Source: an uncultured Nitrospirota bacterium (GTDB lineage: Bacteria; Nitrospirota; Nitrospiria; Nitrospirales; UBA8639). Taken from it: a stretch of DNA of 64,000 bases. The stretch spans positions 124,001-188,000 of the forward strand of contig CAKZPV010000008.1 in the NCBI GenBank assembly GCA_937139405.1, in the 5' to 3' direction. Below the pieces are notes generated by a model. It saw only the letters and a program-made list of their open reading frames with translations. It was not told the origin of the DNA and ran no database searches. The position numbers and the translations under genes were made by a program. Position 1 is the first letter of the stretch. Every line of letters begins with the position of its first letter. Of the stretch, positions 1-64,000 are shown piece by piece.

Positions 1-273
1 CGCTAATGTCCCCAACCCCATCAACACATTGCCATCGCCATCAAAGACCACTATGGTTTTTTGTGGCTGCGCGAGTGCCAAGCCTAAACCTATACTGGCT
101 GTCACACCCATCGATCCGATCATATAAAAATTCTGATCGCGGTCACGAAGCTTGCAGGCCTCACGAGAAGGAAACCCATTACAGACGATGAGAGGCTGAT
201 CAGTCAGCAGTTCAAAAATGGCCGCCATCGCCTGCGCGCGGCTTTGCATGACGCCTTCTTCAGGACCGATCAT
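1..273 (-). CDS. Sulfopyruvate/phosphonopyruvate decarboxylase, beta (TPP-binding) subunit, partial
   Basis: The frame reads from an ATG at 273 off the left edge, so only the first 91 residues are present. It contains CNGFPSRE, NFYMIGSMG and the thiamine-diphosphate signature FDGDGNVLMGLGTLA (GDG followed by N). This is the pattern of the TPP-binding half of ComE-type sulfopyruvate decarboxylase and of the related phosphonopyruvate decarboxylases. The start lies 31 bases after the stop of the alpha-subunit gene on the same strand, so the pair is almost certainly co-transcribed. The reaction would be decarboxylation of a 3-sulfo- or 3-phosphono-pyruvate to the acetaldehyde. I cannot tell which substrate from sequence, and the partner genes lie outside the window. 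Confidence 0.8.
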   Translation of the reverse strand, partial: MIGPEEGVMQSRAQAMAAIFELLTDQPLIVCNGFPSREACKLRDRDQNFYMIGSMGVTASIGLGLALAQPQKTIVVFDGDGNVLMGLGTLA

Positions 274-304
274 GATTGAAGTACCTCGATATAGATCATG
301 GCGT

Positions 305-808
305 TTATGGCTGCACCGTTTTGACGATGCCCTTTTTCAAAAGCAAGGCCACAGGAATACGCTTTTCCATGAAGGTTTTTGCAGTCCATTGAAGATCATC
401 CGTAATAGTCTCTGCCGACAGCGTCCGGTGAGGTATGCGGATGGTATCTAAAAGAGTGGTCATCGTTTCACCCATGACCAAATGCTCAGGCGCGTCTTTC
501 CCTTCAAACCCGCGCCACGAGACCAGCAACAGACACGGAATTTGGTAGATCAAATTGAGCGATTCCAAGACATTCAATGCATTCCCTAATCCAGAATTCT
601 GCATCAACACCGCAGGAATTTTCCCGCCGAAATAAGCACCGGCCGCCATCGCCACTGCCTCATCTTCACGAACAGCCGGGGTATACAGTCGTTCTTCGGT
701 TAAATGCGCAATGATGCCACCAAGAATGGTGTCCGGAACTCCCGTAAAGAAATCGAATCCAATTCCCTGGAGCCCTTTCACAAAATCATCCGCTTCTAAC
801 ATGGCCAT
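305..808 (-). CDS. Sulfopyruvate/phosphonopyruvate decarboxylase, alpha subunit
   Basis: The 167-residue product has FFTGVPDTILGG near the N terminus, the central block LMQNSGLGNALN, and a SWRGFEG stretch. These are hallmarks of the PYR-domain half of ComD/AepY-type decarboxylases. The conserved Glu that activates the TPP ring is probably in REDEAVAMAAGAY, about residues 47-59. ComD-type alpha subunits are about this size, and the TPP-binding half is a separate gene immediately downstream, so this is the two-chain form. GVPD and WRG resemble phosphonopyruvate decarboxylase, while the split-gene layout resembles sulfopyruvate decarboxylase (coenzyme M pathway), so substrate assignment is left open. 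An alternative ATG lies two codons inside. Confidence 0.8.
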   Translation of the reverse strand: MAMLEADDFVKGLQGIGFDFFTGVPDTILGGIIAHLTEERLYTPAVREDEAVAMAAGAYFGGKIPAVLMQNSGLGNALNVLESLNLIYQIPCLLLVSWRGFEGKDAPEHLVMGETMTTLLDTIRIPHRTLSAETITDDLQWTAKTFMEKRIPVALLLKKGIVKTVQP

Positions 809-1094
809 ATATTTAGAAAATTACACAATCCTATTATGCGTCCACATGAAAATCAGGCGCCAGCTCTACAGAAGTCTTCCAGTTAAATCGACTCAGGGGA
901 ATGATGCGATTGATAACAGCGGCACACCTAGAAAGAGGAAATATGCCGAACAAGACAGGGATTATAGCCCTCACTTGAGGCATTCTCAAGAAAACCAGCT
1001 GAGTAAGTTGCGAGAAAAAATCAGAAAAGAGTAGACTAGCCTTTTTGCTGGAAAATAGGCTTCACTTTACTCTACTTAGAGACTTGACATTAAG

Positions 1095-1496
1095 ATGAAA
1101 CCCACAAAGCGGCCATCAAAATCGACCTATACTGAAGCACATGCCAAAAGTGGCCTGACAGCCAAACTTCCTCGATTGGATACCTGGCCGAACCAATACT
1201 CAGGATACGTGATCTCCATTGAAATTCCTGAATACACAGCGATTTGTCCCAAAACCGGCTTGCCTGATTTCGGCACGATTCACCTGACCTATATGCCAGA
1301 CAAACATTGTCTCGAGCTCAAATCGCTTAAAGTCTATATGCATGGCTATCGAAACCTTGGCATCTTCTACGAAAATGCCGTCAACAAAATTTTGGCGGAT
1401 ATTGTCAAAGCCTGCAAACCCATTTCAGCAACGGTCATTGGGGAATTTACTGCTCGCGGCGGCCTCAGCAGCACCATCGAAGCCTCCTACCCTTAA
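1095..1496 (+). CDS. queF: NADPH-dependent 7-cyano-7-deazaguanine (preQ0) reductase QueF
   Basis: This cytosolic enzyme reduces the nitrile of preQ0 to the aminomethyl of preQ1 in queuosine biosynthesis for tRNA wobble modification. The 133 residues match the short, single-domain YkvM-type QueF. AICPKTGLPDFGTI contains the nucleophilic Cys that forms the thioimide adduct. It is followed by the QueF motif LELKSLKVYMHGYRN and then FYENAVN, which carries the substrate-binding Glu. The C-terminal GEFTARGG matches the family. It stands alone on the plus strand. A tRNA-guanine transglycosylase or other queuosine genes are not visible here. Confidence 0.93.
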   Translation: MKPTKRPSKSTYTEAHAKSGLTAKLPRLDTWPNQYSGYVISIEIPEYTAICPKTGLPDFGTIHLTYMPDKHCLELKSLKVYMHGYRNLGIFYENAVNKILADIVKACKPISATVIGEFTARGGLSSTIEASYP

Positions 1497-1511
1497 TACA
1501 GATTAATTATA

Positions 1512-1530
1512 GGTTCCTGACACCTTTTAT
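1512..1530. repeat. Short dispersed repeat (ggttcctgacacc type), copy 1
   Basis: The 19 bases following queF share GGTTCCTGACACCTTT with 10469-10487. The core also occurs in the other orientation at 36857-36867. All copies are intergenic. Such short gene-end sequences are common as REP-like elements, but no transposase of the RAYT type is visible in the window. Confidence 0.4.
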
Positions 1531-1574
1531 AAGGCACAGTGTCTCGATCTTCCTAGCAGAGTCCTATGGCCGAA

Positions 1575-3173
1575 TTACGACAGACACACGTAATCCCAAG
1601 AAGCTTCATCGGTATTGGCTAAAATCGCCTCTTCCTCCTGTTCCCCAGGCCCGGCCTTGCCTTTTAAAACCAGATACCATCGAACAGGTTGATCCATGAC
1701 GAGTTCAGATCGAAGAATACTTCCGCTGAAGAAAAGCACTTGTCCGGATGGAAGATCGGTGCGTTCCTCTCCCAACAAAACCCTGGTCCCATCAGTCTTC
1801 TCATAATATAAAAAACCGGTTCGGTCTCCAAAATTCAAGTTTGAAGGGATGGTAAACCTTACATCAAGAGAGCCGGAATCCGATCCAGGGTCGGGAACCA
1901 TTGTACACCCAGTTCCGTCGAAGGTGCCCAGAACTTGAAATTCATGACTCGAAGGCTCCAAGGGAAATTGGGGGCGGAAGAAGTAGTCCAGGACGGCGGC
2001 GGAGTAGCCCACCGCCCGCGGAATGAGGTTTTGAGCTTGGGCATCATAGACGGCGTCATCCAACTGCAATTGGCCTAATAGATCTAAGTTCGTGTTGGTT
2101 AATAAAAACGTGGCGACCGCTTGATTGCCGGTAATCTTGGCTGCACGAGCACCAGGGAAGGCCGCACTTCCGAGACGAGCGACCGTCAAATACGGGGAAG
2201 GGACAGGGGCTGGGACTAATTCGGCAAGACTGGGATGTGCATACGTTTGAAAGAACAGAGAATCGGTAGCTATTTGCCCTGGAATCGTGTCATCACTAAA
2301 AAAATTGGCATTGGTATATTCCGCCAGTCCGGCTTGGCCACCGAGGGATGCATTGGGATTCGGTCCAGTGTATTGGTTGTGATCAAATAGATTAGCTATA
2401 GGTACAGGTTGAGTCTGATGAGCATCTTCCAGGATTGACGGGTCAGGACCGATAATTCCGAGCCCAACATAGGTGGCCACGTCCCGCATAAACATAAAAT
2501 CATGCAGCCCGTCCACATCTCCAAGGCCAAACTGAGATAAATGAGGATCATTTCGCACATGGGCTGGGCTGGCTTGATCTTGCAACAAATGCATCACTTG
2601 GCCGAGAGCCCGAAAAGTCTTGCGCCAATTTTCATCTCGCTCATCTTTCGTTTCAGAAGTCAGGGCTTTGAAGTAATACTCGCGAGCATCGTTCCAGGAC
2701 CATTCCTGTTCTCCGATTGGTCGAAGACTCCAATCGATGGCCGACTCTCCCAACCCTAAACCAGTATCGGATATCGGGTCATGAAAATGATTATTAAATC
2801 TAGGGACATTATCTTCGAAATCACTACCTGCAATCATCCAACCTATTGCATTTAAACCTCCCAATTGTTCATTTAAGCCGCCCTCTAGACCTAGATTGTC
2901 GATCAGGTACGTGTTCAGTTGAGACTCGATGGATTCGATAGCCTTATCAGTGAGTTGTTTGTGGGTATTGATTTCAAAAGCCCAGACCGTTTGGCATGAA
3001 AAAAGACTGATTATTAATCCTAAGAAAAGTGGGCGATATACCCAATGAAAAATGAAAGTAGAAAAGGATATGCGGCCTGAAATTATTTGACTGATGGGAG
3101 GATTTGAATTGTAGGACAGTGCTATTTTTACGTCTTTTGAAACTTGGCATTCTGGATATGTCAATGCTTCCAT
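1575..3173 (-). CDS. Secreted zinc-dependent phospholipase C-like protein
   Basis: The 532-residue protein has a long n-region and then a hydrophobic segment ending TVWA, consistent with an exported protein (mature start near FEINTHKQ). The first ~230 mature residues carry the His/Asp pattern of the zinc-dependent phospholipase C / S1-P1 nuclease fold: INTHKQLTDKAI, then HLLQDQASPAHVRNDPH, then DGLHDFM. The C-terminal ~150 residues look like a beta-sandwich add-on of unknown role. A good Shine-Dalgarno (AGGAGA) sits six bases upstream of the ATG at 3173, so I kept the long start. Substrate is unknown. It could act on host or environmental phospholipids or simply on wall-linked material. No operon partner is obvious. 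Confidence 0.7.
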   Translation of the reverse strand: MEALTYPECQVSKDVKIALSYNSNPPISQIISGRISFSTFIFHWVYRPLFLGLIISLFSCQTVWAFEINTHKQLTDKAIESIESQLNTYLIDNLGLEGGLNEQLGGLNAIGWMIAGSDFEDNVPRFNNHFHDPISDTGLGLGESAIDWSLRPIGEQEWSWNDAREYYFKALTSETKDERDENWRKTFRALGQVMHLLQDQASPAHVRNDPHLSQFGLGDVDGLHDFMFMRDVATYVGLGIIGPDPSILEDAHQTQPVPIANLFDHNQYTGPNPNASLGGQAGLAEYTNANFFSDDTIPGQIATDSLFFQTYAHPSLAELVPAPVPSPYLTVARLGSAAFPGARAAKITGNQAVATFLLTNTNLDLLGQLQLDDAVYDAQAQNLIPRAVGYSAAVLDYFFRPQFPLEPSSHEFQVLGTFDGTGCTMVPDPGSDSGSLDVRFTIPSNLNFGDRTGFLYYEKTDGTRVLLGEERTDLPSGQVLFFSGSILRSELVMDQPVRWYLVLKGKAGPGEQEEEAILANTDEASWDYVCLS

Positions 3174-3295
3174 CGTTCTTCTCCTACATTTTAAGTATTT
3201 TAGCCTCTTCTTTTCTGCTTTAAATAGTTTCTAAACAAAAAACTACAGTTCATAATTCTTTCCTGACAATATAATGTCTAACCTGTGCTATGCAT

Positions 3296-3598
3296 CTAAA
3301 TCTTCTTTTTATCCTGAAAATGCCCGATTGCCCAACCAGCCCCGGCATACAAAAATGTTCCGACAATTGAGAAGTACAACATTGCTCCGATTCTTGATGT
3401 ATAAATAAATTGGTCTAGAAAAGGAATCACTTTTGCTAAAAGGAACAAAGGGAAATCCACGATTAATGCCAGCCCTGCTGATTGTTCGCCTTTTCCTCCA
3501 TACCACAACAAGGGAAGTACGACAGTGAAACCATGAAAAATGAATCCAAGTGCAGAATAAATTATTCGGTTCTTAAAGTCAGACCAGATTTTTGTCAT
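3296..3598 (-). CDS. Small membrane protein (tandem paralogue 2)
   Basis: The 100-residue hydrophobic protein has about three predicted membrane segments. It aligns along its whole length with the product of the gene just upstream: KNRIIYSALGFIFH here against KYRIIGAGLGILFH there, then GKG, DFPL and a final GWAIGHF/GWILGQC. The two genes are 13 bases apart, so this is a tandem duplication within one operon. The start has a good ribosome site (AAGGGAG). I do not recognise the family and assign no function. Confidence 0.6.
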   Translation of the reverse strand: MTKIWSDFKNRIIYSALGFIFHGFTVVLPLLWYGGKGEQSAGLALIVDFPLFLLAKVIPFLDQFIYTSRIGAMLYFSIVGTFLYAGAGWAIGHFQDKKKI

Positions 3599-3611
3599 TG
3601 GGACTCCCTTG

Positions 3612-3920
3612 TTAAAGAGGGTAGATCTTTCCTGCTAAAGGGATGGGAGTTAAAAATAAAAAGTTTCTCCAGCATTGTCCCAAAATCCAGCCTAATAGGG
3701 CATACATGACAGTGCCCCCGACACCAAACAACAACGTCTCAGATTGGATGGAAAGGAACTGGCCTAATAGATGAAGAGGGAAGTCAAAAAGAACCAGTAA
3801 GATCCCAACTTGGCCCTTACCTGTTAAAACCCCCAAAAGGATTAGAGAATGGAATAAAATTCCAAGCCCCGCTCCAATTATTCGATATTTATACTGCTGC
3901 CAGAAGGTGGTCATCGACAT
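3612..3920 (-). CDS. Small membrane protein (tandem paralogue 1)
   Basis: The 102-residue membrane protein has about three hydrophobic segments and is paralogous to the next gene on the same strand (shared RIIGAGLGILFH-type first helix, GKG loop, DFPL, GWILGQ). The two proteins have diverged in most other positions, so the duplication is not recent. AAAGGAGCC upstream of 3920 supports the start. A second ATG two codons in is possible. Function unknown. Confidence 0.6.
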   Translation of the reverse strand: MSMTTFWQQYKYRIIGAGLGILFHSLILLGVLTGKGQVGILLVLFDFPLHLLGQFLSIQSETLLFGVGGTVMYALLGWILGQCWRNFLFLTPIPLAGKIYPL

Positions 3921-4057
3921 TCAGCTTGGCTCCTTTTCACCAAGTACCTGTAAACTCAAGTCTCCTCTATGATTTCTCATTCGTGTCTCTAAGCGGCATG
4001 AAATCTTTTGGGTTCGTCTTGCAACATACTTGTTGGGAACTTTTTCCACAGATTGTG

Positions 4058-7000
4058 TTAATAACTCTTAATCCGCCATTGACCGTCAACATCCAGGATA
4101 AATGCCACTTCCAACGGAAATGGGACAGACCCGAGCATAATAGGGTTCGTGGCCTGCATAACAACCCTGGCACCATTACCATCCGTGAGTTGCAACGGCA
4201 CATCAAAGGTCGCAGCCAATTCACCCAGATGATCCTTCAGCACCGTCCAATCATGGCGCAGGACTTCTCGTTTACGGGAATGAATGTGCGTGAGGGCTTG
4301 CTCGATGTCCCCTTGTGCCAACGCCTCCAACATGCCTGCCCACTCGACATTCAGCATAGCTTCGAAAGCAACCGCATCTTCAACCAGCACGACTGCTGTG
4401 GCTTCGAATGTATCTCCCACATCATCCGTCACGATCACTTTTGGCTGGTAAAGCCCTGGCTGTGTAAACGTGACAGTTTGCTCCAAAAGATCTGGCCCCT
4501 GCGCATCGATGGTACCATCGCCTTGATGGTCCCATTGTATCTGCGTCACAGGCTGTTCAATTTCAATGGACACTCGCAGCGTGACTTGGCTGGGCGCGAC
4601 GTTGCGATCTGGAGAAATTTGCAACTGTACCTGGTTGCTTGGAGACTCCGTCGTCTGCACTTGTAGCGATGTTGAGGCACGTTGCCCGCAGGCATTGGTC
4701 GCTTCAGCGATGACCGTGGTTGGGCCAATTGTGCCCGTGACTTCTCGAACATGGACACCGTCCAAGGCGTAAGCCGAGCCGAAGACTTTAGCTGCTTGTT
4801 GATTAACAATGACTCCGACTTGAGTGGGACTACTGGTTGTCACTGTGCCGTCCACCACCATGGTTGGTTGGTTAATGGTAGCATCCGCCAGTGGAGCGTC
4901 AATGCTCACCACCAAACAATTGGCGGTACAGACAATGAAGGCTTGTACTTGCGCGCCAATGGGGCCTTGGAGCCGCATCTCTAATGTATTCATGGCTTGC
5001 ACCACGATCGGCTGAGTGATATGGGGCTGGGCCGCCGTGAAATCTTGCGAGCTGATTACTTCAATGCCATTCAGCAGGACCATGCCTTGACTCACGCGAT
5101 TCGCCCCGCCCGCCATACCATTAATCATAACCAATTCATATTGGGCCGATAATTCACAATTCGAAAAGTTCGCCGTGAAGACTTCTGCATCTGGTGTCTG
5201 TTTAACCCATTCAATGGGTCCCCACAGCGGATCAAGATGGGTGGGCGAAGCGGACGTTAAGGTGACCATCACGCTCACACTATTGTTATTACCTTGGCCA
5301 TCCGTTCCGCTCACGATGATCGTATTACTGCCTTCTTGGAGTACAATTCCATCAGCCAGATAAACTCCTCTCGTGACACTTGCTGACACCCCATTCACGA
5401 TGACCGCGGCGGTAGGGTCACTCACCAATCCTGAAACGGTGATGGGGCTGCTCCCTACGATGATTCCGTCAGCAGGACTGTTGATGATCAGACTCGGCAA
5501 GCTTGGTAGAGGAGTCGCTTGAACAGTGATGGCCACAGTGTCCGGTTGGCTTAAGACCAAGCCATCCGACACCACAAGTTGCACTACATAGGTGCCTGGC
5601 AGATCCGGGATAAAGGTGGATTGAGCAAACGTGGGATTGAGAAGCGAGATGGTGCTCCCCTCAGGTTGGCTTTCCAAGGTCCATTGATACGTGAGCACAC
5701 CTCCATCGGAATCTTGTGAGCCGATCCCATTGAGCGTGACGAGTGTTTGCATGGCAACGGATTGATCCGGTCCTGCTTCTGCCACCGGAGTGGTATTCCC
5801 TGTGGTGATCGTCACAGTCGCTGGATCACTGTCATCTGTTCCATCGTTCACCATGAGCTGGACCACATAGATCCCCGGCAAATCGGCGACAAATGTCGGA
5901 CTGACGACCGATGTATCGAACAAGGTCGCAGTACTTCCTGCCGGCATCGCTATGAGCGCCCAGAGATACGTCAGTGGATCACCATCCATATCATTAGAGT
6001 TGCTACCATCCAGCTGCACCGTACTGCCAATGGGCACTATCTGATCGGAGCCTGCATTGGCCACGGGCATGGAATTTTGCGTATTGATGACGACAGTGTC
6101 GAGCGCACTGTTTTCTGCGCCATCATTGACGACGAGCTGTACTTCATAGGTGCCAGGAAAATCCACAGTAAAGTTAGGCATTGACGCAGTCGGATCGGAC
6201 AGGGTCGCCGTACTGCTACTTGGTTTTGTGACGAAGGCCCACAAGAATGTGAGGTTGTCGCCATCGACGTCGCTCGAATTCGTACCATCAAGCAGCACCG
6301 TCTGTGTGACAAATACCGTTTGATCCGGGCCCGCATCCGCCACTGGCGGCGAGTTGATGGTGGTGATGGTCACAGTATCTGGTACACTATTGACAGTACC
6401 GTCATTGACCACCAATTCCACCTCATAGCTCCCCTGGGCATCGGCGACAAAGGTTGTCATGACAGACGTCGAGTCATCCAATGTAGCGGAACTACCGGTC
6501 GGTTGCGTCAGCAAAGTCCAACTATACGTAAGCAGATCGCCATCCACATCGGTGGAATCACTGCCATCTAACTGAACTGTATCAGTGACTTGTATCGTTT
6601 GATCGGGACCGGCGTCAGCAACGGATGGAATGTTCCCGCCACTCGTGCCTAACCCAAACCCGCCTTCTAAGGTAATGGTGCTGCCATTACCCATTCGCAC
6701 CCATTTGCCAATAAAGGCACCGGTCGACACACTGTCAGTCTTGATTCGTAGTAAGCCATTGGGAGCATAAATATTCGCGCGAATCGTATTATCTGTACCG
6801 AATTTCACGGCTTCCGGGGTTGCATTGATCGCGCCAGTCGTTCCATTGATCCCCGTCCCGATGATCACCACATCAGCCGCCGTTAAGGTAGGTGCATTTG
6901 GAGCGGGGCCCACAACCACATGACGGCGGGTTTCGAGATGTCCCTGTATTCGAATTTCGACGGGTGCCGTGGCCAGCACTTGTGCATTGGCGCGTATATT

Positions 7001-7576
7001 CCATGTCCGAAAGTGATAGACCCCTCCGGTCAGGGTGACGACGGCCCCATTACGAGCTTTGAGCACACCATAATTACCCGCATCTAAGCTGAGGGTGCTA
7101 CCTGAAGTGACATCAAAGTCTTGAGGGCCTGGGGTAACTGGAGGCACCGGGGGCAAAGCCGCCACCAAGGGCAAGGGCACGGGAGTATTTAGTGTACCTT
7201 GTATAAATCCTGGACCTTTAAGCGTATTCACGAAGACATCGTGCACCTGCGATCCGCTTTTGAGGCGCATCGTATCGCCCATGACCCGACTGGTTGGATC
7301 TTGCACGATCACATTGATGCCAATCGTTACTTCTTGATCACTAGCCAAAAAGGGGCCAGGACTAGCCATATTAGTGCCCACATCGCCGCTGACCACCATA
7401 CTCCCCTTTCGTACCCAAATGCCCTCCTCTCCAAGAACAACAAAATCGGTTGCAGCTGATACAGAAGTCACAGACAAACTGCCACAAAGTAACAACGTAA
7501 AAAGAACCCATAATATCGTGGGAAGCGGAATGAACAGTGAAGGTTGTGAATAAGAGGTTCGTAGGCGATTATCCAT
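4058..7576 (-). CDS. Large secreted PKD-domain surface protein
   Basis: A 1172-residue exported protein. The start is taken at 7576, where AGGAGA lies seven bases upstream and a signal peptide ending SVSA follows about residue 40. The N-terminal ~300 residues are rich in short beta strands and Gly/Asn, like the beta-helical heads of bacterial surface proteins. Four PKD-type domains follow, each opening with ADAGPDQ-like sequence, then DGSDSxDxDGD, YxW, and closing YxVxLVVNDG. After these comes a bacterial Ig-like module (SGLVSDPTAAVIVNG). The last ~100 residues resemble a small alpha+beta cap. Such architecture is typical of adhesive or matrix proteins. There is no sortase or other anchoring signal I can name. 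Confidence 0.75.
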   Translation of the reverse strand: MDNRLRTSYSQPSLFIPLPTILWVLFTLLLCGSLSVTSVSAATDFVVLGEEGIWVRKGSMVVSGDVGTNMASPGPFLASDQEVTIGINVIVQDPTSRVMGDTMRLKSGSQVHDVFVNTLKGPGFIQGTLNTPVPLPLVAALPPVPPVTPGPQDFDVTSGSTLSLDAGNYGVLKARNGAVVTLTGGVYHFRTWNIRANAQVLATAPVEIRIQGHLETRRHVVVGPAPNAPTLTAADVVIIGTGINGTTGAINATPEAVKFGTDNTIRANIYAPNGLLRIKTDSVSTGAFIGKWVRMGNGSTITLEGGFGLGTSGGNIPSVADAGPDQTIQVTDTVQLDGSDSTDVDGDLLTYSWTLLTQPTGSSATLDDSTSVMTTFVADAQGSYEVELVVNDGTVNSVPDTVTITTINSPPVADAGPDQTVFVTQTVLLDGTNSSDVDGDNLTFLWAFVTKPSSSTATLSDPTASMPNFTVDFPGTYEVQLVVNDGAENSALDTVVINTQNSMPVANAGSDQIVPIGSTVQLDGSNSNDMDGDPLTYLWALIAMPAGSTATLFDTSVVSPTFVADLPGIYVVQLMVNDGTDDSDPATVTITTGNTTPVAEAGPDQSVAMQTLVTLNGIGSQDSDGGVLTYQWTLESQPEGSTISLLNPTFAQSTFIPDLPGTYVVQLVVSDGLVLSQPDTVAITVQATPLPSLPSLIINSPADGIIVGSSPITVSGLVSDPTAAVIVNGVSASVTRGVYLADGIVLQEGSNTIIVSGTDGQGNNNSVSVMVTLTSASPTHLDPLWGPIEWVKQTPDAEVFTANFSNCELSAQYELVMINGMAGGANRVSQGMVLLNGIEVISSQDFTAAQPHITQPIVVQAMNTLEMRLQGPIGAQVQAFIVCTANCLVVSIDAPLADATINQPTMVVDGTVTTSSPTQVGVIVNQQAAKVFGSAYALDGVHVREVTGTIGPTTVIAEATNACGQRASTSLQVQTTESPSNQVQLQISPDRNVAPSQVTLRVSIEIEQPVTQIQWDHQGDGTIDAQGPDLLEQTVTFTQPGLYQPKVIVTDDVGDTFEATAVVLVEDAVAFEAMLNVEWAGMLEALAQGDIEQALTHIHSRKREVLRHDWTVLKDHLGELAATFDVPLQLTDGNGARVVMQATNPIMLGSVPFPLEVAFILDVDGQWRIKSY

Positions 7577-8026
7577 GCTGTTTCTCCTGTTATACATTCC
7601 ACGCCCAGTTATTTTTGAACAGTAGGTCGTCATGTTTTGAATGCTTTTTTCGGAAAATAATGAGATGCGAATAGCTATCATTCTTCACCAACACTTGATT
7701 AGAGGAAGGGTGGAGTTCAAGCAAGACAAGGACAACCCTTCTTTATGATGGACTGAGCAACATGGAGAATAATGTTGCAGAAATGGCGACCTCGCTTAGG
7801 GATAGAAATTCATCAAACCAAGCAATAAAATGGCTTTGCTATTCATCATGAGAATACGGAACTTATTATTTTCATATTAAGGGGTCAGACTCGTATTAAT
7901 TCATGCATTTCATTCGTCATGTAATTTTCGAGCGCCCTCTTTTCACTTAAAAAAGCCCCGCTATTGATCTAGTTTGATCCCTTAATGGAACTAAAAAATT
8001 TAGTTAACTATGTCGGGTAAAGAGGA
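7577..8026. other. Intergenic region without a recognised gene
   Basis: 450 bases between the PKD-protein start and the phosphatase stop. I looked for a GEMM riboswitch like those upstream of the two fibronectin-III genes and found none. No ORF, tRNA or strong hairpin is convincing. Confidence 0.4.
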
Positions 8027-9619
8027 TTACTGGTCAGGCGAGGGAACGGTTGATACCGAAGAACCAAGGAGTTCAGAAATTGGTTGACCATCAATATCAG
8101 GAAGAGAAACATTAAGCATCTGTGCAATAGTGGGTGCGAAATCCATAACTGACAAGGTTCGATTTAGAGTTCCAGGTTGCACTAAAGGCCCAAAGGCGAG
8201 AAACATCCCCCCTGGCCGATGATGCCCAGTACGGGGATGCAAGAAACTTGTTGGAATTTCCCCAAATTTCTCCGAATATACCGAGAGAATAGGATCTTCC
8301 TCATTCCATTCCACCAGAAGATCGGCAAAGTGTTCCAGATAATCCCCTGAATAATATTCTGCCGTGCGTATGACACGATTAACCACAGGCTTTCCTGTAC
8401 CGACATTTATGATACCTAACAAGTCCTTTTCAAGGTTGTCACAAAATTTTTGGTATTCGGACCCTTGGCGGATTTTCCCATGAGGTTCCCTCCCAACGAC
8501 ATTGATTCGAATTCCCGCATGGGAAGGATTGTCATGAATTGAAAAGCATTTACTAGCCTCTTTATCCGTTTGGGAGGGGACAGGCACCGAATACAGCTCT
8601 TGAGCAAATGTAGCTTTCATTGAACCAAGAAATTTTTGCATGTTCGAAGGGGTCTTCTGCCATATACTGGAGAGAAATGGGAGTAATTTTTGGTAGACGA
8701 AAAAGCTGATGGCGTTTTGGGGACTTGCTCTTGGTGGCACAGCCACCTTTAAGTGGAGGAGTAGTTTTTCCATGAATCCGTACTGAACATTCGTCGGCCC
8801 CATTCCATGGCTGACCAAAATAATGACCGTAGCTTTGTTGTCAATTTCCGGTAAGATTTCTCCCAAGGCTTTGTCAATGGCTTGGTATACGTCCTTGATG
8901 GGATCACCTATGATTTTGGCTGCTTCTGCATCATGCCATTGTTGTGTGGGATCATGTATATGCCAGCATTGATGACCAATACAATGGGTTTCAGTAAAGA
9001 CTTGTGCGAATAAATCCCAGTTCTCTTGGTGAAGAAAGTGTTTCGTCAGTTCAGTTTTATTAGCAATCCCTTTCAAAAGAGTATCTCGAAAGGCCGCAAC
9101 GCTGTCAGGATCTCGTTTGGCGTCACAGTCTCCACGAATGGGATGGGAGGTGGGCTGGCCAAATCGGGCCTTAATTTCTTTCGCTAGGCTTTGAGGCCAT
9201 GCTTGGAAGCCGCAATCAGCATCGTGAGCTCCATACTCGACTACCTGGATACCATTGAGGTCGGGAGAGAGTGAGGAGTGCGGAACATCTAATATGGCCA
9301 CTCTCCGCCCAGCTTGGCTTAAGTAATTCCAAAAGGGTTCCCGTTTAACACCTAGTCCTTCACCATAGGGATAGAGTTCGTACGTTCCCGGCTTGATTTG
9401 CCTCTGGGAATATCTCCCATGTTTTCCAGGATTCACACCGGTGTACAATGATGCCCAGGTTGAACCAACAAAAAGGCCTGGTGGAGCAGAGGTAAATCCC
9501 GTCAAACCTTTTGATAATAGTGCCTGGAAGGTAGGAAGGGTTCCGTCATGGCTCCACCGAAGCAGTAAATCGCTAGAAGCTGCGTCAATAGCGAGAACCA
9601 CAACCTTTTGGTTTGTCAT
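8027..9619 (-). CDS. Alkaline phosphatase superfamily / type I phosphodiesterase-nucleotide pyrophosphatase
   Basis: About 530 residues. VVVLAIDAASSDLL at the N terminus gives the first metal-binding Asp. GSTWASLYTGVNPGKHG holds the catalytic Thr/Ser and the family's TG.NP..HG signature. VSHGMGP and RTGHHRPGGMF further on carry the later metal ligands of the superfamily. This fits the type I phosphodiesterase/nucleotide pyrophosphatase branch, whose members cleave phosphodiesters or transfer phospho-groups. There is no signal peptide, so a cytosolic location is likely. A GTG one codon upstream of the chosen ATG (9619) could also serve as the start. Specific substrate unknown, and no neighbour helps. 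Confidence 0.7.
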   Translation of the reverse strand: MTNQKVVVLAIDAASSDLLLRWSHDGTLPTFQALLSKGLTGFTSAPPGLFVGSTWASLYTGVNPGKHGRYSQRQIKPGTYELYPYGEGLGVKREPFWNYLSQAGRRVAILDVPHSSLSPDLNGIQVVEYGAHDADCGFQAWPQSLAKEIKARFGQPTSHPIRGDCDAKRDPDSVAAFRDTLLKGIANKTELTKHFLHQENWDLFAQVFTETHCIGHQCWHIHDPTQQWHDAEAAKIIGDPIKDVYQAIDKALGEILPEIDNKATVIILVSHGMGPTNVQYGFMEKLLLHLKVAVPPRASPQNAISFFVYQKLLPFLSSIWQKTPSNMQKFLGSMKATFAQELYSVPVPSQTDKEASKCFSIHDNPSHAGIRINVVGREPHGKIRQGSEYQKFCDNLEKDLLGIINVGTGKPVVNRVIRTAEYYSGDYLEHFADLLVEWNEEDPILSVYSEKFGEIPTSFLHPRTGHHRPGGMFLAFGPLVQPGTLNRTLSVMDFAPTIAQMLNVSLPDIDGQPISELLGSSVSTVPSPDQ

Positions 9620-10069
9620 CACAAGAATGTTCCATCACATGGAATTAGGACGTAGCTAATATATGGGAACGTAAAATGTTGCATGGAGCCGCGAAATGTT
9701 TCGTCCAAATTACTTAAGATTTTTTACTCCCAACCAAGGCTAACCAAAGAAAATTAATGAAAATTGAATGCCGAAGAATGTCTTCGAATAAAATGTGAAG
9801 TTGCCTTTTGATTTTCTCATAGCTATTCAATGCCACGGTCAGATTTTACCATCATTTTCCGATCTCCTCTCCTCACCGCATGGCTCCAAATCTCCATCTC
9901 CTCATGCGCTGCGCAATCTATCACGACTGCTAGCCATACTGCCTGTGCACCATTGTGATAGATTTCCTGTGCTATAAGCCATCAAGAAATCAGACTTTGA
10001 TTGAAATTACACTGCACCTTTTTTGCTCTTGACTTGCCTAGATCCCCTTTCTAAGGAAAAAACCAATCG

Positions 10070-10427
10070 TTAATTCAAGCATGGCTTCTTTTCTGACTGA
10101 TGCCTTTGCTCTGCACCATCACAGCCTGGGCCACATACCCAATGAAAGCGTTTCGTCTGAAACATACGATAGCCGCAACGCTGACATACTGTGGAACGAA
10201 TGGTGGGTGACTGGGAAAATTGAGTGAATTTCAACTCCATCGCTGACCTCGACTTGATAGGGAAACCTTGTTTCCTTACCACAATAGGGAAGCAACGGAA
10301 GCTCGTAAATAGTTGAAAAGAAGGGATAAAAGCTCTCGATACAAACTGGCGTTGGAACAGCATCAGTCAGAATATTATTGTTCTTAGCCACATCCCAAGG
10401 AAGTATTCTTACCCACGAAGCAAACAA
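10070..10427 (-). pseudogene. Possible frameshifted zinc-ribbon ORF
   Basis: Two overlapping minus-strand frames each run about 100 codons. The upstream frame (from 10427) is unremarkable. The downstream frame ends with CQRCGYRMFQ...CGPGCDG, a CxxC...CxxxC arrangement that looks like a zinc ribbon. Joining them needs one frameshift near 10200. This could equally be chance. No family recognised. Confidence 0.2.
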
Positions 10428-10468
10428 AATACAGGAAGAAGAAATCGCGGCATTGAATCGTCATATAT

Positions 10469-10487
10469 GGTTCCTGACACCTTTAAT
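10469..10487. repeat. Short dispersed repeat (ggttcctgacacc type), copy 2
   Basis: Shares GGTTCCTGACACCTTT with 1512-1530, in the same orientation and again intergenic. Confidence 0.4.
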
Positions 10488-10585
10488 ATAATCAGCGTAT
10501 TTTTTGGTTTGGATACAATAATCAATATGTGCCAGAGACGAAGATTTTCCTTGAGCCTCTACTCTGTTCGTGGCCCCTTTCTCCT

Positions 10586-11218
10586 TTATGAGCTGACGTA
10601 GCTTGTATCCCAATATTCCCATTTGTCAGCTTTCTTATACCATAAGCGAACGTACAACTTGGCTCCATTCGTTGCAAAGTCTCTGACCGTAAGACCGCTC
10701 GTCATCCCTATTGACCCACTATCATAAATATCCCTTTCACCACGACTTGTTCCAATATATAGCCACCACTCGGTTACATTGACTCCATTGCCCGTCCAGG
10801 AAAAAGTCTCATTCAAACCTGTCAATCTTGAACCGAGCGCCGGACTTGTTAGCTTTGGTTGCAGAGAGTCAGTCAGTGGTACTGAAGTTTGCAGACTAAC
10901 TTCAACAGAGGGGGGGCTTTCATTACCACGATTATCATAGGCAGTTACTGCAAAAAAATACTTTCGACCAGATTGAAGATTTCGAGCTGTATATATTGTG
11001 TTGTTTCCAACATCAATTGAAGGTCCATACGAACCAGGAGTTGTCCCTTGGTAAATCTTGTAACCCATTAGATCAGATTCGGAATTGCCCGCCCATTGGA
11101 GTGTGGCAGAATTAGCAGAAGCAGATTGAATTCCCGTGAAAGTAATTGCGAGGCAACAACCGAGAACGAATCCGCCAAGTGTCTTGTGAATACGGATAAT
11201 CGAAGCAACTTGGAACAT
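10586..11218 (-). CDS. Secreted fibronectin type III protein under a GEMM-type riboswitch
   Basis: The 210-residue exported protein starts at 11218. The ribosome site ACAGGAGG lies directly upstream, and a longer in-frame start would lie inside the riboswitch. A signal peptide ends near SASA. Residues ~35-115 form a fibronectin-III domain (LQWAGNSESDLMGYKIYQG, YFFAVTAYDNRGNES). The last ~85 residues form a second module, ending VRLWYKKADKWEYWD, which recurs at the C terminus of the Asp-box protein at 24132-26687 and in a decayed copy near 29.5 kb. The upstream paralogue at 11794-13140 has the same N-terminal Fn3 domain but a different C-terminal half. Likely a surface or matrix protein whose synthesis responds to cyclic di-GMP. 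Confidence 0.72.
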   Translation of the reverse strand: MFQVASIIRIHKTLGGFVLGCCLAITFTGIQSASANSATLQWAGNSESDLMGYKIYQGTTPGSYGPSIDVGNNTIYTARNLQSGRKYFFAVTAYDNRGNESPPSVEVSLQTSVPLTDSLQPKLTSPALGSRLTGLNETFSWTGNGVNVTEWWLYIGTSRGERDIYDSGSIGMTSGLTVRDFATNGAKLYVRLWYKKADKWEYWDTSYVSS

Positions 11219-11261
11219 GGGACTCCTCCTGTTATGAAAAGGCCCCATCCGTATACGTTCC

Positions 11262-11351
11262 CCTTCTTTCGAAAACTCGGCCATCAGGAAGTTCTCCTGA
11301 TTTGTGGCTTTCGATCCTTACCTCTCGATAGGTTTGTACTATTGGAGAAAG
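11262..11351 (-). ncRNA. GEMM-I-like (cyclic dinucleotide) riboswitch, divergent
   Basis: On the minus strand the leader of the gene at 10586-11218 reads AAACC, a hairpin closed by a GAGA tetraloop, then GGATCGAAAGCCAC, then an ATCAGGA/TCCTGAT hairpin, then GGCCGAGTTTTCGAA. The order and spacing match the class I c-di-GMP (GEMM) aptamer and the clearer copy at 13186-13272. The usual GGACGCAAAGCC is changed to GGATCGAAAGCC, and GTTACCG to GTTTTCG. Flanking AAGGCC (11351-11356) and GGCCTT (11239-11244, next to the ribosome site) can pair and may form the expression platform. Altered core bases could mean altered ligand preference or decay. Confidence 0.65.
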
Positions 11352-11356
11352 GCCTT

Positions 11357-11793
11357 ATGGAAAAATAAAAAAGTCTGTATGATTTCTTTCCTTTGAGGAA
11401 CATAAACCAGAATGAATTCTTCAGATCTTCTCGGCAAAAGAGTTTCAATTCTGTAAAAAGGAAAGAAAGTATTATTTAAATCAAAAGATTTATCGGAAAG
11501 GTATAACCCAACTTAAAAACGTATCTGACACTTTTAATTGACGGACTGATAATTAATCACATCTTCCGTCCAACCCTTTTATTTTTCCCATTTCCGCCTT
11601 GTAAAAGTGGGAGTGTTGTCTCCAATTTGCGTGGACCCTATCTTTCTGACTGTCATGTTCCCGCGAACTATCCACAAAAGATAGCGCCGCACTATCGGTA
11701 GGCCATCCGCTGGCTAGGATACCGTCTAGAAGCGGTTTTCTTTCTCCAAAATACCCTCCTACTTTTGGAGCAAACTCGTTGTATGTTGGTGTT
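11357..11793. other. Intergenic region without a recognised gene
   Basis: About 440 bases between the divergent GEMM leader and the stop of the FG-GAP protein. No ORF, repeat or hairpin stood out. It presumably holds the promoter for the riboswitch-controlled gene at 10586-11218. Confidence 0.35.
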
Positions 11794-13140
11794 CTAGGAT
11801 GGGGTCTCCCACTTCAAGGGCCCACTGCCTGCAAGCACACTCGCCGTAGTAGGTGCATTCAGGCCATTCCCTTGCCATACGGCCACAGACCCGTCAGCCT
11901 TATTTCGCCATACAATGTCGGCTCGACCATTACCTTCCAGATCTCCCACACCCACAATTTCCCATGAAGTCGGCACCGAAGCCGCAAGCACATTCACCGT
12001 GGTGGGTGCATTCATCCCATTACCTTGCCACACCACTACAGATCCATCAGTCGTATCACGCCACACAATGTCAGACTGCCCATCATCATCCATATCGCTA
12101 ATGCCGACAATGGCCCAGTGCCTCAGTGAACCGCCAATGACTCCCGTCTGCGTAGGTTCGTTCACGCCATTCCCAAACCACACTCCTACATCGCCGGTGG
12201 AAGTATTACGCACCACAATATCGTCCTTGCCATCCCCACCCAAATCGCCGAGACCGGCAATGCTCCATTCGGCTGGCACGCCCACAGCAATGAGACCTGT
12301 CGCCCCGAGCGTCAATCCATTTCCGATCCAGACCCCTACATCTCCAGTGGAGGTATCGCGCACCACAATATCGTCCTTCCCATCTCCATCCAAATCGCCA
12401 AGACCGGCAATAATCCATTCAGCTGGCACGCCCATAGCAATGAGGCCCGTCGCCCCAAGCGTCAACCCATTCCCCAGCCATGCTCCTACATCCCCAGTGG
12501 AGGTATTGCGCACCACAATATCGTCCTTCCCATCTCCATCCAAATCACCGAGACCGGCAATACTCCATTCGGTTGCCACACCCGCAGCAATGAGACCTGT
12601 CGACCCGAGCGTCAGCCCATTCCCCAGCCACCCCCCTGCATCACCGGTCTTCCTATTGCGCACCACAATATCGGCCCTCGCATCTCCATCCAAATTCCCC
12701 ACACCCGCGATTTTCCAATCGGCCAGGAACGTTTCTTCATTGACGTTCGCCGTGGCGGAAGCCACACTCGTGATGCTTGGTTGAATCGACGCAGAAAGTG
12801 GGGGAGGAGTTTGTAGGCTCACTTCAGTGGAGGGTGAACTTTCATTTCCACTCTTATCATAGGCAGTTATCGCAAAATAATACCTACGGCCATTCTGAAG
12901 ATTTTGAGTGGTATATATCGTCGTGTTCCCGACATCGACTGCAAGGCCATACGACCCGGGAGTTGTCCCTTGATAGACTTTGTAACCGATCAGATCCGGT
13001 TCAGTATTCGAAGCCCATCGAAGCGTTGCAGAATGGGCGAGCGCAAATTGTACTCCCACAGAAGCGAAAATGAGGCAACAACCGAGAACGAATCTGGCAA
13101 GAATATTGTGGAAATGGGTAGCAGGACAAAGGCAAGACAT
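11794..13140 (-). CDS. Secreted fibronectin III + FG-GAP/VCBS repeat protein under a c-di-GMP riboswitch
   Basis: The 448-residue exported protein starts at 13140, with ACAGGAGG upstream. Longer starts fall inside the riboswitch. A signal peptide ends near FALA. One Fn3 domain (LRWASNTEPDLIGYKVYQG) is followed by six 50-residue FG-GAP/VCBS-type repeats, each with GLGDLDGDGKDDIVVRN-like calcium-loop sequence and WLGNG. The units around 12250, 12400 and 12550 recur at exactly 150 bases with near-identical DNA. The protein ends with the first residues of a seventh repeat. Such repeats fold as beta-propeller blades and occur in integrin-like bacterial surface proteins. It is paralogous in its N-terminal half to the gene at 10586-11218. 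Confidence 0.78.
   Translation of the reverse strand: MSCLCPATHFHNILARFVLGCCLIFASVGVQFALAHSATLRWASNTEPDLIGYKVYQGTTPGSYGLAVDVGNTTIYTTQNLQNGRRYYFAITAYDKSGNESSPSTEVSLQTPPPLSASIQPSITSVASATANVNEETFLADWKIAGVGNLDGDARADIVVRNRKTGDAGGWLGNGLTLGSTGLIAAGVATEWSIAGLGDLDGDGKDDIVVRNTSTGDVGAWLGNGLTLGATGLIAMGVPAEWIIAGLGDLDGDGKDDIVVRDTSTGDVGVWIGNGLTLGATGLIAVGVPAEWSIAGLGDLGGDGKDDIVVRNTSTGDVGVWFGNGVNEPTQTGVIGGSLRHWAIVGISDMDDDGQSDIVWRDTTDGSVVVWQGNGMNAPTTVNVLAASVPTSWEIVGVGDLEGNGRADIVWRNKADGSVAVWQGNGLNAPTTASVLAGSGPLKWETPS
12199..12648. repeat. Tandem 150-bp units encoding FG-GAP blades
   Basis: Three neighbouring units share phrases such as caccacaatatcgtcctt and agaccggcaat at a constant 150-base spacing (for example 12252, 12402, 12552). 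They encode 50-residue propeller blades within the gene at 11794-13140. Near-identity at DNA level suggests recent unit duplication or gene conversion. Confidence 0.7.
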
Positions 13141-13185
13141 GGGATACCTCCTGTTATGATAGAAGGCCCCATCCTTACGCTTTTC

Positions 13186-13272
13186 TCTTCCTTCGGTAAC
13201 TCGGCTATCAGAACGTTCTGACCCGTGGCTTTGCGTCCCCACCTCTCAGTGGGTTTGCTCTTATCGAGAAGA
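13186..13272 (-). ncRNA. Cyclic di-GMP-I (GEMM) riboswitch
   Basis: The minus-strand leader of the gene at 11794-13140 contains GCAAACC, then CCCACTGAGAGGTGGG (GNRA-capped stem), GACGCAAAGCCACGGG, the perfect hairpin TCAGAACGTTCTGA, and TAGCCGAGTTACCGAAGG. CTTC/GAAG closes the aptamer. These are the diagnostic elements of the class I c-di-GMP riboswitch: tetraloop, tetraloop receptor region and ligand-binding three-way junction. Flanking AAGGCC (13273-13278) and GGCCTT (13163-13168) are complementary, and the 3' one lies just upstream of the ribosome site, so a translation-level switch is plausible. Confidence 0.88.
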
Positions 13273-13275
13273 GGC

Positions 13276-13695
13276 CTTATGGCAAATTAGATAAGTCTGT
13301 ATGATTTCTTTCTGCTTAGTTAGATGAACCTAAATTAAGCCCATAAATCTTGTCGGTATCAGATTCTTCATTCTGTAAGGGGGAGACAAAAAAATTAGAA
13401 AATTGAAAAAAAGAATGAGAATAGGGACGAAGCGTTAAAACCCTTCTCGACAACCATCAACACAGGAAATGACTGACAATACTTCACACGGAAAATTCCC
13501 TCATAACCTGCGGACAAATATGCACTTCTGAGAATGGGAAAAAGACAAAGCCGAGTTCTAAGCTATGGAATGGCTGGAGAATTTACCATAGACATTTACG
13601 GTGCAATAGTATTCCACCATCTGTTCATTGCGAAAGAATCTATCATGGCATTGAAGAATGGAATAAATCGGCAAGGGTGCTAAAATTCTAGCGCG
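13276..13695. other. Intergenic region without a recognised gene
   Basis: About 420 bases upstream of the riboswitch leader. It presumably contains that gene's promoter, which I could not pin down. No ORF or repeat is supported. Confidence 0.35.
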
Positions 13696-14817
13696 TTATT
13701 TGACTGAATCAAAAAATTGCTTGATCGTTTCGACCACGTAGATTATTTGACTTGGATTGAGTTCCGGATAAATGGGCAGGGAAAGCACTTCTTGGGCCGC
13801 ATGTTCTGTAACGGGGAAATCCCCTTTCTGATACCCCAATGTTTTGTAGCATTCCTGAAGATGAAGGGGCACGGGATAATAAATACGATTGCCGATGTTC
13901 TTTTCGATCAAATAACCACTGAGTTCATCTCGCTTGCAAGTTCTAATAGTAAATTGGTTATAGACATGAGTATTACCTTGCTCGACAACCGGAAGCGTGA
14001 CGCGTTCCTCCAAGCCATATTCTTGAAAAAGTCGTCGAAAAGTAGCCGCGTTCGCCTGCCGTTTCGTTGTCCAATCGTCTAAATATTGGAATTTCACTCT
14101 CAAAACAGCGGCCTGCAACGCATCCAGCCGGCTATTCATTCCAATCAGATGATGGTGATACTCTGAGCGGCTTCCATGAACCCGCATCAATCGTAATCGT
14201 TCAGCCACTTGCGAATCATGGGTGGTAATTAACCCACCATCACCAAAAGCCCCTAAGTTTTTTGATGGGAAAAAACTGAAACACCCAGTACGCCCGAACG
14301 CTCCTGCTTTGATGCCGTTTCGAACGGCTCCTATCGCTTGGCACGCATCTTCGATCACTGGAATCCCATGCGTAGCAGCCACCTCATTGATGGCTTCCAT
14401 ATCTGCGCATTGTCCAAAGAGATGCACAGGAAGAATCGCTTTGGTTCGCGGCGTGATCTTATCGGCTAATTGCAAGGAATCAAGAGTAAAAGTATCGGCA
14501 CACACATCCACAAACACTGGACGCGCGTGCAAGCGCGAAATAACCCCCGTGGAGGCAAAAAAAGTAAACGGGACAGTCAGAACTTCGTCACCTGGTTGGA
14601 TATCCAGTTCCATGAGGGAGAGCAGCAACGCATCACTACCCGAAGCGACTCCAATCGCATGCTCCACACCCATAAATTGGGCTAAGGTCTGTTCTAATTG
14701 CTCAACATGTGCACCAAGAATAAAATTTTGTTGGGCGCAAACCTCTTCAACCACTTTCATGAGTTCAGGTTGAATGCGAGTATATTGTGTTTTTAGGTCA
14801 AGCAGAGGGACGTTCAC
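13696..14817 (-). CDS. DegT/DnrJ/EryC1/StrS-family sugar aminotransferase
   Basis: The 373-residue PLP-dependent enzyme belongs to the family that aminates keto-sugar nucleotides for surface polysaccharides. The N-terminal VPLLDLKTQY is the typical opening. GVASGSDALLLSL binds the PLP phosphate. VIEDACQAIGA carries the Asp that contacts the pyridine nitrogen. FFPSKNLGAFGDGG contains the Lys that forms the internal aldimine. Length is normal for the family. No sugar-nucleotide genes are adjacent, so the product sugar cannot be named. The gene stands in its own unit on the minus strand. Confidence 0.88.
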   Translation of the reverse strand: MNVPLLDLKTQYTRIQPELMKVVEEVCAQQNFILGAHVEQLEQTLAQFMGVEHAIGVASGSDALLLSLMELDIQPGDEVLTVPFTFFASTGVISRLHARPVFVDVCADTFTLDSLQLADKITPRTKAILPVHLFGQCADMEAINEVAATHGIPVIEDACQAIGAVRNGIKAGAFGRTGCFSFFPSKNLGAFGDGGLITTHDSQVAERLRLMRVHGSRSEYHHHLIGMNSRLDALQAAVLRVKFQYLDDWTTKRQANAATFRRLFQEYGLEERVTLPVVEQGNTHVYNQFTIRTCKRDELSGYLIEKNIGNRIYYPVPLHLQECYKTLGYQKGDFPVTEHAAQEVLSLPIYPELNPSQIIYVVETIKQFFDSVK

Positions 14818-14948
14818 AAAGCAAGCGCTCCGTCAGGTTCTAAGCAGATGTACAGAAAAAGCCAGGTGATGTTCTCGTGAACATCAATCTCACAGCAAGG
14901 CAACCATACCAACAACCTTTCGGTAAGGCTAGAGACATATGTCTGCAC

Positions 14949-15395
14949 TTACGTACCAGAGGCTGGCACCATGGCAAGCAAGAACCAATAGCGAAATGCT
15001 TTCCCAACCCCAATAAAGAGCAATGCGCCAATCCAGGGAGTTCGCAACCACCCCGCTGCCACACATAACGGGTCGCCAATCACAGGGACCCAAGACAAAA
15101 GCAGAATCGGGCTTCCCCACTGTCGCACTCGTTCTACCGCATGCCGATGCGCCTCCTTGGATAAGTTCGTGAGTGGATACCGTAACGCTATAAGCCACCC
15201 CAACACCCACGAACTCATACCACCTAATGTATTACCTGCTGTTGCAATAACGAGAAGATCCCAATCTGGCAGATCACCGTGCGTGGCCAAGGCCACTAAT
15301 ACGACTTCTGAGCTTCCTGGCAATAACGTGGAAGAGAGAAAGGCACTAAAAAAAAGCCCCAATAACGAATAGTCTTCTCCCGTCATATGAACCAA
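14949..15395 (-). CDS. YqaA-family (VTT/DedA-like) membrane protein
   Basis: The 148-residue inner-membrane protein has about four hydrophobic segments. FLSSTLLPGSSEVVL near the N terminus and WVPVIGDPLCVAAGWLR in the second half are the two re-entrant-loop motifs of the YqaA branch of the VTT (DedA/SNARE-associated) superfamily. Members are implicated in lipid scrambling and membrane homeostasis. The ATG is one base from the stop of the DUF2835 gene upstream, so the two are co-transcribed. Confidence 0.82.
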   Translation of the reverse strand: MVHMTGEDYSLLGLFFSAFLSSTLLPGSSEVVLVALATHGDLPDWDLLVIATAGNTLGGMSSWVLGWLIALRYPLTNLSKEAHRHAVERVRQWGSPILLLSWVPVIGDPLCVAAGWLRTPWIGALLFIGVGKAFRYWFLLAMVPASGT

Positions 15396-15396
15396 C

Positions 15397-15633
15397 TCAT
15401 GAGGAAGACGGGCGGCTCGCTCGACGAATCGCCTGAAACTTCAAATTGGCATCAAATGTAATGTCAAAAGTTCCCTGAACTCCTTGATAGGAGAGAAATG
15501 GACGTAAGACTCGAGCCGGAAATTGGACGGTACGGCCATCATGAGTTGTGGCTACCACATTCTCCACAACCCCTTGGTAATATGCTTGAAATCGGTCGGC
15601 CGAAATGTTGAGCGGGACTCGAACCGTTTGCAT
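15397..15633 (-). CDS. DUF2835 family protein
   Basis: The 78-residue product contains the DUF2835 pattern: VPLNISADRFQAYYQG, then GRTVQFPARVLRPFL, then GVQGTFDITFDANLKF. The family is small, usually cytosolic and of unknown function. It overlaps the beginning of the YqaA transcription unit, with 1 base between genes. Unrelated by sequence to its neighbour, so the pairing gives little functional hint. Confidence 0.75.
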   Translation of the reverse strand: MQTVRVPLNISADRFQAYYQGVVENVVATTHDGRTVQFPARVLRPFLSYQGVQGTFDITFDANLKFQAIRRASRPSSS

Positions 15634-15823
15634 GGCATTTCAAAAAGCACGAGAAAGAGAATCGTTGTGTTTAGCCGTGTCTACTCGCATCAGGACTATT
15701 GATCTTAGATCCATTTCATGACGACGCCCACACACTTAATGAACTTTTCAGGTAAGATAGAAGAAGATAAACATGGCCTAGTTACGACCCTACAACACTT
15801 ATGCCTTATTCCTATGGAGAACG

Positions 15824-16618
15824 ATGTCACTGTATACCCGCGAATTAGACACCATCCACACAGCTTTGCATCTAGCAGGAGAGCGCCTCAAAAGGATCAC
15901 ATACGAAGGCCTAAAAGTCCACATGAAATCCGACGGCTCTCCAGTGACAAATGCGGATCTTGAAGTTAACCAGATTGTCCATGATACATTATTAAAGGCC
16001 TTTCCCAACGATGCGTGGTTGTCAGAAGAGTCACCGGACAATCCGTTACGACTTCAATCTTCTCGAGTATGGATCCTGGATCCCATCGACGGGACTAAAC
16101 CATTTATCAAAGCCTTACCTCATTATACAATCTCTCTCGCTCTCATTGACCACGGTCAACCCGCTATTGGCGTCATCTTCAATCCCGCTACGAAGGAATA
16201 CTTCTGTGCTATTCACGGACAGCACGGCACACTCAACGGGCAACCTCTTCATGCGCGAACTGTCTCAGATCATTCTCAACTCACGTTTCTCGTGAATCCA
16301 TGGCAAATCAACCCACTCACCCTTCAAGCATGGCGACAAGAACACCATTGCCCTCCTATGCTGGGGTCTATTGCCTATTCATTGGCACTGGTGGCAGCCG
16401 GACAAGTCGACGGCCTCATTAATGGCGGCTCCCAAAATGAATGGGATATCGCCGCAGGCCTCATCCTTATCCAAGCTGCAGGGAATCTTGTGTTTGATAA
16501 CAACCAAAACCCTATCCAATTCAATCAACCCAAACCTACCGTCAATGGGATAATTGCCGTACGCCCAGGTGCCCTTTCAATCCTCCAGAATTGGCTCGCA
16601 AAAATGAATGCCTCATAA
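15824..16618 (+). CDS. Inositol monophosphatase / 3'(2'),5'-bisphosphate nucleotidase family (CysQ-like)
   Basis: The 264-residue Mg2+-dependent phosphatase has all the family sites. SEESPD (metal-binding Glu) lies at about residue 67. WILDPIDGTKPF (the D-x-x-D-G-T/S metal and phosphate motif) lies at about 84-95. EWDIAAGLILIQAAG lies at about 206-220, with the third metal-ligand Asp. It may hydrolyse PAP/PAPS, as CysQ does, or inositol or histidinol phosphate. Sequence alone does not separate these well, and TKPF in place of TxxF/NF gives no clean call. The gene is isolated, divergent from the DUF2835-yqaA pair. Confidence 0.82.
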   Translation: MSLYTRELDTIHTALHLAGERLKRITYEGLKVHMKSDGSPVTNADLEVNQIVHDTLLKAFPNDAWLSEESPDNPLRLQSSRVWILDPIDGTKPFIKALPHYTISLALIDHGQPAIGVIFNPATKEYFCAIHGQHGTLNGQPLHARTVSDHSQLTFLVNPWQINPLTLQAWRQEHHCPPMLGSIAYSLALVAAGQVDGLINGGSQNEWDIAAGLILIQAAGNLVFDNNQNPIQFNQPKPTVNGIIAVRPGALSILQNWLAKMNAS

Positions 16619-16889
16619 CACCTAAGCGGATATTCTAGAACTTTTCCTTCCATCTGAATTGCTTGACCGTTCTTCATTGAAGTTCAGTGACATTAAGACG
16701 TATTGGTGAGACTTCTTGAGAGCCTCATTCCTTGTTTTCTTCCATTAAGCCACATTGAAATCTATTTCACTTCCTTCAAGAAAGCACAAACTTCCTGCAC
16801 CTTGAGGCTCCTTAACCCTTTTCACTATTCAACCGAAAAAGCAGAGAAGCCAAAACCTCGATGAAGATCGAGTCCCTCTTATTCACATT

Positions 16890-17396
16890 ATGTTGCCCTC
16901 GCTGCCGATTACCAGAGGTAACGATGAGCTTAGGTCTTTACTGATGCGCGGAGCGGTCAAAAATACCATTAAAATCCTTATGATTGAGGATGATCCAACT
17001 CAAGTTGAAGCCCTGCAGGAAGCCCTCATTGTTGCCCAAATCATCTGTGTAGAAATCCTTGAGTCCGAAGATGCGGAGCAAGCCCTTGCCTTCTTACACC
17101 AAGCATATCCACATGTCGACGCGCCACAACCCGATCTTATTTTCTTATCCAATCACTTACCCGATCGCACAGGGCATGAGATCATTAAGGAACTTCAACA
17201 TGATCGCCGACTACGCACCATTCCAGTGGCCTTGTTTTCGGATGAAAACCCTAGCGCATCCGAGAATGTCACGTTTCCTGATAATTGTCATTTATTTATG
17301 CGGCCCAACACCTGTGATGAATGGATTTATGTCTTACGATGCATTGAAGACGTGTGGGTCACCTTGCTAAACATATCCGGAGCACCTCGCTTATAA
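16890..17396 (+). CDS. Receiver-domain protein lacking the phosphoacceptor Asp (pseudo-receiver)
   Basis: The single-domain protein of up to 168 residues resembles the Rcp1-type response regulators. KILMIEDDP (acidic metal pocket, about residues 28-36) is intact, and VALFSDEN holds the conserved Ser/Thr. The strand that normally reads LILLD reads LIFLS (Ser87), so the phosphoacceptor is gone. The Lys before the last conserved Pro is Arg (FMRP). The protein probably signals without phosphorylation or acts as a binding scaffold. No histidine kinase is adjacent. The start is uncertain: no good ribosome site precedes 16890, and an ATG at 16944 is also possible. Confidence 0.72.
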   Translation: MLPSLPITRGNDELRSLLMRGAVKNTIKILMIEDDPTQVEALQEALIVAQIICVEILESEDAEQALAFLHQAYPHVDAPQPDLIFLSNHLPDRTGHEIIKELQHDRRLRTIPVALFSDENPSASENVTFPDNCHLFMRPNTCDEWIYVLRCIEDVWVTLLNISGAPRL

Positions 17397-17403
17397 TCTC
17401 CCG

Positions 17404-18573
17404 TCAGCTGACATCTTGCTGCCTTGCGCGTCGCGCGGTTTTACGATTACCTCCTTCAACCATGTGAAATTCATAAAGTCTAGATTCCAAGGCACCGTTG
17501 AATAAAGGAATTTTTCGAGATGGGGCCAACCGAATGAGTTTGGGAAAACGAAAGTCGGCCGTCAAAACATAGACCGTCCAGCCTGCAAACCGCTGTTTCA
17601 ACATATCTCCGAATTTGGGATACCACTGTTCGAGAGTCATGGAATCTCCCATCCGAACGCCGTAGGGAGGATTCGTGATCACAATACCCTTGGTCGCCGG
17701 TGGGCTAATTTCTAGGACGTCAACCTGCTGTAACTGCACACCCGCCAGCCTCATCGCCTGCAAGTTGTTCCTTGCCATGTCTAAGACCTCAGCATTCTGA
17801 TCATACCCAAGAATCTTCTCAGAATAGATATTCTGATGATTCTCACGGACTTCATGTCGAATTCTTTCCCAAGAACCTTGATCAAAATTTTTCAAGTGAC
17901 GAAACCCAAATTCGCGTCGACCTCCAGGAGAAATGCCTTGCGACATCATAGCCGCTTCGATGACAAACGTCCCTGCCCCACACATGGGATCCAGCAAGAC
18001 TTGCTCCCCTGTCCACCCTGTTAGACGAAGAATGCCTGCCGCTAAATTTTCCCGAAGAGGAGCCGCACCTGCTTCCTGTCGCCATCCACGCTTAAAGAGC
18101 GGAGCACCTGTCGTATCCAAATACCACGTCGCCTGGCCTTCATTCACAAAGACCACGACTTGAATATCGGGGGCGCGCTTGTCAACAATTGGACGTTTCT
18201 TGGTCTCTCGTATAAACCGATCACAAATTGCATCCTTGATACGAAGCGTCGAAAATTCAAGACTCTTCAGCGGAGATTGCTGTGCGACCATACGAACTTT
18301 GATCCGGCAATTCACTGAAAACCAAATGGGCCAGGCAGTTTCCAATGTGATGCGATACAAATCTTCTTCATGACGATACGCCCCTTGTCCAACGCGCCAT
18401 AAAATTCGGCTCGCTATTCGGCTCTGAAGATTCAATCGATAACAGAGCGAAAACAGCCCCTGACATTCCACTCCACCTGGGGTCTCGCGTACTCCCTTCC
18501 CGCCTAAGTCGTAAAATTCTTGCGCCAACACCTGTTCCAACCCTCGAGGACATGTGGCAAAAAATGTTTCCAT
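17404..18573 (-). CDS. THUMP-domain class I SAM-dependent RNA methyltransferase (RlmL/YcbY N-half type)
   Basis: 389 residues from the ATG at 18573. A longer frame exists but would run into the dehydrogenase gene upstream. METFFATCPRGLEQVLAQE is the standard opening of the RlmL/TrmN family. Residues ~40-155 are the ferredoxin-like/THUMP RNA-binding part. LLDPMCGAGTFVIEAA is the SAM-binding motif I. VITNPPYGVRMGD is the NPPY catalytic motif of N-methyltransferases. The E. coli RlmL/K has an extra C-terminal RlmK half that is absent here. Likely an m2G rRNA or tRNA guanosine methyltransferase. Confidence 0.85.
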   Translation of the reverse strand: METFFATCPRGLEQVLAQEFYDLGGKGVRETPGGVECQGLFSLCYRLNLQSRIASRILWRVGQGAYRHEEDLYRITLETAWPIWFSVNCRIKVRMVAQQSPLKSLEFSTLRIKDAICDRFIRETKKRPIVDKRAPDIQVVVFVNEGQATWYLDTTGAPLFKRGWRQEAGAAPLRENLAAGILRLTGWTGEQVLLDPMCGAGTFVIEAAMMSQGISPGGRREFGFRHLKNFDQGSWERIRHEVRENHQNIYSEKILGYDQNAEVLDMARNNLQAMRLAGVQLQQVDVLEISPPATKGIVITNPPYGVRMGDSMTLEQWYPKFGDMLKQRFAGWTVYVLTADFRFPKLIRLAPSRKIPLFNGALESRLYEFHMVEGGNRKTARRARQQDVS

Positions 18574-18622
18574 AGCTTCAAAGAGGGAATGGGAAGTAAA
18601 AAAATTCGTTCTGTCTAAAACC

Positions 18623-19645
18623 CTATTGATAGACTTCTGGATTGACACAATTGGGTAGGCGCTCGCCACGCAACCCAGCAATGACATTCTCCACAGCCAT
18701 ATCAGCCATCAAAGATCTCGTGGCCGTCGACGCACTCCCTAAATGTGGGATGACAAGACAATTTGGCAGAGTAAGCAATGGATGGGACACAGGAAGAGGT
18801 TCGGGGTCTGTCACATCCAACGCGGCGGCGCCAATGATTCCTTGCTGCAAGGCCTGATACAGCGCACTCGGGTCCACCACAGCCCCACGAGACGTATTGA
18901 TCAAGATGCTTGAGGGTTTCATGACATCAAATTCAGACATGCCCATTAAATGATGGGTGTCAGAGGTGAGTGGAACATGCAAACTCACAAAGTCTGACTG
19001 CATTAGAACTGTTGGCAAATCTACGAAAGTGACGGGAGGTGTATTCGATGATTCGTGATTGTGAATCTCCACAACACCTCCTGCTTCCATATCTTCATGA
19101 TCCTGTCTTGGGGATCGAACGGCTAGCACCTTCATCCCAAACCCTTGGGCGCGTTGAGCCACAGCTTGCCCGATTCGACCGAAGCCCACAATTCCCAACG
19201 TAGTACCAAAAATATCTTGACCAAGTAACAAATTCGGTTTCCATTCTTTCCAATGCCCCTGGCGAACATAGTCCGCTCCCTCCACAATTCGCCGAGCAGC
19301 AGCCATGAGCAACGTAAAAGCCAAATCAGCGGTTGTTTCTGTCAAAATCCCTGGAGTATATCCAACGAGAATATGCCGAGCGGTACATGTGGGAATATCG
19401 ATATGATCATACCCGACCGACATCGTGCTAATAACACGCAACTGCTTCCCCAGCTGAAGAACATCTTCATCAATCTGATCTGTTAACAAACAACAGAGGC
19501 CTTCTGCTTCGGGAACGTGCTCCAGCAACCATTCACGTGTGACAGGACAATCAGACTCCCAACACACCACTTGAGCGTGAGTCGCGAGATGATTCAAAGT
19601 TTTCTGAGGAAATCGCCAGGTGGCAATCACTAGAGGCAGGGCCAT
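18623..19645 (-). CDS. D-isomer 2-hydroxyacid dehydrogenase (glyoxylate/hydroxypyruvate reductase type)
   Basis: The 340-residue NAD(P)H-dependent oxidoreductase has GIVGFGRIGQAVAQRA (Rossmann GxGxxG, about residues 158-173). INTSRGAVVD carries the catalytic Arg. ALDVTDPEPLP carries the Glu, and IPHLGSAS carries the catalytic His. These four are the family signature. TTADLAFTLLMAAARRI resembles glyoxylate reductase/hydroxypyruvate reductase enzymes. Its stop lies 50 bases before the methyltransferase start on the same strand, so the two may be co-transcribed without an obvious functional link. Confidence 0.85.
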   Translation of the reverse strand: MALPLVIATWRFPQKTLNHLATHAQVVCWESDCPVTREWLLEHVPEAEGLCCLLTDQIDEDVLQLGKQLRVISTMSVGYDHIDIPTCTARHILVGYTPGILTETTADLAFTLLMAAARRIVEGADYVRQGHWKEWKPNLLLGQDIFGTTLGIVGFGRIGQAVAQRAQGFGMKVLAVRSPRQDHEDMEAGGVVEIHNHESSNTPPVTFVDLPTVLMQSDFVSLHVPLTSDTHHLMGMSEFDVMKPSSILINTSRGAVVDPSALYQALQQGIIGAAALDVTDPEPLPVSHPLLTLPNCLVIPHLGSASTATRSLMADMAVENVIAGLRGERLPNCVNPEVYQ

Positions 19646-19697
19646 GAATGCTCCTGATTTACCTTTTCACAAATGATGATCAAAGGCCCTCACGGCT

Positions 19698-20702
19698 CTA
19701 CCAAAACAGAATTGAGAGGACAAATATGAAATAGCACAGACCATTTACAACCAAATGTATAGGTTTCACCGTTCCGTGGCGCACAATCCACGTTAAGTAT
19801 GTAGCTGCGACCAAGGTCATGGCCATCCCAACAAGAATTTCCTTTTGAGGAATCCACGCCGTCAACATGATACCGACCGCAGGCAACAGACTGCCTTGAA
19901 ACATCATGGCCCCAGTGAGGTTACCGACGGCCAGCGTATCTCGACCTCGCCGAATCCAAAGAATACTGTTCACTTTTTCCGGCAACTCTGTGGCCACAGG
20001 GACAATTAAGAGTGACAGCGTCAATGCCGAAATACCCCACTTCGGAGCGAGGTGTTCAATCCCATAGACAAAGCCCTTGGCACCCAGCATGATCAGGCCC
20101 AAGCCACATCCTAATTGAAAAAGAATCATCACTAAATTATCGGGAAACCCAATTTTCGTGGCGTAGAGAGGATGATCAGCTTCGGTCCCATGCCCATCAT
20201 CAACTAGATTGGTCGACGCACGAATTGTCAACGTCAAGTACGCCACATACATGGCTACCAAAGTAAAGGCCATCAGGCCTCGCACGCCTGGCCACTCAAT
20301 TGGCACGAATGTCGCCAGTACACCAACAAAAAACGCCCAATTAAACCAGGCCAAGTCACGCGCGAACCCGGTCGGCTCAGGATTCAGAGCCCCGTACCAT
20401 CCCCTTGAACGAGCAGCAAAGACTCCCACGAGAAAAAATGCCACCGTTGCCAATAACAGTGGCGCGCCGAGGATGGCCCCCACAGCCACTTCATGTCGAA
20501 CAACTTCAGACCCTGTTCCCAACAAAATGGCAAACAGCGGGACCATGGTTTCCGGCAAGGCCGTACCAATTGCCGCAAAAATCGAACCGGTGACCCCTTC
20601 AGAGATGCCCAACCGCTCTCCAAAATGCTCAAGACTATTGGTAAAGGCCTCAGCCCCTATAAGAATGATGACTAACGCTCCTAGTAATATAGGAAGTTCC
20701 AC
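19698..20702 (-). CDS. Ca2+:cation antiporter (CaCA) family membrane protein
   Basis: The 334-residue polytopic inner-membrane protein has about ten segments. The two inverted alpha-repeats of Na+/Ca2+ exchangers are visible. The first is GSIFAAIGTALPETMVPLFA with the ion-binding Glu. The second is LIVPVATELPEKVNSILW followed by GNLTGAMMFQGSLLP. A hydrophilic loop separates them around residues 165-190. Exchanged ions cannot be fixed by sequence, with Na+/Ca2+ or H+/Ca2+ most likely. No operon context. Confidence 0.82.
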   Translation of the reverse strand: MELPILLGALVIILIGAEAFTNSLEHFGERLGISEGVTGSIFAAIGTALPETMVPLFAILLGTGSEVVRHEVAVGAILGAPLLLATVAFFLVGVFAARSRGWYGALNPEPTGFARDLAWFNWAFFVGVLATFVPIEWPGVRGLMAFTLVAMYVAYLTLTIRASTNLVDDGHGTEADHPLYATKIGFPDNLVMILFQLGCGLGLIMLGAKGFVYGIEHLAPKWGISALTLSLLIVPVATELPEKVNSILWIRRGRDTLAVGNLTGAMMFQGSLLPAVGIMLTAWIPQKEILVGMAMTLVAATYLTWIVRHGTVKPIHLVVNGLCYFIFVLSILFW

Positions 20703-20879
20703 TGGGCAACCTTATAAGTTAAATGGGGGTATTCTGCTGAATATGCCTTGTTATTATTTCTTGTTATTTCAATACGTTAGAGACAACCCAGTAAGAGGAT
20801 TTCTGAAGAGAAATCGAATTATGATTCTTCCTAGCCATAAACCTTGCCATTCGGAAAAATATTCTTCTACACTGCCTGT

Positions 20880-21032
20880 ATGGACAGTTTAACAGTCGGT
20901 CTGATCCTCACCCTGATTACCATTTTCGTGTATACCATTGTCCAAAAATGGTGGCGCCATCGACGCGCTTCAAAACTCGCCGATCAACTCTTGGATGATG
21001 TGATCAAAGGGAAAGACGCCTTTCGCCGCTGA
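20880..21032 (+). CDS. Possible small single-span membrane protein
   Basis: From the ATG at 20880 the reading frame gives 50 residues with one strongly hydrophobic helix (LTVGLILTLITIFVYTIV) followed by a basic tail WWRHRRASKL and a polar C terminus. That topology is typical of small membrane proteins. There is no strong ribosome site. It sits between two unrelated convergent genes. Plausible but unproven. Confidence 0.4.
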   Translation: MDSLTVGLILTLITIFVYTIVQKWWRHRRASKLADQLLDDVIKGKDAFRR

Positions 21033-21059
21033 TCACCTTTTGCCCTCATTGAGTCTCTC

Positions 21060-21710
21060 TTAAAAATCAAAACACAGTTGTTCACGCGGACATGGCTTCT
21101 CCATGGAATGTTCAACACACGGCTCCACTAGGGTTGGCGGAGACGACTTTGATGACATAAGCGGAATCTCCACTAAAGCCCCTCGGCAACGGCTACAAAG
21201 ATGGCGAGCAGGCACAACCGTACGACGCTGTCGATGATAGATCATCCCACAACGAACGCATTGCCACGCATATCGATTCCAAGCTTCCACGGTCTCATTC
21301 AACTGATGACGAATGGTAATACCAAGCCCTTCCTCATTCATCCGATCCATCATTTCCCGGAAGGTTGGTCCATGCGAGGGACGCCGTTTCCGAATATCAA
21401 ATTCCCATTGATGAATCATCTCATGCGCTAAGGTCCCAAAAATCTCGGCCTCCGGCTGTCCACATAACAAAGGCGCCGAAAGCCTGATCACTCGAGCATC
21501 CCCATGTCGATAGCCAAAAGACACCCACCGGCTTCTGGGTCCAACTTGACTCACAAACAATCCTGTCGATGCGGTGAGCCGTGTACTCCATTCAATCGTA
21601 ATTGCCGGAAGTCGATTCTCAAAAAATCTACAAGATAAGCCTTGCCACATCACTTGCAGATGCGACACCGACATGAGTTCCTGTGAAGAAACAGCAGTGG
21701 GAAAAGTCAC
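21060..21710 (-). CDS. SprT-like zinc metalloprotease-domain protein
   Basis: 216 residues. The HExxH zinc site is HEMIHQWE at about residue 112, with the third ligand in the downstream SHGPTFREMM segment. Both match the SprT/Spartan-like peptidase domain. A C-terminal zinc ribbon (CVRCGMIYH...CSRCRG, about residues 157-185) is also typical. Bacterial SprT proteins are poorly characterised, and the eukaryotic relatives cleave DNA-protein crosslinks. It is transcribed divergently from tadA, with about 125 bases between starts. Confidence 0.8.
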   Translation of the reverse strand: MTFPTAVSSQELMSVSHLQVMWQGLSCRFFENRLPAITIEWSTRLTASTGLFVSQVGPRSRWVSFGYRHGDARVIRLSAPLLCGQPEAEIFGTLAHEMIHQWEFDIRKRRPSHGPTFREMMDRMNEEGLGITIRHQLNETVEAWNRYAWQCVRCGMIYHRQRRTVVPARHLCSRCRGALVEIPLMSSKSSPPTLVEPCVEHSMEKPCPREQLCFDF

Positions 21711-21836
21711 CGAGAATACCGGGTAGGTTGCCTATACATGACGTAGGGCCTATGCTAACATTTTTTTGCTCTTCACAACAGTTCTATGACAGAAAACTAG
21801 ATGCGTTGATGCATCTAGAAGACCGGCTAAAACATT

Positions 21837-22328
21837 ATGGCATCCGACCATTTAAACCGAGAGCAGGACCAACATTTTATGCAGATGGCTGTGAATGTGG
21901 CGCACGAAGCCTATCGGGCCAAAGAAGTACCGGTCGGCGCAGTCCTCGTAAAAGAGGGAGAAGTCATTGCGACGGGATTGAATCAGCGAGAAGGCTTACA
22001 CGACCCAACGGCCCATGCAGAACTATTAGCTATCCGCACAGCCGCTGCGGCACTAAGGTCATGGCGCCTGACGGATACAACTTTGTATGTCACCTTAGAA
22101 CCATGTGCGATGTGTGCAGGCGCAATTATACAATCCAGAATTACGCGTCTTGTGTTTGGGACAAAAGACCCAAAAGCCGGTGCCTGTGGGTCAATCTGCG
22201 ATTTAACAGCCGAACCGCGCTTTAATCATCATGTCATGGTCCAATCAGGTATTTTGGCAGAAGACTGCCGGAATCTGTTACAACAATTCTTTCAGCAACT
22301 TCGCGAGGCGCAGCTGGTCTCATCCTAA
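21837..22328 (+). CDS. tadA: tRNA-specific adenosine deaminase TadA
   Basis: This 163-residue zinc enzyme converts A34 to inosine in the anticodon wobble position of tRNA-Arg(ACG). AHAELLAIR holds the zinc His and the proton-shuttle Glu, and LEPCAMCAGAIIQSRI holds the two zinc Cys residues, exactly the PCxxC arrangement of TadA. VPVGAVLVKEGEVIATG at the N terminus is also diagnostic. Length is normal. The tRNA-Ser gene begins 12 bases downstream of the stop on the same strand. Confidence 0.92.
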   Translation: MASDHLNREQDQHFMQMAVNVAHEAYRAKEVPVGAVLVKEGEVIATGLNQREGLHDPTAHAELLAIRTAAAALRSWRLTDTTLYVTLEPCAMCAGAIIQSRITRLVFGTKDPKAGACGSICDLTAEPRFNHHVMVQSGILAEDCRNLLQQFFQQLREAQLVSS

Positions 22329-22340
22329 AATGTGCATGTC

Positions 22341-22449
<109 letters not shown>

Positions 22450-23079
22450 TCTCGGTCTTGTCAACTTAACGAAAAACCGTCGCTGAAGAACCAATCCGCC
22501 TAACCATTATCTAGCCATGACAGTGATAGTTGGATGTTGTGCTTTTCATCACACCAATCTGCCAAACACCGGGTAAGTTGACAATAACCCTTCAAGGGTT
22601 TTCCCTTCGGTTTTCTTAAGAACCGCTAAAGCCTCACGTTCTTTTTCCCTCAAATTACCTCCACAATACATTCTAGCTGATCATTTCTGGATGGTTCCCG
22701 ACGGAACAAATAGAAATGCCTTGACTTGCGCGTTTGCTTAAAGAAACTGAGGAGTTGATGTTATTCTCAGAATTTGCTGTCATAGACGCATTCAAAGGAA
22801 CAGGCGATGCGAGGGTTCGAATCCCCAAGGCAGGCCCAAAAATTTCTGACCCTGCACGGACTCAAACAGAATCTCTTTCTGTCTCGGCCGCCATTTGTTA
22901 CAGGCGGTTAACTGCCCTTTCTTGCGAACACAATTGTTTCAAGTTTGGAAGGTGGACGCGTGCTCATAAAGGATGACCTAACGTTTCAGGGAGCCGGCCC
23001 AACTTTGATCTCATGTCGCTAAATTGAGAAAACCTATGTAACAGTTTCGAATTATTAGGAGCCAAAAGAGGAGGTCAAT
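22450..23079. other. Gene-poor interval after tRNA-Ser
   Basis: About 630 bases with no supported gene. A stretch gagggttcgaatcccc at 22811-22826 resembles a tRNA T arm, but no acceptor or anticodon stem can be built around it, so at most it is a tRNA remnant. AAGAGGAGG near 23070 is the ribosome site of the next gene. Confidence 0.35.
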
Positions 23080-23928
23080 ATGAAAGACCAAAGTATAACG
23101 AGTGTAAGTAGCTGCAAAGTCATATGTTATTTGCGAGTCGTATTCATACACTCAATTATTGCCATCCTAATTGTATCAGGTGGATTGCCGGTATTTGCAC
23201 AAAGCCCTGATTCTCGCCTTGTATACGTACCTGCTTCTTCCTTTGCTGGGGGAAGTTCCCACGCGGAAATTGGGAAAGCCGTGCTGAGCCCAGGCAAAAT
23301 GACTTTGAGTGATAGAAAGACGAAGGTTATCAATTGCAGCTTTACTTGCGATGCTTTTGTTGTTCGGCAACCGGTACTCAAGGCGCATTGGGAAGATGTG
23401 GCAGACAGGTCAGCAGAAGTGGTTCCTGACTCCGAAGCCAGGATACGTCTTGACATAGCCGGAACGGCAACCGGATTTAATGAGGGCAACTACAGCACGA
23501 TCAGATTGAGTAACATCCCGGCCATAGATACGGCAGTGCTTGATTCGGCAAGTCCTCGCGCGTCAGAAGCCGGCCAAGTTTTGCTTAACTATGTAAAAAA
23601 GGGCCGCATCATAGAGCGCCCAACGCTACCCGTATTTAATTCAGCCAATGTGATGGACGAAATGCTGCCGGGTTTGCCAGCCGATATACGTTCTGCTGTG
23701 GTGCAAGATAAAAAAACAGGTTCGCTGGGTCAAGCGCGGGTACTGGGTCGTGCAAAAGAAATGTGGCGTGGTAAGCCTCAACAAGCGGTCACTATGTTGG
23801 GCTTACAGGTTGGCACAACTTATCGGGTTCGAGTGGTTGAGGAACAAGCCAATGCTGCACAGACCCTCGTTGAGTCTATTTGTCGAGTGCCTGTCTGCCC
23901 TGCTGATTTTATTGATATGCCGAAATAA
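23080..23928 (+). CDS. Secreted protein of unknown function
   Basis: 282 residues with an N-terminal hydrophobic helix and a cleavage-like site after PVFAQ, so it is exported. AAGAGGAGG six bases upstream supports the ATG. Four or more Cys residues (CSFTCDAF and CRVPVCPADF) could form disulfides in the periplasm or outside. GTTYRVRVVEEQ near the C terminus looks like a beta-sandwich strand. I do not recognise the family. It precedes the Asp-box protein gene by about 200 bases on the same strand and may be co-regulated. Confidence 0.6.
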   Translation: MKDQSITSVSSCKVICYLRVVFIHSIIAILIVSGGLPVFAQSPDSRLVYVPASSFAGGSSHAEIGKAVLSPGKMTLSDRKTKVINCSFTCDAFVVRQPVLKAHWEDVADRSAEVVPDSEARIRLDIAGTATGFNEGNYSTIRLSNIPAIDTAVLDSASPRASEAGQVLLNYVKKGRIIERPTLPVFNSANVMDEMLPGLPADIRSAVVQDKKTGSLGQARVLGRAKEMWRGKPQQAVTMLGLQVGTTYRVRVVEEQANAAQTLVESICRVPVCPADFIDMPK

Positions 23929-24131
23929 CCTTATCTGAATAAATTGCAGACACAAGAGGGTACAACTACAAAAACCCATAGACCGTTAAGAGTAATCACG
24001 ACAAAGAAGAAGTATATGTTTAGAAATTTTCGATACAGTTTAGGGATGGTTCGTAAAGGGCAATTTTCACCAAGGGCAAAACGGGCATTATTTGCGAATT
24101 CGCCCCAATACCCGCAAAACTGGAGTTGGCT

Positions 24132-26687
24132 ATGGAAGTTTTAAACAATTGCAATAAATTGTTTTTGTTAACAATCATCGTCTCGGTCTGTCTGTACTTG
24201 ATGACCTGCAATCCGGGCAACGCACAAATTACCTCTCAGGTCGTGAACATCAGTCCAGTTACATCCGATCGAGACGGATCAAATCCTAATAGTGCTAGTG
24301 GTGGGCGTGTCAATCAACTCGCCACCCATCCCACATCAGACGACATATTTTTCTCCGCTAGTGAATGGGGCGGCCTATACCGCACCACTGATGCGGGTCG
24401 AAATTGGATTTATGTGCCCGGCCACCGCCCCCAGGCCATGTGGGATGTCAAAATCAGTCCGGCCAATGCCAATATTGTGGTCGCCACCTCCTTCTTCGAT
24501 GGCAAGACCAACCCGCTCTCGGGCATCAACATCAGCCGTGACGGAGGCGTAACATGGGTGGTGCCTCCAACCGCAAGGCCGGATTCCACCGACTGTTCTT
24601 CCGAAGCTGCGCGAGCTGAGCCTGCAGCCTTCGGTATTGCATTTGATCCAGCAGATCCAGGCGATATTTATGTGGGTACCAATTGTGGTTTGGCGATTAG
24701 CAACGATACTGGCGTCAATTGGAACTTCGTGGACCCCACCCCAAGTTCCGATGGCGGATTGGATGTTTGGGATGTCATCGTTCATAACGGTGGCACTATT
24801 GATATCTGCGGCGATGACGGCCACCAGCGTTCGACGAACGGCGGTACCACCTTCGTGGCAGGTGCTCCCGAGGTAGGTGGTACGTGCACGCTTGCGGTTT
24901 CACCCAATGAGGCAAATGTATTATTCATGTCGGTGGGTACCCAGATATTCGAAACCCGTGACGCTGGTGCGACTTGGCCTACTAGCATGGTTAATCCTGG
25001 TCCACAAGGCCGCATTCCGTTTTTGAAGGTTAACGACCGCAGTGGCCAGAATTTTGATCTCTGGTACGGGGATACGCAACTGTTTCGTGCAGCTTGTACT
25101 ACACCAACTGACACGGCTTCGGATGTTCGCCGATGTCCGGCCAACTCCTGGTCGACCGCGCAAACAGGCGCTCACTGGGATGTGGGTGATATCGCCTTCG
25201 ACACAGATTCAGCAGTTGATGCCTGTCCAATTCTTTTCTCCAACGATGGCGGGGTTTATTTTAATCAACGCTCCAGCTCCGACTGTCATGATCCGCGTTG
25301 GGAACAGCCCACCCAAACGGTAAAGGCATTATGGCTGTGGGACATGGATGGCAATATTCGTACCACCGAAGGTGAAGAGGGCGTCTATATGGGCCAGCAG
25401 GATTCGGGTGCATTTGGCACCCGCGATGGTGCCAAGGCGAATCGGGATTGGAACAGCCCGACGTGTTGCGACGTATTTGATGTCGAAGCCGAAGATAGTC
25501 GCGTTATTTACTCCATATGCTGCTATAGAGGTGGACGTAGCACGCGCATGTTTCTAGATGACGACAACATGGATGGAGGTCAAGAAATCCCGAACTACCC
25601 TACGGGTAGTCTTGTGGGCTTTCGAGATACTGACTCTCTCAGTAACTATGCTTCCAATAGCTATGCGGTGATCACGTCAAGCGGAATTTTCTTTACCACA
25701 AATATCGGCGCCGAAACGATTACCTGGCAGAACCTTGGCACGTCCGTGCCCCCTAACATCTGCGGGGTTTATAGCAGCATCCGCAACGATGGCACACCGG
25801 TATTCACTGCGAGAGCCGGTGGCTGTGGTATGGGGCAGACCGGTGAGCTGTGGCAACATGTGGGGGCAATGACTACCGGAAATTGGGTCCAAATTCAGCG
25901 GGATGGCCAAAACCAGTTTGGTACATTTGGGGTTAACCCCACCGACCCAGACCACATCATTGCCAATGATCTGTCGGACATCACCCCTACGATGGTGCGT
26001 ACCACTAACGGAGGTGACAACTGGACAGTGCTGTCCAACCTAAACACGATTCTCACCGGCAACAACGATTTCCTGTTGCAAACGCAAACCGAGGTGGTAT
26101 GGGGCAGACCTGGTGGTAATGGTTACCCGCAAGCGTCTTTGGTTGCCATCAGTCCGTTGGACCACAACATGATTATCGCAGGGGGACAGGACTCGGGAGT
26201 CTTCCTTTCTGTGGACGGCGGTGACTACTGGCAACTACTCACCGATCCGCGTACCAACGATGCGCTGCGCCCACATATCTCGAGACCTTTGTTCGCACAT
26301 TTTGAACCGCTCCAAAACGCTGGCACCAACGTCTATATCGGAGCCCGAGGGAGGGGCGCATGGCGCATCACTCTTTTGCCTTCACAAACGGGTATACCCG
26401 CGATCACCGACCCTTCCTCTGGAAGCACGTTAACAGGGCCCACCGTCACATTTAATTGGAGTGCCAATGGGACGTCAGTAGAGGAGTGGTACCTAGGTGT
26501 AGGCACCACGCTAACGAGTGTCTCACAGGCTCCATGGGGCGATATCCATGCACAAAGTCATGGCTTAAATACCTCCTCGACAGTCATTGGTCTGCCCGCG
26601 GATGGCCGCCCCGTGTATGTGCGGTTGTGGTATATGGAGGCTGGCGCGTGGCTATCGCAGGACTTTCAATATACGGCGTCAAATTGA
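24132..26687 (+). CDS. Secreted Asp-box (BNR) repeat beta-propeller protein
   Basis: 851 residues from the ATG at 24132, with TGGAG six bases upstream (a TTG two codons earlier is too close to it). A signal peptide ends near GNAQ. At least six Asp-box motifs (S/T-x-D-x-G-x-x-W type) are spread through the protein: [47 protein letters not shown]. Together with [11 protein letters not shown] they suggest a sortilin/Vps10- or sialidase-like propeller. The last ~95 residues (from about [12 protein letters not shown] to DFQYTAS) are the same module as in the Fn3 protein at 10586-11218. No catalytic sialidase residues (FRIP, Arg triad) are evident, so a binding role is more likely than glycosidase activity. 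Confidence 0.75.
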
Positions 26688-26858
26688 ACTGTTTATGTAA
26701 ATCCCGTATTGTCAAAAACAGTTCTGTCGCAAATAGCGAAATGGTGAGAAATTCCATGGGCTTTCATCCCGTCCAAGATTAGAAAACCCCAGTAAAATTG
26801 ACAATTCCTGTCTGCCAAATATGGAGATTAAACCCTTCAATACCTTCAAAAACGCTAT

Positions 26859-27407
26859 TTGCGAGAGAACCGGAAATACTCCAAAGGGCAGTATGTAACC
26901 CAAGCTTTCGATCCAATTACAAAGAATAGGGAATTACTTCATTTACCAAAAAAGACAATTATTCTAAAAGTTATAAATATCGATATAAAAAAGAAGTTAA
27001 GAATAAAGCAAGAAGGGTTTGTACTTGGACCCGGCGAGAGTTTTTCTCCACACTACAAAACCAGAGAACCCGAAAACGATAGGCTATTCTTAGATATTTC
27101 CTTGATAATATTTGACTATGAAGACGAACTTCAGATTACACGAGATAATTTTTTGTTGTTGACAAAAGATAAAGATAATTTAATGCCGATTGAATGGACT
27201 GGCATAGATGCAACTAACCCAATAGGACTTCTGTTAGGATTTAAAGAAAAGGGAACCACCATTATTCTTAAAGAAAAAATAGAAATCAATTTAATATATG
27301 ATATTCCAAAAGAAGATGATTATAGGGAATCTGAATTACTGCTAGCCAACAAAGTTTTGGGGAAACTCGGCACATTGGCTTCTGCCCAACCTCTACACAT
27401 CAACTAA
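26859..27407 (+). CDS. Hypothetical protein, AT-rich, possibly 5'-truncated
   Basis: 182 residues if read from the TTG at 26859. No ATG or ribosome site is present, so the true N terminus may be missing. The sequence is visibly more AT- and Lys/Ile-rich than its surroundings (KTIILKVINIDIKKKLRIK), suggesting separate origin. Alternating hydrophobic strands look like an all-beta domain. There is no signal peptide. No family recognised. Confidence 0.45.
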   Translation: MRENRKYSKGQYVTQAFDPITKNRELLHLPKKTIILKVINIDIKKKLRIKQEGFVLGPGESFSPHYKTREPENDRLFLDISLIIFDYEDELQITRDNFLLLTKDKDNLMPIEWTGIDATNPIGLLLGFKEKGTTIILKEKIEINLIYDIPKEDDYRESELLLANKVLGKLGTLASAQPLHIN

Positions 27408-27624
27408 CAAGAACGAGTTTCTGTAAGCATTGAACTGTGTTCAGGTTGTTCTCTATCAAATCTTTGAGATTCTATGGGAAAAAACTCATGTAGCATCCAA
27501 ACATCACATTTTCTAACGATCTAATTCCCTGTTATTAGGATCTCCCATGAAAGTGTGAAAAACAAAATACTTTGTTTTCATTGAAAGTTATGCCATTTTT
27601 GTCAAAAAATATCCCTCTCAAACA

Positions 27625-27915
27625 ATATAAATTCCCTGTATTTTCCCTGTTAAAGACGGAAAGGATAATTGAAAGAAACTGACGACCCACTAGGCGGGAA
27701 GTCAGGGATAAATGGTTGATCAATAGGTAGATTTAGATACGCTGAGAGAGAAATTCGCTGCTGACTACGCACACCGCCAATATTATCAACAGTTTGTGAA
27801 GCCTCTTTTTCCCACACCCGAGCAGACAATTGCGGTTGTGTAACCTGAATTGTCACCATTTTTTTCTGGAAATACTGATTCAACCGTTTAGCGGCAAGTT
27901 GTCAGTCCTCTTCTG
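27625..27915 (-). pseudogene. Decayed gene remnant, family copy A
   Basis: On the minus strand the frame gives EED-stop-QLAAKRLNQYFQKKMVTIQ, then SQTVDNIGGVRSQQ, ending NYPFRL. Copies of this sequence occur at 30275-30480 (LNQCLQGKMVIILVTQ, SQTVESIGGVRSHQ) and, for the C-terminal part only, at 34855-35010. All are interrupted by stops or shifted, so they are remnants of a multicopy gene. The protein family is not recognised. Copy A has the longest open stretch (77 codons). Confidence 0.5.
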
Positions 27916-28079
27916 AAATAAGAACAACGTTTCACAGGCAAGAGCATACTATCCATTACGTCACTAGATTCAACAGTTGAACTCTCAGACCTTCCTGATT
28001 GATCTAGACTGACTACCCCCTTTGTGTTACTGAATCTTTCGACGATACACTCTTTGAAACTTTGGTCACGCAAAAAATC

Positions 28080-29114
28080 ATGGACAAAGCAGTAGGTGAC
28101 ATTGGCAGTGTAAGGTTGCACTGTTTGAGTTGGCATTTTATCCTGCTAGGAGGAGTCAAGAAACGGATCATCGGCTTCATTGTATCGTTTACTCTCTTTT
28201 TTTCAGCTTGTGCTTTTCTTGCACCAGGAGCTCACTTATATGGAAAGGGGAGTCCAGACTTCACTTTTCATCCGTCACAACCAATCTATATCACGCTACC
28301 AGAAGCTGCCTCGGCAAACGACAAGGCCTTCCATACACTACTAGTTGGTGAAATGAAGCACTTAGGCTTCAGGATTACTCGCCAGCTTTCTCATGAAGCC
28401 CTAGTACTTTTCTTCGCATTGAACAGCAACTCGGCCGAAATTTTGGCACCGCTTCCCGGTAATGCAGCGATCTCTCGGTTGCCCGAACAATGGCACGAGG
28501 TCTCTCTGGAATTATTCAGCCTCAATCCTATCGATGCCCATGGCCCTGTTTGGAGTGGGCACCTCAAAGTAAAACAAAAAGAGTTTCATGCAAACCCAGC
28601 AAATGCTGTGACGCCGTTACTTGCATTGGTTGGAAAGAATTACAAAGGCCCAATTTCCGTCCAGGCTTATCGTGAATCTCAACCAAGAACGGCCACAGAT
28701 AAGATTGCACAACAGCAACAAGCACAAATGCAAACCCTAGAACGCCGAATTGCGCTGCTAGAAAGCCAGAAGAAAAAAACTGAAGAAACGACGTTCAGCT
28801 CCGCCTCTCAAACCAAGCAAGCGCCTATCGAACTCAAATTACAAGAGGCTTGTAACAAAAGAACCTTGCAAGCTTGTATTACTCTTGCTGAGCGATATTT
28901 GAAAGGCGGTGAGATTCTTGCTGATCCACAACGTGCAGCTCAACTCTACGAGCAAGCATGCGCAGGACTAAATGGGAAAGCTTGCACAAATCTAGGCCTC
29001 CTGTACTACCAAGGCATAGGGGTTCCCAAAAACCCTCACCGTGCAAAAGTTTTATTTCGGCAAGGATGCCGTTTGAATGACAAGACAGGATGCACCCTGC
29101 CAGGAGGAAATTAA
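28080..29114 (+). CDS. Sel1-repeat lipoprotein
   Basis: About 344 residues from the ATG at 28080. The segment RIIGFIVSFTLFFSAC is a lipoprotein signal, but it begins ~30 residues in. A strong ribosome site (GGAGGAGTC at 28149-28157) lies just before codon 28158-28160, which is AAG where ATG would give a textbook lipoprotein start. The middle has a Gln-rich coiled-coil-like stretch (QQQQAQMQTLERRIALLE). The C terminus carries two Sel1-type TPR-like repeats with paired Cys (EACNKRTLQACITLAERY; LGLLYYQGIGVPKNP). Sel1 lipoproteins usually act as periplasmic scaffolds. Confidence 0.65.
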   Translation: MDKAVGDIGSVRLHCLSWHFILLGGVKKRIIGFIVSFTLFFSACAFLAPGAHLYGKGSPDFTFHPSQPIYITLPEAASANDKAFHTLLVGEMKHLGFRITRQLSHEALVLFFALNSNSAEILAPLPGNAAISRLPEQWHEVSLELFSLNPIDAHGPVWSGHLKVKQKEFHANPANAVTPLLALVGKNYKGPISVQAYRESQPRTATDKIAQQQQAQMQTLERRIALLESQKKKTEETTFSSASQTKQAPIELKLQEACNKRTLQACITLAERYLKGGEILADPQRAAQLYEQACAGLNGKACTNLGLLYYQGIGVPKNPHRAKVLFRQGCRLNDKTGCTLPGGN

Positions 29115-29475
29115 TTCATGCAATCAAGTCTCAAGGGCAAGTGTTCCATCGCAGTCGGGACTCTTCTAGGTTTGCCAGAGGAGAAAGAATCGCGACGCAT
29201 TGTTGTGGAAGACCAAAGCAGCTTCTCCAATTGCAGATGGTGCTCCAATGATGGGGGTCACACGGAGTCCATTTAGAACTGCAAATGCTAAGAGATACCT
29301 TGTCTATTCATTACCATCGCTCCACAATTCAAGCTGACCTTGAAAAGAGCGATTACCGAAGGTGGCCCGTAGCGAATTCAACCAAGCGTTTTTACACAAC
29401 CTAGGCTGCTTCATAGAAGACAAAACCTTGTAGTCATGGGGAGATCGTTAATATTCTGCACAGACTCTTCGGATG
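29115..29475. other. Gene-poor interval
   Basis: About 360 bases following the Sel1 gene with no ORF or repeat I can support. Confidence 0.35.
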
Positions 29476-29810
29476 TTATGAATTCGATGCCGTATACTGG
29501 AAATCGGCGATCTGCCAAATGCCATTACTTTGATACCAAAATCGTGCATGAAGGGTTCGGCCGTCGATGGGTAGCCCCGTGACTAGTTGCGACGTATTGG
29601 TTCCGAGGTCACCACTATTGTCAATGTCTCTTCCACCAACATCCGATCAACATACAGCCACATTTGGTCACAGGCTAATCATTGGCCATCCATTCAAACG
29701 TCACTACTGAACCAGCCAAGGTTGAATTAAATGGTGGTCTAGTCATCGTCAGTTCCAAATTAACGTCTCACCCAAGATCGGCTAGTCACTCTCCAGCCAA
29801 TCCGACGCTG
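29476..29810 (-). pseudogene. Decayed copy of the shared C-terminal WY module
   Basis: Read on the minus strand, this stretch encodes TRPPFNSTLAGSVVTFEWMAND, a stop, a frameshift, then VGGRDIDNSGDLG, TGLPIDGRTLHARFWYQS and [10 protein letters not shown] before TAA at 29476-29478. It matches the C-terminal module of the proteins at 10586-11218 and 24132-26687 residue by residue ([23 protein letters not shown]). It is clearly a broken gene end. The upstream part of the parent gene is not recognisable. Confidence 0.65.
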
Positions 29811-29862
29811 TGAATAGCTTCCCCACTGTTAATGGAATGCTTCATTAATTAATCAAGTTTAA

Positions 29863-30387
29863 TTACCTTATTGAAATGTGAAACAGAGGAACCAGGCTCT
29901 GGAGTTCCTGGTGCGTACAGGTCCACATGTCCACTGACTGAATTCTTTTGCCATCCGTTACCATCCCACTGTTGCCCACAACTTCTGGACCGGTGGAATG
30001 CAAGTTGGGTCCTGAGGTACTCGCAATCACCCGTTGTTCATCAGTCATCGTAGGATAGTCAGCAGGAATAATACGAAACTTCGCTTGAGAGACATTGTCA
30101 AAGTCCACCCGCACCATCTCGAAACTCTCGGAGTCCCACTCACAAGGAAGGAGGAAAACGCAATACGTCGGCTGAGCTACGCACTCTAAGGGAATCGGAC
30201 GACGAAACAATTCAAGCATGAGATTCGGCAGTTGCCACCCACTAAGAATGGGCTCGATCAAGTCAGGGAGAACTGATGAATTTACTAGGTAGGGCTTGAT
30301 AGGAACAGAGAGAACTTCACTGATGACTGCGCACACCACCAATACTTTCAACCGTTTGTGATTCCTCTTTGCCTCACACTCAATCAA
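29863..30387 (-). CDS. Doubtful ORF overlapping a decayed repeat
   Basis: A 174-codon frame is open here. Its first ~35 codons lie in the wrong frame relative to the decayed family copy at 30275-30480, so at least that part is not real coding. The remainder (LELFRRPIPLECVAQPTY, FDNVSQAKFRIIPADY, TSGPNLHSTGP) has protein-like composition and could be the surviving end of another broken gene. No family recognised, and no signal peptide or ribosome site supports the start. Confidence 0.25.
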   Translation of the reverse strand: MIECEAKRNHKRLKVLVVCAVISEVLSVPIKPYLVNSSVLPDLIEPILSGWQLPNLMLELFRRPIPLECVAQPTYCVFLLPCEWDSESFEMVRVDFDNVSQAKFRIIPADYPTMTDEQRVIASTSGPNLHSTGPEVVGNSGMVTDGKRIQSVDMWTCTHQELQSLVPLFHISIR

Positions 30388-30805
30388 ACAATTGCGCTTG
30401 TGTAACTAGAATTATCACCATTTTTCCTTGAAGGCACTGATTCAACCGCTTAACAGTCTGCTGTAAATCCTCTTCCTAAGTCACGTCATACGATGAAAGT
30501 CCACCGTGTTTTGACCGCTAATCTTCACGGCCACCGTTTTTGGGCCACCTGACCAGACTAAATTTCGAACCGCAGTTCGATGTAATTCGTAAAAAGTCTT
30601 TTCCCGTACTACCTATACACTAGTAAGCGACATACCATTCATGGAGAAGTTCATACAATGTCTTTCCATTCTGAAGATCAGAGGCTTCCATCACCGCTAT
30701 CTTCGACGAGCCGCCTAAGACCTCATTTCTGTTTGAATGCGCAAGATGAATAGACAGAAGGGACAGATCTACTAATGGTTCGGTGCACTGTTCTAGCTGT
30801 AACCA
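30275..30805 (-). pseudogene. Decayed gene remnant, family copy B
   Basis: In shifting minus-strand frames one can trace EVLGGSSKIAVMEASDLQNG, then KTFYELHRTAVRNLVWSGG and KTVAVKISGQNTVDFHRMT, then EEDLQQTVKRLNQCLQGK and ESQTVESIGGVRSHQ. In-frame stops and at least two frameshifts interrupt them. The last part is homologous to copy A (27625-27915), so the earlier blocks probably show the missing N-terminal portion of that family. Function not recognised. Confidence 0.4.
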
Positions 30806-30837
30806 AGATCGCTAATTTTAACTATGATTTTTTCGAG

Positions 30838-32058
30838 TTATTTTTTTATTTCCCAAAACTTTCGGTTATCTACTGTGAAGACTTCTTGCGTTCTCGCTCG
30901 ATCTCCTGGATCTCGATCTGATTGGAGTAGCTGATGCATATCATTTAATACTGGTGCTGCCTCAGCAATATAACTATGGCCGAGGATAGTCAAATCTATT
31001 CCCGAAACTTTTATCGTATCGATTCCAGGTATAATAGTAATGGGAGGGAAAAACCCTGCTCGTGGATATTCATGCAACAGTTCTGAAGCCTTTAAGGCCA
31101 AGTCTTTTGATGAAATATATAACGTTGTTCGCTTGGCCATCGCAGAATAGACTCCAGCTAACCTTTTGAAATTGGCTGTATCCACATCTGGCGCAGCTAA
31201 GATTAATTGCCCAAAAGGTGAGCTGGGACGAAAGGATGTATCTGCCTCAAGCCTCTCCATGACTCGCAGTAAGCCACGGTTTCCCATACTATGGGCGATC
31301 ACATGCACTTCCTCTGCTCCAGATTCTAATGCAATTTTTCTCAAGAACTCTTCTAGATAGTACTCACTGGTTTCAATAGTGGCCTCATCAGAAGAATACT
31401 TAAGGAAGTTGGCTTTCGATGGCCAACTAAAAAACGCGGTGATGCCCTCAACTTTCAGATCATACCCAATTTGCGCGGCCCGAATTGCCGCTTCCTCAAA
31501 CGACACGTTATAGCCATGAATAAAGACTAACGCGGTCCGTTTTCCAGTTGGCCTCGTCTCTAATTTATTTTTCATCTTTCCATAAAAATTCTTCACATCA
31601 TAAGGGTAAATACCCCGCAATTTCAGGCGATCATCTGTTAGCGTGACCAACCGCCTGACCCAAGATGAGCCGATCGAGCCAAACTTGTGTGATTTAGGAA
31701 CTTCCACAATACACGTACCATAATGCGTCATCACATCTCGGACGTTGGAAAACCCTAACGATTCGTCCCATGAATTAATTGGCTTTCTATTGGTTCCATA
31801 CCAAACTCTGTAAAGCGGCTTCCCGGCATGAGAACTATATTCAGAATTAGGGGCCAATATTTTTGTTTCACCTTTACCTTCCAACGATACATCTCCGCCG
31901 CGCAGGCAGGGCGACTTGCAAGTAACACCACGGGTCTGTCGTTTACTGTTTGTTGGTGAGGGTGCAGTGTCCTCAGATGCAGGATAGGGTGTAGATGCTT
32001 TTGAGCTGCATCCAAAGCATAAAAACGCCGTTAACAAAAGAAGTGTTAAAACTTTCAT
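30838..32058 (-). CDS. Lipoprotein alpha/beta hydrolase (DUF900 family)
   Basis: 406 residues from the ATG at 32058, which has GGAGG upstream and gives a clean lipoprotein signal MKVLTLLLLTAFLCFGC. A longer frame upstream lacks any signal-like start. The core has VWYGTNRKP, ALVFIHGYNVSFEEAA (oxyanion strand), FFSWPSKA, and the nucleophile elbow VIAHSMGNRGLL (Ser in AHSMG). LAAPDVD and LGHSYI hold the Asp and His candidates. This is the DUF900/'esterase/lipase superfamily' pattern. Substrate unknown, location probably the outer membrane inner face. Confidence 0.8.
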   Translation of the reverse strand: MKVLTLLLLTAFLCFGCSSKASTPYPASEDTAPSPTNSKRQTRGVTCKSPCLRGGDVSLEGKGETKILAPNSEYSSHAGKPLYRVWYGTNRKPINSWDESLGFSNVRDVMTHYGTCIVEVPKSHKFGSIGSSWVRRLVTLTDDRLKLRGIYPYDVKNFYGKMKNKLETRPTGKRTALVFIHGYNVSFEEAAIRAAQIGYDLKVEGITAFFSWPSKANFLKYSSDEATIETSEYYLEEFLRKIALESGAEEVHVIAHSMGNRGLLRVMERLEADTSFRPSSPFGQLILAAPDVDTANFKRLAGVYSAMAKRTTLYISSKDLALKASELLHEYPRAGFFPPITIIPGIDTIKVSGIDLTILGHSYIAEAAPVLNDMHQLLQSDRDPGDRARTQEVFTVDNRKFWEIKK

Positions 32059-32229
32059 TGGGCTACCTCCATAGAGGACTATCTTGTTCCTACGCGATCG
32101 AGACCCGTTTAGCCGCGACCCCGCCTCATCTGGTACATGAGATTTTTTTTTTACCTTCACCCTCCCTAATGTTGCAACGCAGCCAGATGGAGCCGATGCC
32201 CCACGAATTCACCTTGAAAATAATTCATT

Positions 32230-34257
32230 TCAAAGAGTCATTTTTCTATTCGCCACAAAATCGTCGTTGTCGTAGCCAGCCAGTTCGAGGAATGTCGCGT
32301 CGGCTGGCAAGTCCACCTCGAAGGTGTGAGTTCCATCGTTGATGACATGACTCTCCACCGGCCGGCCATCGATATAGGTATCAAGTCGAGAGAGGCCAGT
32401 GGTTGTGGCTTCGATCGTGACGATGGAACCCGATTGGTCTGTGACGACAGTAAGCTCTCGCACAGGCATTATCGAGAGAGCCTCTGCAGCACTATTGATA
32501 AGATCTTCGTTGCCACTCAACAAATCGTTCTTAGTCATGAAATATCGTTGGTCTGGCGTGACCCCTAAATCTTCCACGGGTGTGCCTGCTTGCTCGCCAA
32601 CTCTCAATGTGCGACGGATTGAGACCCGCATCCCCGCTGCATTTGGCAAATTTTCATATGGCGAGTCCGGATCCACGGGAGAGGGCACCCGAAGCAACTC
32701 TCGCAACAAACCGTGTGTCCAGACATTGGCCCCGCCTGCGCCTGTATTGTCGTCAACACCAAGGATCGGACCAATTTCGTGATCTTTAAATCCCGCAGCA
32801 AAAATATCTGTCGCGCTATAACAACGCGCATCGGTAATCAGAATGACAGGCCCGTGATATTTCTGACCCCATTGATTTGCAAACTCGACGGGCGTAATCG
32901 GGAAACCACGTGAATACACCGCGCCTGTTTCGACAGAACGCCTCATCGACTCAACCCACGGACCAAGATCAATGCCTGACGGATTACTCTCGTGTCGCTT
33001 GCAAATGCGCAAATTCAGTGGGGTATTTATAAACTGAACCGGCTCGGGTGCGATTTCGACTGGCGTCAATACCTGCAGAAGACCTTCGCTCGCCCAAATG
33101 TGTCCGCCACCATTACCGCGTACATCGATAATGAGACCACGCTGAGGAAGTAACTCTGCTAACCGTATGAATTCCTCAACAAATGCAGAAGGATCATCGA
33201 CATTAAATGAAAAAATTCGAATGTACCCGAAGACGCCAGATGGCGTATCAACACTTTTGGCACTGAAAACTCCCGGCATTGAGGTCGTAACCGACGCACC
33301 AGCGGCTGGCCGGCGCATGGAGAGCTTTCGCCGTTTCTTTCCCGCCTCGGCAACGACCTTTGGAGCAAAAAGCATTTTCTTCATGCGTCGAATAATGTCT
33401 AACTCAAGATCAATTCCGAGACATGCTGCATTCTCGCTGGCGGAATCTGCGTCTACTCCATCGGTATCCGGTAAGGGAGGAGACACCAGCCAATCTTGCC
33501 GCAACTCGCGCTTATTCCCGTTGAGGTCAATATAGCCAATTACCACCCATAACTCTTCCGGCGGAAGTGACCGCTGTAGGGGACGTATGGTGAGTCCGTC
33601 GATTCCTCGAACATGGCGCGCCGCCAGATTACTCCCTGCGTGACGGTTAGCGTTCACCGCTATCGCTCGTCCAATGGGCACCCCACTCCACATCGTGATT
33701 TCAATTCCTGGCTTGAAGTGTTGGTGAGAGAAGCCTTGCATGAAATGACTGGCAATGTATTTTGGCTGATGCTCATGAAAATATTCCTCGACGTCGAATG
33801 GTAGAAAAGCCACGGTATTATTGAACGGCGCAGGCAACAGATAGTTGGTATGAAGATCGCGGATGGAGTTAAACACCTCCAGCATCTCGCGATGAAATGC
33901 AAATTCGCTTTCCATGGTCGATGGCGTCGATAAGTCAAGGCGGTGCTTGATCAATCGAAGTCTTTGAACAGGATTCACGCCATGCATCGCTTCTTTCAAA
34001 GGCAGATGGACATAATTGTCTGCGATTAAAAGCAGCGCTTGGGCAACAAGTCTCTTGCGTCCGCTAAGATTGAGTACGCCAGCCGACTCGAGAAAGGTCG
34101 GCAGGTCAGTTGCTGCTGCCAAATGCGACCGTATCGCCGAGTGAGCCCTTTTCAAGAACTTTAGCGTTGGCTTCTCGACTCGGGTGCGTCGACGTTTTGA
34201 CGTGCGTTTTTTTGAAGTCGTCTTCTTCTTTCGATTGGTTGAAGACTTTTTTGCCAT
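32230..34257 (-). CDS. S41-family (C-terminal processing protease-like) peptidase
   Basis: 675 residues. The N terminus is unusual: about 25 residues of almost pure Lys/Arg/Ser/Thr (KKSSTNRKKKTTSKK) and no signal peptide. The second half has the S41 fold: GVFGYIRIFSFN, LIIDVRGNGGGHIWASE (oxyanion/substrate strand), then ITDARCYSATDIFAAGF, where the Ser is the probable nucleophile of the Ser-Lys dyad. The N-terminal ~250 residues form a family-specific domain without a clear PDZ. The C-terminal ~90 residues look like an Ig-like beta domain (GRPVESHVINDGTHTFEVDLP). Cytosolic location is inferred from the missing signal, which is unusual for S41 enzymes. Confidence 0.7.
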   Translation of the reverse strand: MAKKSSTNRKKKTTSKKRTSKRRRTRVEKPTLKFLKRAHSAIRSHLAAATDLPTFLESAGVLNLSGRKRLVAQALLLIADNYVHLPLKEAMHGVNPVQRLRLIKHRLDLSTPSTMESEFAFHREMLEVFNSIRDLHTNYLLPAPFNNTVAFLPFDVEEYFHEHQPKYIASHFMQGFSHQHFKPGIEITMWSGVPIGRAIAVNANRHAGSNLAARHVRGIDGLTIRPLQRSLPPEELWVVIGYIDLNGNKRELRQDWLVSPPLPDTDGVDADSASENAACLGIDLELDIIRRMKKMLFAPKVVAEAGKKRRKLSMRRPAAGASVTTSMPGVFSAKSVDTPSGVFGYIRIFSFNVDDPSAFVEEFIRLAELLPQRGLIIDVRGNGGGHIWASEGLLQVLTPVEIAPEPVQFINTPLNLRICKRHESNPSGIDLGPWVESMRRSVETGAVYSRGFPITPVEFANQWGQKYHGPVILITDARCYSATDIFAAGFKDHEIGPILGVDDNTGAGGANVWTHGLLRELLRVPSPVDPDSPYENLPNAAGMRVSIRRTLRVGEQAGTPVEDLGVTPDQRYFMTKNDLLSGNEDLINSAAEALSIMPVRELTVVTDQSGSIVTIEATTTGLSRLDTYIDGRPVESHVINDGTHTFEVDLPADATFLELAGYDNDDFVANRKMTL

Positions 34258-34854
34258 GCCCTAATCCTCCTATGATGTTGTCTGATTAACCAAACCTTCC
34301 ATACTGATAGAACATAACTTCGTATAGTCAGTGTCATGTTTTCCTGTCGCAACTTCTAACCGTATGGTTAACGTAACGAAATTGGGTTTTTCTATGTATG
34401 GACTTGGCAACTTATATCTCTAACTAATCAATGGATAATAGTCAGGGAAAGATCTGTTCCATTTTCGTTACGTTTCGTCTTTGATTTGTTTTGCCTTTTT
34501 ACCATTTGAAACCTCCTCCAAGCTGAAAAGATCATCTTTCATAATTGAGTAAGTTAGCAAACACCGTACCCATAACCTTTCGCCTGACAGTCGGCTCATC
34601 ATTTTAGAGGTTCCACCTTGATTTCATTGAAAATGTTTCTAGGAAAACTCAATAATTTCCTCGAACTCTCACGGTGCGATTGCTCCAAGAAGTATCTGAT
34701 CAAATACAATATGTAACAAAATTATTCAACTACATTTGATCAGCATAGATAGTAGAATGATCTCTTCAAGGGCTCAGTGAGTGAGTCATTTATCCGTCAG
34801 TCACAATCTTTCACGAAACCAGGAAAAAGGATTAAAAACACTTACTATTTACCT
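34258..34854. other. Gene-poor interval
   Basis: About 600 bases without a supported gene between the S41 peptidase start and the decayed repeat copy C. It probably contains the promoter of the peptidase gene. Confidence 0.35.
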
Positions 34855-35010
34855 CACAATTCTCTGCATTTCCTTGATAAAAGTCGGAAAGGATAAATAG
34901 AACGGCACTGACTACCCTGAAGGGGGCTAGTCAGGAATAATTGATAACTTTACTCGGTAGGGTTAGAAAACCTGAGAGAGAATTACGCTTATGACTGCGC
35001 ACACCGCCAC
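34855..35010 (-). pseudogene. Decayed gene remnant, family copy C (3' part only)
   Basis: Minus-strand sequence from GGCGGTGTGCGCAGTCAT through the TTATCC-TTTCCGAC stretch to AGGAAATGCAGAGAA parallels the end of copy A (27625-27800) with many substitutions and no open frame. The similarity to copies A and B stops at the ccgcca near 35004-35009, exactly where sequence shared with the region after tRNA-Ser begins. Confidence 0.45.
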
Positions 35011-35032
35011 ACACCGGCTACAGCAAAATCAG
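35004..35032. repeat. Imperfect repeat partner of the tRNA-Ser 3' region (possible att-like site, right)
   Basis: CCGCCACACA, seven bases, then CAGCAAAATCAG, in the same orientation as 22423-22449. The intervening 12.6 kb holds accessory genes and remnants. Confidence 0.4.
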
Positions 35033-35085
35033 CCTTTCACCACAGTACATTCTTTCCCCAAACATGTGAAACCTGATGAACCCAA

Positions 35086-35547
35086 TCAACCGAATAAACG
35101 CCTCACACCAAGAAGACGGGTGGAACTGTATCGCGTAACATTTACGGCGTCATTTTGATTGCCACCAAGCAACAGAACATCCTTCCCTTCTCGACCTGCA
35201 AAAAACCCAACGTGACCAGGGGCATTGATTACTGTTGGACCTGGCTGTCTTCCACCTCCTCGCTTCAAAATGACCACATCAAATCCTATGGTCGCATCAT
35301 TCAATTCAACGGCCTTACCCACGGTCAACCAAGATCGTGCTCGTAAGCTCTTTGATCGAGGAAGACGTATGAGCCATGCGATGTAGTTTGTAAACGCCGA
35401 ACACCATGGAACGTGATCACCCTTCGGCCAGTCACCATCAAGTTTAAGCATGGCTAGGACCTGTGGATTGGATTCATCAGTCGGAATTTCCTTCACGCCA
35501 ACGAATCGCTGTGCGAGGTCAAATGCTGAAGTTTCAATTCCATCCAT
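35086..35547 (-). CDS. TIGR02594-type peptidoglycan hydrolase-like (CHAP/NlpC-like) protein
   Basis: 153 residues. FVGVKEIPTDESNPQVL, then PWCSAFTNYIAW with the candidate nucleophilic Cys, LRARSWLTVGK, and GHVGFFAGREG with the candidate His form the TIGR02594 pattern, found as prophage- or T6SS-linked and as free-standing cell-wall amidase domains. There is no signal peptide, so export would need another route or a partner. The membrane-protein gene 57 bases upstream on the same strand may be that partner. The family's usual length is similar. Confidence 0.72.
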   Translation of the reverse strand: MDGIETSAFDLAQRFVGVKEIPTDESNPQVLAMLKLDGDWPKGDHVPWCSAFTNYIAWLIRLPRSKSLRARSWLTVGKAVELNDATIGFDVVILKRGGGRQPGPTVINAPGHVGFFAGREGKDVLLLGGNQNDAVNVTRYSSTRLLGVRRLFG

Positions 35548-35604
35548 CTCTATTCTCCCTGGTTAAGTTAAGCAGAATATTTTTCAAAAAATAGCAAAAC
35601 TCAG

Positions 35605-36510
35605 CTATTTTTCTTCACCATTTTTCGGCTTATTTCCAGAGGCTCGAATACTATTTAGTTTACTAAGGATATCGAACCAAAAGGGGGCTCCTAGAGAAAT
35701 AGCTAATCCCGTCACCAGACATCCTAAAAAATTCAGCAAAATGTGACTACTGGAATTTTGGATTCCAGTTTTGTCAGTTTCTTTTCCATGAAACCCTAAA
35801 GGAAATGAACGAAGATTTCCTTCAATGAGCTTTACATTTTTTATTTCAATACAAGTAGAAATTTCTTGTCCCTTACACCCCTCTGTGACATCTGAAGCCA
35901 GATTGGCGACCACTTGACGGAAGCTTTGGTCATGCCAAAGCTTTCCTCCAATTTCAAATGTATTGGCATTCAAGGCAAAAGCCAACAAAACGCTTAGCAA
36001 CAAGGAAATGTATCGCATTCTTCGTTTGTACCATCCTGAGACGCGATCCATTGCGTCATCAAACCAATTTTGAATATTTTCATGAACGGCATCAATACTA
36101 TCCACTGAATGATTCATGACAAGGGTCAGTGTCCCTCGAAGCTCATCAGGAATATCAGCTTTCTTCATAGCGCCGACAAAACTGTTCACCGCTGCTTTGC
36201 TATTTTCGACAGATTTGGCGTGAGGATCAATGACATCAACAAGAACTCGAGCAAAAGACTTCCCCGAAATATAGGAAGGTTTTGCGTTCTTCAGAGAAAG
36301 GCCTTTGATCATTTGATGGTCGTACACCTTTTTAGCAAGACCAGTCATATTTTCATCTTCCAACAAACGCTGAATGCCTTTTTTAAGATTTGTTGAACGA
36401 AGACTTCCAATATGGGAGATCCATTCATTCATGATCGTCACGAGTAAACTGATCAATAAATAAAAAAAGACCAGTCCGATAATTACTTCCAGAATACCCA
36501 AGCTAGACAT
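35605..36510 (-). CDS. Membrane protein of unknown function
   Basis: 301 residues from the ATG at 36510, with GAGGAGG upstream. One N-terminal helix (LEVIIGLVFFYLLISLLVTI), a cytosolic-looking ~150-residue alpha-helical segment, a pair of helices around YISLLLSVLLAFALNANTF, an extra-cytoplasmic Cys-containing loop (TEGCKGQEISTCIEIKN), and a last helix followed by a charged tail. I do not recognise the family. It sits upstream of the wall-hydrolase-like gene on the same strand, a layout that could suit a hydrolase with its membrane partner. That is only inference. Confidence 0.6.
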   Translation of the reverse strand: MSSLGILEVIIGLVFFYLLISLLVTIMNEWISHIGSLRSTNLKKGIQRLLEDENMTGLAKKVYDHQMIKGLSLKNAKPSYISGKSFARVLVDVIDPHAKSVENSKAAVNSFVGAMKKADIPDELRGTLTLVMNHSVDSIDAVHENIQNWFDDAMDRVSGWYKRRMRYISLLLSVLLAFALNANTFEIGGKLWHDQSFRQVVANLASDVTEGCKGQEISTCIEIKNVKLIEGNLRSFPLGFHGKETDKTGIQNSSSHILLNFLGCLVTGLAISLGAPFWFDILSKLNSIRASGNKPKNGEEK

Positions 36511-37584
36511 AAAGCCTCCTCGTGAAAGTGTGCAAGAAAAATCTGACGACGGCATTCTCCTCAGAGAAAGAATTGTTCTATGCCATTTTTCCTATCCGCA
36601 GCCTCAAGATATTCTTCATAGTCTTCGACCCCATTCAAGCATGACGAGTGCAGCACGTTTCATTGTTTTGTTCTTATTCAATTTCTTCAAGCATGGAGCG
36701 CAAAAAACGCCCTTTCCTGCGCCAATGACTCAGTCAGCATAAGTTTCGGTACAATCCACCGGACAGCCACGCGTCTCCTTATGGAAAATGACCCGTTCAT
36801 CTACGGGTGAGCCAGCTCCCAAGTTATTCCATTTATCCCAACCATTCTCTGTAAATGTCAGGAACCGGCCGGTTCAACAGAATGCAAAGTCCATCTTTTC
36901 GGGACCGATTTTTTATAAAAATTGAGAGGGATCGCAACCACATTCAAATGAGATTTCTTTTCCACAGATCTTTAGGCTTTTCAAGGGCAGACACACGAAA
37001 AACCTCAAACTCTGCAAATGACCGAACGACATTTAGGCCACGAGGAAGCGCCTGCAGTAATGAAGAGATTCCATGGCTCATCAAATATATTCCATTTCGG
37101 TAGCACCTCGTTAAGTTGCCAATATCTTAAAGCTGTAGCAGAGCTTTATACTCAGGAATAGTTGAGACTTCAGCTAGAACCGTCTACTCGTTTTACATCA
37201 CTGGCCCGAGTCCTTGTGACACCATTTTGAGATTCCATGAATGCTCCCTTCCCGTGATTAAGAAACAAGAAATTCATGACTCGTCTCATGAATTTTATAT
37301 ATAAAAGAATTTTCACAAAGCTCAAATAACCACCGCCTGAGATCAAGAAACTCCTGGATTTCATTCCATTTGGAGCAAGTGAAGTTAGCGAAGAGCAAAT
37401 GGAATCATCCAGAAAGAAAACTATAGGATCATCAAAAAAACCAACATTTGTTGTCTAGGGTATGATTTCCCACGAAGCATCATCTCCCTTATGGAAGACA
37501 AGACTCCTCCCGAGAAGGTAAGAATAAATTCTTGGCCAGGATCTCTACTGATTGTTCAATTCCTACGTTTGCAGGAGATATACA
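36511..37584. other. Gene-poor interval
   Basis: About 1.07 kb. Short open frames on both strands have no ribosome sites or recognisable motifs. It includes tgtcaggaacc at 36857-36867, the reverse-orientation core of the short dispersed repeat, embedded in the palindrome gaaccggccggttc. Confidence 0.4.
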
Positions 37585-38166
37585 TTGGGGATCGATGTTA
37601 AAAAATATAGCTCCTTCTCCTCTCGGAAACTCATGTTGGAATGTATTCCACATCTGAGCTTTGTTTTTCTCTATCTCATTATTGCTGAAGGTTCTCGTCT
37701 TCTGTCTAAAGGTTTTCCTCTTTTGTTCATTGGTCTGGGCATTGTCTCTATCTATATTGTGGGCTGGGGAGCCACGTTAAAAAAACGAAGTGAAAAGTCA
37801 TTACGGTATTCCTATGGTCAGGACGATCTGGCGGTAGAATGTAGTTGTATTTTTTCACTATTTATTATGTTTGGCCTCTTTTTTCAAAACTTACACTCCC
37901 AATTCCCAGGGTTTTTTATGGTCGGACATGACACAACCTATCTGCATTGGCTGCTTTTCACCATCGAGAATATTTTGGAATCGATTGTAGATGTCTTGAG
38001 TATTTATGAAATAAATGTTTCTGGAATTCGCCCAACTGATTATTGGTCCAAAACTGTTATTTTATTATTTCGCTTCACCGTGAATGCCGTATTAATCGTT
38101 CTAATTGTAAGAAATTGGAGAAATCTCATCACGTTTTGGCAGCTCAACAAGAAGGGACGATACTAA
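37585..38166 (+). CDS. Multi-span membrane protein, unknown
   Basis: 193 residues from a TTG at 37585, chosen because AGGAGA lies seven bases upstream. About four to five hydrophobic helices are present: FVFLYLIIAEGS, FPLLFIGLGIVSIYIVGW, IFSLFIMFGLFF, LLFTIENILESIVDV and a C-terminal VILLFRFTVNAVLIVLIV. The last two, spaced by a short loop with ENILESIVD, faintly resemble ion-channel pore modules, but no selectivity filter is visible. Family not recognised. Confidence 0.55.
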   Translation: MGIDVKKYSSFSSRKLMLECIPHLSFVFLYLIIAEGSRLLSKGFPLLFIGLGIVSIYIVGWGATLKKRSEKSLRYSYGQDDLAVECSCIFSLFIMFGLFFQNLHSQFPGFFMVGHDTTYLHWLLFTIENILESIVDVLSIYEINVSGIRPTDYWSKTVILLFRFTVNAVLIVLIVRNWRNLITFWQLNKKGRY

Positions 38167-38192
38167 AAATTACATTTCTCCCGATGCCATCA

Positions 38193-39602
38193 TTATTTTG
38201 TTGATAACAGACTCAGCGGTGTAGTGATGTCTATATAGACAATGGCATCAAATTCATCGACCAGATGCGTTTGACTGTAATGGGCATCTATCTCTTCATC
38301 TGGAAGATACATCACACCCACATGGCGTTGCCACCGAGACGAATTAAGCCATTGCACCATCCCAAATGGCTGCTGCTGCAACAGCAGGAAAAAACGAGGC
38401 ACGCCTAATTGATGAAAAATGGCAACGTTACTCTTTGGATGAGCTGGCAAGAGGGACATGACTTTCGCCGGAGCATCCCAATTATCTGAAGCCACAACCT
38501 GTCCTGCATATGTCAGCATGCCCACGGAAAAGACTTGATTAGGATAATGTTGACGGAGTAATTGCCCCACATTCAACTTTCCTTCCTTGGCCATATCTGT
38601 CGCCAGAGCATTGCCCAGATGAGAACTGTGTGCCCAGAGAATGCTTTTGGGATTGTTCAAATGCCTTTGTTGTGCCTTCAGACTTTCCAGCATATGCTGG
38701 TCGCGGATATTCCAGGACATGGCATCACTGTCTTCGCTGTATAAAATTCGATAGTACTGCTCAGTATTTTTCACATTTAAGGCATTTTGTTGAGCCTGAA
38801 AAAATGTTTCACGATTCACGCCATTGCTTGAGTCAGGGCATGGGATCCGACAGTCCATAAAATCACGGTATTGCTGTATCACCTTTGACTCACATGACCG
38901 AGAAGAATCATTGCGAACAGCCTGGGCATATTGATCAATATCATCGTCAAATTCCAAAAAACAATCATAGCGTTGCTGGGCTAGCAGAGCCTCCTTCGGA
39001 AAGAATTTTTTAAGATACTCAACAACCAATCCTTGAGATCGCTTGCTATTGTAGACGTCTATTCCATAGAGGCTCACTTTAGACTTACTGTTTTCGTTTT
39101 GGTTGTTATAGTCTCTCAACCATCGTATGAAATCTAGCATTTCTGTATTCTTCCATACCCAATCAGGGTATTGGTTAAACACTTCCAGTACTTGAATAGC
39201 TTTTTGGGGAATATGGGAATGAATATATTGGTTGAGTTGATAAACCTGAGGCCAACTGCCTTCTATGGCTATCAATCTGAAATTTTTCTCCGTGATTAAC
39301 CGCTTACTGATATTAATACGTTCCTGATAAAACTCATGGCTGCCATGTGTGGAATCACCAATTAATACAAATTGAGCTTTGCTGGCCTTTTCTAGCAAAG
39401 GCGTATAATCATCAGAATGATCGATAGCGGTAATAACTTGTTGCAATTCGCATATTGGCGAACCGGGCTCTAAATGAGAAGGACAGTTTTCTTTTTTGGA
39501 AGACCGAGGATTCATCTCATGACTGTGAATTTGTGGAACCCACCCAGAAATCATGCAAAAAATTGTGCATATGATGGCCGGCCAAAGACTGCGGTATTTC
39601 AT
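38193..39602 (-). CDS. Erythromycin esterase homologue, exported
   Basis: 469 residues. An N-terminal hydrophobic stretch (SLWPAIICTIFCMISGWVPQ) suggests export. FVLIGDSTHGSHEFYQER and RLIAIEGSWPQVYQLNQYI hold the conserved His/Glu residues of the erythromycin esterase (Ere) superfamily, and ILWAHSSHLGNA holds the later His. Authentic Ere enzymes hydrolyse macrolide lactones, but most homologues in environmental bacteria have unknown substrates, so resistance should not be assumed. It stands alone on the minus strand. Confidence 0.8.
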   Translation of the reverse strand: MKYRSLWPAIICTIFCMISGWVPQIHSHEMNPRSSKKENCPSHLEPGSPICELQQVITAIDHSDDYTPLLEKASKAQFVLIGDSTHGSHEFYQERINISKRLITEKNFRLIAIEGSWPQVYQLNQYIHSHIPQKAIQVLEVFNQYPDWVWKNTEMLDFIRWLRDYNNQNENSKSKVSLYGIDVYNSKRSQGLVVEYLKKFFPKEALLAQQRYDCFLEFDDDIDQYAQAVRNDSSRSCESKVIQQYRDFMDCRIPCPDSSNGVNRETFFQAQQNALNVKNTEQYYRILYSEDSDAMSWNIRDQHMLESLKAQQRHLNNPKSILWAHSSHLGNALATDMAKEGKLNVGQLLRQHYPNQVFSVGMLTYAGQVVASDNWDAPAKVMSLLPAHPKSNVAIFHQLGVPRFFLLLQQQPFGMVQWLNSSRWQRHVGVMYLPDEEIDAHYSQTHLVDEFDAIVYIDITTPLSLLSTK

Positions 39603-40077
39603 TGGCTCATTATCCTCTTTCCGCGATTGCGCAGTGATTTCCGCTAAAAAATTCTAGAATTTTTTTATAGCAATGTCTAACCAAGCCATCGTAAAGCAAA
39701 GGTTATGATTCATACCCAACCACCATGACCGGTTGTTTATAAATTTCATAAGGCCTGATTGAGCTTATCGGCGTATTTGATTCTGACGAAGACTAGACAG
39801 ACTAGAAAAGAATACCGTAATGCATTGAAAAAAACTGCTGACAAGAGAAAGTATTTCTACTACAGAATTCGGATTGTCAAGTACTCTGCGTCCGTATTTT
39901 TCTCTGACTATCCTGGTACAGAAATCCAAGATGGCCAGGTTTTTGGGCCTCAGTCGAACGGAGAAGAAAAGTAGCGGGAGAGGTATTCCGTCCTCTCATA
40001 GACAAGGAAAAGGAATGCTGAATTCGCAACATTGAATCAAGTATATAAGACTTACCTCAGAATGGGCATTCGAGGCG
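39603..40077. other. Intergenic region without a recognised gene
   Basis: About 475 bases between the erythromycin-esterase homologue start and the end of the Deg-type protease gene. No supported ORF or hairpin. A 71-codon plus-strand frame was considered and rejected. Confidence 0.35.
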
Positions 40078-41580
40078 TTACCGGTGGCGTAAATCTTCTG
40101 ACCTATCCGCGATGATGCGGTATTTTTTGAGAATGTTCGGATTGGCTTCTTCTGCTTCTCTTCTATCAAGAGTGATCACGAACCCGTTCGAATCTTCGAT
40201 GACATGATAGTCGCCTTGATGGGCTTCAAACGCATCCACCAGATCATGAATATGGGACACATGCTTTCCATTCACGGATGAAATGATCACGTTTTTTGAC
40301 GCGTGGTAGCCGATATTGAGTTCGTCAGCAAGGACTTTCACCAAAACAAGGACTTGCCGGCTATCATCCAAAGGCTCCCCGTTAAGGTAATAATTGACGA
40401 GTTCCGTTGGCGCATCAACAGCCCAATTTCCTCCAAACTCCAAGAGATAGTTTAACGTCAACGGCTCGAAGACTAGCCCACCGATAATATAATACGTTGG
40501 GGGAATATCATATTGTCTGTGTGGGACAAGACGTTCATAATCAATCGATTGTGTTAATTGAATCGTTAGAGATTGTTCTTTGCCGGCCCTAAGAACTTTA
40601 AGCGTGATAAAGTCATCTATTTGTTTCTGTTGCAATGGGTATGTAAAAAATGTCCTTTCCCCTTTCCTGAATTCGATAGTCCCATCATTTTCTACACGAA
40701 CATCTTCGATCGAAAGAATAACATCTCCTCTTTGGAGTATTCCCGCTCCTGGAGAATCTGGATACACTCTACTCACCAATACCCCGGTCTGATCTTTCTT
40801 CATCAGGAAACTTTTTCGAAGATCGGGATTTTCCATCTGCTGCATGGATACTCCTAAATCAGGAGTTCCATCATGTTTCCCATCCTCAATATCTTTAAGG
40901 AAATGATTAATAACTGGCGCAGGAACCATGTATCCAATGTTGTTATAACTTGCACTTGTCAGACTTTGAAAAGCCACGCCGACTATTTTCCCATCTTTCA
41001 TGACCGGGCCTCCGCTGTTACCTAAATTAATTGGTGCATCAATCTGGCAAGCAAGAAGATAGGCCCCGCTATGAGCATAACTATTATGTTCAACTCTTGA
41101 AACAATACCCTCTGTCAGCGACAACTTGTCTCCTCCGTCTGGAAACCCGTACACGCTGACGGAATCTTTGATCTCTGCAAGATTGCCTAGTTCAAGGGGA
41201 GTGGCATGGGAAAAAAATTCTTTGTCCTCAACTTTAACAATTGCAAGGTCGGTTTCATGTCCAACAATTTCCACTCGAGCCGTATATTTTTTGGCTTGTC
41301 CCGCGCGCCTCACTTGAATAAACATGTGGTCGCTCACGACATGCGCGTTCGTCAAGACTCGCCCACCTGCAATAATACTTCCTGAGCCATGTGTAGTATT
41401 TTGCCCTTTCATGACCCAGGGCTCATGGTAGTTGTATCTGTTGTGAACCGAGTAGAGCTTGACTATGGATTCCTTGATATTCTCGCCAGCGCTGGCAAAA
41501 GAGGAAAACAAAACGGTGAGGGCTAATCCAAAGCTAAGAAGAAAACCGTTGATTCCCTTATTCCTGAGGTTCAATTTCAC
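40078..41580 (-). CDS. Exported Deg-type trypsin-like serine protease with PDZ domains (plant Deg9-like C terminus)
   Basis: 500 residues from a GTG at 41580, where a signal peptide (FLLSFGLALTVLFSSFASA) starts properly. The triad is visible: GSGSIIAGGRVLTNAHVV (His), HETDLAIVKVED (Asp), LGNSGGPVMKDG (Ser). A PDZ domain follows (LVSRVYPDSPGAGILQRGDVILSI). The C-terminal third has VPHRQYDIPPTYYIIGGLVFEPLT, YLLEFGG and LNIGYHASKNVIISSVNG. That is the pattern of the third, PDZ-like domain of plant Deg9-type proteases and their bacterial relatives. The gene overlaps the GIN-domain gene by 23 bases, tying it to the export cluster. It may process or police the exported repeat proteins. Confidence 0.82.
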   Translation of the reverse strand: MKLNLRNKGINGFLLSFGLALTVLFSSFASAGENIKESIVKLYSVHNRYNYHEPWVMKGQNTTHGSGSIIAGGRVLTNAHVVSDHMFIQVRRAGQAKKYTARVEIVGHETDLAIVKVEDKEFFSHATPLELGNLAEIKDSVSVYGFPDGGDKLSLTEGIVSRVEHNSYAHSGAYLLACQIDAPINLGNSGGPVMKDGKIVGVAFQSLTSASYNNIGYMVPAPVINHFLKDIEDGKHDGTPDLGVSMQQMENPDLRKSFLMKKDQTGVLVSRVYPDSPGAGILQRGDVILSIEDVRVENDGTIEFRKGERTFFTYPLQQKQIDDFITLKVLRAGKEQSLTIQLTQSIDYERLVPHRQYDIPPTYYIIGGLVFEPLTLNYLLEFGGNWAVDAPTELVNYYLNGEPLDDSRQVLVLVKVLADELNIGYHASKNVIISSVNGKHVSHIHDLVDAFEAHQGDYHVIEDSNGFVITLDRREAEEANPNILKKYRIIADRSEDLRHR

Positions 41581-42304
41581 CAACTCCGTCAATTTTCTTT
41601 GTGACTTTAGGTGGGTTTCCGTAATAGCGAATATCACCTGCTCCATCTATCTCCGCAATTAGTTTCCTTGATGCATGTACAACGGCCTCTCCTGCACCAT
41701 CAATAAACACCTCTGTTTCTTCGGTATGAAGATTCTTAGCCCGCACGGTTCCGGTACCATCAATTTTCACAAAAAATCTTCCTGCTACCCCGGAGATTCG
41801 AAGATCACTGGCCCCATTGACTGTCGAAGAAAATTTCCGATTGTTCATTTTGGATATGGTGATATCATTTGCACCCTCTGCAGTCAGACGATCAAGATGC
41901 TCCGTCGAAACCTGAACCACAAGGTTCAGTTTAGGACAGATGGATTTGTCGGCTCGAATGGTCAGAATCTGGTCTTTAACCTGGGTAGTGACGTGGGGCA
42001 GTATATTATCATCCCCACGAATGACAAGACTGCTTTTTTTCTTGAAATCAATAACGACTTCGAAAATTCCATCAATCTTTATTTCGGAAAACTGCGTCAA
42101 GGGCCGGTCATCAGTCTGCTCTTTTCCACTTCCCTTGATGCAACCAGTTACAGTACCCATCCGACTGGTACCTCCGTCACCAGTTATTTCAACATTGCCA
42201 TTCTTGTTATCAATATTTATGGAGACCTCTGCATAACCCATGACAACCCCCATCATAAATAAACTACAAGTCATATACGATACGACCCAAAGATATTTTT
42301 TCAT
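41558..42304 (-). CDS. GIN-domain (DUF2807) exported protein
   Basis: 248 residues from the ATG at 42304, with GAGGAG upstream. A longer frame exists but lacks these features. The signal peptide ends near GYAE. The body is the DUF2807/'head GIN' beta-helix-like fold: FSEIKIDGIFEVVIDFKKKSSLVIRGDDNIL, then KLNLVVQVSTEHLDRLTAEGANDITIS, then repeated short rungs with DGTG, DGAGE, DGAGD and DGVGE. Such proteins are exported, some suspected of adhesion. It follows the small gene 42395-42685 within the minus-strand cluster and overlaps the Deg-protease start. Confidence 0.75.
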   Translation of the reverse strand: MKKYLWVVSYMTCSLFMMGVVMGYAEVSINIDNKNGNVEITGDGGTSRMGTVTGCIKGSGKEQTDDRPLTQFSEIKIDGIFEVVIDFKKKSSLVIRGDDNILPHVTTQVKDQILTIRADKSICPKLNLVVQVSTEHLDRLTAEGANDITISKMNNRKFSSTVNGASDLRISGVAGRFFVKIDGTGTVRAKNLHTEETEVFIDGAGEAVVHASRKLIAEIDGAGDIRYYGNPPKVTKKIDGVGEIEPQE

Positions 42305-42394
42305 ACGAATACTCCTCTTTTCAAAAGATGAGTAGACTCCAATGGAATGAGACAAAGCGACGAATAATCGGAGGGAATAGGGAACAACTGAAAA

Positions 42395-42685
42395 CTACGG
42401 TATTTCTGTAAACCGCAAATTAAGGTGATTTCGTTCGAGTAATTGATCTTCCCCTTTCTCTTTTATGCGATACACGATCTTCGTTTTGCCTGTGATAGAA
42501 TCTAAGACAAAAGCACCATGCGCTTTGCCATCTCCCCAGGCAGCGATCCGATAACGGTCAACATCAAGAAGAACCGTTTCTTCTTGGTCTAATAATCTCG
42601 CCCCCATCAATGATAGAACCCCTACCACCACAAAAACTCCCAGGAAAAAATATTTGATCCGCTCCCTGTACTGTTTGTCTGCCAT
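42395..42685 (-). CDS. Small membrane-anchored protein of the export cluster
   Basis: 96 residues from the ATG at 42685 (AGGCGG upstream; GTG at 42697 also possible). A single N-terminal helix YFFLGVFVVVGVLSLMGARLL is followed by a short extra-cytoplasmic domain with AAWGDGKAHGAFVLDSITGKTKIVY, a beta-strand pattern seen in small 'tail' proteins without a named function. Lies between the LPP20-like and GIN-domain genes on the same strand with gaps of 90-140 bases, so probably part of the same cluster. Family not recognised. Confidence 0.6.
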   Translation of the reverse strand: MADKQYRERIKYFFLGVFVVVGVLSLMGARLLDQEETVLLDVDRYRIAAWGDGKAHGAFVLDSITGKTKIVYRIKEKGEDQLLERNHLNLRFTEIP

Positions 42686-42822
42686 GTTCCGCCTCACTTT
42701 TTTACGTATATGAAAGTCTTGGACTCGACTTCACGCCTCCTGACGCCTCCTAAAGACACTTCACGAAAAAGTCGAATAGATTGAGAAATTTCGCACTTGA
42801 TAAATTCTTCAATACTGATTAC

Positions 42823-43560
42823 CTATTTCGCTTTCGCAGTAGCGAAGTCATCAACTTGGGCACCAGCACCTTCGACTTCAATCACTTCCTTTTCTCCAAC
42901 AACCTTCTGGTCCAAGAGATCACCTGCCTCATCAACCTTCAAAGCCATTTTGACCCAAGCGTCTCCATTTTCATGCCAACCAAACTCTGTCACTTCAGCC
43001 AAATAAATGGTCGCCATCACCTTGGTTTTAACAGAATCCGATACTAGCATATAATTTTTCACCGACGTTTGACTCTCAAGGGTAAACCCGACTACTCGTT
43101 TGACCAACTGCTTATAGGCATCAAGTTCCGCAGCCCGCATGGCTCTTAAGGGGCCCGCTTGAGAAGGCGTGGAGGTCGCAAAAGCCACTCGCCTGAACAC
43201 CTTGTTCTTGAGATCTGTGGTCTTCCCATCAATATTTACAATTTCAGGCAATTGTATGGAGGCCGTTACTTTTGCAATATCTTTGGTGTCATCATACACC
43301 ACTTCCTCAAACTTGATACCGGAAATAGTGGCCGATGTTTTACTCTCTGTTGAGCCGACAAAACTTGAGGCAATTAAATTCTCAACTTCCTCTTTCGCCC
43401 TAACTTTTAGTCCATATACTGACTCCACTAAAGACCGCTCTGCCATCACCTTCGCCGCTCGAGTGGTCATGATTCGTTTATTACCCGCAAATCCTGTCTG
43501 AACTAATAACCCCGACACAACCAGGGTCAGTAGAATTTTTTTCCATATATGTATATTCAT
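42823..43560 (-). CDS. LPP20-like exported protein of the CsgG cluster
   Basis: 245 residues with a signal peptide ending GFAG. Two tandem related halves, starting with RIMTTRAAKVMAERSLVESVYGL and LRAMRAAELDAYKQLVKRVVGF, are each followed by a VKxYML/IASSF segment and a beta strand. This is the LPP20/FlgP-like pattern (R-A-A-E-x-DAxRxL). LPP20-type proteins sit at the outer membrane or on flagellar-associated structures. The ATG overlaps the stop of the upstream 114-residue gene (ATGA), so the two are translationally coupled. The context suggests a periplasmic or outer-membrane accessory to the CsgG-like channel. Confidence 0.75.
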   Translation of the reverse strand: MNIHIWKKILLTLVVSGLLVQTGFAGNKRIMTTRAAKVMAERSLVESVYGLKVRAKEEVENLIASSFVGSTESKTSATISGIKFEEVVYDDTKDIAKVTASIQLPEIVNIDGKTTDLKNKVFRRVAFATSTPSQAGPLRAMRAAELDAYKQLVKRVVGFTLESQTSVKNYMLVSDSVKTKVMATIYLAEVTEFGWHENGDAWVKMALKVDEAGDLLDQKVVGEKEVIEVEGAGAQVDDFATAKAK

Positions 43561-43901
43561 TGTTTCTCTCCTTTTTCTGTATCTACCGAATATCCCTGGT
43601 TGAAATTAATCTCCTCGTCTTTTTCAGTCGTGATTGTTTTTTCATAGACATCTATTACGGGAGAGTCATCTTTATAAAAAACATTCGCCTTTAAATCCAC
43701 AGTGCCATTTTCTGGCAGATCTGGAATCTGTTGCACAGCCTTCTTATTTAACTCATCCAATTCCTTCACACTTTCCTCGACCATTTCCAGGTTGCCAGCG
43801 AAAATTTGGTTCCAGGTTATAACCAAGAGCAGAGAGCCAGCGGTCAGGATAGAAAGGAATAACCTTCCTGAAAAATATGCAGTCTTCACAACTATCACCA
43901 T
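43557..43901 (-). CDS. Small exported accessory protein of the CsgG cluster
   Basis: 114 residues. A hydrophobic N-terminal segment (LFLSILTAGSLLLVITWNQIFAG) looks like a signal peptide, and the mature part is short and acidic (NLEMVEESVKELDELNKK; VIDVYEKTITTEKDEEINF). The start overlaps the CsgG-like stop by seven bases and the stop overlaps the LPP20-like start by four, so it is locked between them. In curli and holdfast systems CsgE/CsgF-like small periplasmic proteins occupy similar positions. No sequence match to those is visible, so the role is inferred from context only. Confidence 0.6.
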   Translation of the reverse strand: MVIVVKTAYFSGRLFLSILTAGSLLLVITWNQIFAGNLEMVEESVKELDELNKKAVQQIPDLPENGTVDLKANVFYKDDSPVIDVYEKTITTEKDEEINFNQGYSVDTEKGEKQ

Positions 43902-45421
43902 TCCTCTTCGCTCAGGAATTTCCCTATTCCAGTTCGCTTTGGTCCTGCAACATATGTTGGCTTCTGCGCGACCTGCTTCTCAACTTCTTTTGATTTTGCA
44001 GGCACTTTCTTAGCTACAGGGGCTGCCGCCGCCGGTGCGGCTTCCGGCACTGGATTTTGCTGAGCGAGTGTTGGCTGAGCTGATGGTTGAGGAGCTGCCG
44101 GAGTTGCATCAACAGATGCCGAAGTGCTGGCTTCTCCTGAATCCACTGGTCCAGGCGTAGGTTGCTCCTGCCCTGCCACCTCGGGTGCCGATTCTGTCGC
44201 CGGAACGGCCTCCGTCGGATCAGATACTACTTCATTTGCCGGTTCTTGGGCATTGAGAAGAGCCACCATCTCCTGCTGTCTTGCGCCGGCTTCATAGGAA
44301 ATTGGGATATTGACATAGACCTGCACAAAGGTATCCGAACTTATTTTGCTATCTGAGGAATCAAAATCCTCATCGACTGCTTCTAAAGCCGTTTTTGTTT
44401 TCTCGTCAAGTTCCCCGGTCAGAGGCACATCATGACCATAGATGAACAACCACTGTTGGACCATTTTCGTGACATCAGCCTCGGTCTGGGAAGCGTAAGC
44501 CCTGGCGAGCGCATCAGTCACCGTTGAATCAGGTATGGCATCTTCTCCGAGTAATCGCCAATACGGTACAGCCAGGTATTTCCCTACAATCTGGATCATA
44601 CTCAATTCAACCAAAAGACGAACAGCATGATGACGACCCTGAACCTTTTTGGATGTACCTTTGAAACCAAAAGTCTGGCCAAACAGACTGATGCCTAGCT
44701 CCTTGCCCGCGACACCTTTGAGAACCTCCATGGTATTGACGGCATTGATTTTGGGAATACCAGCCAAGGTTTGAAAATCAAGCATATTAAAATCAAGTGT
44801 GATTCTCGCCAAACCGGCTTTTGCTTCATCCCCATATCGAAGACCAACATTTTTAGAAGGCAAAAAATCACCCGGAAGACTTTTTATTTCTGCTTCAAGA
44901 CTGGCATCAAGATTTTCCCCTTGAGTTACGAGTCCTCGATCAAACTCTGTGATACCACCACTCAACACTACTTCAGGTATTACTTTGTCTTCAAAATTTG
45001 AATACCCCGTTACCTGTTGATTTTGGATGAAGGCTGGGTCATAGGGGATAAAGAGCACATTCCCACCCATTGAGTTCAGCGTGGTTTTGATCATCTCGGT
45101 AATGTCTCTTGGGATCTCACTGCCAGTTGATGCTGCAGCCCCTGTGACGTCGCCGACGGGATTGCTCTGAATCCTTAATAAATCAGTGGAATAGATCTCG
45201 GTCATCAAGCCCAAACGAGGTAGGGCTTCAGTAAAGGACGTAACTTTGACAGCAGGAGCCGTTTCGGGGAGTTCAGCTTCGACTTCTCGTGGATCGATGG
45301 TTGAACAAGAGGCAAAAGAAAACGCCACAGCCCCTATCATCAGTCCCTGAAAGAACCGTGATACGAATCCAGTATCTTTTATTAAAATTCCCTCGGTTCG
45401 TTTTTTTTCAATGGGTTCCAT
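43895..45421 (-). CDS. CsgG/HfaB-like outer-membrane secretion-channel lipoprotein
   Basis: 508 residues from the ATG at 45421, with AGAGGAA upstream. Signal peptide with lipobox ASC, Cys39. Residues about 60-330 show the CsgG-family course: ITEMIKTTLNSMGGNVLFIPYD, then VVLSGGITEFDRGL, then ARITLDFNMLDFQTL, then a Gly-rich NTMEVLKGVAG and HHAVRLLVELSMIQIVG. CsgG forms a nonameric outer-membrane channel for curlin, and HfaB does so for holdfast-anchor proteins. After that come a peptidoglycan-binding-like stretch (YGHDVPLTGELDEKTKTALE) and a ~100-residue Pro/Ala/Glu-rich tail, both unusual for CsgG. The tail may span or bind the cell wall. Confidence 0.72.
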   Translation of the reverse strand: MEPIEKKRTEGILIKDTGFVSRFFQGLMIGAVAFSFASCSTIDPREVEAELPETAPAVKVTSFTEALPRLGLMTEIYSTDLLRIQSNPVGDVTGAAASTGSEIPRDITEMIKTTLNSMGGNVLFIPYDPAFIQNQQVTGYSNFEDKVIPEVVLSGGITEFDRGLVTQGENLDASLEAEIKSLPGDFLPSKNVGLRYGDEAKAGLARITLDFNMLDFQTLAGIPKINAVNTMEVLKGVAGKELGISLFGQTFGFKGTSKKVQGRHHAVRLLVELSMIQIVGKYLAVPYWRLLGEDAIPDSTVTDALARAYASQTEADVTKMVQQWLFIYGHDVPLTGELDEKTKTALEAVDEDFDSSDSKISSDTFVQVYVNIPISYEAGARQQEMVALLNAQEPANEVVSDPTEAVPATESAPEVAGQEQPTPGPVDSGEASTSASVDATPAAPQPSAQPTLAQQNPVPEAAPAAAAPVAKKVPAKSKEVEKQVAQKPTYVAGPKRTGIGKFLSEEEW

Positions 45422-45643
45422 AATTCCTCTTTCCGCAACGTCTCGCTGAATAATTATTGATGTCTCTTTAACCGATCCATTCCCAGAAGCTAAAAAAGGG
45501 CTCATGTGTACATGTCAAAATTATGGACATAGGCTTCCCCAAAACACCTGTCCTAGTGCTGCAGCCCTTACCTGACGGATTCTCTTGCCTTTGCTTGTCC
45601 CAACCCCTTTACACAAACACTGCTGAAAATCAGTGACAGCGGG

Positions 45644-45976
45644 TTAAGGTCTTCCTACATTTACATTAATAACCTTGTCGACATTAGACCCCGGACCTAC
45701 CACAACACTGTTTTCATTATTATCGCCGCTTCCGTCATTGAAATTGGTGTTAGCATTGCCTTCTTTCTGCCGCTTTTGTGAGGTAGCAATCGCGTCTAAA
45801 ACAATGAAGTTAATATTTGTGTCGGTTTTGGTTGCCTGGTCATCAGCACTAATTGCTTCATCCTTATATTTGGAAATACCATCATCTAAATCACCGGCAA
45901 AGACTAACCCAGAAACCGGCAGAACAAATAATAACACCATCGCTAAAAACCCGGTCATCCATACTTTAGCTCTCAT
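45644..45976 (-). CDS. Small exported Asn-rich protein of the CsgG cluster
   Basis: 110 residues with AAGGAGA upstream of the ATG. The signal peptide ends near LVFAG. The mature part has NFNDGSGDNNENSVVVGPGSNVDKVINVNV near the C terminus, Asn/Gly-rich and strand-like as in amyloid nucleators, but no true curlin repeat. It sits between the two repeat-protein genes and the CsgG-like gene on the same strand, after a strong inverted repeat (46030-46063). Possible minor subunit or nucleator; family not recognised. Confidence 0.6.
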   Translation of the reverse strand: MRAKVWMTGFLAMVLLFVLPVSGLVFAGDLDDGISKYKDEAISADDQATKTDTNINFIVLDAIATSQKRQKEGNANTNFNDGSGDNNENSVVVGPGSNVDKVINVNVGRP

Positions 45977-46029
45977 GGGAATCTCCTTATCTCTTGCATT
46001 TTTCTTTTCCCAAACGTTATTTGGCTGTT

Positions 46030-46063
46030 CTGCCTAGATGAGGCAAAACCCTCATCTAGGCAG
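46030..46063 (-). terminator. Strong inverted repeat between repeat gene and cluster (attenuator/processing hairpin?)
   Basis: CTGCCTAGATGAGG (46030-46043) and CCTCATCTAGGCAG (46050-46063) are perfectly complementary with a 6-base loop. No T-tract follows on the minus strand, so this is not a classic intrinsic terminator. It lies in the 109 bases between the small repeat-protein gene and the Asn-rich gene, where it could protect the upstream message or reduce read-through. Confidence 0.65.
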
Positions 46064-46085
46064 AGCATTCTCAAGGACTCTTCAA

Positions 46086-46475
46086 CTATTCTACAACAAT
46101 GGATCCCATATTGGCTTCACTGCCTTTGCCAATCGCCACATTCGCTGATTTGGAAACCTTGGAGTTGTTAATGATTTTCCCTTTGACGTTCGCCTTATCC
46201 AACGTGATCGAGCCCATATTAGCAGTGGCACCTTTACCAATGGCTACGTTCGCTGACTTGTCCACCTTGGAGTTGTTAATGACTTTCCCTTTGATGTTCG
46301 ACTTCTTAATTTTGATAGTCCCCATATTGGCGGTGGCACCTTTGCCAATAGCTACGTTGGCCGACTTTTCAACCTTCGAGTTGTTGATGACTTTCCCTTT
46401 GATGTTTGATTGGCCAAATGCCACAGGTGTGCTGACCAACATTAACGCGACGACAAATGATAAAACAGTTTTCAT
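46086..46475 (-). CDS. Exported protein with three 36-residue NVAIG repeats (minor fibre subunit candidate)
   Basis: 129 residues from the ATG at 46475 (AAAGGAGAGC upstream). A 22-residue signal peptide (ending AFGQ) is followed by three nearly identical 36-residue units, each with NIKGKVINNSKV then SANVAIGKGATANMG. The last unit is one residue short and ends the protein. An alternative start at 46514 has an even better ribosome site but adds a charged leader. Same repeat type as the 653-residue protein at 46792-48753. Likely exported through the CsgG-like channel. A perfect sigma-54 promoter lies at 46607-46621. Confidence 0.8.
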   Translation of the reverse strand: MKTVLSFVVALMLVSTPVAFGQSNIKGKVINNSKVEKSANVAIGKGATANMGTIKIKKSNIKGKVINNSKVDKSANVAIGKGATANMGSITLDKANVKGKIINNSKVSKSANVAIGKGSEANMGSIVVE

Positions 46476-46606
46476 TTTGCTCTCCTTTGGTGAATGATTG
46501 ATTTGTGCTTGCATGATTGCCTCCTTGTTTGAATGTTTAAGATATATGTTCATTTCAGCTACCTTCCTTGTGAATGTTTATGATCAATGCAATACTTTAG
46601 CTTAAA

Positions 46607-46621
46607 GCAAAGGGCATACCA
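46607..46621 (-). promoter_or_regulatory. rpoN-type: Sigma-54 (-24/-12) promoter of the small repeat gene
   Basis: Minus strand TGGTATGCCCTTTGC fits the TGGYAYR-N4-TTGCW consensus with the obligatory GG and GC ten bases apart. The start codon at 46475 (or 46514) follows by about 90-130 bases, leaving room for a 5' leader. Together with the similar element at 48989-49003 this is unlikely to be chance. The enhancer-binding activator is not in the window. Confidence 0.7.
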
Positions 46622-46791
46622 GGACTGAATCGCCGTGAAATAATGTATAGGTCATTGAAATTTCTATGGTTTTTTTGTTTAAACATTTCTCAGTAAATTT
46701 GCAATCATTTAAATTCTTGAAATGACGTTCTCGTTATTGAAAATACTGGCAATACTCTTTTATTTACTCGTTGGCTTCAAAAGATTTCTGA

Positions 46792-48753
46792 TTATTTAAA
46801 GACCACGGAATTTTTATTGGAGGTCTTTCCCCCAACAGCCACATTGGCATTTTGCCCAGATAGTCCACTGAGTGGAATTTTGACATCATTAATGACGACC
46901 CCTGACCCAGAAATGTTATTAGCCCCGCCACCGCCACCTGAATTTTTCATCACGACCGAACCATTATTCGCCTCACTCCCAGAACCTACGGCGACATTCG
47001 TCGCAGTCATTCCAGTTACCGTATTCACAATAGACCCGTTATAACTGCTATTTTCCAGGTTCACTGACCCCAAATTCGCCTTGGCGTTACTCCCTATTGC
47101 CACATTGGTGGCTGCCCCAGTGACCGTCGTATTCACAATAGAACCCTTCATACTGCTGTTTTCTAGGTTGACCGAACTCAAATTGGCTTTGGCATTACTC
47201 CCTATCGCCACGTTTGTTGCCGCACCAGCTGCAGTCGTATTCACAACTTTCCCATCCATGGTGCTATTTTCCATGTTGACAGCCGAAAGATTAGCTTTGG
47301 ATTTATTCCCAATGGCTACATTGGTTACTGCTCCCCCTGCCGCCGTATTAACCACAGTCCCTTTTAATTTACTGCCTTCCAAATTGACTGCGGCGAGATT
47401 GGCTTTTGTATCTTTTCCAATGGACACGTTCGTCACCGCTCCCCCAGCTGCTGTATTGATCACTGTTCCGTCTAGTTCACTGCCTTCCATATTGACCGCT
47501 GCCAAATTAGCCTTGGCCTTTTTACCAATAGCCACGTTCGTCACGGCTCCGCCTGCCGCTGTATTGACCACGGTCCCTTTCAATTTGCTGCCTTCCATAT
47601 TCACTGCGCCAAGATTGGCCGTACTATCTTTCCCGATCGCCACATTGGTGACCGCAGCCCCGACCGCTGTGTTCACGATTGCTCCTGTTGCCTCACTGCT
47701 TTTTAAGCTGGTTGAGCCCAGATTGGCCTTCGTTCCTTTGCCGATGGCCACATTGGTAACTGCCGCTCCTCCTGCAATATTCACCACTGCACCTTTTACC
47801 TTACTGTTCTCCAGACTTGTGGATCCCAAATTGGCCGTACTGTCTTTCCCGATGGCCACGTTGGTGAGTGCTTGGCCGACTGGGGCATTAATAATTGCCC
47901 CACTCACTTCACTCCCCTTGAGATCGGCTGAGCCCAGGTTGGCTTTCGTCCCCTTGCCGATGGCCACATTCGTGACGGCCTGTCCAATGGCGGTATTCAC
48001 GACCGCGCCCTTCACCTTGCTATCTTCCACGCTCGCGGATCCCAAATTGGCCGTACTGTCTTTCCCGATGGCCACGTTGGTGAGTGCTTTACCAACTGGG
48101 GCATTAATGACCGCTCCTTTTACTTCGCTTCCCTTCAAATCGACGGAGCCCAGATTAGCTTTGGTCTCTTTCCCAATCGCCACATTGGTGACGGCCTTTC
48201 CTACTGCTGTATTTGCAATAACGCCTGCAACATTGCTGTCTTCAATTTTGACCGCCCCCAGATTAGCTTCAGTCTTTTTTCCAATTGATACGTTGGTCAT
48301 TGTCTTACTGACCGGAGCATTGATCACCGCTCCTTTTACTTCACTTCCCTTGACTTTTACCGCACCCAGGTTGGCTTCGCTCTCCTTACCAATTGCCACG
48401 TTCACCATGTTGGTGCCTTTAGGAGTATTGGTTACCACTCCAGTTGTTTTGCTATTTTCCAACTTAATAGAACCTAAGTTGGCTTCTGTTTTTTCGCCTA
48501 TACCCACATTAACTGTGTTCTTGCCTTGAGGTGCATTGACAATGACGCCAGACGTCTCACTATCGACCATTTTTATTGAATTTAGATTTGACTCTGTCTC
48601 TTTTCCTATTCCAACATTTACAGAATTTTTACTACCTGAGAGGTTGAGAACCGCTCCTTTTACCTCGGAGTCTGCCAAGGCAGTTGATGGACCTAAAAGA
48701 AGGAAACCACCAACCAATATCAGAAGCATGTTTGTCTCTTGTGTTTTTGTCAT
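46792..48753 (-). CDS. Large exported protein of sixteen 36-residue NVAIG repeats (major fibre subunit candidate)
   Basis: 653 residues from the ATG at 48753, which is eight bases after GGAG (an ATG at 48762 abuts it). After a signal peptide ending TALAD come sixteen tandem 36-residue units with no gaps. Each begins S-E/K-V-K-G-A-V-I-N and carries TNVAIGKDSTANLGS-type sequence, then a 49-residue Gly-rich cap that repeats NANVAVGG. Regular G, N and small residues predict a beta-solenoid; NVAIG...ANLGS also resembles the head repeats of YadA-like trimeric adhesins. No YadA anchor or other secretion domain is present, so export through the adjacent CsgG-like channel is inferred. A sigma-54 promoter lies 240 bases upstream. 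Confidence 0.82.
   Translation of the reverse strand: MTKTQETNMLLILVGGFLLLGPSTALADSEVKGAVLNLSGSKNSVNVGIGKETESNLNSIKMVDSETSGVIVNAPQGKNTVNVGIGEKTEANLGSIKLENSKTTGVVTNTPKGTNMVNVAIGKESEANLGAVKVKGSEVKGAVINAPVSKTMTNVSIGKKTEANLGAVKIEDSNVAGVIANTAVGKAVTNVAIGKETKANLGSVDLKGSEVKGAVINAPVGKALTNVAIGKDSTANLGSASVEDSKVKGAVVNTAIGQAVTNVAIGKGTKANLGSADLKGSEVSGAIINAPVGQALTNVAIGKDSTANLGSTSLENSKVKGAVVNIAGGAAVTNVAIGKGTKANLGSTSLKSSEATGAIVNTAVGAAVTNVAIGKDSTANLGAVNMEGSKLKGTVVNTAAGGAVTNVAIGKKAKANLAAVNMEGSELDGTVINTAAGGAVTNVSIGKDTKANLAAVNLEGSKLKGTVVNTAAGGAVTNVAIGNKSKANLSAVNMENSTMDGKVVNTTAAGAATNVAIGSNAKANLSSVNLENSSMKGSIVNTTVTGAATNVAIGSNAKANLGSVNLENSSYNGSIVNTVTGMTATNVAVGSGSEANNGSVVMKNSGGGGGANNISGSGVVINDVKIPLSGLSGQNANVAVGGKTSNKNSVVFK
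46942..48669 (-). repeat. Sixteen tandem 108-bp units encoding 36-residue repeats
   Basis: The coding sequence is an uninterrupted array of 16 units of exactly 108 bases. Central units (for example SEVKGAVINAPVGKALTN and its copies) are the most alike, outer units more divergent, as in arrays growing by internal duplication. The antisense strand is accidentally open through most of it. Confidence 0.85.
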
Positions 48754-48988
48754 GTTAGTCATCTCCTTTTTTTCTTGGCTTGAACAAAGTATTCTCTAAG
48801 GCCATGCCTTTTCCATACCCCTAACGAACTCCCTATGGATTCATTTAGGAAAAATTTCTGCCATTTTTTCCTGACTTTCTCACAGTAATAAGCGTTTGAA
48901 GCGAATTCTAGCTCTTTGCGGTTAATTAAGTCACGGGGAAAAAATAGGAAATCATTGAATTTCTCTGTTCATAATTCAATTTGATTAA

Positions 48989-49003
48989 GCAAGCAACATA
49001 CCA
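48989..49003 (-). promoter_or_regulatory. rpoN-type: Sigma-54 (-24/-12) promoter of the large repeat gene
   Basis: Minus strand TGGTATGTTGCTTGC is a perfect TGGYAYR-N4-TTGCW match with GG and GC ten bases apart, and shares TGGTATG and TTGCTT with the element at 46607-46621. The start codon (48753) is about 235 bases downstream, so a long leader is transcribed, in which I saw no known riboswitch. Confidence 0.7.
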
Positions 49004-49275
49004 ACAGAAAAATCTTCGAAATTTAGTCAGAATAGCATTAACAATTCGTTGTTTTTTAAAGATTAATCGAAGAAAAAAGGAAAGGTCTCGCACGAGTGGG
49101 ACTTGCTAGAATTACAAACAACTTATCAAAATTTTAAAACCCGATATCAATATAGATACAAGAATGTATCTGAACAGATAAATGGAATAGATTTGGGAAG
49201 GGAAGGAAGGCAACGGGTCAGAGCAATATTAAGAATATCAGGCTTTAGTAGGATGCGATAGACCGGAACGCGAGA

Positions 49276-49338
49276 TTAGATTTTTCGGAAGACCGCAACA
49301 ATGATGGTACCAAGCCACCCTAAAAAAAGAATATTCAT
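49276..49338 (-). CDS. Possible 20-residue membrane peptide
   Basis: ATG at 49338 preceded by GGAAGG with six-base spacing gives MNILFLGWLGTIIVAVFRKI and stop. Single hydrophobic helix with a basic end. Plausible as a small protein but the length is too short to be sure. Confidence 0.2.
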   Translation of the reverse strand: MNILFLGWLGTIIVAVFRKI

Positions 49339-49538
49339 GACAAATCCTTCCATATCTATCTTTATCGGCAGACTGGTCCATTAGGTTAAGTTTTTTCTTT
49401 TTCCTGGCAGTTTTTTTCAATTTTCATCATACACAGGGCCGTAAATCCTAGAAATAGTAGTTCTCTGGCAAGAGAAACCTAAAAAAATCCACTTCATTTT
49501 CGTGGGACCAGGTGTACCAATAAGGCACCGCACAAGAA

Positions 49539-50780
49539 TTACGTTGTAGAAGAGGGTACGGAATGCTGGGATTTTGAAGAAGTGGAAAGATTCTTGATGC
49601 AATCCAAGAGGGTCTCAGCAAGATGACGTTTCGGCGCACGTGGGATCGGATAAGGGGCAGCATTGGATGTAAGAACAATGACTTCATTGGAATCATTCCC
49701 AAAAGCAGAATGTTCCCCACCCACCTGATTGGCAATTAACATATCAAGTTGCTTACGTTGTAGTTTGATTTGTCCATGTTCAATGAGATCCTCGGTTTCG
49801 GCAGCAAACCCAATCATACGTTGATGGGTTCGTTGAGCAGAAAGTGCCAACAAGATATCAGGTGTTCGTTCTAACGGAAGTGCGTCTCCATTCCATTGTT
49901 CTTTTTTCATTTTGTGAGAATACGGTTTTTGGGCTCGAAAGTCTCCAACCGCTGCAGCCATAATCAGCGTCGTGGCCCAATCAAAACGCGCGGTTAAGGC
50001 CTGCAACATCTCATCGGCCGTTACCACTGCTACTCGCGTCACATCCTGAGGACACACAAGATGAGTTGGACCTGAGACTAAGACGACCTCGGCCCCTCGT
50101 GCGGCAACAGCTTCTGCCATGGCATACCCCATCTTCCCAGATGAACCATTGCTCAAAAACCGAACAGGGTCAATGGGCTCCTGTGTAGGACCAGCAGAAA
50201 TCAAGACTCGCTCACCCCGCCAATCCCTTCGAGGTTGCAGAATACCTTGTAAGGTGGCCAGAATGTTTTCTTCCGTGGCCAAACGCCCATGGCCCCATTG
50301 CCCAGAAGCCAGCTCTCCCTTCTCTGGTTCAACAATGGTCGCCCCCCTGTCCTTCAAGGTTTTAGCATGCGCTTGCACTGTGGGATGCAACCACATTTCG
50401 CCATCCATGGCAGGACAAATCACCATTGGACATTGCAGGGTAAGCGCCATCGTTCCTAGAACATTGTCAGCAAGACCTAATGCTAACTTAGCCAGAGTAT
50501 TAGCCGTGCACGGAGCAACCAGCATCAAATCGGCTTGTTCAGGCAAAGAAAGGTGCTTCATATCCTGATGACTCGAAAACAAGTCACAGGTCACCGGCGA
50601 GCCTGATAACACTTCAAAAGTGAGGGGGGCGACGAATCGTGTGGAAGATTCCGTCATCACCACTTGTACCTCAGCTCCTTGCTGAGTCAAAAGACGCAGG
50701 AGTCCAACAGCTTTGTATGCGGCAATACTCCCTGTCACTGCAAGAATCAGTCGCTTACCGGCCAACCGAGAAGATGACAT
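49539..50780 (-). CDS. coaBC: Bifunctional phosphopantothenoylcysteine decarboxylase / phosphopantothenate-cysteine ligase
   Basis: Makes 4'-phosphopantetheine precursor in coenzyme A synthesis. The 413 residues have the CoaC FMN domain first (ILAVTGSIAAYKAVGLLR; ADLMLVAPCTANTLAKLALGLADN with catalytic region; VICPAMDGEMW). The CoaB CTP-binding domain follows (VLISAGPTQEPIDPVRFLSNGSSGKMG; then the Lys-rich EQWNGDALPLERTPDIL). Normal length. Follows rpoZ by 19 bases on the same strand. Confidence 0.93.
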   Translation of the reverse strand: MSSSRLAGKRLILAVTGSIAAYKAVGLLRLLTQQGAEVQVVMTESSTRFVAPLTFEVLSGSPVTCDLFSSHQDMKHLSLPEQADLMLVAPCTANTLAKLALGLADNVLGTMALTLQCPMVICPAMDGEMWLHPTVQAHAKTLKDRGATIVEPEKGELASGQWGHGRLATEENILATLQGILQPRRDWRGERVLISAGPTQEPIDPVRFLSNGSSGKMGYAMAEAVAARGAEVVLVSGPTHLVCPQDVTRVAVVTADEMLQALTARFDWATTLIMAAAVGDFRAQKPYSHKMKKEQWNGDALPLERTPDILLALSAQRTHQRMIGFAAETEDLIEHGQIKLQRKQLDMLIANQVGGEHSAFGNDSNEVIVLTSNAAPYPIPRAPKRHLAETLLDCIKNLSTSSKSQHSVPSSTT

Positions 50781-50799
50781 CGCTGCCCCCTAACTCCGA

Positions 50800-51171
50800 T
50801 TATCCTTCAGATGAAGGTTCAACCTCGGAAACCCCATGTTGAGCAGTGTCATCAATGTATACACTCAATTCTTTTTTTATTTCTTGGGCATTTTCATCAG
50901 GCTGTGCATAAAGAGCCGGGTCAATTGGCCGCTGATTCGCCATTTTTGCTTCCCGAATCGCATCTTTTGCATCCTGTCCCATTAAATACGGCACACTTCC
51001 CCCCAACACTTCTTCAAGCGCCATTGACGTTTCTTTCGAAAATTTACTCGCCCCCTTAGATTCTGCGCCTCGCACTAATTGTTTGGCCCGTTGGGCGGCA
51101 ATTAACACGATCCGATAGCGGGAATCAAAGTCTTTTTGATGATGTTGGGGCAATAACGATAATGCATCCAT
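50800..51171 (-). CDS. rpoZ: RNA polymerase omega subunit
   Basis: 123 residues. DSRYRIVLIAAQRAKQLVRGAE near the N terminus is the omega signature. The rest is longer and more acidic than usual, with a poorly conserved tail. Omega helps assemble the beta' subunit and binds ppGpp in some bacteria. Lies between gmk and coaBC, the classical neighbourhood of rpoZ. Confidence 0.85.
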   Translation of the reverse strand: MDALSLLPQHHQKDFDSRYRIVLIAAQRAKQLVRGAESKGASKFSKETSMALEEVLGGSVPYLMGQDAKDAIREAKMANQRPIDPALYAQPDENAQEIKKELSVYIDDTAQHGVSEVEPSSEG

Positions 51172-51249
51172 CGACTCACCTCATCCTTTCTATCACAGTA
51201 AATGATTCACTCTTTGAGTGTAGCGTACTATACCTTATCATTGCAGTCA

Positions 51250-51855
51250 TTATCGAAAAACATGTGCAGGCTCTATATGTGCGGTTTTCACGCGTTCAGC
51301 CACGATGACGGCTCGCAATTCCTGTATCGCTTGCTCCAAGGTCTCGTTACGAATCGTATATTGGTATTCAGAATAACTGCTCATTTCATCCTGCGATTGT
51401 TGAAACCGCCGATTTTGCTCTTCAGAAGAATCCGTTCCTCGCCCGGCCAACCGCATCCTCAAGGTTTCCAGCGATGGGGGAAGAATAAAAATTGTCACGG
51501 CCTTCTGTAATGTCATCATCACTTGGCGAGCACCTTGCACATCGATATCCAATAATATATCAGTATGTATTCCAGATTCTTGTTCTAATTCTTTCCAAGG
51601 AGTCCCATACAATCGGCCATAGACTTCAGCCCATTCCGCAAAGGCACGTTCCTCAATTTTTGTACGAAATTCGTCTTCGGGGATAAACCGATATTCTTTT
51701 CCATCCGTTTCCCCGGAACGTGGTGGACGTGTGGTACATGACACCGACAAACGAATCTCTGGAATATCCTGTAAAATATGCCGACAAAGCGTCGACTTAC
51801 CCACCCCTGAAGGTCCAGATACCACGAATAAGAGTTTCTTCCCCTCTACAGACAT
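51250..51855 (-). CDS. gmk: Guanylate kinase
   Basis: The 201-residue enzyme phosphorylates GMP to GDP. The P-loop is FVVSGPSGVGKSTL (residues about 10-23). SVSCTTRPPRSGETDGKEY is the GMP-binding region, and LLDIDVQGARQV completes the family core. Length and order are standard. It lies in the yicC-gmk-rpoZ run found in many bacteria. Confidence 0.95.
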   Translation of the reverse strand: MSVEGKKLLFVVSGPSGVGKSTLCRHILQDIPEIRLSVSCTTRPPRSGETDGKEYRFIPEDEFRTKIEERAFAEWAEVYGRLYGTPWKELEQESGIHTDILLDIDVQGARQVMMTLQKAVTIFILPPSLETLRMRLAGRGTDSSEEQNRRFQQSQDEMSSYSEYQYTIRNETLEQAIQELRAVIVAERVKTAHIEPAHVFR

Positions 51856-51892
51856 ATCGCCTTACTTCTTAACCGAGAATTTCTGAAACAGA

Positions 51893-52771
51893 TTATTCAA
51901 TATTTTGAACCTGTTCTCGGATTTTTTCCAATTCACTTTTTAATTCGACAACCTCTGCTGAAATATCCCCATCATTCGCCTTAGACCCAATCGTATTGAC
52001 TTCACGACCCATTTCTTGAAGAAGAAAATCCAATCGTTTGCCAACAGGAACTTTGGCTTTCAAGGCTGTACGGAATTGGGCCACATGACTATTCAGTCTG
52101 GTAAGCTCTTCCGTCACGTCAGAGCGTTCGGCCAACATGGCAATTTCTTGGGCCACCCGATCCATATTGACCGAATGCCCCTCTAGTAATTTTGCAACCC
52201 TCCCTTGCAAGCGCACACTAGAGGCTTGCAACGACAAAGGAATCCGCTGTTGAACGGTACGGAGACGACCTTCGATGGCAAAAAGTCGTTGAGTCAGATC
52301 TTTTTGTAAGACGGCTCCTTCTTTCTTTCGCATTTTTTCTAAATCGCCTAGCGCTTTTTTGGTCAGCCCCGTGACTATTACGGACATATCTTTGACCGGC
52401 GCGGACTCTTCATTCACCGAAAATAGATCCCGAAAACCCGCAACAACATTCACATCGACGGTTCCACTCAATTGACATTCACGCTGCAACCCTTTCAACC
52501 CTTGAATGTACCGACGAGCCAGATCTTGATCGAATTGGACCACTTTTTTTGTGGCAGTTCCTCCGCCATTGACCGTCACCAGAACCTCTACACGCCCTCG
52601 TTCACAGACCTCTTTGACCTGTTCTTTTAAGCCAAGCTCCATACTCGAGAACGTTTTGGGAAGACGCGCAACGATTTCACAAAATCGGTGATTGACTGAT
52701 CGAATTTCGACCCCTACCATCGTCCCCTGCGAAAGTGTTTCCCGCTTACCAAACCCCGTCATGCTTTTCAT
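51893..52771 (-). CDS. YicC/YloC-family endoribonuclease
   Basis: 292 residues starting at 52771 (the ATG overlaps the nth stop; the longer in-frame start at 52801 lies inside nth). MKSMTGFGKRE and VEIRSVNHRFCEIVARLPK are the family N terminus. The C terminus has LDFLLQEMGREVNTIGSKAND, the other conserved block. YicC proteins are stress-response endoribonucleases and here lie next to gmk as usual. Confidence 0.9.
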   Translation of the reverse strand: MKSMTGFGKRETLSQGTMVGVEIRSVNHRFCEIVARLPKTFSSMELGLKEQVKEVCERGRVEVLVTVNGGGTATKKVVQFDQDLARRYIQGLKGLQRECQLSGTVDVNVVAGFRDLFSVNEESAPVKDMSVIVTGLTKKALGDLEKMRKKEGAVLQKDLTQRLFAIEGRLRTVQQRIPLSLQASSVRLQGRVAKLLEGHSVNMDRVAQEIAMLAERSDVTEELTRLNSHVAQFRTALKAKVPVGKRLDFLLQEMGREVNTIGSKANDGDISAEVVELKSELEKIREQVQNIE

Positions 52772-53472
52772 GTAATCTTTTGTTTTCCTTCCCATGCACA
52801 ATTGTCATATAGCAAACATTTGTCACAATTTGGCTTTCTAGCCTGGCATACATGCCGCCCATGCAACAAAATACGCTGCGCTCCAAGAGTCCATTGAGAT
52901 TGCGGTATAAGGGATTGGAGATCTTCTTCGATTTTGGTTGGATCCTGGCTTGTCGTCAAATCAAGCCGGTTGGCCACTCGCTTCACATGTGTATCAACAA
53001 CAACAGCCGGCTCCCCAAAAAAATTCCCTAACATGACATTTGCCGTCTTGCGCCCCACACCAGGCAACAGAGTCAACTCTTCCATTGACTCTGGGATTCT
53101 ACCATCAAACTCTGTCACTAATGTGTTTCCGCATCCAATGAGATTCCGCGCTTTGCTTTTAAAAAATCCCGTAGACTTAATGAGCAACTCCAATTCAACC
53201 TGATCAGCCTTCGCAAAATCTTCTGCTGTACGATAGCGAGCAAAAAGATTCGGAGTCACTTGATTCACACGCTCGTCTGTACATTGTGCAGACAGAATAG
53301 TCGCCACCAACAACTCAAAGGGATTGGAGGCATCCAATGCGACAGTGGCATCGGGAATTGATTGCTCTAATATTGCCAATATCCGAGCTACACGTTTTTT
53401 CGCAGCGGCATGAGACGTTTGTGAGCGAGAAACAATTTTTCGAGAACCGCTTCGAAGCACCACTTTTTTCAT
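52768..53472 (-). CDS. nth: Endonuclease III
   Basis: The 234-residue DNA glycosylase/AP lyase acts on oxidised pyrimidines. NPFELLVATILSAQCTD opens the core. LPGVGRKTANVMLGNFFG is the helix-hairpin-helix with the catalytic Lys. VDTHVKRVANRLDL holds the catalytic Asp. CQARKPNCDKCLLYDNC supplies the four Cys of the [4Fe-4S] cluster. The start overlaps the hflX stop by four bases (ATGA) and the stop overlaps the yicC start, showing tight coupling. Confidence 0.95.
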   Translation of the reverse strand: MKKVVLRSGSRKIVSRSQTSHAAAKKRVARILAILEQSIPDATVALDASNPFELLVATILSAQCTDERVNQVTPNLFARYRTAEDFAKADQVELELLIKSTGFFKSKARNLIGCGNTLVTEFDGRIPESMEELTLLPGVGRKTANVMLGNFFGEPAVVVDTHVKRVANRLDLTTSQDPTKIEEDLQSLIPQSQWTLGAQRILLHGRHVCQARKPNCDKCLLYDNCAWEGKQKIT

Positions 53473-55172
53473 CCAATGCGATGAGCCGAAGGCACATCCT
53501 CGTGCATTGTTATCGTCTGTACTTCTTGAAAGTGAGACATGGGCTTCTGGAGGGTTAAGAGCAAATGGCTCATCTTGTGCTGAATCACCTGAAGAGACGT
53601 CTCCTCCAATGCCGAACCACCAATCCCTTCATATCGACTGCATAATCCCTGCATAGTTTCAAGATCAATAAGATCCCCTTTATTGAAAAACCGAAGGCAG
53701 GGAATATCTTGCAGACCTAACTCGACCAATATCTGTTCAACGGCCGTAATGTGCTGTTCCGGGTTCACTCCATGGGCATCAATGACATGAATAAGCACAT
53801 CGGCTTCTTGTAACTCTTGTAAGGTCGTTTGAAATGCTGCAACCAAATCTCTAGGTAGGTCTCGAATAAACCCAACGGTATCGGTTAGAATAATTTCTCC
53901 AAGGTTTGGAAGACGCCAACTCCGACTGACCGTGTCTAACGTTTCGAAGACACGATCTTTCACCGATACGTCACTAGCCGTCAAGGTATTGAACAGGGTG
54001 GATTTTCCAGCATTGGTATAGCCGATAATAGAAACCACAGGTAACCCGCGTTTCACTCGGCGCTTCCGCTGCTCTTGACGGCCTTGCTCAATAGACGTGA
54101 GATCTCGCTCTAAATGCTGAATACGTTCACGAATCCGGCGACGATCCGTTTCTAACTTCGTTTCTCCAGGCCCCCGAGTTCCAATCCCACCAGCCAAACG
54201 AGAAAAGGCCGTGCTCGACTGTGCTAATCGAGGTAACCGATAGCGCAATTGGGCCAACTCTACTTGAATATTTCCGATATGGGAATGTGCCCGTTTAGCA
54301 AAAATATCAAGAATGACTTGCGAACGATCTAACACCCGGATATCTGTAATTTCAGAAATGCCCCGAACCTGTGCTGGAGTCAGATCTTGATCAAAAATCA
54401 ACAGGTCCGCTCCAGATTGTAACGCCTGAATTGCTAAATCTTTCATTTTTCCTGAACCGACAACATACTTAGGATGAATAGACCCTGGACGCTGTGTCAC
54501 GCATCCCAAGACTTCAACATCCTGCGCCCGAACTAATTCCTGAAGTTCATCAAGCCGTTCCTGTTGAAAGGCCACATGGCCTGTTCCCACACTCACCAAC
54601 AGAGCACGCCCTTCCCGAATCCCCTCCTTAGATACCTGGCACCCTTTAAAAATGTCCTGCTCCAACGACAGGATAAAGTCATGACAATTCATCTCAAACG
54701 ACTGGAAAGCACAAGGCTGCAATTGTTTATACCCTTGTTCTTTCGAAGAATTGGCCACGTTATGAGCCACATAGACATCTTGCAGCCCGCCGGCTTTTCC
54801 GACACCTAGTGCCATAATTAAATCTAACCGAAGAAGTGCCAAATCCGTAAGGTCATCTTGCGTCAGCGGTTGATTTTTCAGGTGGGTATGGACCAACCGC
54901 ACCCCACGCAACAGCCGAAGACCCGAACGAGTCCTCGATAAGTGGGGAATCTCTAATTCATGGTCGTTGCCAATGATGACGGATTCTATTTGACCTTGTC
55001 GATTAATCAACAATCCAATTTGACGCCGAGTTTCAAACGTTAAGTCCGCACATTCACGAGCAACATCTAACGTGACGACTTTTTCAGGAGGAATGCGTCG
55101 ACGATACAGGCGTTCGATACGGCCTACAAAATTGGCTTTTAATCCTTGAAGATGACCGAGTACCTGTGGAAT
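53469..55172 (-). CDS. hflX: GTPase HflX, probable ATT start codon
   Basis: The ribosome-associated GTPase binds and rescues or splits stalled ribosomes. G1 is IIGYTNAGKSTLFNTL, G3 is DTVGFIRDLP, and the HflX-specific N-terminal domain is GGIGTRGPGETKLETD. The commonly used start (TTG at 55013) would miss ~50 residues that are clearly family sequence: VLGHLQGLKANFVGRIERLY, then RRRIPPEKVVTLDVAREC. The frame is open upstream to a stop near 55185, with no ATG, GTG or TTG. The best candidate is ATT at 55172, eight bases after AAGGAAA. Full length is then 567 residues. Confidence 0.9.
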   Translation of the reverse strand: MPQVLGHLQGLKANFVGRIERLYRRRIPPEKVVTLDVARECADLTFETRRQIGLLINRQGQIESVIIGNDHELEIPHLSRTRSGLRLLRGVRLVHTHLKNQPLTQDDLTDLALLRLDLIMALGVGKAGGLQDVYVAHNVANSSKEQGYKQLQPCAFQSFEMNCHDFILSLEQDIFKGCQVSKEGIREGRALLVSVGTGHVAFQQERLDELQELVRAQDVEVLGCVTQRPGSIHPKYVVGSGKMKDLAIQALQSGADLLIFDQDLTPAQVRGISEITDIRVLDRSQVILDIFAKRAHSHIGNIQVELAQLRYRLPRLAQSSTAFSRLAGGIGTRGPGETKLETDRRRIRERIQHLERDLTSIEQGRQEQRKRRVKRGLPVVSIIGYTNAGKSTLFNTLTASDVSVKDRVFETLDTVSRSWRLPNLGEIILTDTVGFIRDLPRDLVAAFQTTLQELQEADVLIHVIDAHGVNPEQHITAVEQILVELGLQDIPCLRFFNKGDLIDLETMQGLCSRYEGIGGSALEETSLQVIQHKMSHLLLTLQKPMSHFQEVQTITMHEDVPSAHRIG

Positions 55173-55204
55173 GGCCTGTTTCCTTTTTAATTAGTACCAA
55201 AAGC

Positions 55205-56242
55205 TCAAATGGATACTGCCATTTTCACAACAAATTCATTCTTACATTGCACTGTCGAGAGAGCATCTTCTTCCCAAGATGCGAACTCCCCTCGTTTCAG
55301 TTTTTCCAGTCCTGCGGCAGCAATCATAGCAGCGTTATCAGTACACAATGAACGCGACGGCAAGGTCAAATGTAAGCCATTTGTTACCGCCTGCTCTTCA
55401 AGCTTCTCTCTCAAGCGAGAATTAGCTGCAACTCCTCCCACAACCGAGATCGCTTTTGCATCATATTGATGTGCCGCACGACAGAGTTTTTCAACCAAGA
55501 CGTCCACAATAGCTTCTTGATAACTCGCCGCAATATCAGCCAGAGGCAACTGGGTATTTTGTGATATTTTTGTATTTTTCAAGTAATAGAGGAGTGAAGT
55601 TTTCAACCCACTAAAACTAAATGTGAAGTCACCACTATGTAATAGAGGTCGTGGAAAGGAAACCGCTCGTCGATTGCCCTCTTTAGCTAAAGCATCAATA
55701 GCGGGCCCACCGGGATAGGACAAACCCAACATTTTTGCGCCTTTATCGAAAGCCTCTCCCGCGGCATCATCCAATGTCCAACCAATAAATTGGCATTCTC
55801 CTCGCTTGGGAACCCATGCCAAATGTGTATGACCACCAGAGGCCACCAGTACCATCGCTGGAATGGCCATTTCAGAATTGGTTAACCAGGCTGATGCGAG
55901 ATGCCCCTCCAAATGATTCACCGTGACATACGGAATATTCCGAGAATACGCTAATGCTTTGGCAAAATTGACTCCCACAATGAGCGCCCCGACTAGACCA
56001 GGTCGATTGGTGACGGCAATGCCTGTAATCTCAGCAAGAGAAAGCGATGCGCGAGCCAAGGCCTCGTTGGTCAGAGCTTCTAATCGTTCCATATGACGAC
56101 GAGAAGCTAATTCAGGGACAACTCCCCCAAATGGAGCATGCATCTCGATTTGAGAGTCGAGAATATTCGACAGAATATGCCCTTCACTATCCAATACGGC
56201 AACGGCTGTTTCGTCGCATGATGTTTCAATGCCTAATATCAA
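55205..56242 (-). CDS. tsaD: tRNA N6-threonylcarbamoyladenosine (t6A) synthesis protein TsaD
   Basis: Transfers threonylcarbamoyl to A37 of ANN-decoding tRNAs, with TsaBCE. ILGIETSCDETAVAVLD starts the fold, HMERLEALTNEAL and VTVNHLEGHLASAW hold the Fe-binding His pairs, and GGVAANSRLREKLE the later loop. The TTG at 56242 is taken as start: it gives a normal 345-residue length, has AAAGGAAA upstream, and lies just downstream of a strong terminator at 56273-56316. An in-frame ATG at 56347 exists but its message would have to pass through that terminator. Confidence 0.92.
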   Translation of the reverse strand: MILGIETSCDETAVAVLDSEGHILSNILDSQIEMHAPFGGVVPELASRRHMERLEALTNEALARASLSLAEITGIAVTNRPGLVGALIVGVNFAKALAYSRNIPYVTVNHLEGHLASAWLTNSEMAIPAMVLVASGGHTHLAWVPKRGECQFIGWTLDDAAGEAFDKGAKMLGLSYPGGPAIDALAKEGNRRAVSFPRPLLHSGDFTFSFSGLKTSLLYYLKNTKISQNTQLPLADIAASYQEAIVDVLVEKLCRAAHQYDAKAISVVGGVAANSRLREKLEEQAVTNGLHLTLPSRSLCTDNAAMIAAAGLEKLKRGEFASWEEDALSTVQCKNEFVVKMAVSI

Positions 56243-56272
56243 TGGATAAGTTTCCTTTGAAAAACCTTTTAC

Positions 56273-56316
56273 AAAAACGACAAGACCCCCAGAACTTGAC
56301 GTCCTGAGGGCCTTGT
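56273..56316 (-). terminator. Intrinsic terminator after clpC
   Basis: Minus strand: ACAAGGCCCTCAGGAC pairs completely, with a few G-U pairs, to GTTCTGGGGGTCTTGT around the loop GTCAA and is followed by TTTTTG. Sixteen base pairs plus a T-tract make a textbook rho-independent terminator. It separates clpC from tsaD. Confidence 0.85.
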
Positions 56317-56343
56317 TTAGAGTCACGTCTCGCTTACTTCCAA

Positions 56344-58773
56344 TCACACACTTGCTAATACTTCTTCCTCAATGAAACTTGGTGTCTGATCGGTAAGGGT
56401 AACTTTAATTTTTTTGGCATCTTTAAAGCGACCTTTAATAAGTTCTTCCGACAGAGGGTCGCCTAAACAGCGTTGAATCGTCCGCCGAAGTGGCCGAGCG
56501 CCATATTGTGATTCAAAACCTTCATCAATGAGCCATTGCTTCACTTCTTCGCTCACGTCTAAATGTATTCCTCGCTCGACTAATCGGGCATTCAACTCTC
56601 CAATGAGAATATCAATGATACTGAACAGATGTTCTTTTGTAAGTTGATGGAAGACCACCATTTCGTCAAGACGATTCAAGAACTCCGGACTGAAATTCCG
56701 TTTTAATTCACTCAAGACTTCTCCCTTTACTCGAGAGGTATTCTCAGATTCCACATCACGCTGGAAACCAAGCGACACACCTTTTTGGATAAAACGAGTT
56801 CCGATATTCGAGGTCATCACTAAAATCGTATTTTTGAAATCGACCTTTCGGCCAAGACTATCTGTCAGAACACCATCATCAAGCACTTGCAACAACACAT
56901 TGAAAATATCGGGATGCGCTTTTTCGATTTCATCGAACAAGACAACTGAATAAGGACGACGCCTTACTTTTTCCGTCAATTGCCCCCCTTCTTCGTAACC
57001 GACATAGCCAGGAGGGGCCCCAAACAGTCTAGAGCTTGTGAACTTCTCTTGATACTCAGACATATCGACACGAATCAACGCATCGTCGGTATTAAACAGA
57101 AACTCCGCTAACGCTCGCGCTAATTCTGTCTTCCCAACACCAGTCGGCCCTAAGAAAATAAAGGACCCGATAGGCTTCTTCACATCCTTCAGGCCAGCAC
57201 GAGAACGACGGATGGAGCGGCAAATAGCTGAGATGGCTTCCTCTTGTCCAACAATTCTCTTATGAAGGTAATCCTCCATATGCAGGAGTTTTTCGGATTC
57301 CTCTTCCTCTAATCTAAAGAGAGGAATGCCTGTGATTTTTGAGACAACATACGCAACATCTTCACCGGAAATCACAGGTCGATTTTTCTCCTGTTTTTTC
57401 TTCCAATCTTGCTTGGCATCATCCAATAGTTTTCTAAATTTTTCTTCTTCTTCTCGGAACTTCACCGCTTCTTCAAAATTCTGCAAGCCAATAGCTACTT
57501 CTTTCTCACGAGCCACACGCTTGAGTTCTTGATCAAGTGATTTTAATTCCGGTGGAAGCGCATAGGTCAACAATTTTGCGCGAGAACCAGCTTCATCAAT
57601 AAGGTCAATCGCTTTGTCAGGTAAAAATCTGTCGGTAATGTAACGATCAGTTAGCTTGACCGCTTCTTCAACCGCTTCATCCGTATAATCTACACCGTGA
57701 TGCTCTTCATACCGATCACGTAAACCTTGAATGATACTAATTGTTTCTTCTACAGAAGGAGGCTGTACATGGATCGATTGGAAACGGCGTTTTAAAGCAC
57801 CATCTTTTTCAATATGCTTGCGGTATTCATCCAGCGTGGTCGCGCCAATACATTGAATTTCACCACGAGACAATGCTGGCTTCAACATATTAGCGGCATC
57901 AATAGAACCTTCTGCCGCGCCAGCTCCGACCAGAGTATGAAGCTCATCAATAAATAAGATGATATTGCCAGCCTGAGAAATTTCTTTCATGACAACTTTC
58001 AGACGCTCTTCAAATTGACCACGATATTTGGTGCCAGCGACGAGAGAACCAAGGTCTAAGGCAATAACTCGACGATTCAAGAGATTATCGGGAACATCCA
58101 ATCCAATAATTCGCTGAGCAAGCCCTTCTACAATAGCTGTTTTACCAACACCAGATTCACCGATGAGTGCTGGATTATTTTTAGTTCGGCGACTCAAGAT
58201 TTGGAGGACACGCTCAATTTCATCTGCTCGCCCAATAACAGGATCAAGCGTTCCCTCTTGTGCAAGCTGGGTAAGATCTCTTCCAAATTCATCTAATGCC
58301 GGAGTGCTGCTTTTTTTATCTCGCTCTCTGGTCCCCGTTTTCCGCAAAAATGTGACAGTCAATTGTCGCGCAGTGAGAAGATTTGCTCCCAAACTCCGCA
58401 ACACTTTCCCGCCAATGCCCTCTTCTTCTCGAAGTAGGCCAAGAAGTAAGTGCTCGCTGCCAATGTGGTTGTGCCCCAAGAGACGAGCTTCTTCGACACC
58501 ATATTCAATCACTTTTTTGACACGGGGGCTGAAGGGAATTTCTCCAAAGGTGACAGTGGTCCCGCCACCAGGAAGATTTCGTTCAATTTCTAATCGAATT
58601 TGTTCAGGCGAAAGCCCCATCTTTTTGATGATCATCAGGGCAATGCCATCTGACTCGCGAAGAATAGCCAGAACCAGATGCTCGGTACCTAAATAGTCGT
58701 TTTGGTGCCGTTCCGCTTCTTCTCTAGCAAGGATGATAATCTTTCTACCACGATCCGTAAATCGTTCGAACAT
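56344..58773 (-). CDS. clpC: ATP-dependent Clp protease ATP-binding subunit ClpC
   Basis: The 809-residue AAA+ unfoldase works with ClpP. N-terminal Clp-N repeats ([41 protein letters not shown]). First ATPase domain with Walker [17 protein letters not shown]. The M domain with a UVR-type segment ([21 protein letters not shown]) distinguishes ClpC from ClpB and ClpA. Second ATPase has [16 protein letters not shown]. The C-terminal sensor [21 protein letters not shown] completes it. A probable sigma-70-type promoter lies at 58864-58893 and a terminator follows. Confidence 0.95.
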
Positions 58774-58863
58774 TGTACCTCCTCTAGCCGAATGATATGC
58801 GAAACTTTTCGCTCACCAACGCATTGAGAACAAACACAAATGACGAGGAAAATTCATCATTTC

Positions 58864-58893
58864 AGTCTATCCCTGCCCCCCTAAAACTGTCAA
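58864..58893 (-). promoter_or_regulatory. Probable sigma-70-type promoter of clpC
   Basis: Minus strand TTGACA at 58888-58893 and TAGACT at 58864-58869, 18 bases apart, with the clpC ATG about 90 bases downstream. The -35 is perfect and the -10 is 4/6, so the match is plausible rather than certain. Confidence 0.4.
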
Positions 58894-59082
58894 GCAAGAC
58901 ACGATGATTCATAGGGAAAACCTAAGGTGAGTTATTACAAACTCTACCAATAAAATTGGTTCAAAGAAAGCTTTGGTAATGAGGAAATTTTTGCCTAGTA
59001 GCTTGAAGACATTCAACCCTTGCTATCAGCTTCACCAAGAGACTACCATCGTGTTTCTTAGCTAGGCCACCCCTCAAAAGTC

Positions 59083-59943
59083 ATGGCACCTTTCCAAACA
59101 ATCGGCATCCTCACAAAACCTTCTGCGCCAAACATGCGTCAACATGTCGCCCAAGTTCAGGATTGGCTACGAATTCATCAGAAAAACGTCCTTCTTGATT
59201 CCAACGATATGCCCCCATCACCATCTTGCCCGGAACGACAACGCATCGCCAAACATGCAGACCTCCTCATTGTTCTAGGGGGCGACGGCACCATGTTAAG
59301 TGGGGCACGCCTCGTGGAAGAACGAGGTATCCCTATATTAGGAGTCAATATGGGTGGTCTTGGGTTTCTGACTGAAATCATCTTTGATGATCTCCCAAAG
59401 GCCTTAGAGAAAATTTTCTCGGAGGAATTTCAATTAGACACTCGTTTAATGCTGGCTGTTCACATTCGACGAGCCGGCCACATCATCGGGACCTATACCG
59501 CTTTAAACGATGTCGTTGTGAGCAAAGGACATTTGGCAAGAATGATTGCTACCTCAGTTTCCGTCAATGATGCGTTCATGACCAACATGCAAAGCGACGG
59601 ACTCATAGTCTCTACGCCTACAGGCTCGACAGCCTATTCACTTTCAACCAATGGACCGATTTTAGATCCAGCCCTCGAGGCTCTCCTCATTAACCCTATC
59701 TGTCCACATACCTTGTCTCACCGGCCATTCCTTTCTCCGAGTAATGTCTCTATAAGCATTCAGCTCACCAGTCAGGAAGGTGCAATGGCAACTGTTGATG
59801 GCCAAGAGGGAGAAGAAATCTTCACAGGTGATATTGTGGAGATTCGCGCGTCCGAACATCGCACCCAACTCATTCGCTTTCCCGGTCGAAGTTATTTCGA
59901 AGTGCTTCGGACAAAACTCAGATGGGGCGACGGTTTAGTCTAA
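59083..59943 (+). CDS. nadK: NAD kinase
   Basis: The 286-residue enzyme phosphorylates NAD+ to NADP+. LLIVLGGDGTMLSGARLV is the GGDG motif with the catalytic Asp. VNMGGLGFLTEI follows as in all NadK proteins. SDGLIVSTPTGSTAYSLSTNGP holds the NAD-binding loop. Isolated, divergent from clpC, with ~310 bases between the two starts. Confidence 0.93.
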   Translation: MAPFQTIGILTKPSAPNMRQHVAQVQDWLRIHQKNVLLDSNDMPPSPSCPERQRIAKHADLLIVLGGDGTMLSGARLVEERGIPILGVNMGGLGFLTEIIFDDLPKALEKIFSEEFQLDTRLMLAVHIRRAGHIIGTYTALNDVVVSKGHLARMIATSVSVNDAFMTNMQSDGLIVSTPTGSTAYSLSTNGPILDPALEALLINPICPHTLSHRPFLSPSNVSISIQLTSQEGAMATVDGQEGEEIFTGDIVEIRASEHRTQLIRFPGRSYFEVLRTKLRWGDGLV

Positions 59944-60111
59944 AGCTACAACCAGGAATTCTTTCATTCCACTGATCAGGAGACCTCTGTCAGGTAGCGC
60001 GGCAAAGACGCAACCAACAGGGAATTCTTCAGTGATGAAAAAAAGAAAGACCTAAAGACACAAAACAGAAAGGATTAATACGCGAAGAAGAATACGATAG
60101 GAAACCAAGCT

Positions 60112-60477
60112 TTATGGCGAGCACTCAGGACATTCATACCGCTCATCAGCTTGATGGAATTCTTCTGATGTCAACGGAAAAAGTTGGTCACACATCTCAC
60201 AATAGCGGATTTCAAAGAAGGCGACCCCTTCATCATTAATTTCACAGGGAAGCAATAAATCCAAGGGATCATACCCCAACGTTTTCTCGTCAAGAAATTT
60301 CACGACAGCCAGTCGAACGTTAAAAAATTCAAAAACAGCCTCTTGTCCTTTATACCGATCCTCATGACCAATCACATAGACAGGCTGACCTTTACGTTTC
60401 GTACGTAAATCCTTTAAGGTTCTCTCGGTTTGCGTCGCACAATGAAATTCTTCTTGTGGTAATATTGCGTCGCTCAT
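60112..60477 (-). CDS. Small zinc-ribbon protein, unknown function
   Basis: 121 residues. A C-terminal CEMC...CPEC arrangement is a zinc ribbon. The central part LFEFFNVRLAV-type strand and LGYDPLDLLLPCEIND are conserved-looking but no family is recognised. Cytosolic. Neighbouring genes (nadK and the ArsC-family gene) are transcribed from the plus strand, so no operon context. Confidence 0.55.
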   Translation of the reverse strand: MSDAILPQEEFHCATQTERTLKDLRTKRKGQPVYVIGHEDRYKGQEAVFEFFNVRLAVVKFLDEKTLGYDPLDLLLPCEINDEGVAFFEIRYCEMCDQLFPLTSEEFHQADERYECPECSP

Positions 60478-60613
60478 CCTACTCAGGTTTCCTAACTCAT
60501 TAAATTGTCACACACTGCTTTCAGTTTCCAAACGGAACAGCTTGTAGCATGGCCTCAAAAAGGAGGTCAAGATTACAAGAATAGCCCGCTCATCGTCAAA
60601 GGAGATGTAAGAT

Positions 60614-60964
60614 ATGTCTGAAATTACCATTTATCAAAAGCCTACCTGCTCTACATGCCGGACGGTCATCAAATTAGTTGAGGAAAGCGGCCAGCCATTC
60701 ACAGCGATCAATTATTATGAAAAACCTTTTTCCAAATCCAAGCTCAAAGGGCTCTTGAAAAAAGCCGGTCTTAAATCTTCTGAGGTAATACGCAAGAAAG
60801 AAGACATTTATAAACGAATGAATCTCGCCCAATCCCAATTCACGGATGACGAGCTCTTAGACATCATGATCAAACAACCAGATTTAATCCAACGCCCCCT
60901 TGTCCAAAAAGGCAACCAAGTCATCCTTGCCCGCCCCCCAGAAACTGTCAACCAATTACTGTAA
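60614..60964 (+). CDS. ArsC/Spx-family thioredoxin-fold protein
   Basis: 116 residues. ITIYQKPTCSTCRTVIKLVEE starts like the Spx/ArsC thioredoxin fold with CxxC. The Arg in RPLVQKG and the IRKKEDIYKRMNL segment match the family. Arsenate reductases of this family use the first Cys and this Arg, whereas Spx-like regulators keep the CxxC switch. The protein has both features, so arsenate reduction is possible but unproven; no other ars genes are nearby. Confidence 0.78.
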   Translation: MSEITIYQKPTCSTCRTVIKLVEESGQPFTAINYYEKPFSKSKLKGLLKKAGLKSSEVIRKKEDIYKRMNLAQSQFTDDELLDIMIKQPDLIQRPLVQKGNQVILARPPETVNQLL

Positions 60965-61041
60965 GCCACAAAGGCGAAACGATATGGCCTTGGAAACTCT
61001 TGGAACTGAAACGGAGCTTTGCAAGCTCCTCTTTCAATAAC

Positions 61042-61656
61042 CTAAAACGGACCGGATGACGATCCTTCTCCGCCCGTACCAAAATATTCCGTTTTAAGAT
61101 ATTGATAGGCTTCGATGATCTTACGGAGTTCAGGCTCAGAGCTTCTGTCGCCTTTTCGACTATCCGGATGAAGTTTTTTCGCTCGTTCCCGAAACGCTCG
61201 CGTCACCACCGGCAACGATGCCCCAAATTCAATTTCTAAAATTTCGAATGCTTGAATGGCAGATCGGACTTCTCCTGCCGGGGCCATCGGTTCTCCACCA
61301 CTGCCAGCTGCGGCTTTAAAAAAATTAAACAGGTTGATTTTATTCCGTCGCCGACGGGGACGCTGTCGAATTTCACTTTCAAATTCTTCAAAACGATCCT
61401 CAATAAATTCCAGTCTTGATTCCAATCGCTGGGCCGCGTTGACTTCCTGAATCCCCTCGACCTCCTCCTCAACCAGAACCAACATTCGATCCACTTCAAG
61501 TAAGCCCTCTTCCACACGCAAGTAAGATTCCATTCGTTCCTGAAACATCGTTTCAATTGCAAAATCCAAACTGAGTTCCGTCTGCGCACGAAGTTGGGCA
61601 ATACGGCGTGTCATCCCAGTGACAAACTTTTTCCGATTGTGATTATTTAAGGCCAT
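61042..61656 (-). CDS. J-domain (DnaJ-like) protein
   Basis: 204 residues. The C-terminal ~65 residues form a J domain: LEIEFGASLPVVTRAFRERAKKLHPDSRKG with the HPD motif, then ELRKIIEAYQYLKTEYFG. The N-terminal ~130 residues are helical, with a likely coiled coil (MLVLVEEEVEGIQEVNAAQR...FEEFESEIRQRP) and a basic linker. No zinc finger or DnaJ substrate domain. It would stimulate a DnaK-type Hsp70 on some specialised target, which is not identified. The first methionine has no very strong ribosome site. Confidence 0.72.
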   Translation of the reverse strand: MALNNHNRKKFVTGMTRRIAQLRAQTELSLDFAIETMFQERMESYLRVEEGLLEVDRMLVLVEEEVEGIQEVNAAQRLESRLEFIEDRFEEFESEIRQRPRRRRNKINLFNFFKAAAGSGGEPMAPAGEVRSAIQAFEILEIEFGASLPVVTRAFRERAKKLHPDSRKGDRSSEPELRKIIEAYQYLKTEYFGTGGEGSSSGPF

Positions 61657-61920
61657 ACGTTCTCTCAGTCATTCTAAGGAGACTCATATCGTCAAATGGG
61701 CTAGTCTACCATAATCATCACTGCCTAATTAGACTAGCCTTACGCAATTAGCCCACCTTACATAAAAGGAAAACCAGGCATTGCCCAATATTTAGAGAGC
61801 TTGCTATCCTGCCAATCTTTGCTCCTTTTCCGTGAAAGCACAAGACTATTCAACGAATTATGTCAAAGCCTATTTATCCTGACTTTTCCAGTCACCGCAT
61901 AGACCTTTAAGGAGGATTTG

Positions 61921-62418
61921 ATGACACACAAGGCTTACCTGATGAGCATGCTTCTCGTATTAACCCCCGCTCTCCCGTCTTTAGCGGCAAACCCTGCCGG
62001 ATACGGCACCGCAGGAGGAGAATTTAATATTAAAATTTCCCGTGTGCCTTCCATTGAACGCGGTAAAGCCAAAGCCACCAAGTCACCGTTCGAAGCCACA
62101 CCGGAGATACTGGCCGAGGGCAAGGAAATTTTCTTGGGACGAGGAGGTTGCATCAGTTGTCATGGAGCCGAAGGCAAAGGGGATGGAGCCGGAGCGAAAA
62201 ATTTGCCTATTCAACCACGAAATTTCACAAACCCCAAATTCAACAAATACCGCACCCCTGGTGAAATGATGTGGGTCCTCAAAAATGGCAGTATGGGACA
62301 AACGGGTCGAGTCCCTGGAACAGGCATGCTACCAGTTGTTCAACCAAATGGCTTTATTTCCGAATCTGATGGATGGAAAGTTCTCCTGTACGAGCGAAGC
62401 CTGGGTGAAAAAAAATAG
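61921..62418 (+). CDS. Periplasmic mono-haem cytochrome c
   Basis: 165 residues from the ATG at 61921, with AAGGAGG upstream (the preceding TTG is not needed). The signal peptide ends LAAN. One haem motif CISCHGAEGKGDG (CxxCH) at about residues 78-82 and a distal Met, probably in GTGMLPV, give a class I c-type cytochrome. It is an electron carrier in the periplasm. The partner is unknown because no oxidase or reductase lies in the window. Confidence 0.85.
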   Translation: MTHKAYLMSMLLVLTPALPSLAANPAGYGTAGGEFNIKISRVPSIERGKAKATKSPFEATPEILAEGKEIFLGRGGCISCHGAEGKGDGAGAKNLPIQPRNFTNPKFNKYRTPGEMMWVLKNGSMGQTGRVPGTGMLPVVQPNGFISESDGWKVLLYERSLGEKK

Positions 62419-62491
62419 CCGTTCCCAGTGAATTTTATAGAAATTTGGCATTCACCATTAAAGAATTCAACGATGGGATCATCGACTTTTC

Positions 62492-64000
62492 ATGAGTAAT
62501 ACTTCAAACGACCGCCAACCCAATCGACTGATTCACGAAACCAGTCCTTATCTTTTGCAACATGCGCACAATCCGGTGGATTGGCACCCATGGGGTGAGG
62601 ACGCACTTAAACAGGCCAAAGAGAACAACAAACCCATCCTCTTGTCGGTTGGTTATTCAGCTTGTCACTGGTGCCACGTGATGGAGCGAGAATCGTTTGA
62701 AAATGACGCCATTGCCGATTTGATGAATCGATATTTTATCAATATCAAGGTCGATCGTGAGGAACGACCGGATATCGATGAAATCTATATGCAGGCCACC
62801 ACCGCCATGAACCAGGGGCATGGCGGTTGGCCAATGACGGTGTTTCTCACTCCTGATCAAGAGCCGATTTTTGCGGGAACGTATTTCCCACCTACAGATA
62901 AATGGGGAAGACCTGGCTTTGGGTCAATTGTGACCAACATTGGCGAGGCCTGGACCAAAGATCAATCGAACATTGTACAACAAGCCGAGCGCTTCACTTC
63001 TAAACTGCGTTCGGCATTACAACCAGCTTCCCCCTTGGCAGTCGGTGAAGCTGATATTGAAAGCGCAGTTAAACAATTTGCGCATGATTTCGACGCCCGC
63101 TACGGTGGCTTTGGCCGCGCGCCCAAATTTCCGCCGGCGACAGGTCTCTCCTTCCTGCTTCGTCAGTATCATTGGAGTCAACAGGAAAAAATTCTGACGT
63201 TGGTCACCAAGACCCTAGATGGCATGGCTACAGGTGGCATGTACGACCATATCGGTGGAGGGTTTGCACGCTATTCCACCGACGATGAATGGCTGGTCCC
63301 GCACTTTGAGAAAATGCTGTACGACAACGCCTTGCTCGCCCGCACATATGTGGAAGCCTTTCAAGCGACCGGGTTGAAACGCTACCGACAAGTGGCTACA
63401 GAGACGTTGGATTATATCCTCAGAGAAATGACTGCGCCTGAAGGCGGATTCTATTCAGCTACCGATGCAGATAGTGAAGGTGTGGAAGGCAAGTTTTTTG
63501 TCTGGACACCAGAGCAGATTCGGGAAGTCGTGACGGATGAAGAAGATGCCAAAAGATTTTGTGCCTATTACGACATTACCGAGGAAGGGAATTGGGAAAA
63601 AACCAGCATTCCTCGTACACCCAAATCGCTCGAAGCCGTCGCAAAAGAATTAGGCTGTTCATCAGAAGAATTACAAAGCACGGTTGATCGCGTTCATCCT
63701 CTCATTTACGAAGCTCGCCTGAAACGTATTCCACCTGGGCTGGATGACAAAATCATCACCGCGTGGAATGGCATGATGATCGGCACGATGGCTGAAGCCG
63801 GGCGTGTGTTCAATCATCAACCTTATCTTGACGGCGCCATCCGAGCGGCAGACTTTCTTCTCACCACATTGTCGAGGCCAGAAAACCATTTATGGCGAAC
63901 CTACCGGAACGGCAAGGCCCATTTGAATGCGTGCCTGGAAGATTATGCGTATGCAGCCGAGGCCATGTTGGAAGTCTATGAAGCCACGGGCATTGAACGA
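62492..64000 (+). CDS. DUF255/YyaL thioredoxin-domain protein, 5' part
   Basis: Runs off the right edge with 503 codons seen. The N terminus reads [21 protein letters not shown], then [22 protein letters not shown] (CHWC thioredoxin-like motif), then [10 protein letters not shown] and [24 protein letters not shown]. This is the DUF255/YyaL (spermatogenesis-associated protein 20 homologue) family, N-terminal thioredoxin-like domain followed by an alpha/alpha barrel ([27 protein letters not shown]). Function unknown in bacteria. Start chosen at ATG 62492; no strong ribosome site. Confidence 0.88.

Follow-up and report, generated by a model that had tools for sequence, protein, structure and literature searches.

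A cluster of nine minus-strand genes, at 40078–48762 of the DNA analysed here, probably encodes a CsgG-type (type VIII-like) export and assembly system whose substrate is a non-curlin repeat protein that would form a surface fibre or coat. The DNA, referred to below as the window, is a 64,000-nt stretch from an uncultured Nitrospirota bacterium (Nitrospirales, UBA8639; assembly GCA_937139405.1, contig CAKZPV010000008.1, positions 124,001–188,000). An ORF check of the window recovered all nine genes that a preliminary description of the sequence had grouped together: two repeat proteins, a CsgG-fold lipoprotein, three small orphans, an LPP20-domain protein, a GIN-domain protein and a Deg protease. 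That description also reported overlaps of a few bases between neighbouring genes, which is correct for the CsgG-like, 114-residue and LPP20-like genes (7 and 4 bases); the GIN-domain and protease genes instead overlap by about 30–90 bp, varying with the start codon chosen. A near-identical cluster is present in a second Nitrospirales genome (locus L012) and more distant versions occur in more than 12 genomes, so the arrangement is not due to chance. An erythromycin-esterase-like gene (38193–39602; PF05139, 3e-100) adjoins the cluster and is kept beside it in L012, but was not seen there in the other loci.

The two proposed substrates are built almost entirely of one 36-residue unit. The long repeat protein (46792–48762, minus strand; 656 aa) has a signal peptide, about 17 units and a short C-terminal cap, and is proposed as the main substrate. 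The short one (46086–46553, minus strand; 155 aa) has a signal peptide and exactly 3 units, and is proposed as a minor subunit or nucleator. The unit consensus in the long protein is NVAIGxxxxANLGSVxxxxSxVKGxVxNxxxxxxxx. Anchor positions are spaced at exactly 36 residues, as the preliminary description had it (17 anchors in the long protein, the final pair 51 apart; 3 in the short one). In both proteins the signal peptide is followed almost at once by the first unit. Read in phase, mature short repeat proteins consist of a whole number of units: S-x-V-K-G comes almost directly after the signal peptide, and the end is mostly ANMGSVVx[E/K]. Among homologues the unit count ranges widely, from 3 to about 26 without linkers, and the proteins reach nearly 1000 aa. 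The most constant positions over 172 units are S, G, N, N, A, G, A and N, with alternating hydrophobics. Apart from one residue in a single homologue the proteins lack Cys; Trp is almost absent, and aromatics are few. No clustered repeat protein carries a secretion or translocator domain of its own, and the repeats show no evident N22-like signal for secretion.

AF2 models the long protein as a beta-solenoid (pLDDT 82, pTM 0.85; two of five models were poor). AF2 is known to yield confident but unrealistic solenoids for repeats, even meaningless ones (PMC11795689), and the model is therefore given little weight beyond suggesting a beta-rich repeat. A Foldseek search with it returned nothing below E 0.02. 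VIA ranked the beta-helix of the Vag8 passenger first (Z 21.9, rmsd 5.0), a match taken as general solenoid likeness. Whole-protein Pfam and NCBIfam hits to pentapeptide repeats sum scattered matches with no passing stretch; the true period is 36, and the tandem five-residue A(D/N)LXX units of that family are absent. A match of the short protein to LBP_C (Lacto-N-biose phosphorylase C-terminal domain) is taken as chance. Searching PDB sequences with the repeats retrieved chiefly designed beta1-type and pentapeptide-type chains, or nothing, and not FapC. The heads of the trimeric autotransporters YadA and UspA1, left-handed beta-helices, contain an xVAIGxxAxAxG-like stretch, and UspA1 is a weak fold match to the repeat model (Z 10.8, 19% identity); the repeat proteins, however, have a 36-residue period, no membrane anchor or stalk, and no Hep_Hag hit.

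The proposed outer-membrane channel is the 508-aa lipoprotein encoded at 43895–45421 (minus strand). Its layout comprises a lipobox cysteine (Cys39), nearly invariant in 17 orthologues as expected of a lipoprotein, a CsgG-fold domain at about 75–290, a PG-binding-like segment at about 305–370 and a Pro/Ala-rich linker that leads to the C-terminal peptide GIGKFLSEEEW. The window protein itself gives no match to the Pfam CsgG model (PF03783) at E<=1. The CsgG-like identity given in the preliminary description comes instead from the set of 17 orthologues (the window protein and 16 others), 8 of which match the model (best 2.9e-4), and from the fold. Its extra wall-binding-like segment is likewise borne out, PG_binding_1 matching 7 of the 17 (best 1.5e-5).

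An AF2 model of this protein, built on a 17-row alignment, has a mean pLDDT of 58 (70–90 in the core). Its strands and helices follow one another as in CsgG, and a helical segment at about 300–390 is modelled with confidence. CsgG is the best PDB match in two fold searches, in keeping with the CsgG fold on which the preliminary description had made its reading depend: by Foldseek it ranks top at E 6.6e-6 (CsgG making up nearly all of the 26 hits at E<=1e-3), and by VIA-align it ranks top at Z 13.7 (rmsd 5.3, 157 residues aligned). PelC, FlgT, TolB and LptE score nearly as high because the core domain is shared, and hhalign of the channel to four CsgG-family sequences gave only 57%. In the two putative amphipathic membrane hairpin regions (about 164–202 and 236–261) the strands are in the right order, but pLDDT is below 50. 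The models thus support a CsgG fold, the low-confidence hairpins keeping the assignment short of certain, and an oligomeric outer-membrane pore is what we infer from it.

Several smaller proteins accompany the channel. Directly upstream lies p110 (45644–45976, minus strand), an exported 110-aa orphan without a Pfam family and the proposed channel partner. It has a conserved segment after the signal peptide (DLDDGIS...ISxDD...NINFI) followed by a tail, NxNSVVVGxG...GxIIN, and it keeps its place upstream of the channel in L025 and L027, which have no adjacent strong repeat gene. A reading of p110 as half a repeat unit was dropped, the comparison not beating shuffles except in L027. The gene for p114 (43557–43901, minus strand), an exported 114-aa orphan also without a Pfam family, overlaps both of its neighbours; the protein is conserved in 13 loci and is proposed as a periplasmic accessory. 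The remaining cluster members are p100 (42395–42697, minus strand), a small protein with one N-terminal TM-like segment; an exported GIN-domain (DUF2807) protein (41558–42355, minus strand; PF10988 1.3e-29), peripheral but present in many loci; and a Deg/HtrA-type serine protease with PDZ domains (40078–41646, minus strand; Trypsin_2 1.4e-21, PDZ_3 4.9e-46), also peripheral, found in L012, L017, L020, L021 and L023 and proposed to act in quality control.

One link between channel and accessory genes concerns the exported 245-aa LPP20-domain protein (42823–43560, minus strand). The LPP20 domain is detected in 12 of 14 members at E<=0.01 (best 2.2e-10), the window protein itself falling just under the curated cut-off. 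Strong full-length matches to this protein within Nitrospirota occur in cluster-bearing genomes only; the domain alone is found in 43 of 396 Nitrospirota genomes and is therefore not a marker of the system. Channels whose Pro/Ala arm ends in IGRxLxxxEW are found in all 14 loci with an adjacent LPP20-like gene and in none of the 8 loci without one (p 3e-6), where TPR, DUF4384 or other ends replace the motif. This co-variation predicts a physical contact, and the LPP20-domain protein is the proposed partner of the channel's C-terminal peptide.

The 64 kb contain exactly two perfect matches to the sigma-54 consensus TGGYAYRN4TTGCW, where 0.12 are expected, and each precedes one repeat gene. One (TGGTATGTTGCTTGCT; 48988–49003, minus strand) lies 241 bp upstream of the long repeat ORF, its edge coinciding exactly with the end coordinate, 49003, of the region in the preliminary description; the other (TGGTATGCCCTTTGCT; 46606–46621, minus strand) lies 68 bp upstream of the short repeat ORF. 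Neither these promoters nor the co-variation of the IGRxLxxxEW tail with LPP20 formed part of that description. L012 has a perfect site 60 bp upstream of its short repeat gene, a one-mismatch site at the place corresponding to that of the long repeat gene, and a gene for an FHA/sigma-54 activator that is divergent with respect to the long repeat gene. Further sites stand ahead of the repeat genes of L088 and L023 and ahead of the channel gene of L025, but L016, L017, L018, L026 and L028 yielded none. Elsewhere in the source genome (L082:1179-7121, G000:C34), a Ser/Thr kinase, an FHA/sigma-54 activator and a pair of LPP20/DUF4384-like proteins lie together. In L012 a kinase and an activator of this kind lie on the flanks of the repeat cluster, so these two may be regulators of the cluster. 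Activator binding sites may also be present in the long gene-free stretch at 48790–49540 that separates the long repeat gene from coaBC and contains the sigma-54 site.

The distribution of the system ties the repeats to the channel. It is found in scattered soil, sediment and marine bacteria; 18 loci from other genomes, retrieved with the channel as query, include Nitrospirales, Desulfuromonas, Geomonas, Desulfobacteraceae, Methylococcaceae and Campylobacterales records. The order repeat(s)-p110-CsgG-like-(p114)-LPP20-p100-GIN-Deg recurs over many lineages, and its core, repeat-p110-CsgG-like, across phyla. Of 396 Nitrospirota genomes searched, 6 carry the channel; 5 carry the repeats, and every one of these belongs to the 6 (Fisher p 7.6e-11, a value that ignores phylogeny). 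The channel query here was the window sequence plus one relative, and the repeat query included no row from the other four repeat-bearing genomes. In the sixth channel genome the contig ends at the channel, just where the repeats would lie, and MAG assemblies can break inside such repeats (G284). The p110 gene is present in the same 5 of 396 genomes, a count in which only absence elsewhere is informative, as the query included rows from these genomes.

Linkage also holds when the repeats are sought independently of the channel. The preliminary description had made its reading depend on repeat proteins not turning up elsewhere without a CsgG-like neighbour: all 5 Nitrospirota repeat genomes bear the channel, and a repeats-only search of 141 genomes in the order of a Geomonas carrier added two carriers, G469 and G540, in both of which p110 and then a full-length channel follow directly downstream of the repeat. 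No full-length channel was found in 20 repeat-free genomes of that set. Within the window's own genus the system is present in only 2 of 21 genomes, and it therefore seems to have been gained and lost often.

Curli and HfaABD are the closest functional models. Like curli (CsgA–CsgG, type VIII secretion), the cluster combines Sec-exported repeat substrates, one major and one minor, with a CsgG-fold outer-membrane lipoprotein and small exported accessory proteins, and has no ATPase. There are also differences. The repeat is a 36-residue NVAIG/ANLGS unit, whereas the curlin repeat has 22–23 residues; the channel adds a PG-binding-like segment, a Pro/Ala arm and a terminal peptide; and the partners are LPP20, p110, p114, p100, GIN and Deg proteins, with sigma-54 promoters. 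The source genome gave no match to PF07012 (curlin), PF10614 (CsgF), PF10627 (CsgE) or PF03783 (CsgG), while E. coli controls were positive. The absence of curlin in the preliminary description therefore extends to the whole genome, and the cluster is not curli.

HfaB in Caulobacter is a CsgG-like protein needed to bring its exported partners HfaA and HfaD to the surface, where the complex anchors the holdfast polysaccharide (PMC6707917). The Nitrospirota channel might by analogy export repeat proteins that form a patch or coat tying a polysaccharide or S-layer to the outer membrane and not a free fibre. In gene content there is a parallel, since a CsgG-like protein is again accompanied by exported partners and neither CsgE nor CsgF is recognisable, but we regard such an anchor as unlikely: neither the cluster nor the 64-kb window showed holdfast genes or genes for making or exporting a polysaccharide, and repeat proteins of up to nearly 1000 aa with so variable a number of units fit it poorly. 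HfaABD was compared by description, and no model bearing the name Hfa in NCBIfam or Pfam matched a cluster product. It is also quite improbable that the CsgG-like and LPP20-like proteins form a ring in the periplasm or outer membrane that has no part in export, comparable to the Vibrio flagellar H-ring (FlgT, FlgP, FlgO), in which FlgT acts with the LPP20-domain protein FlgP, the repeats then being periplasmic or unrelated cargo. FlgT (3w1e), which shares the CsgG-like core fold, ranks high in the fold search, as does a ring structure from 2025 (8z5n), at Z 12.3 vs 13.7 for CsgG, and an LPP20 protein is encoded next to the channel. Yet CsgG ranks first in both Foldseek and VIA, the neighbourhood showed no flagellar genes, the channel occurs with p110 and repeat in several loci that have no adjacent LPP20 partner, and the strict linkage of the channel to repeat substrates and p110 would be left unexplained.

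The repeat itself invites comparison with the Fap system (FapA–F), which also has two repeat proteins, FapB and FapC, with a unit of about 36 residues. The stretch NVAIGxGNxANLGS is similar to a motif described for FapC, gasGN(h)G(h)N(h)aaG*gNqQN(h) (PMC12392863), and has N(h)A-GxGN in common with it; the N-h-A-x-G-x-G-N core also resembles solved FapC chains, and the best pairwise scores exceed all 300 shuffles for FapC repeats 1 and 2. A relation to FapC is suggestive only: the unit profile misses FapC (9nqd, 9u4u) in the PDB even at E<=10, with a control run alongside, and HMM scores stay within those of shuffled sequences, of which 44, 86 and 291 in 2000 score as high. Nearly all FapB and FapC proteins contain three repeats (PMC12822426), against 3 to about 26 linker-free units here, and no cluster product matched the FapF barrel or FapD protease families in Pfam or NCBIfam. 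That a distantly related Fap-like Greek-key amyloid has been taken up as substrate by a CsgG-type pore is very improbable. Hardly credible is the suggestion that the genes are mere operon neighbours, the repeat proteins being a stress or periplasmic family that goes with the Deg and GIN genes while the CsgG-like protein does something else: many loci do include Deg and GIN genes, but the constant travelling core is repeat-p110-channel and not repeat-protease.

The evidence as a whole supports the reading of the cluster in the preliminary description as an uncharacterised surface-fibre system, the surface fibre itself being what we infer. A search of open-licence PMC papers found no description of the cluster, which does not prove that none exists. 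In the CsgG-type export mechanism proposed here, sigma-54 would switch the repeat genes on and Sec would export their products to the periplasm, where p114 might serve as an accessory and the Deg protease in quality control. The CsgG-fold lipoprotein would form an oligomeric outer-membrane pore, tethered to peptidoglycan through the PG-binding-like segment, with a Pro/Ala-rich arm whose terminal peptide would dock the LPP20-domain protein. p110 might act as a pore adaptor, much as CsgF does for CsgG. The repeat proteins would cross the pore unfolded and then fold outside as stacked beta-rich units, assembling on p110 and the short repeat protein. The long repeat protein would make up the body of the fibre or coat, and the short one might be a minor subunit or nucleator. 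A bolder version is tentative, and we would put it at somewhat below an even chance: a third dedicated class of surface fibre, possibly a functional amyloid, beside curli and Fap, with a CsgG-fold pore that bears a PG-binding segment and docking tail, linker-free proteins of 36-residue units that stack into fibres, p110 as nucleating adaptor, and sigma-54 control.

Surveys of functional amyloids begin from curlin or Fap repeats together with known operon genes (PMC12822426). Such surveys would be expected to miss this cluster, whose channel protein in the window is not picked up by the Pfam CsgG model. If the export reading is right, CsgG-type export handles a second repeat substrate that is unrelated to the first, and the LPP20 partner, p110 and p114 reveal what a CsgG channel uses without CsgE and CsgF. 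The cluster offers a small and testable group of parts with which to ask how such channels select their substrates, and a possible source of a regular repeat protein for materials or nanopore work.

Related genes also occur outside the complete cluster. Divergent relatives of the channel (L024, L025, L027 and the Azospirillum plasmid locus L089) carry DUF4384 or other ends, with no strong NVAIG gene next to them, which suggests a wider family of CsgG plus PG-binding-like proteins with other substrates. A plasmid search recovered two Azospirillum DUF4384 relatives, 23–25% identical to the channel, with no repeat neighbour annotated in the one locus examined; the same search with the repeats gave no matches. 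Unlinked extra repeat genes were seen in genomes with the system (the source genome and G417–G419), as one would expect if one machine serves several substrates. The one in the source genome (L081:9140-9979; G000:C50, about 197140–197979) encodes a 279-aa protein with a non-repeat N-terminal part followed by a few degenerate units. A relative in the same family (L030, G024) carries a csgEFG set and a curlin-like ORF, apparently true curli, and it looks as though both curli and the NVAIG-repeat system occur in the family of the source organism.
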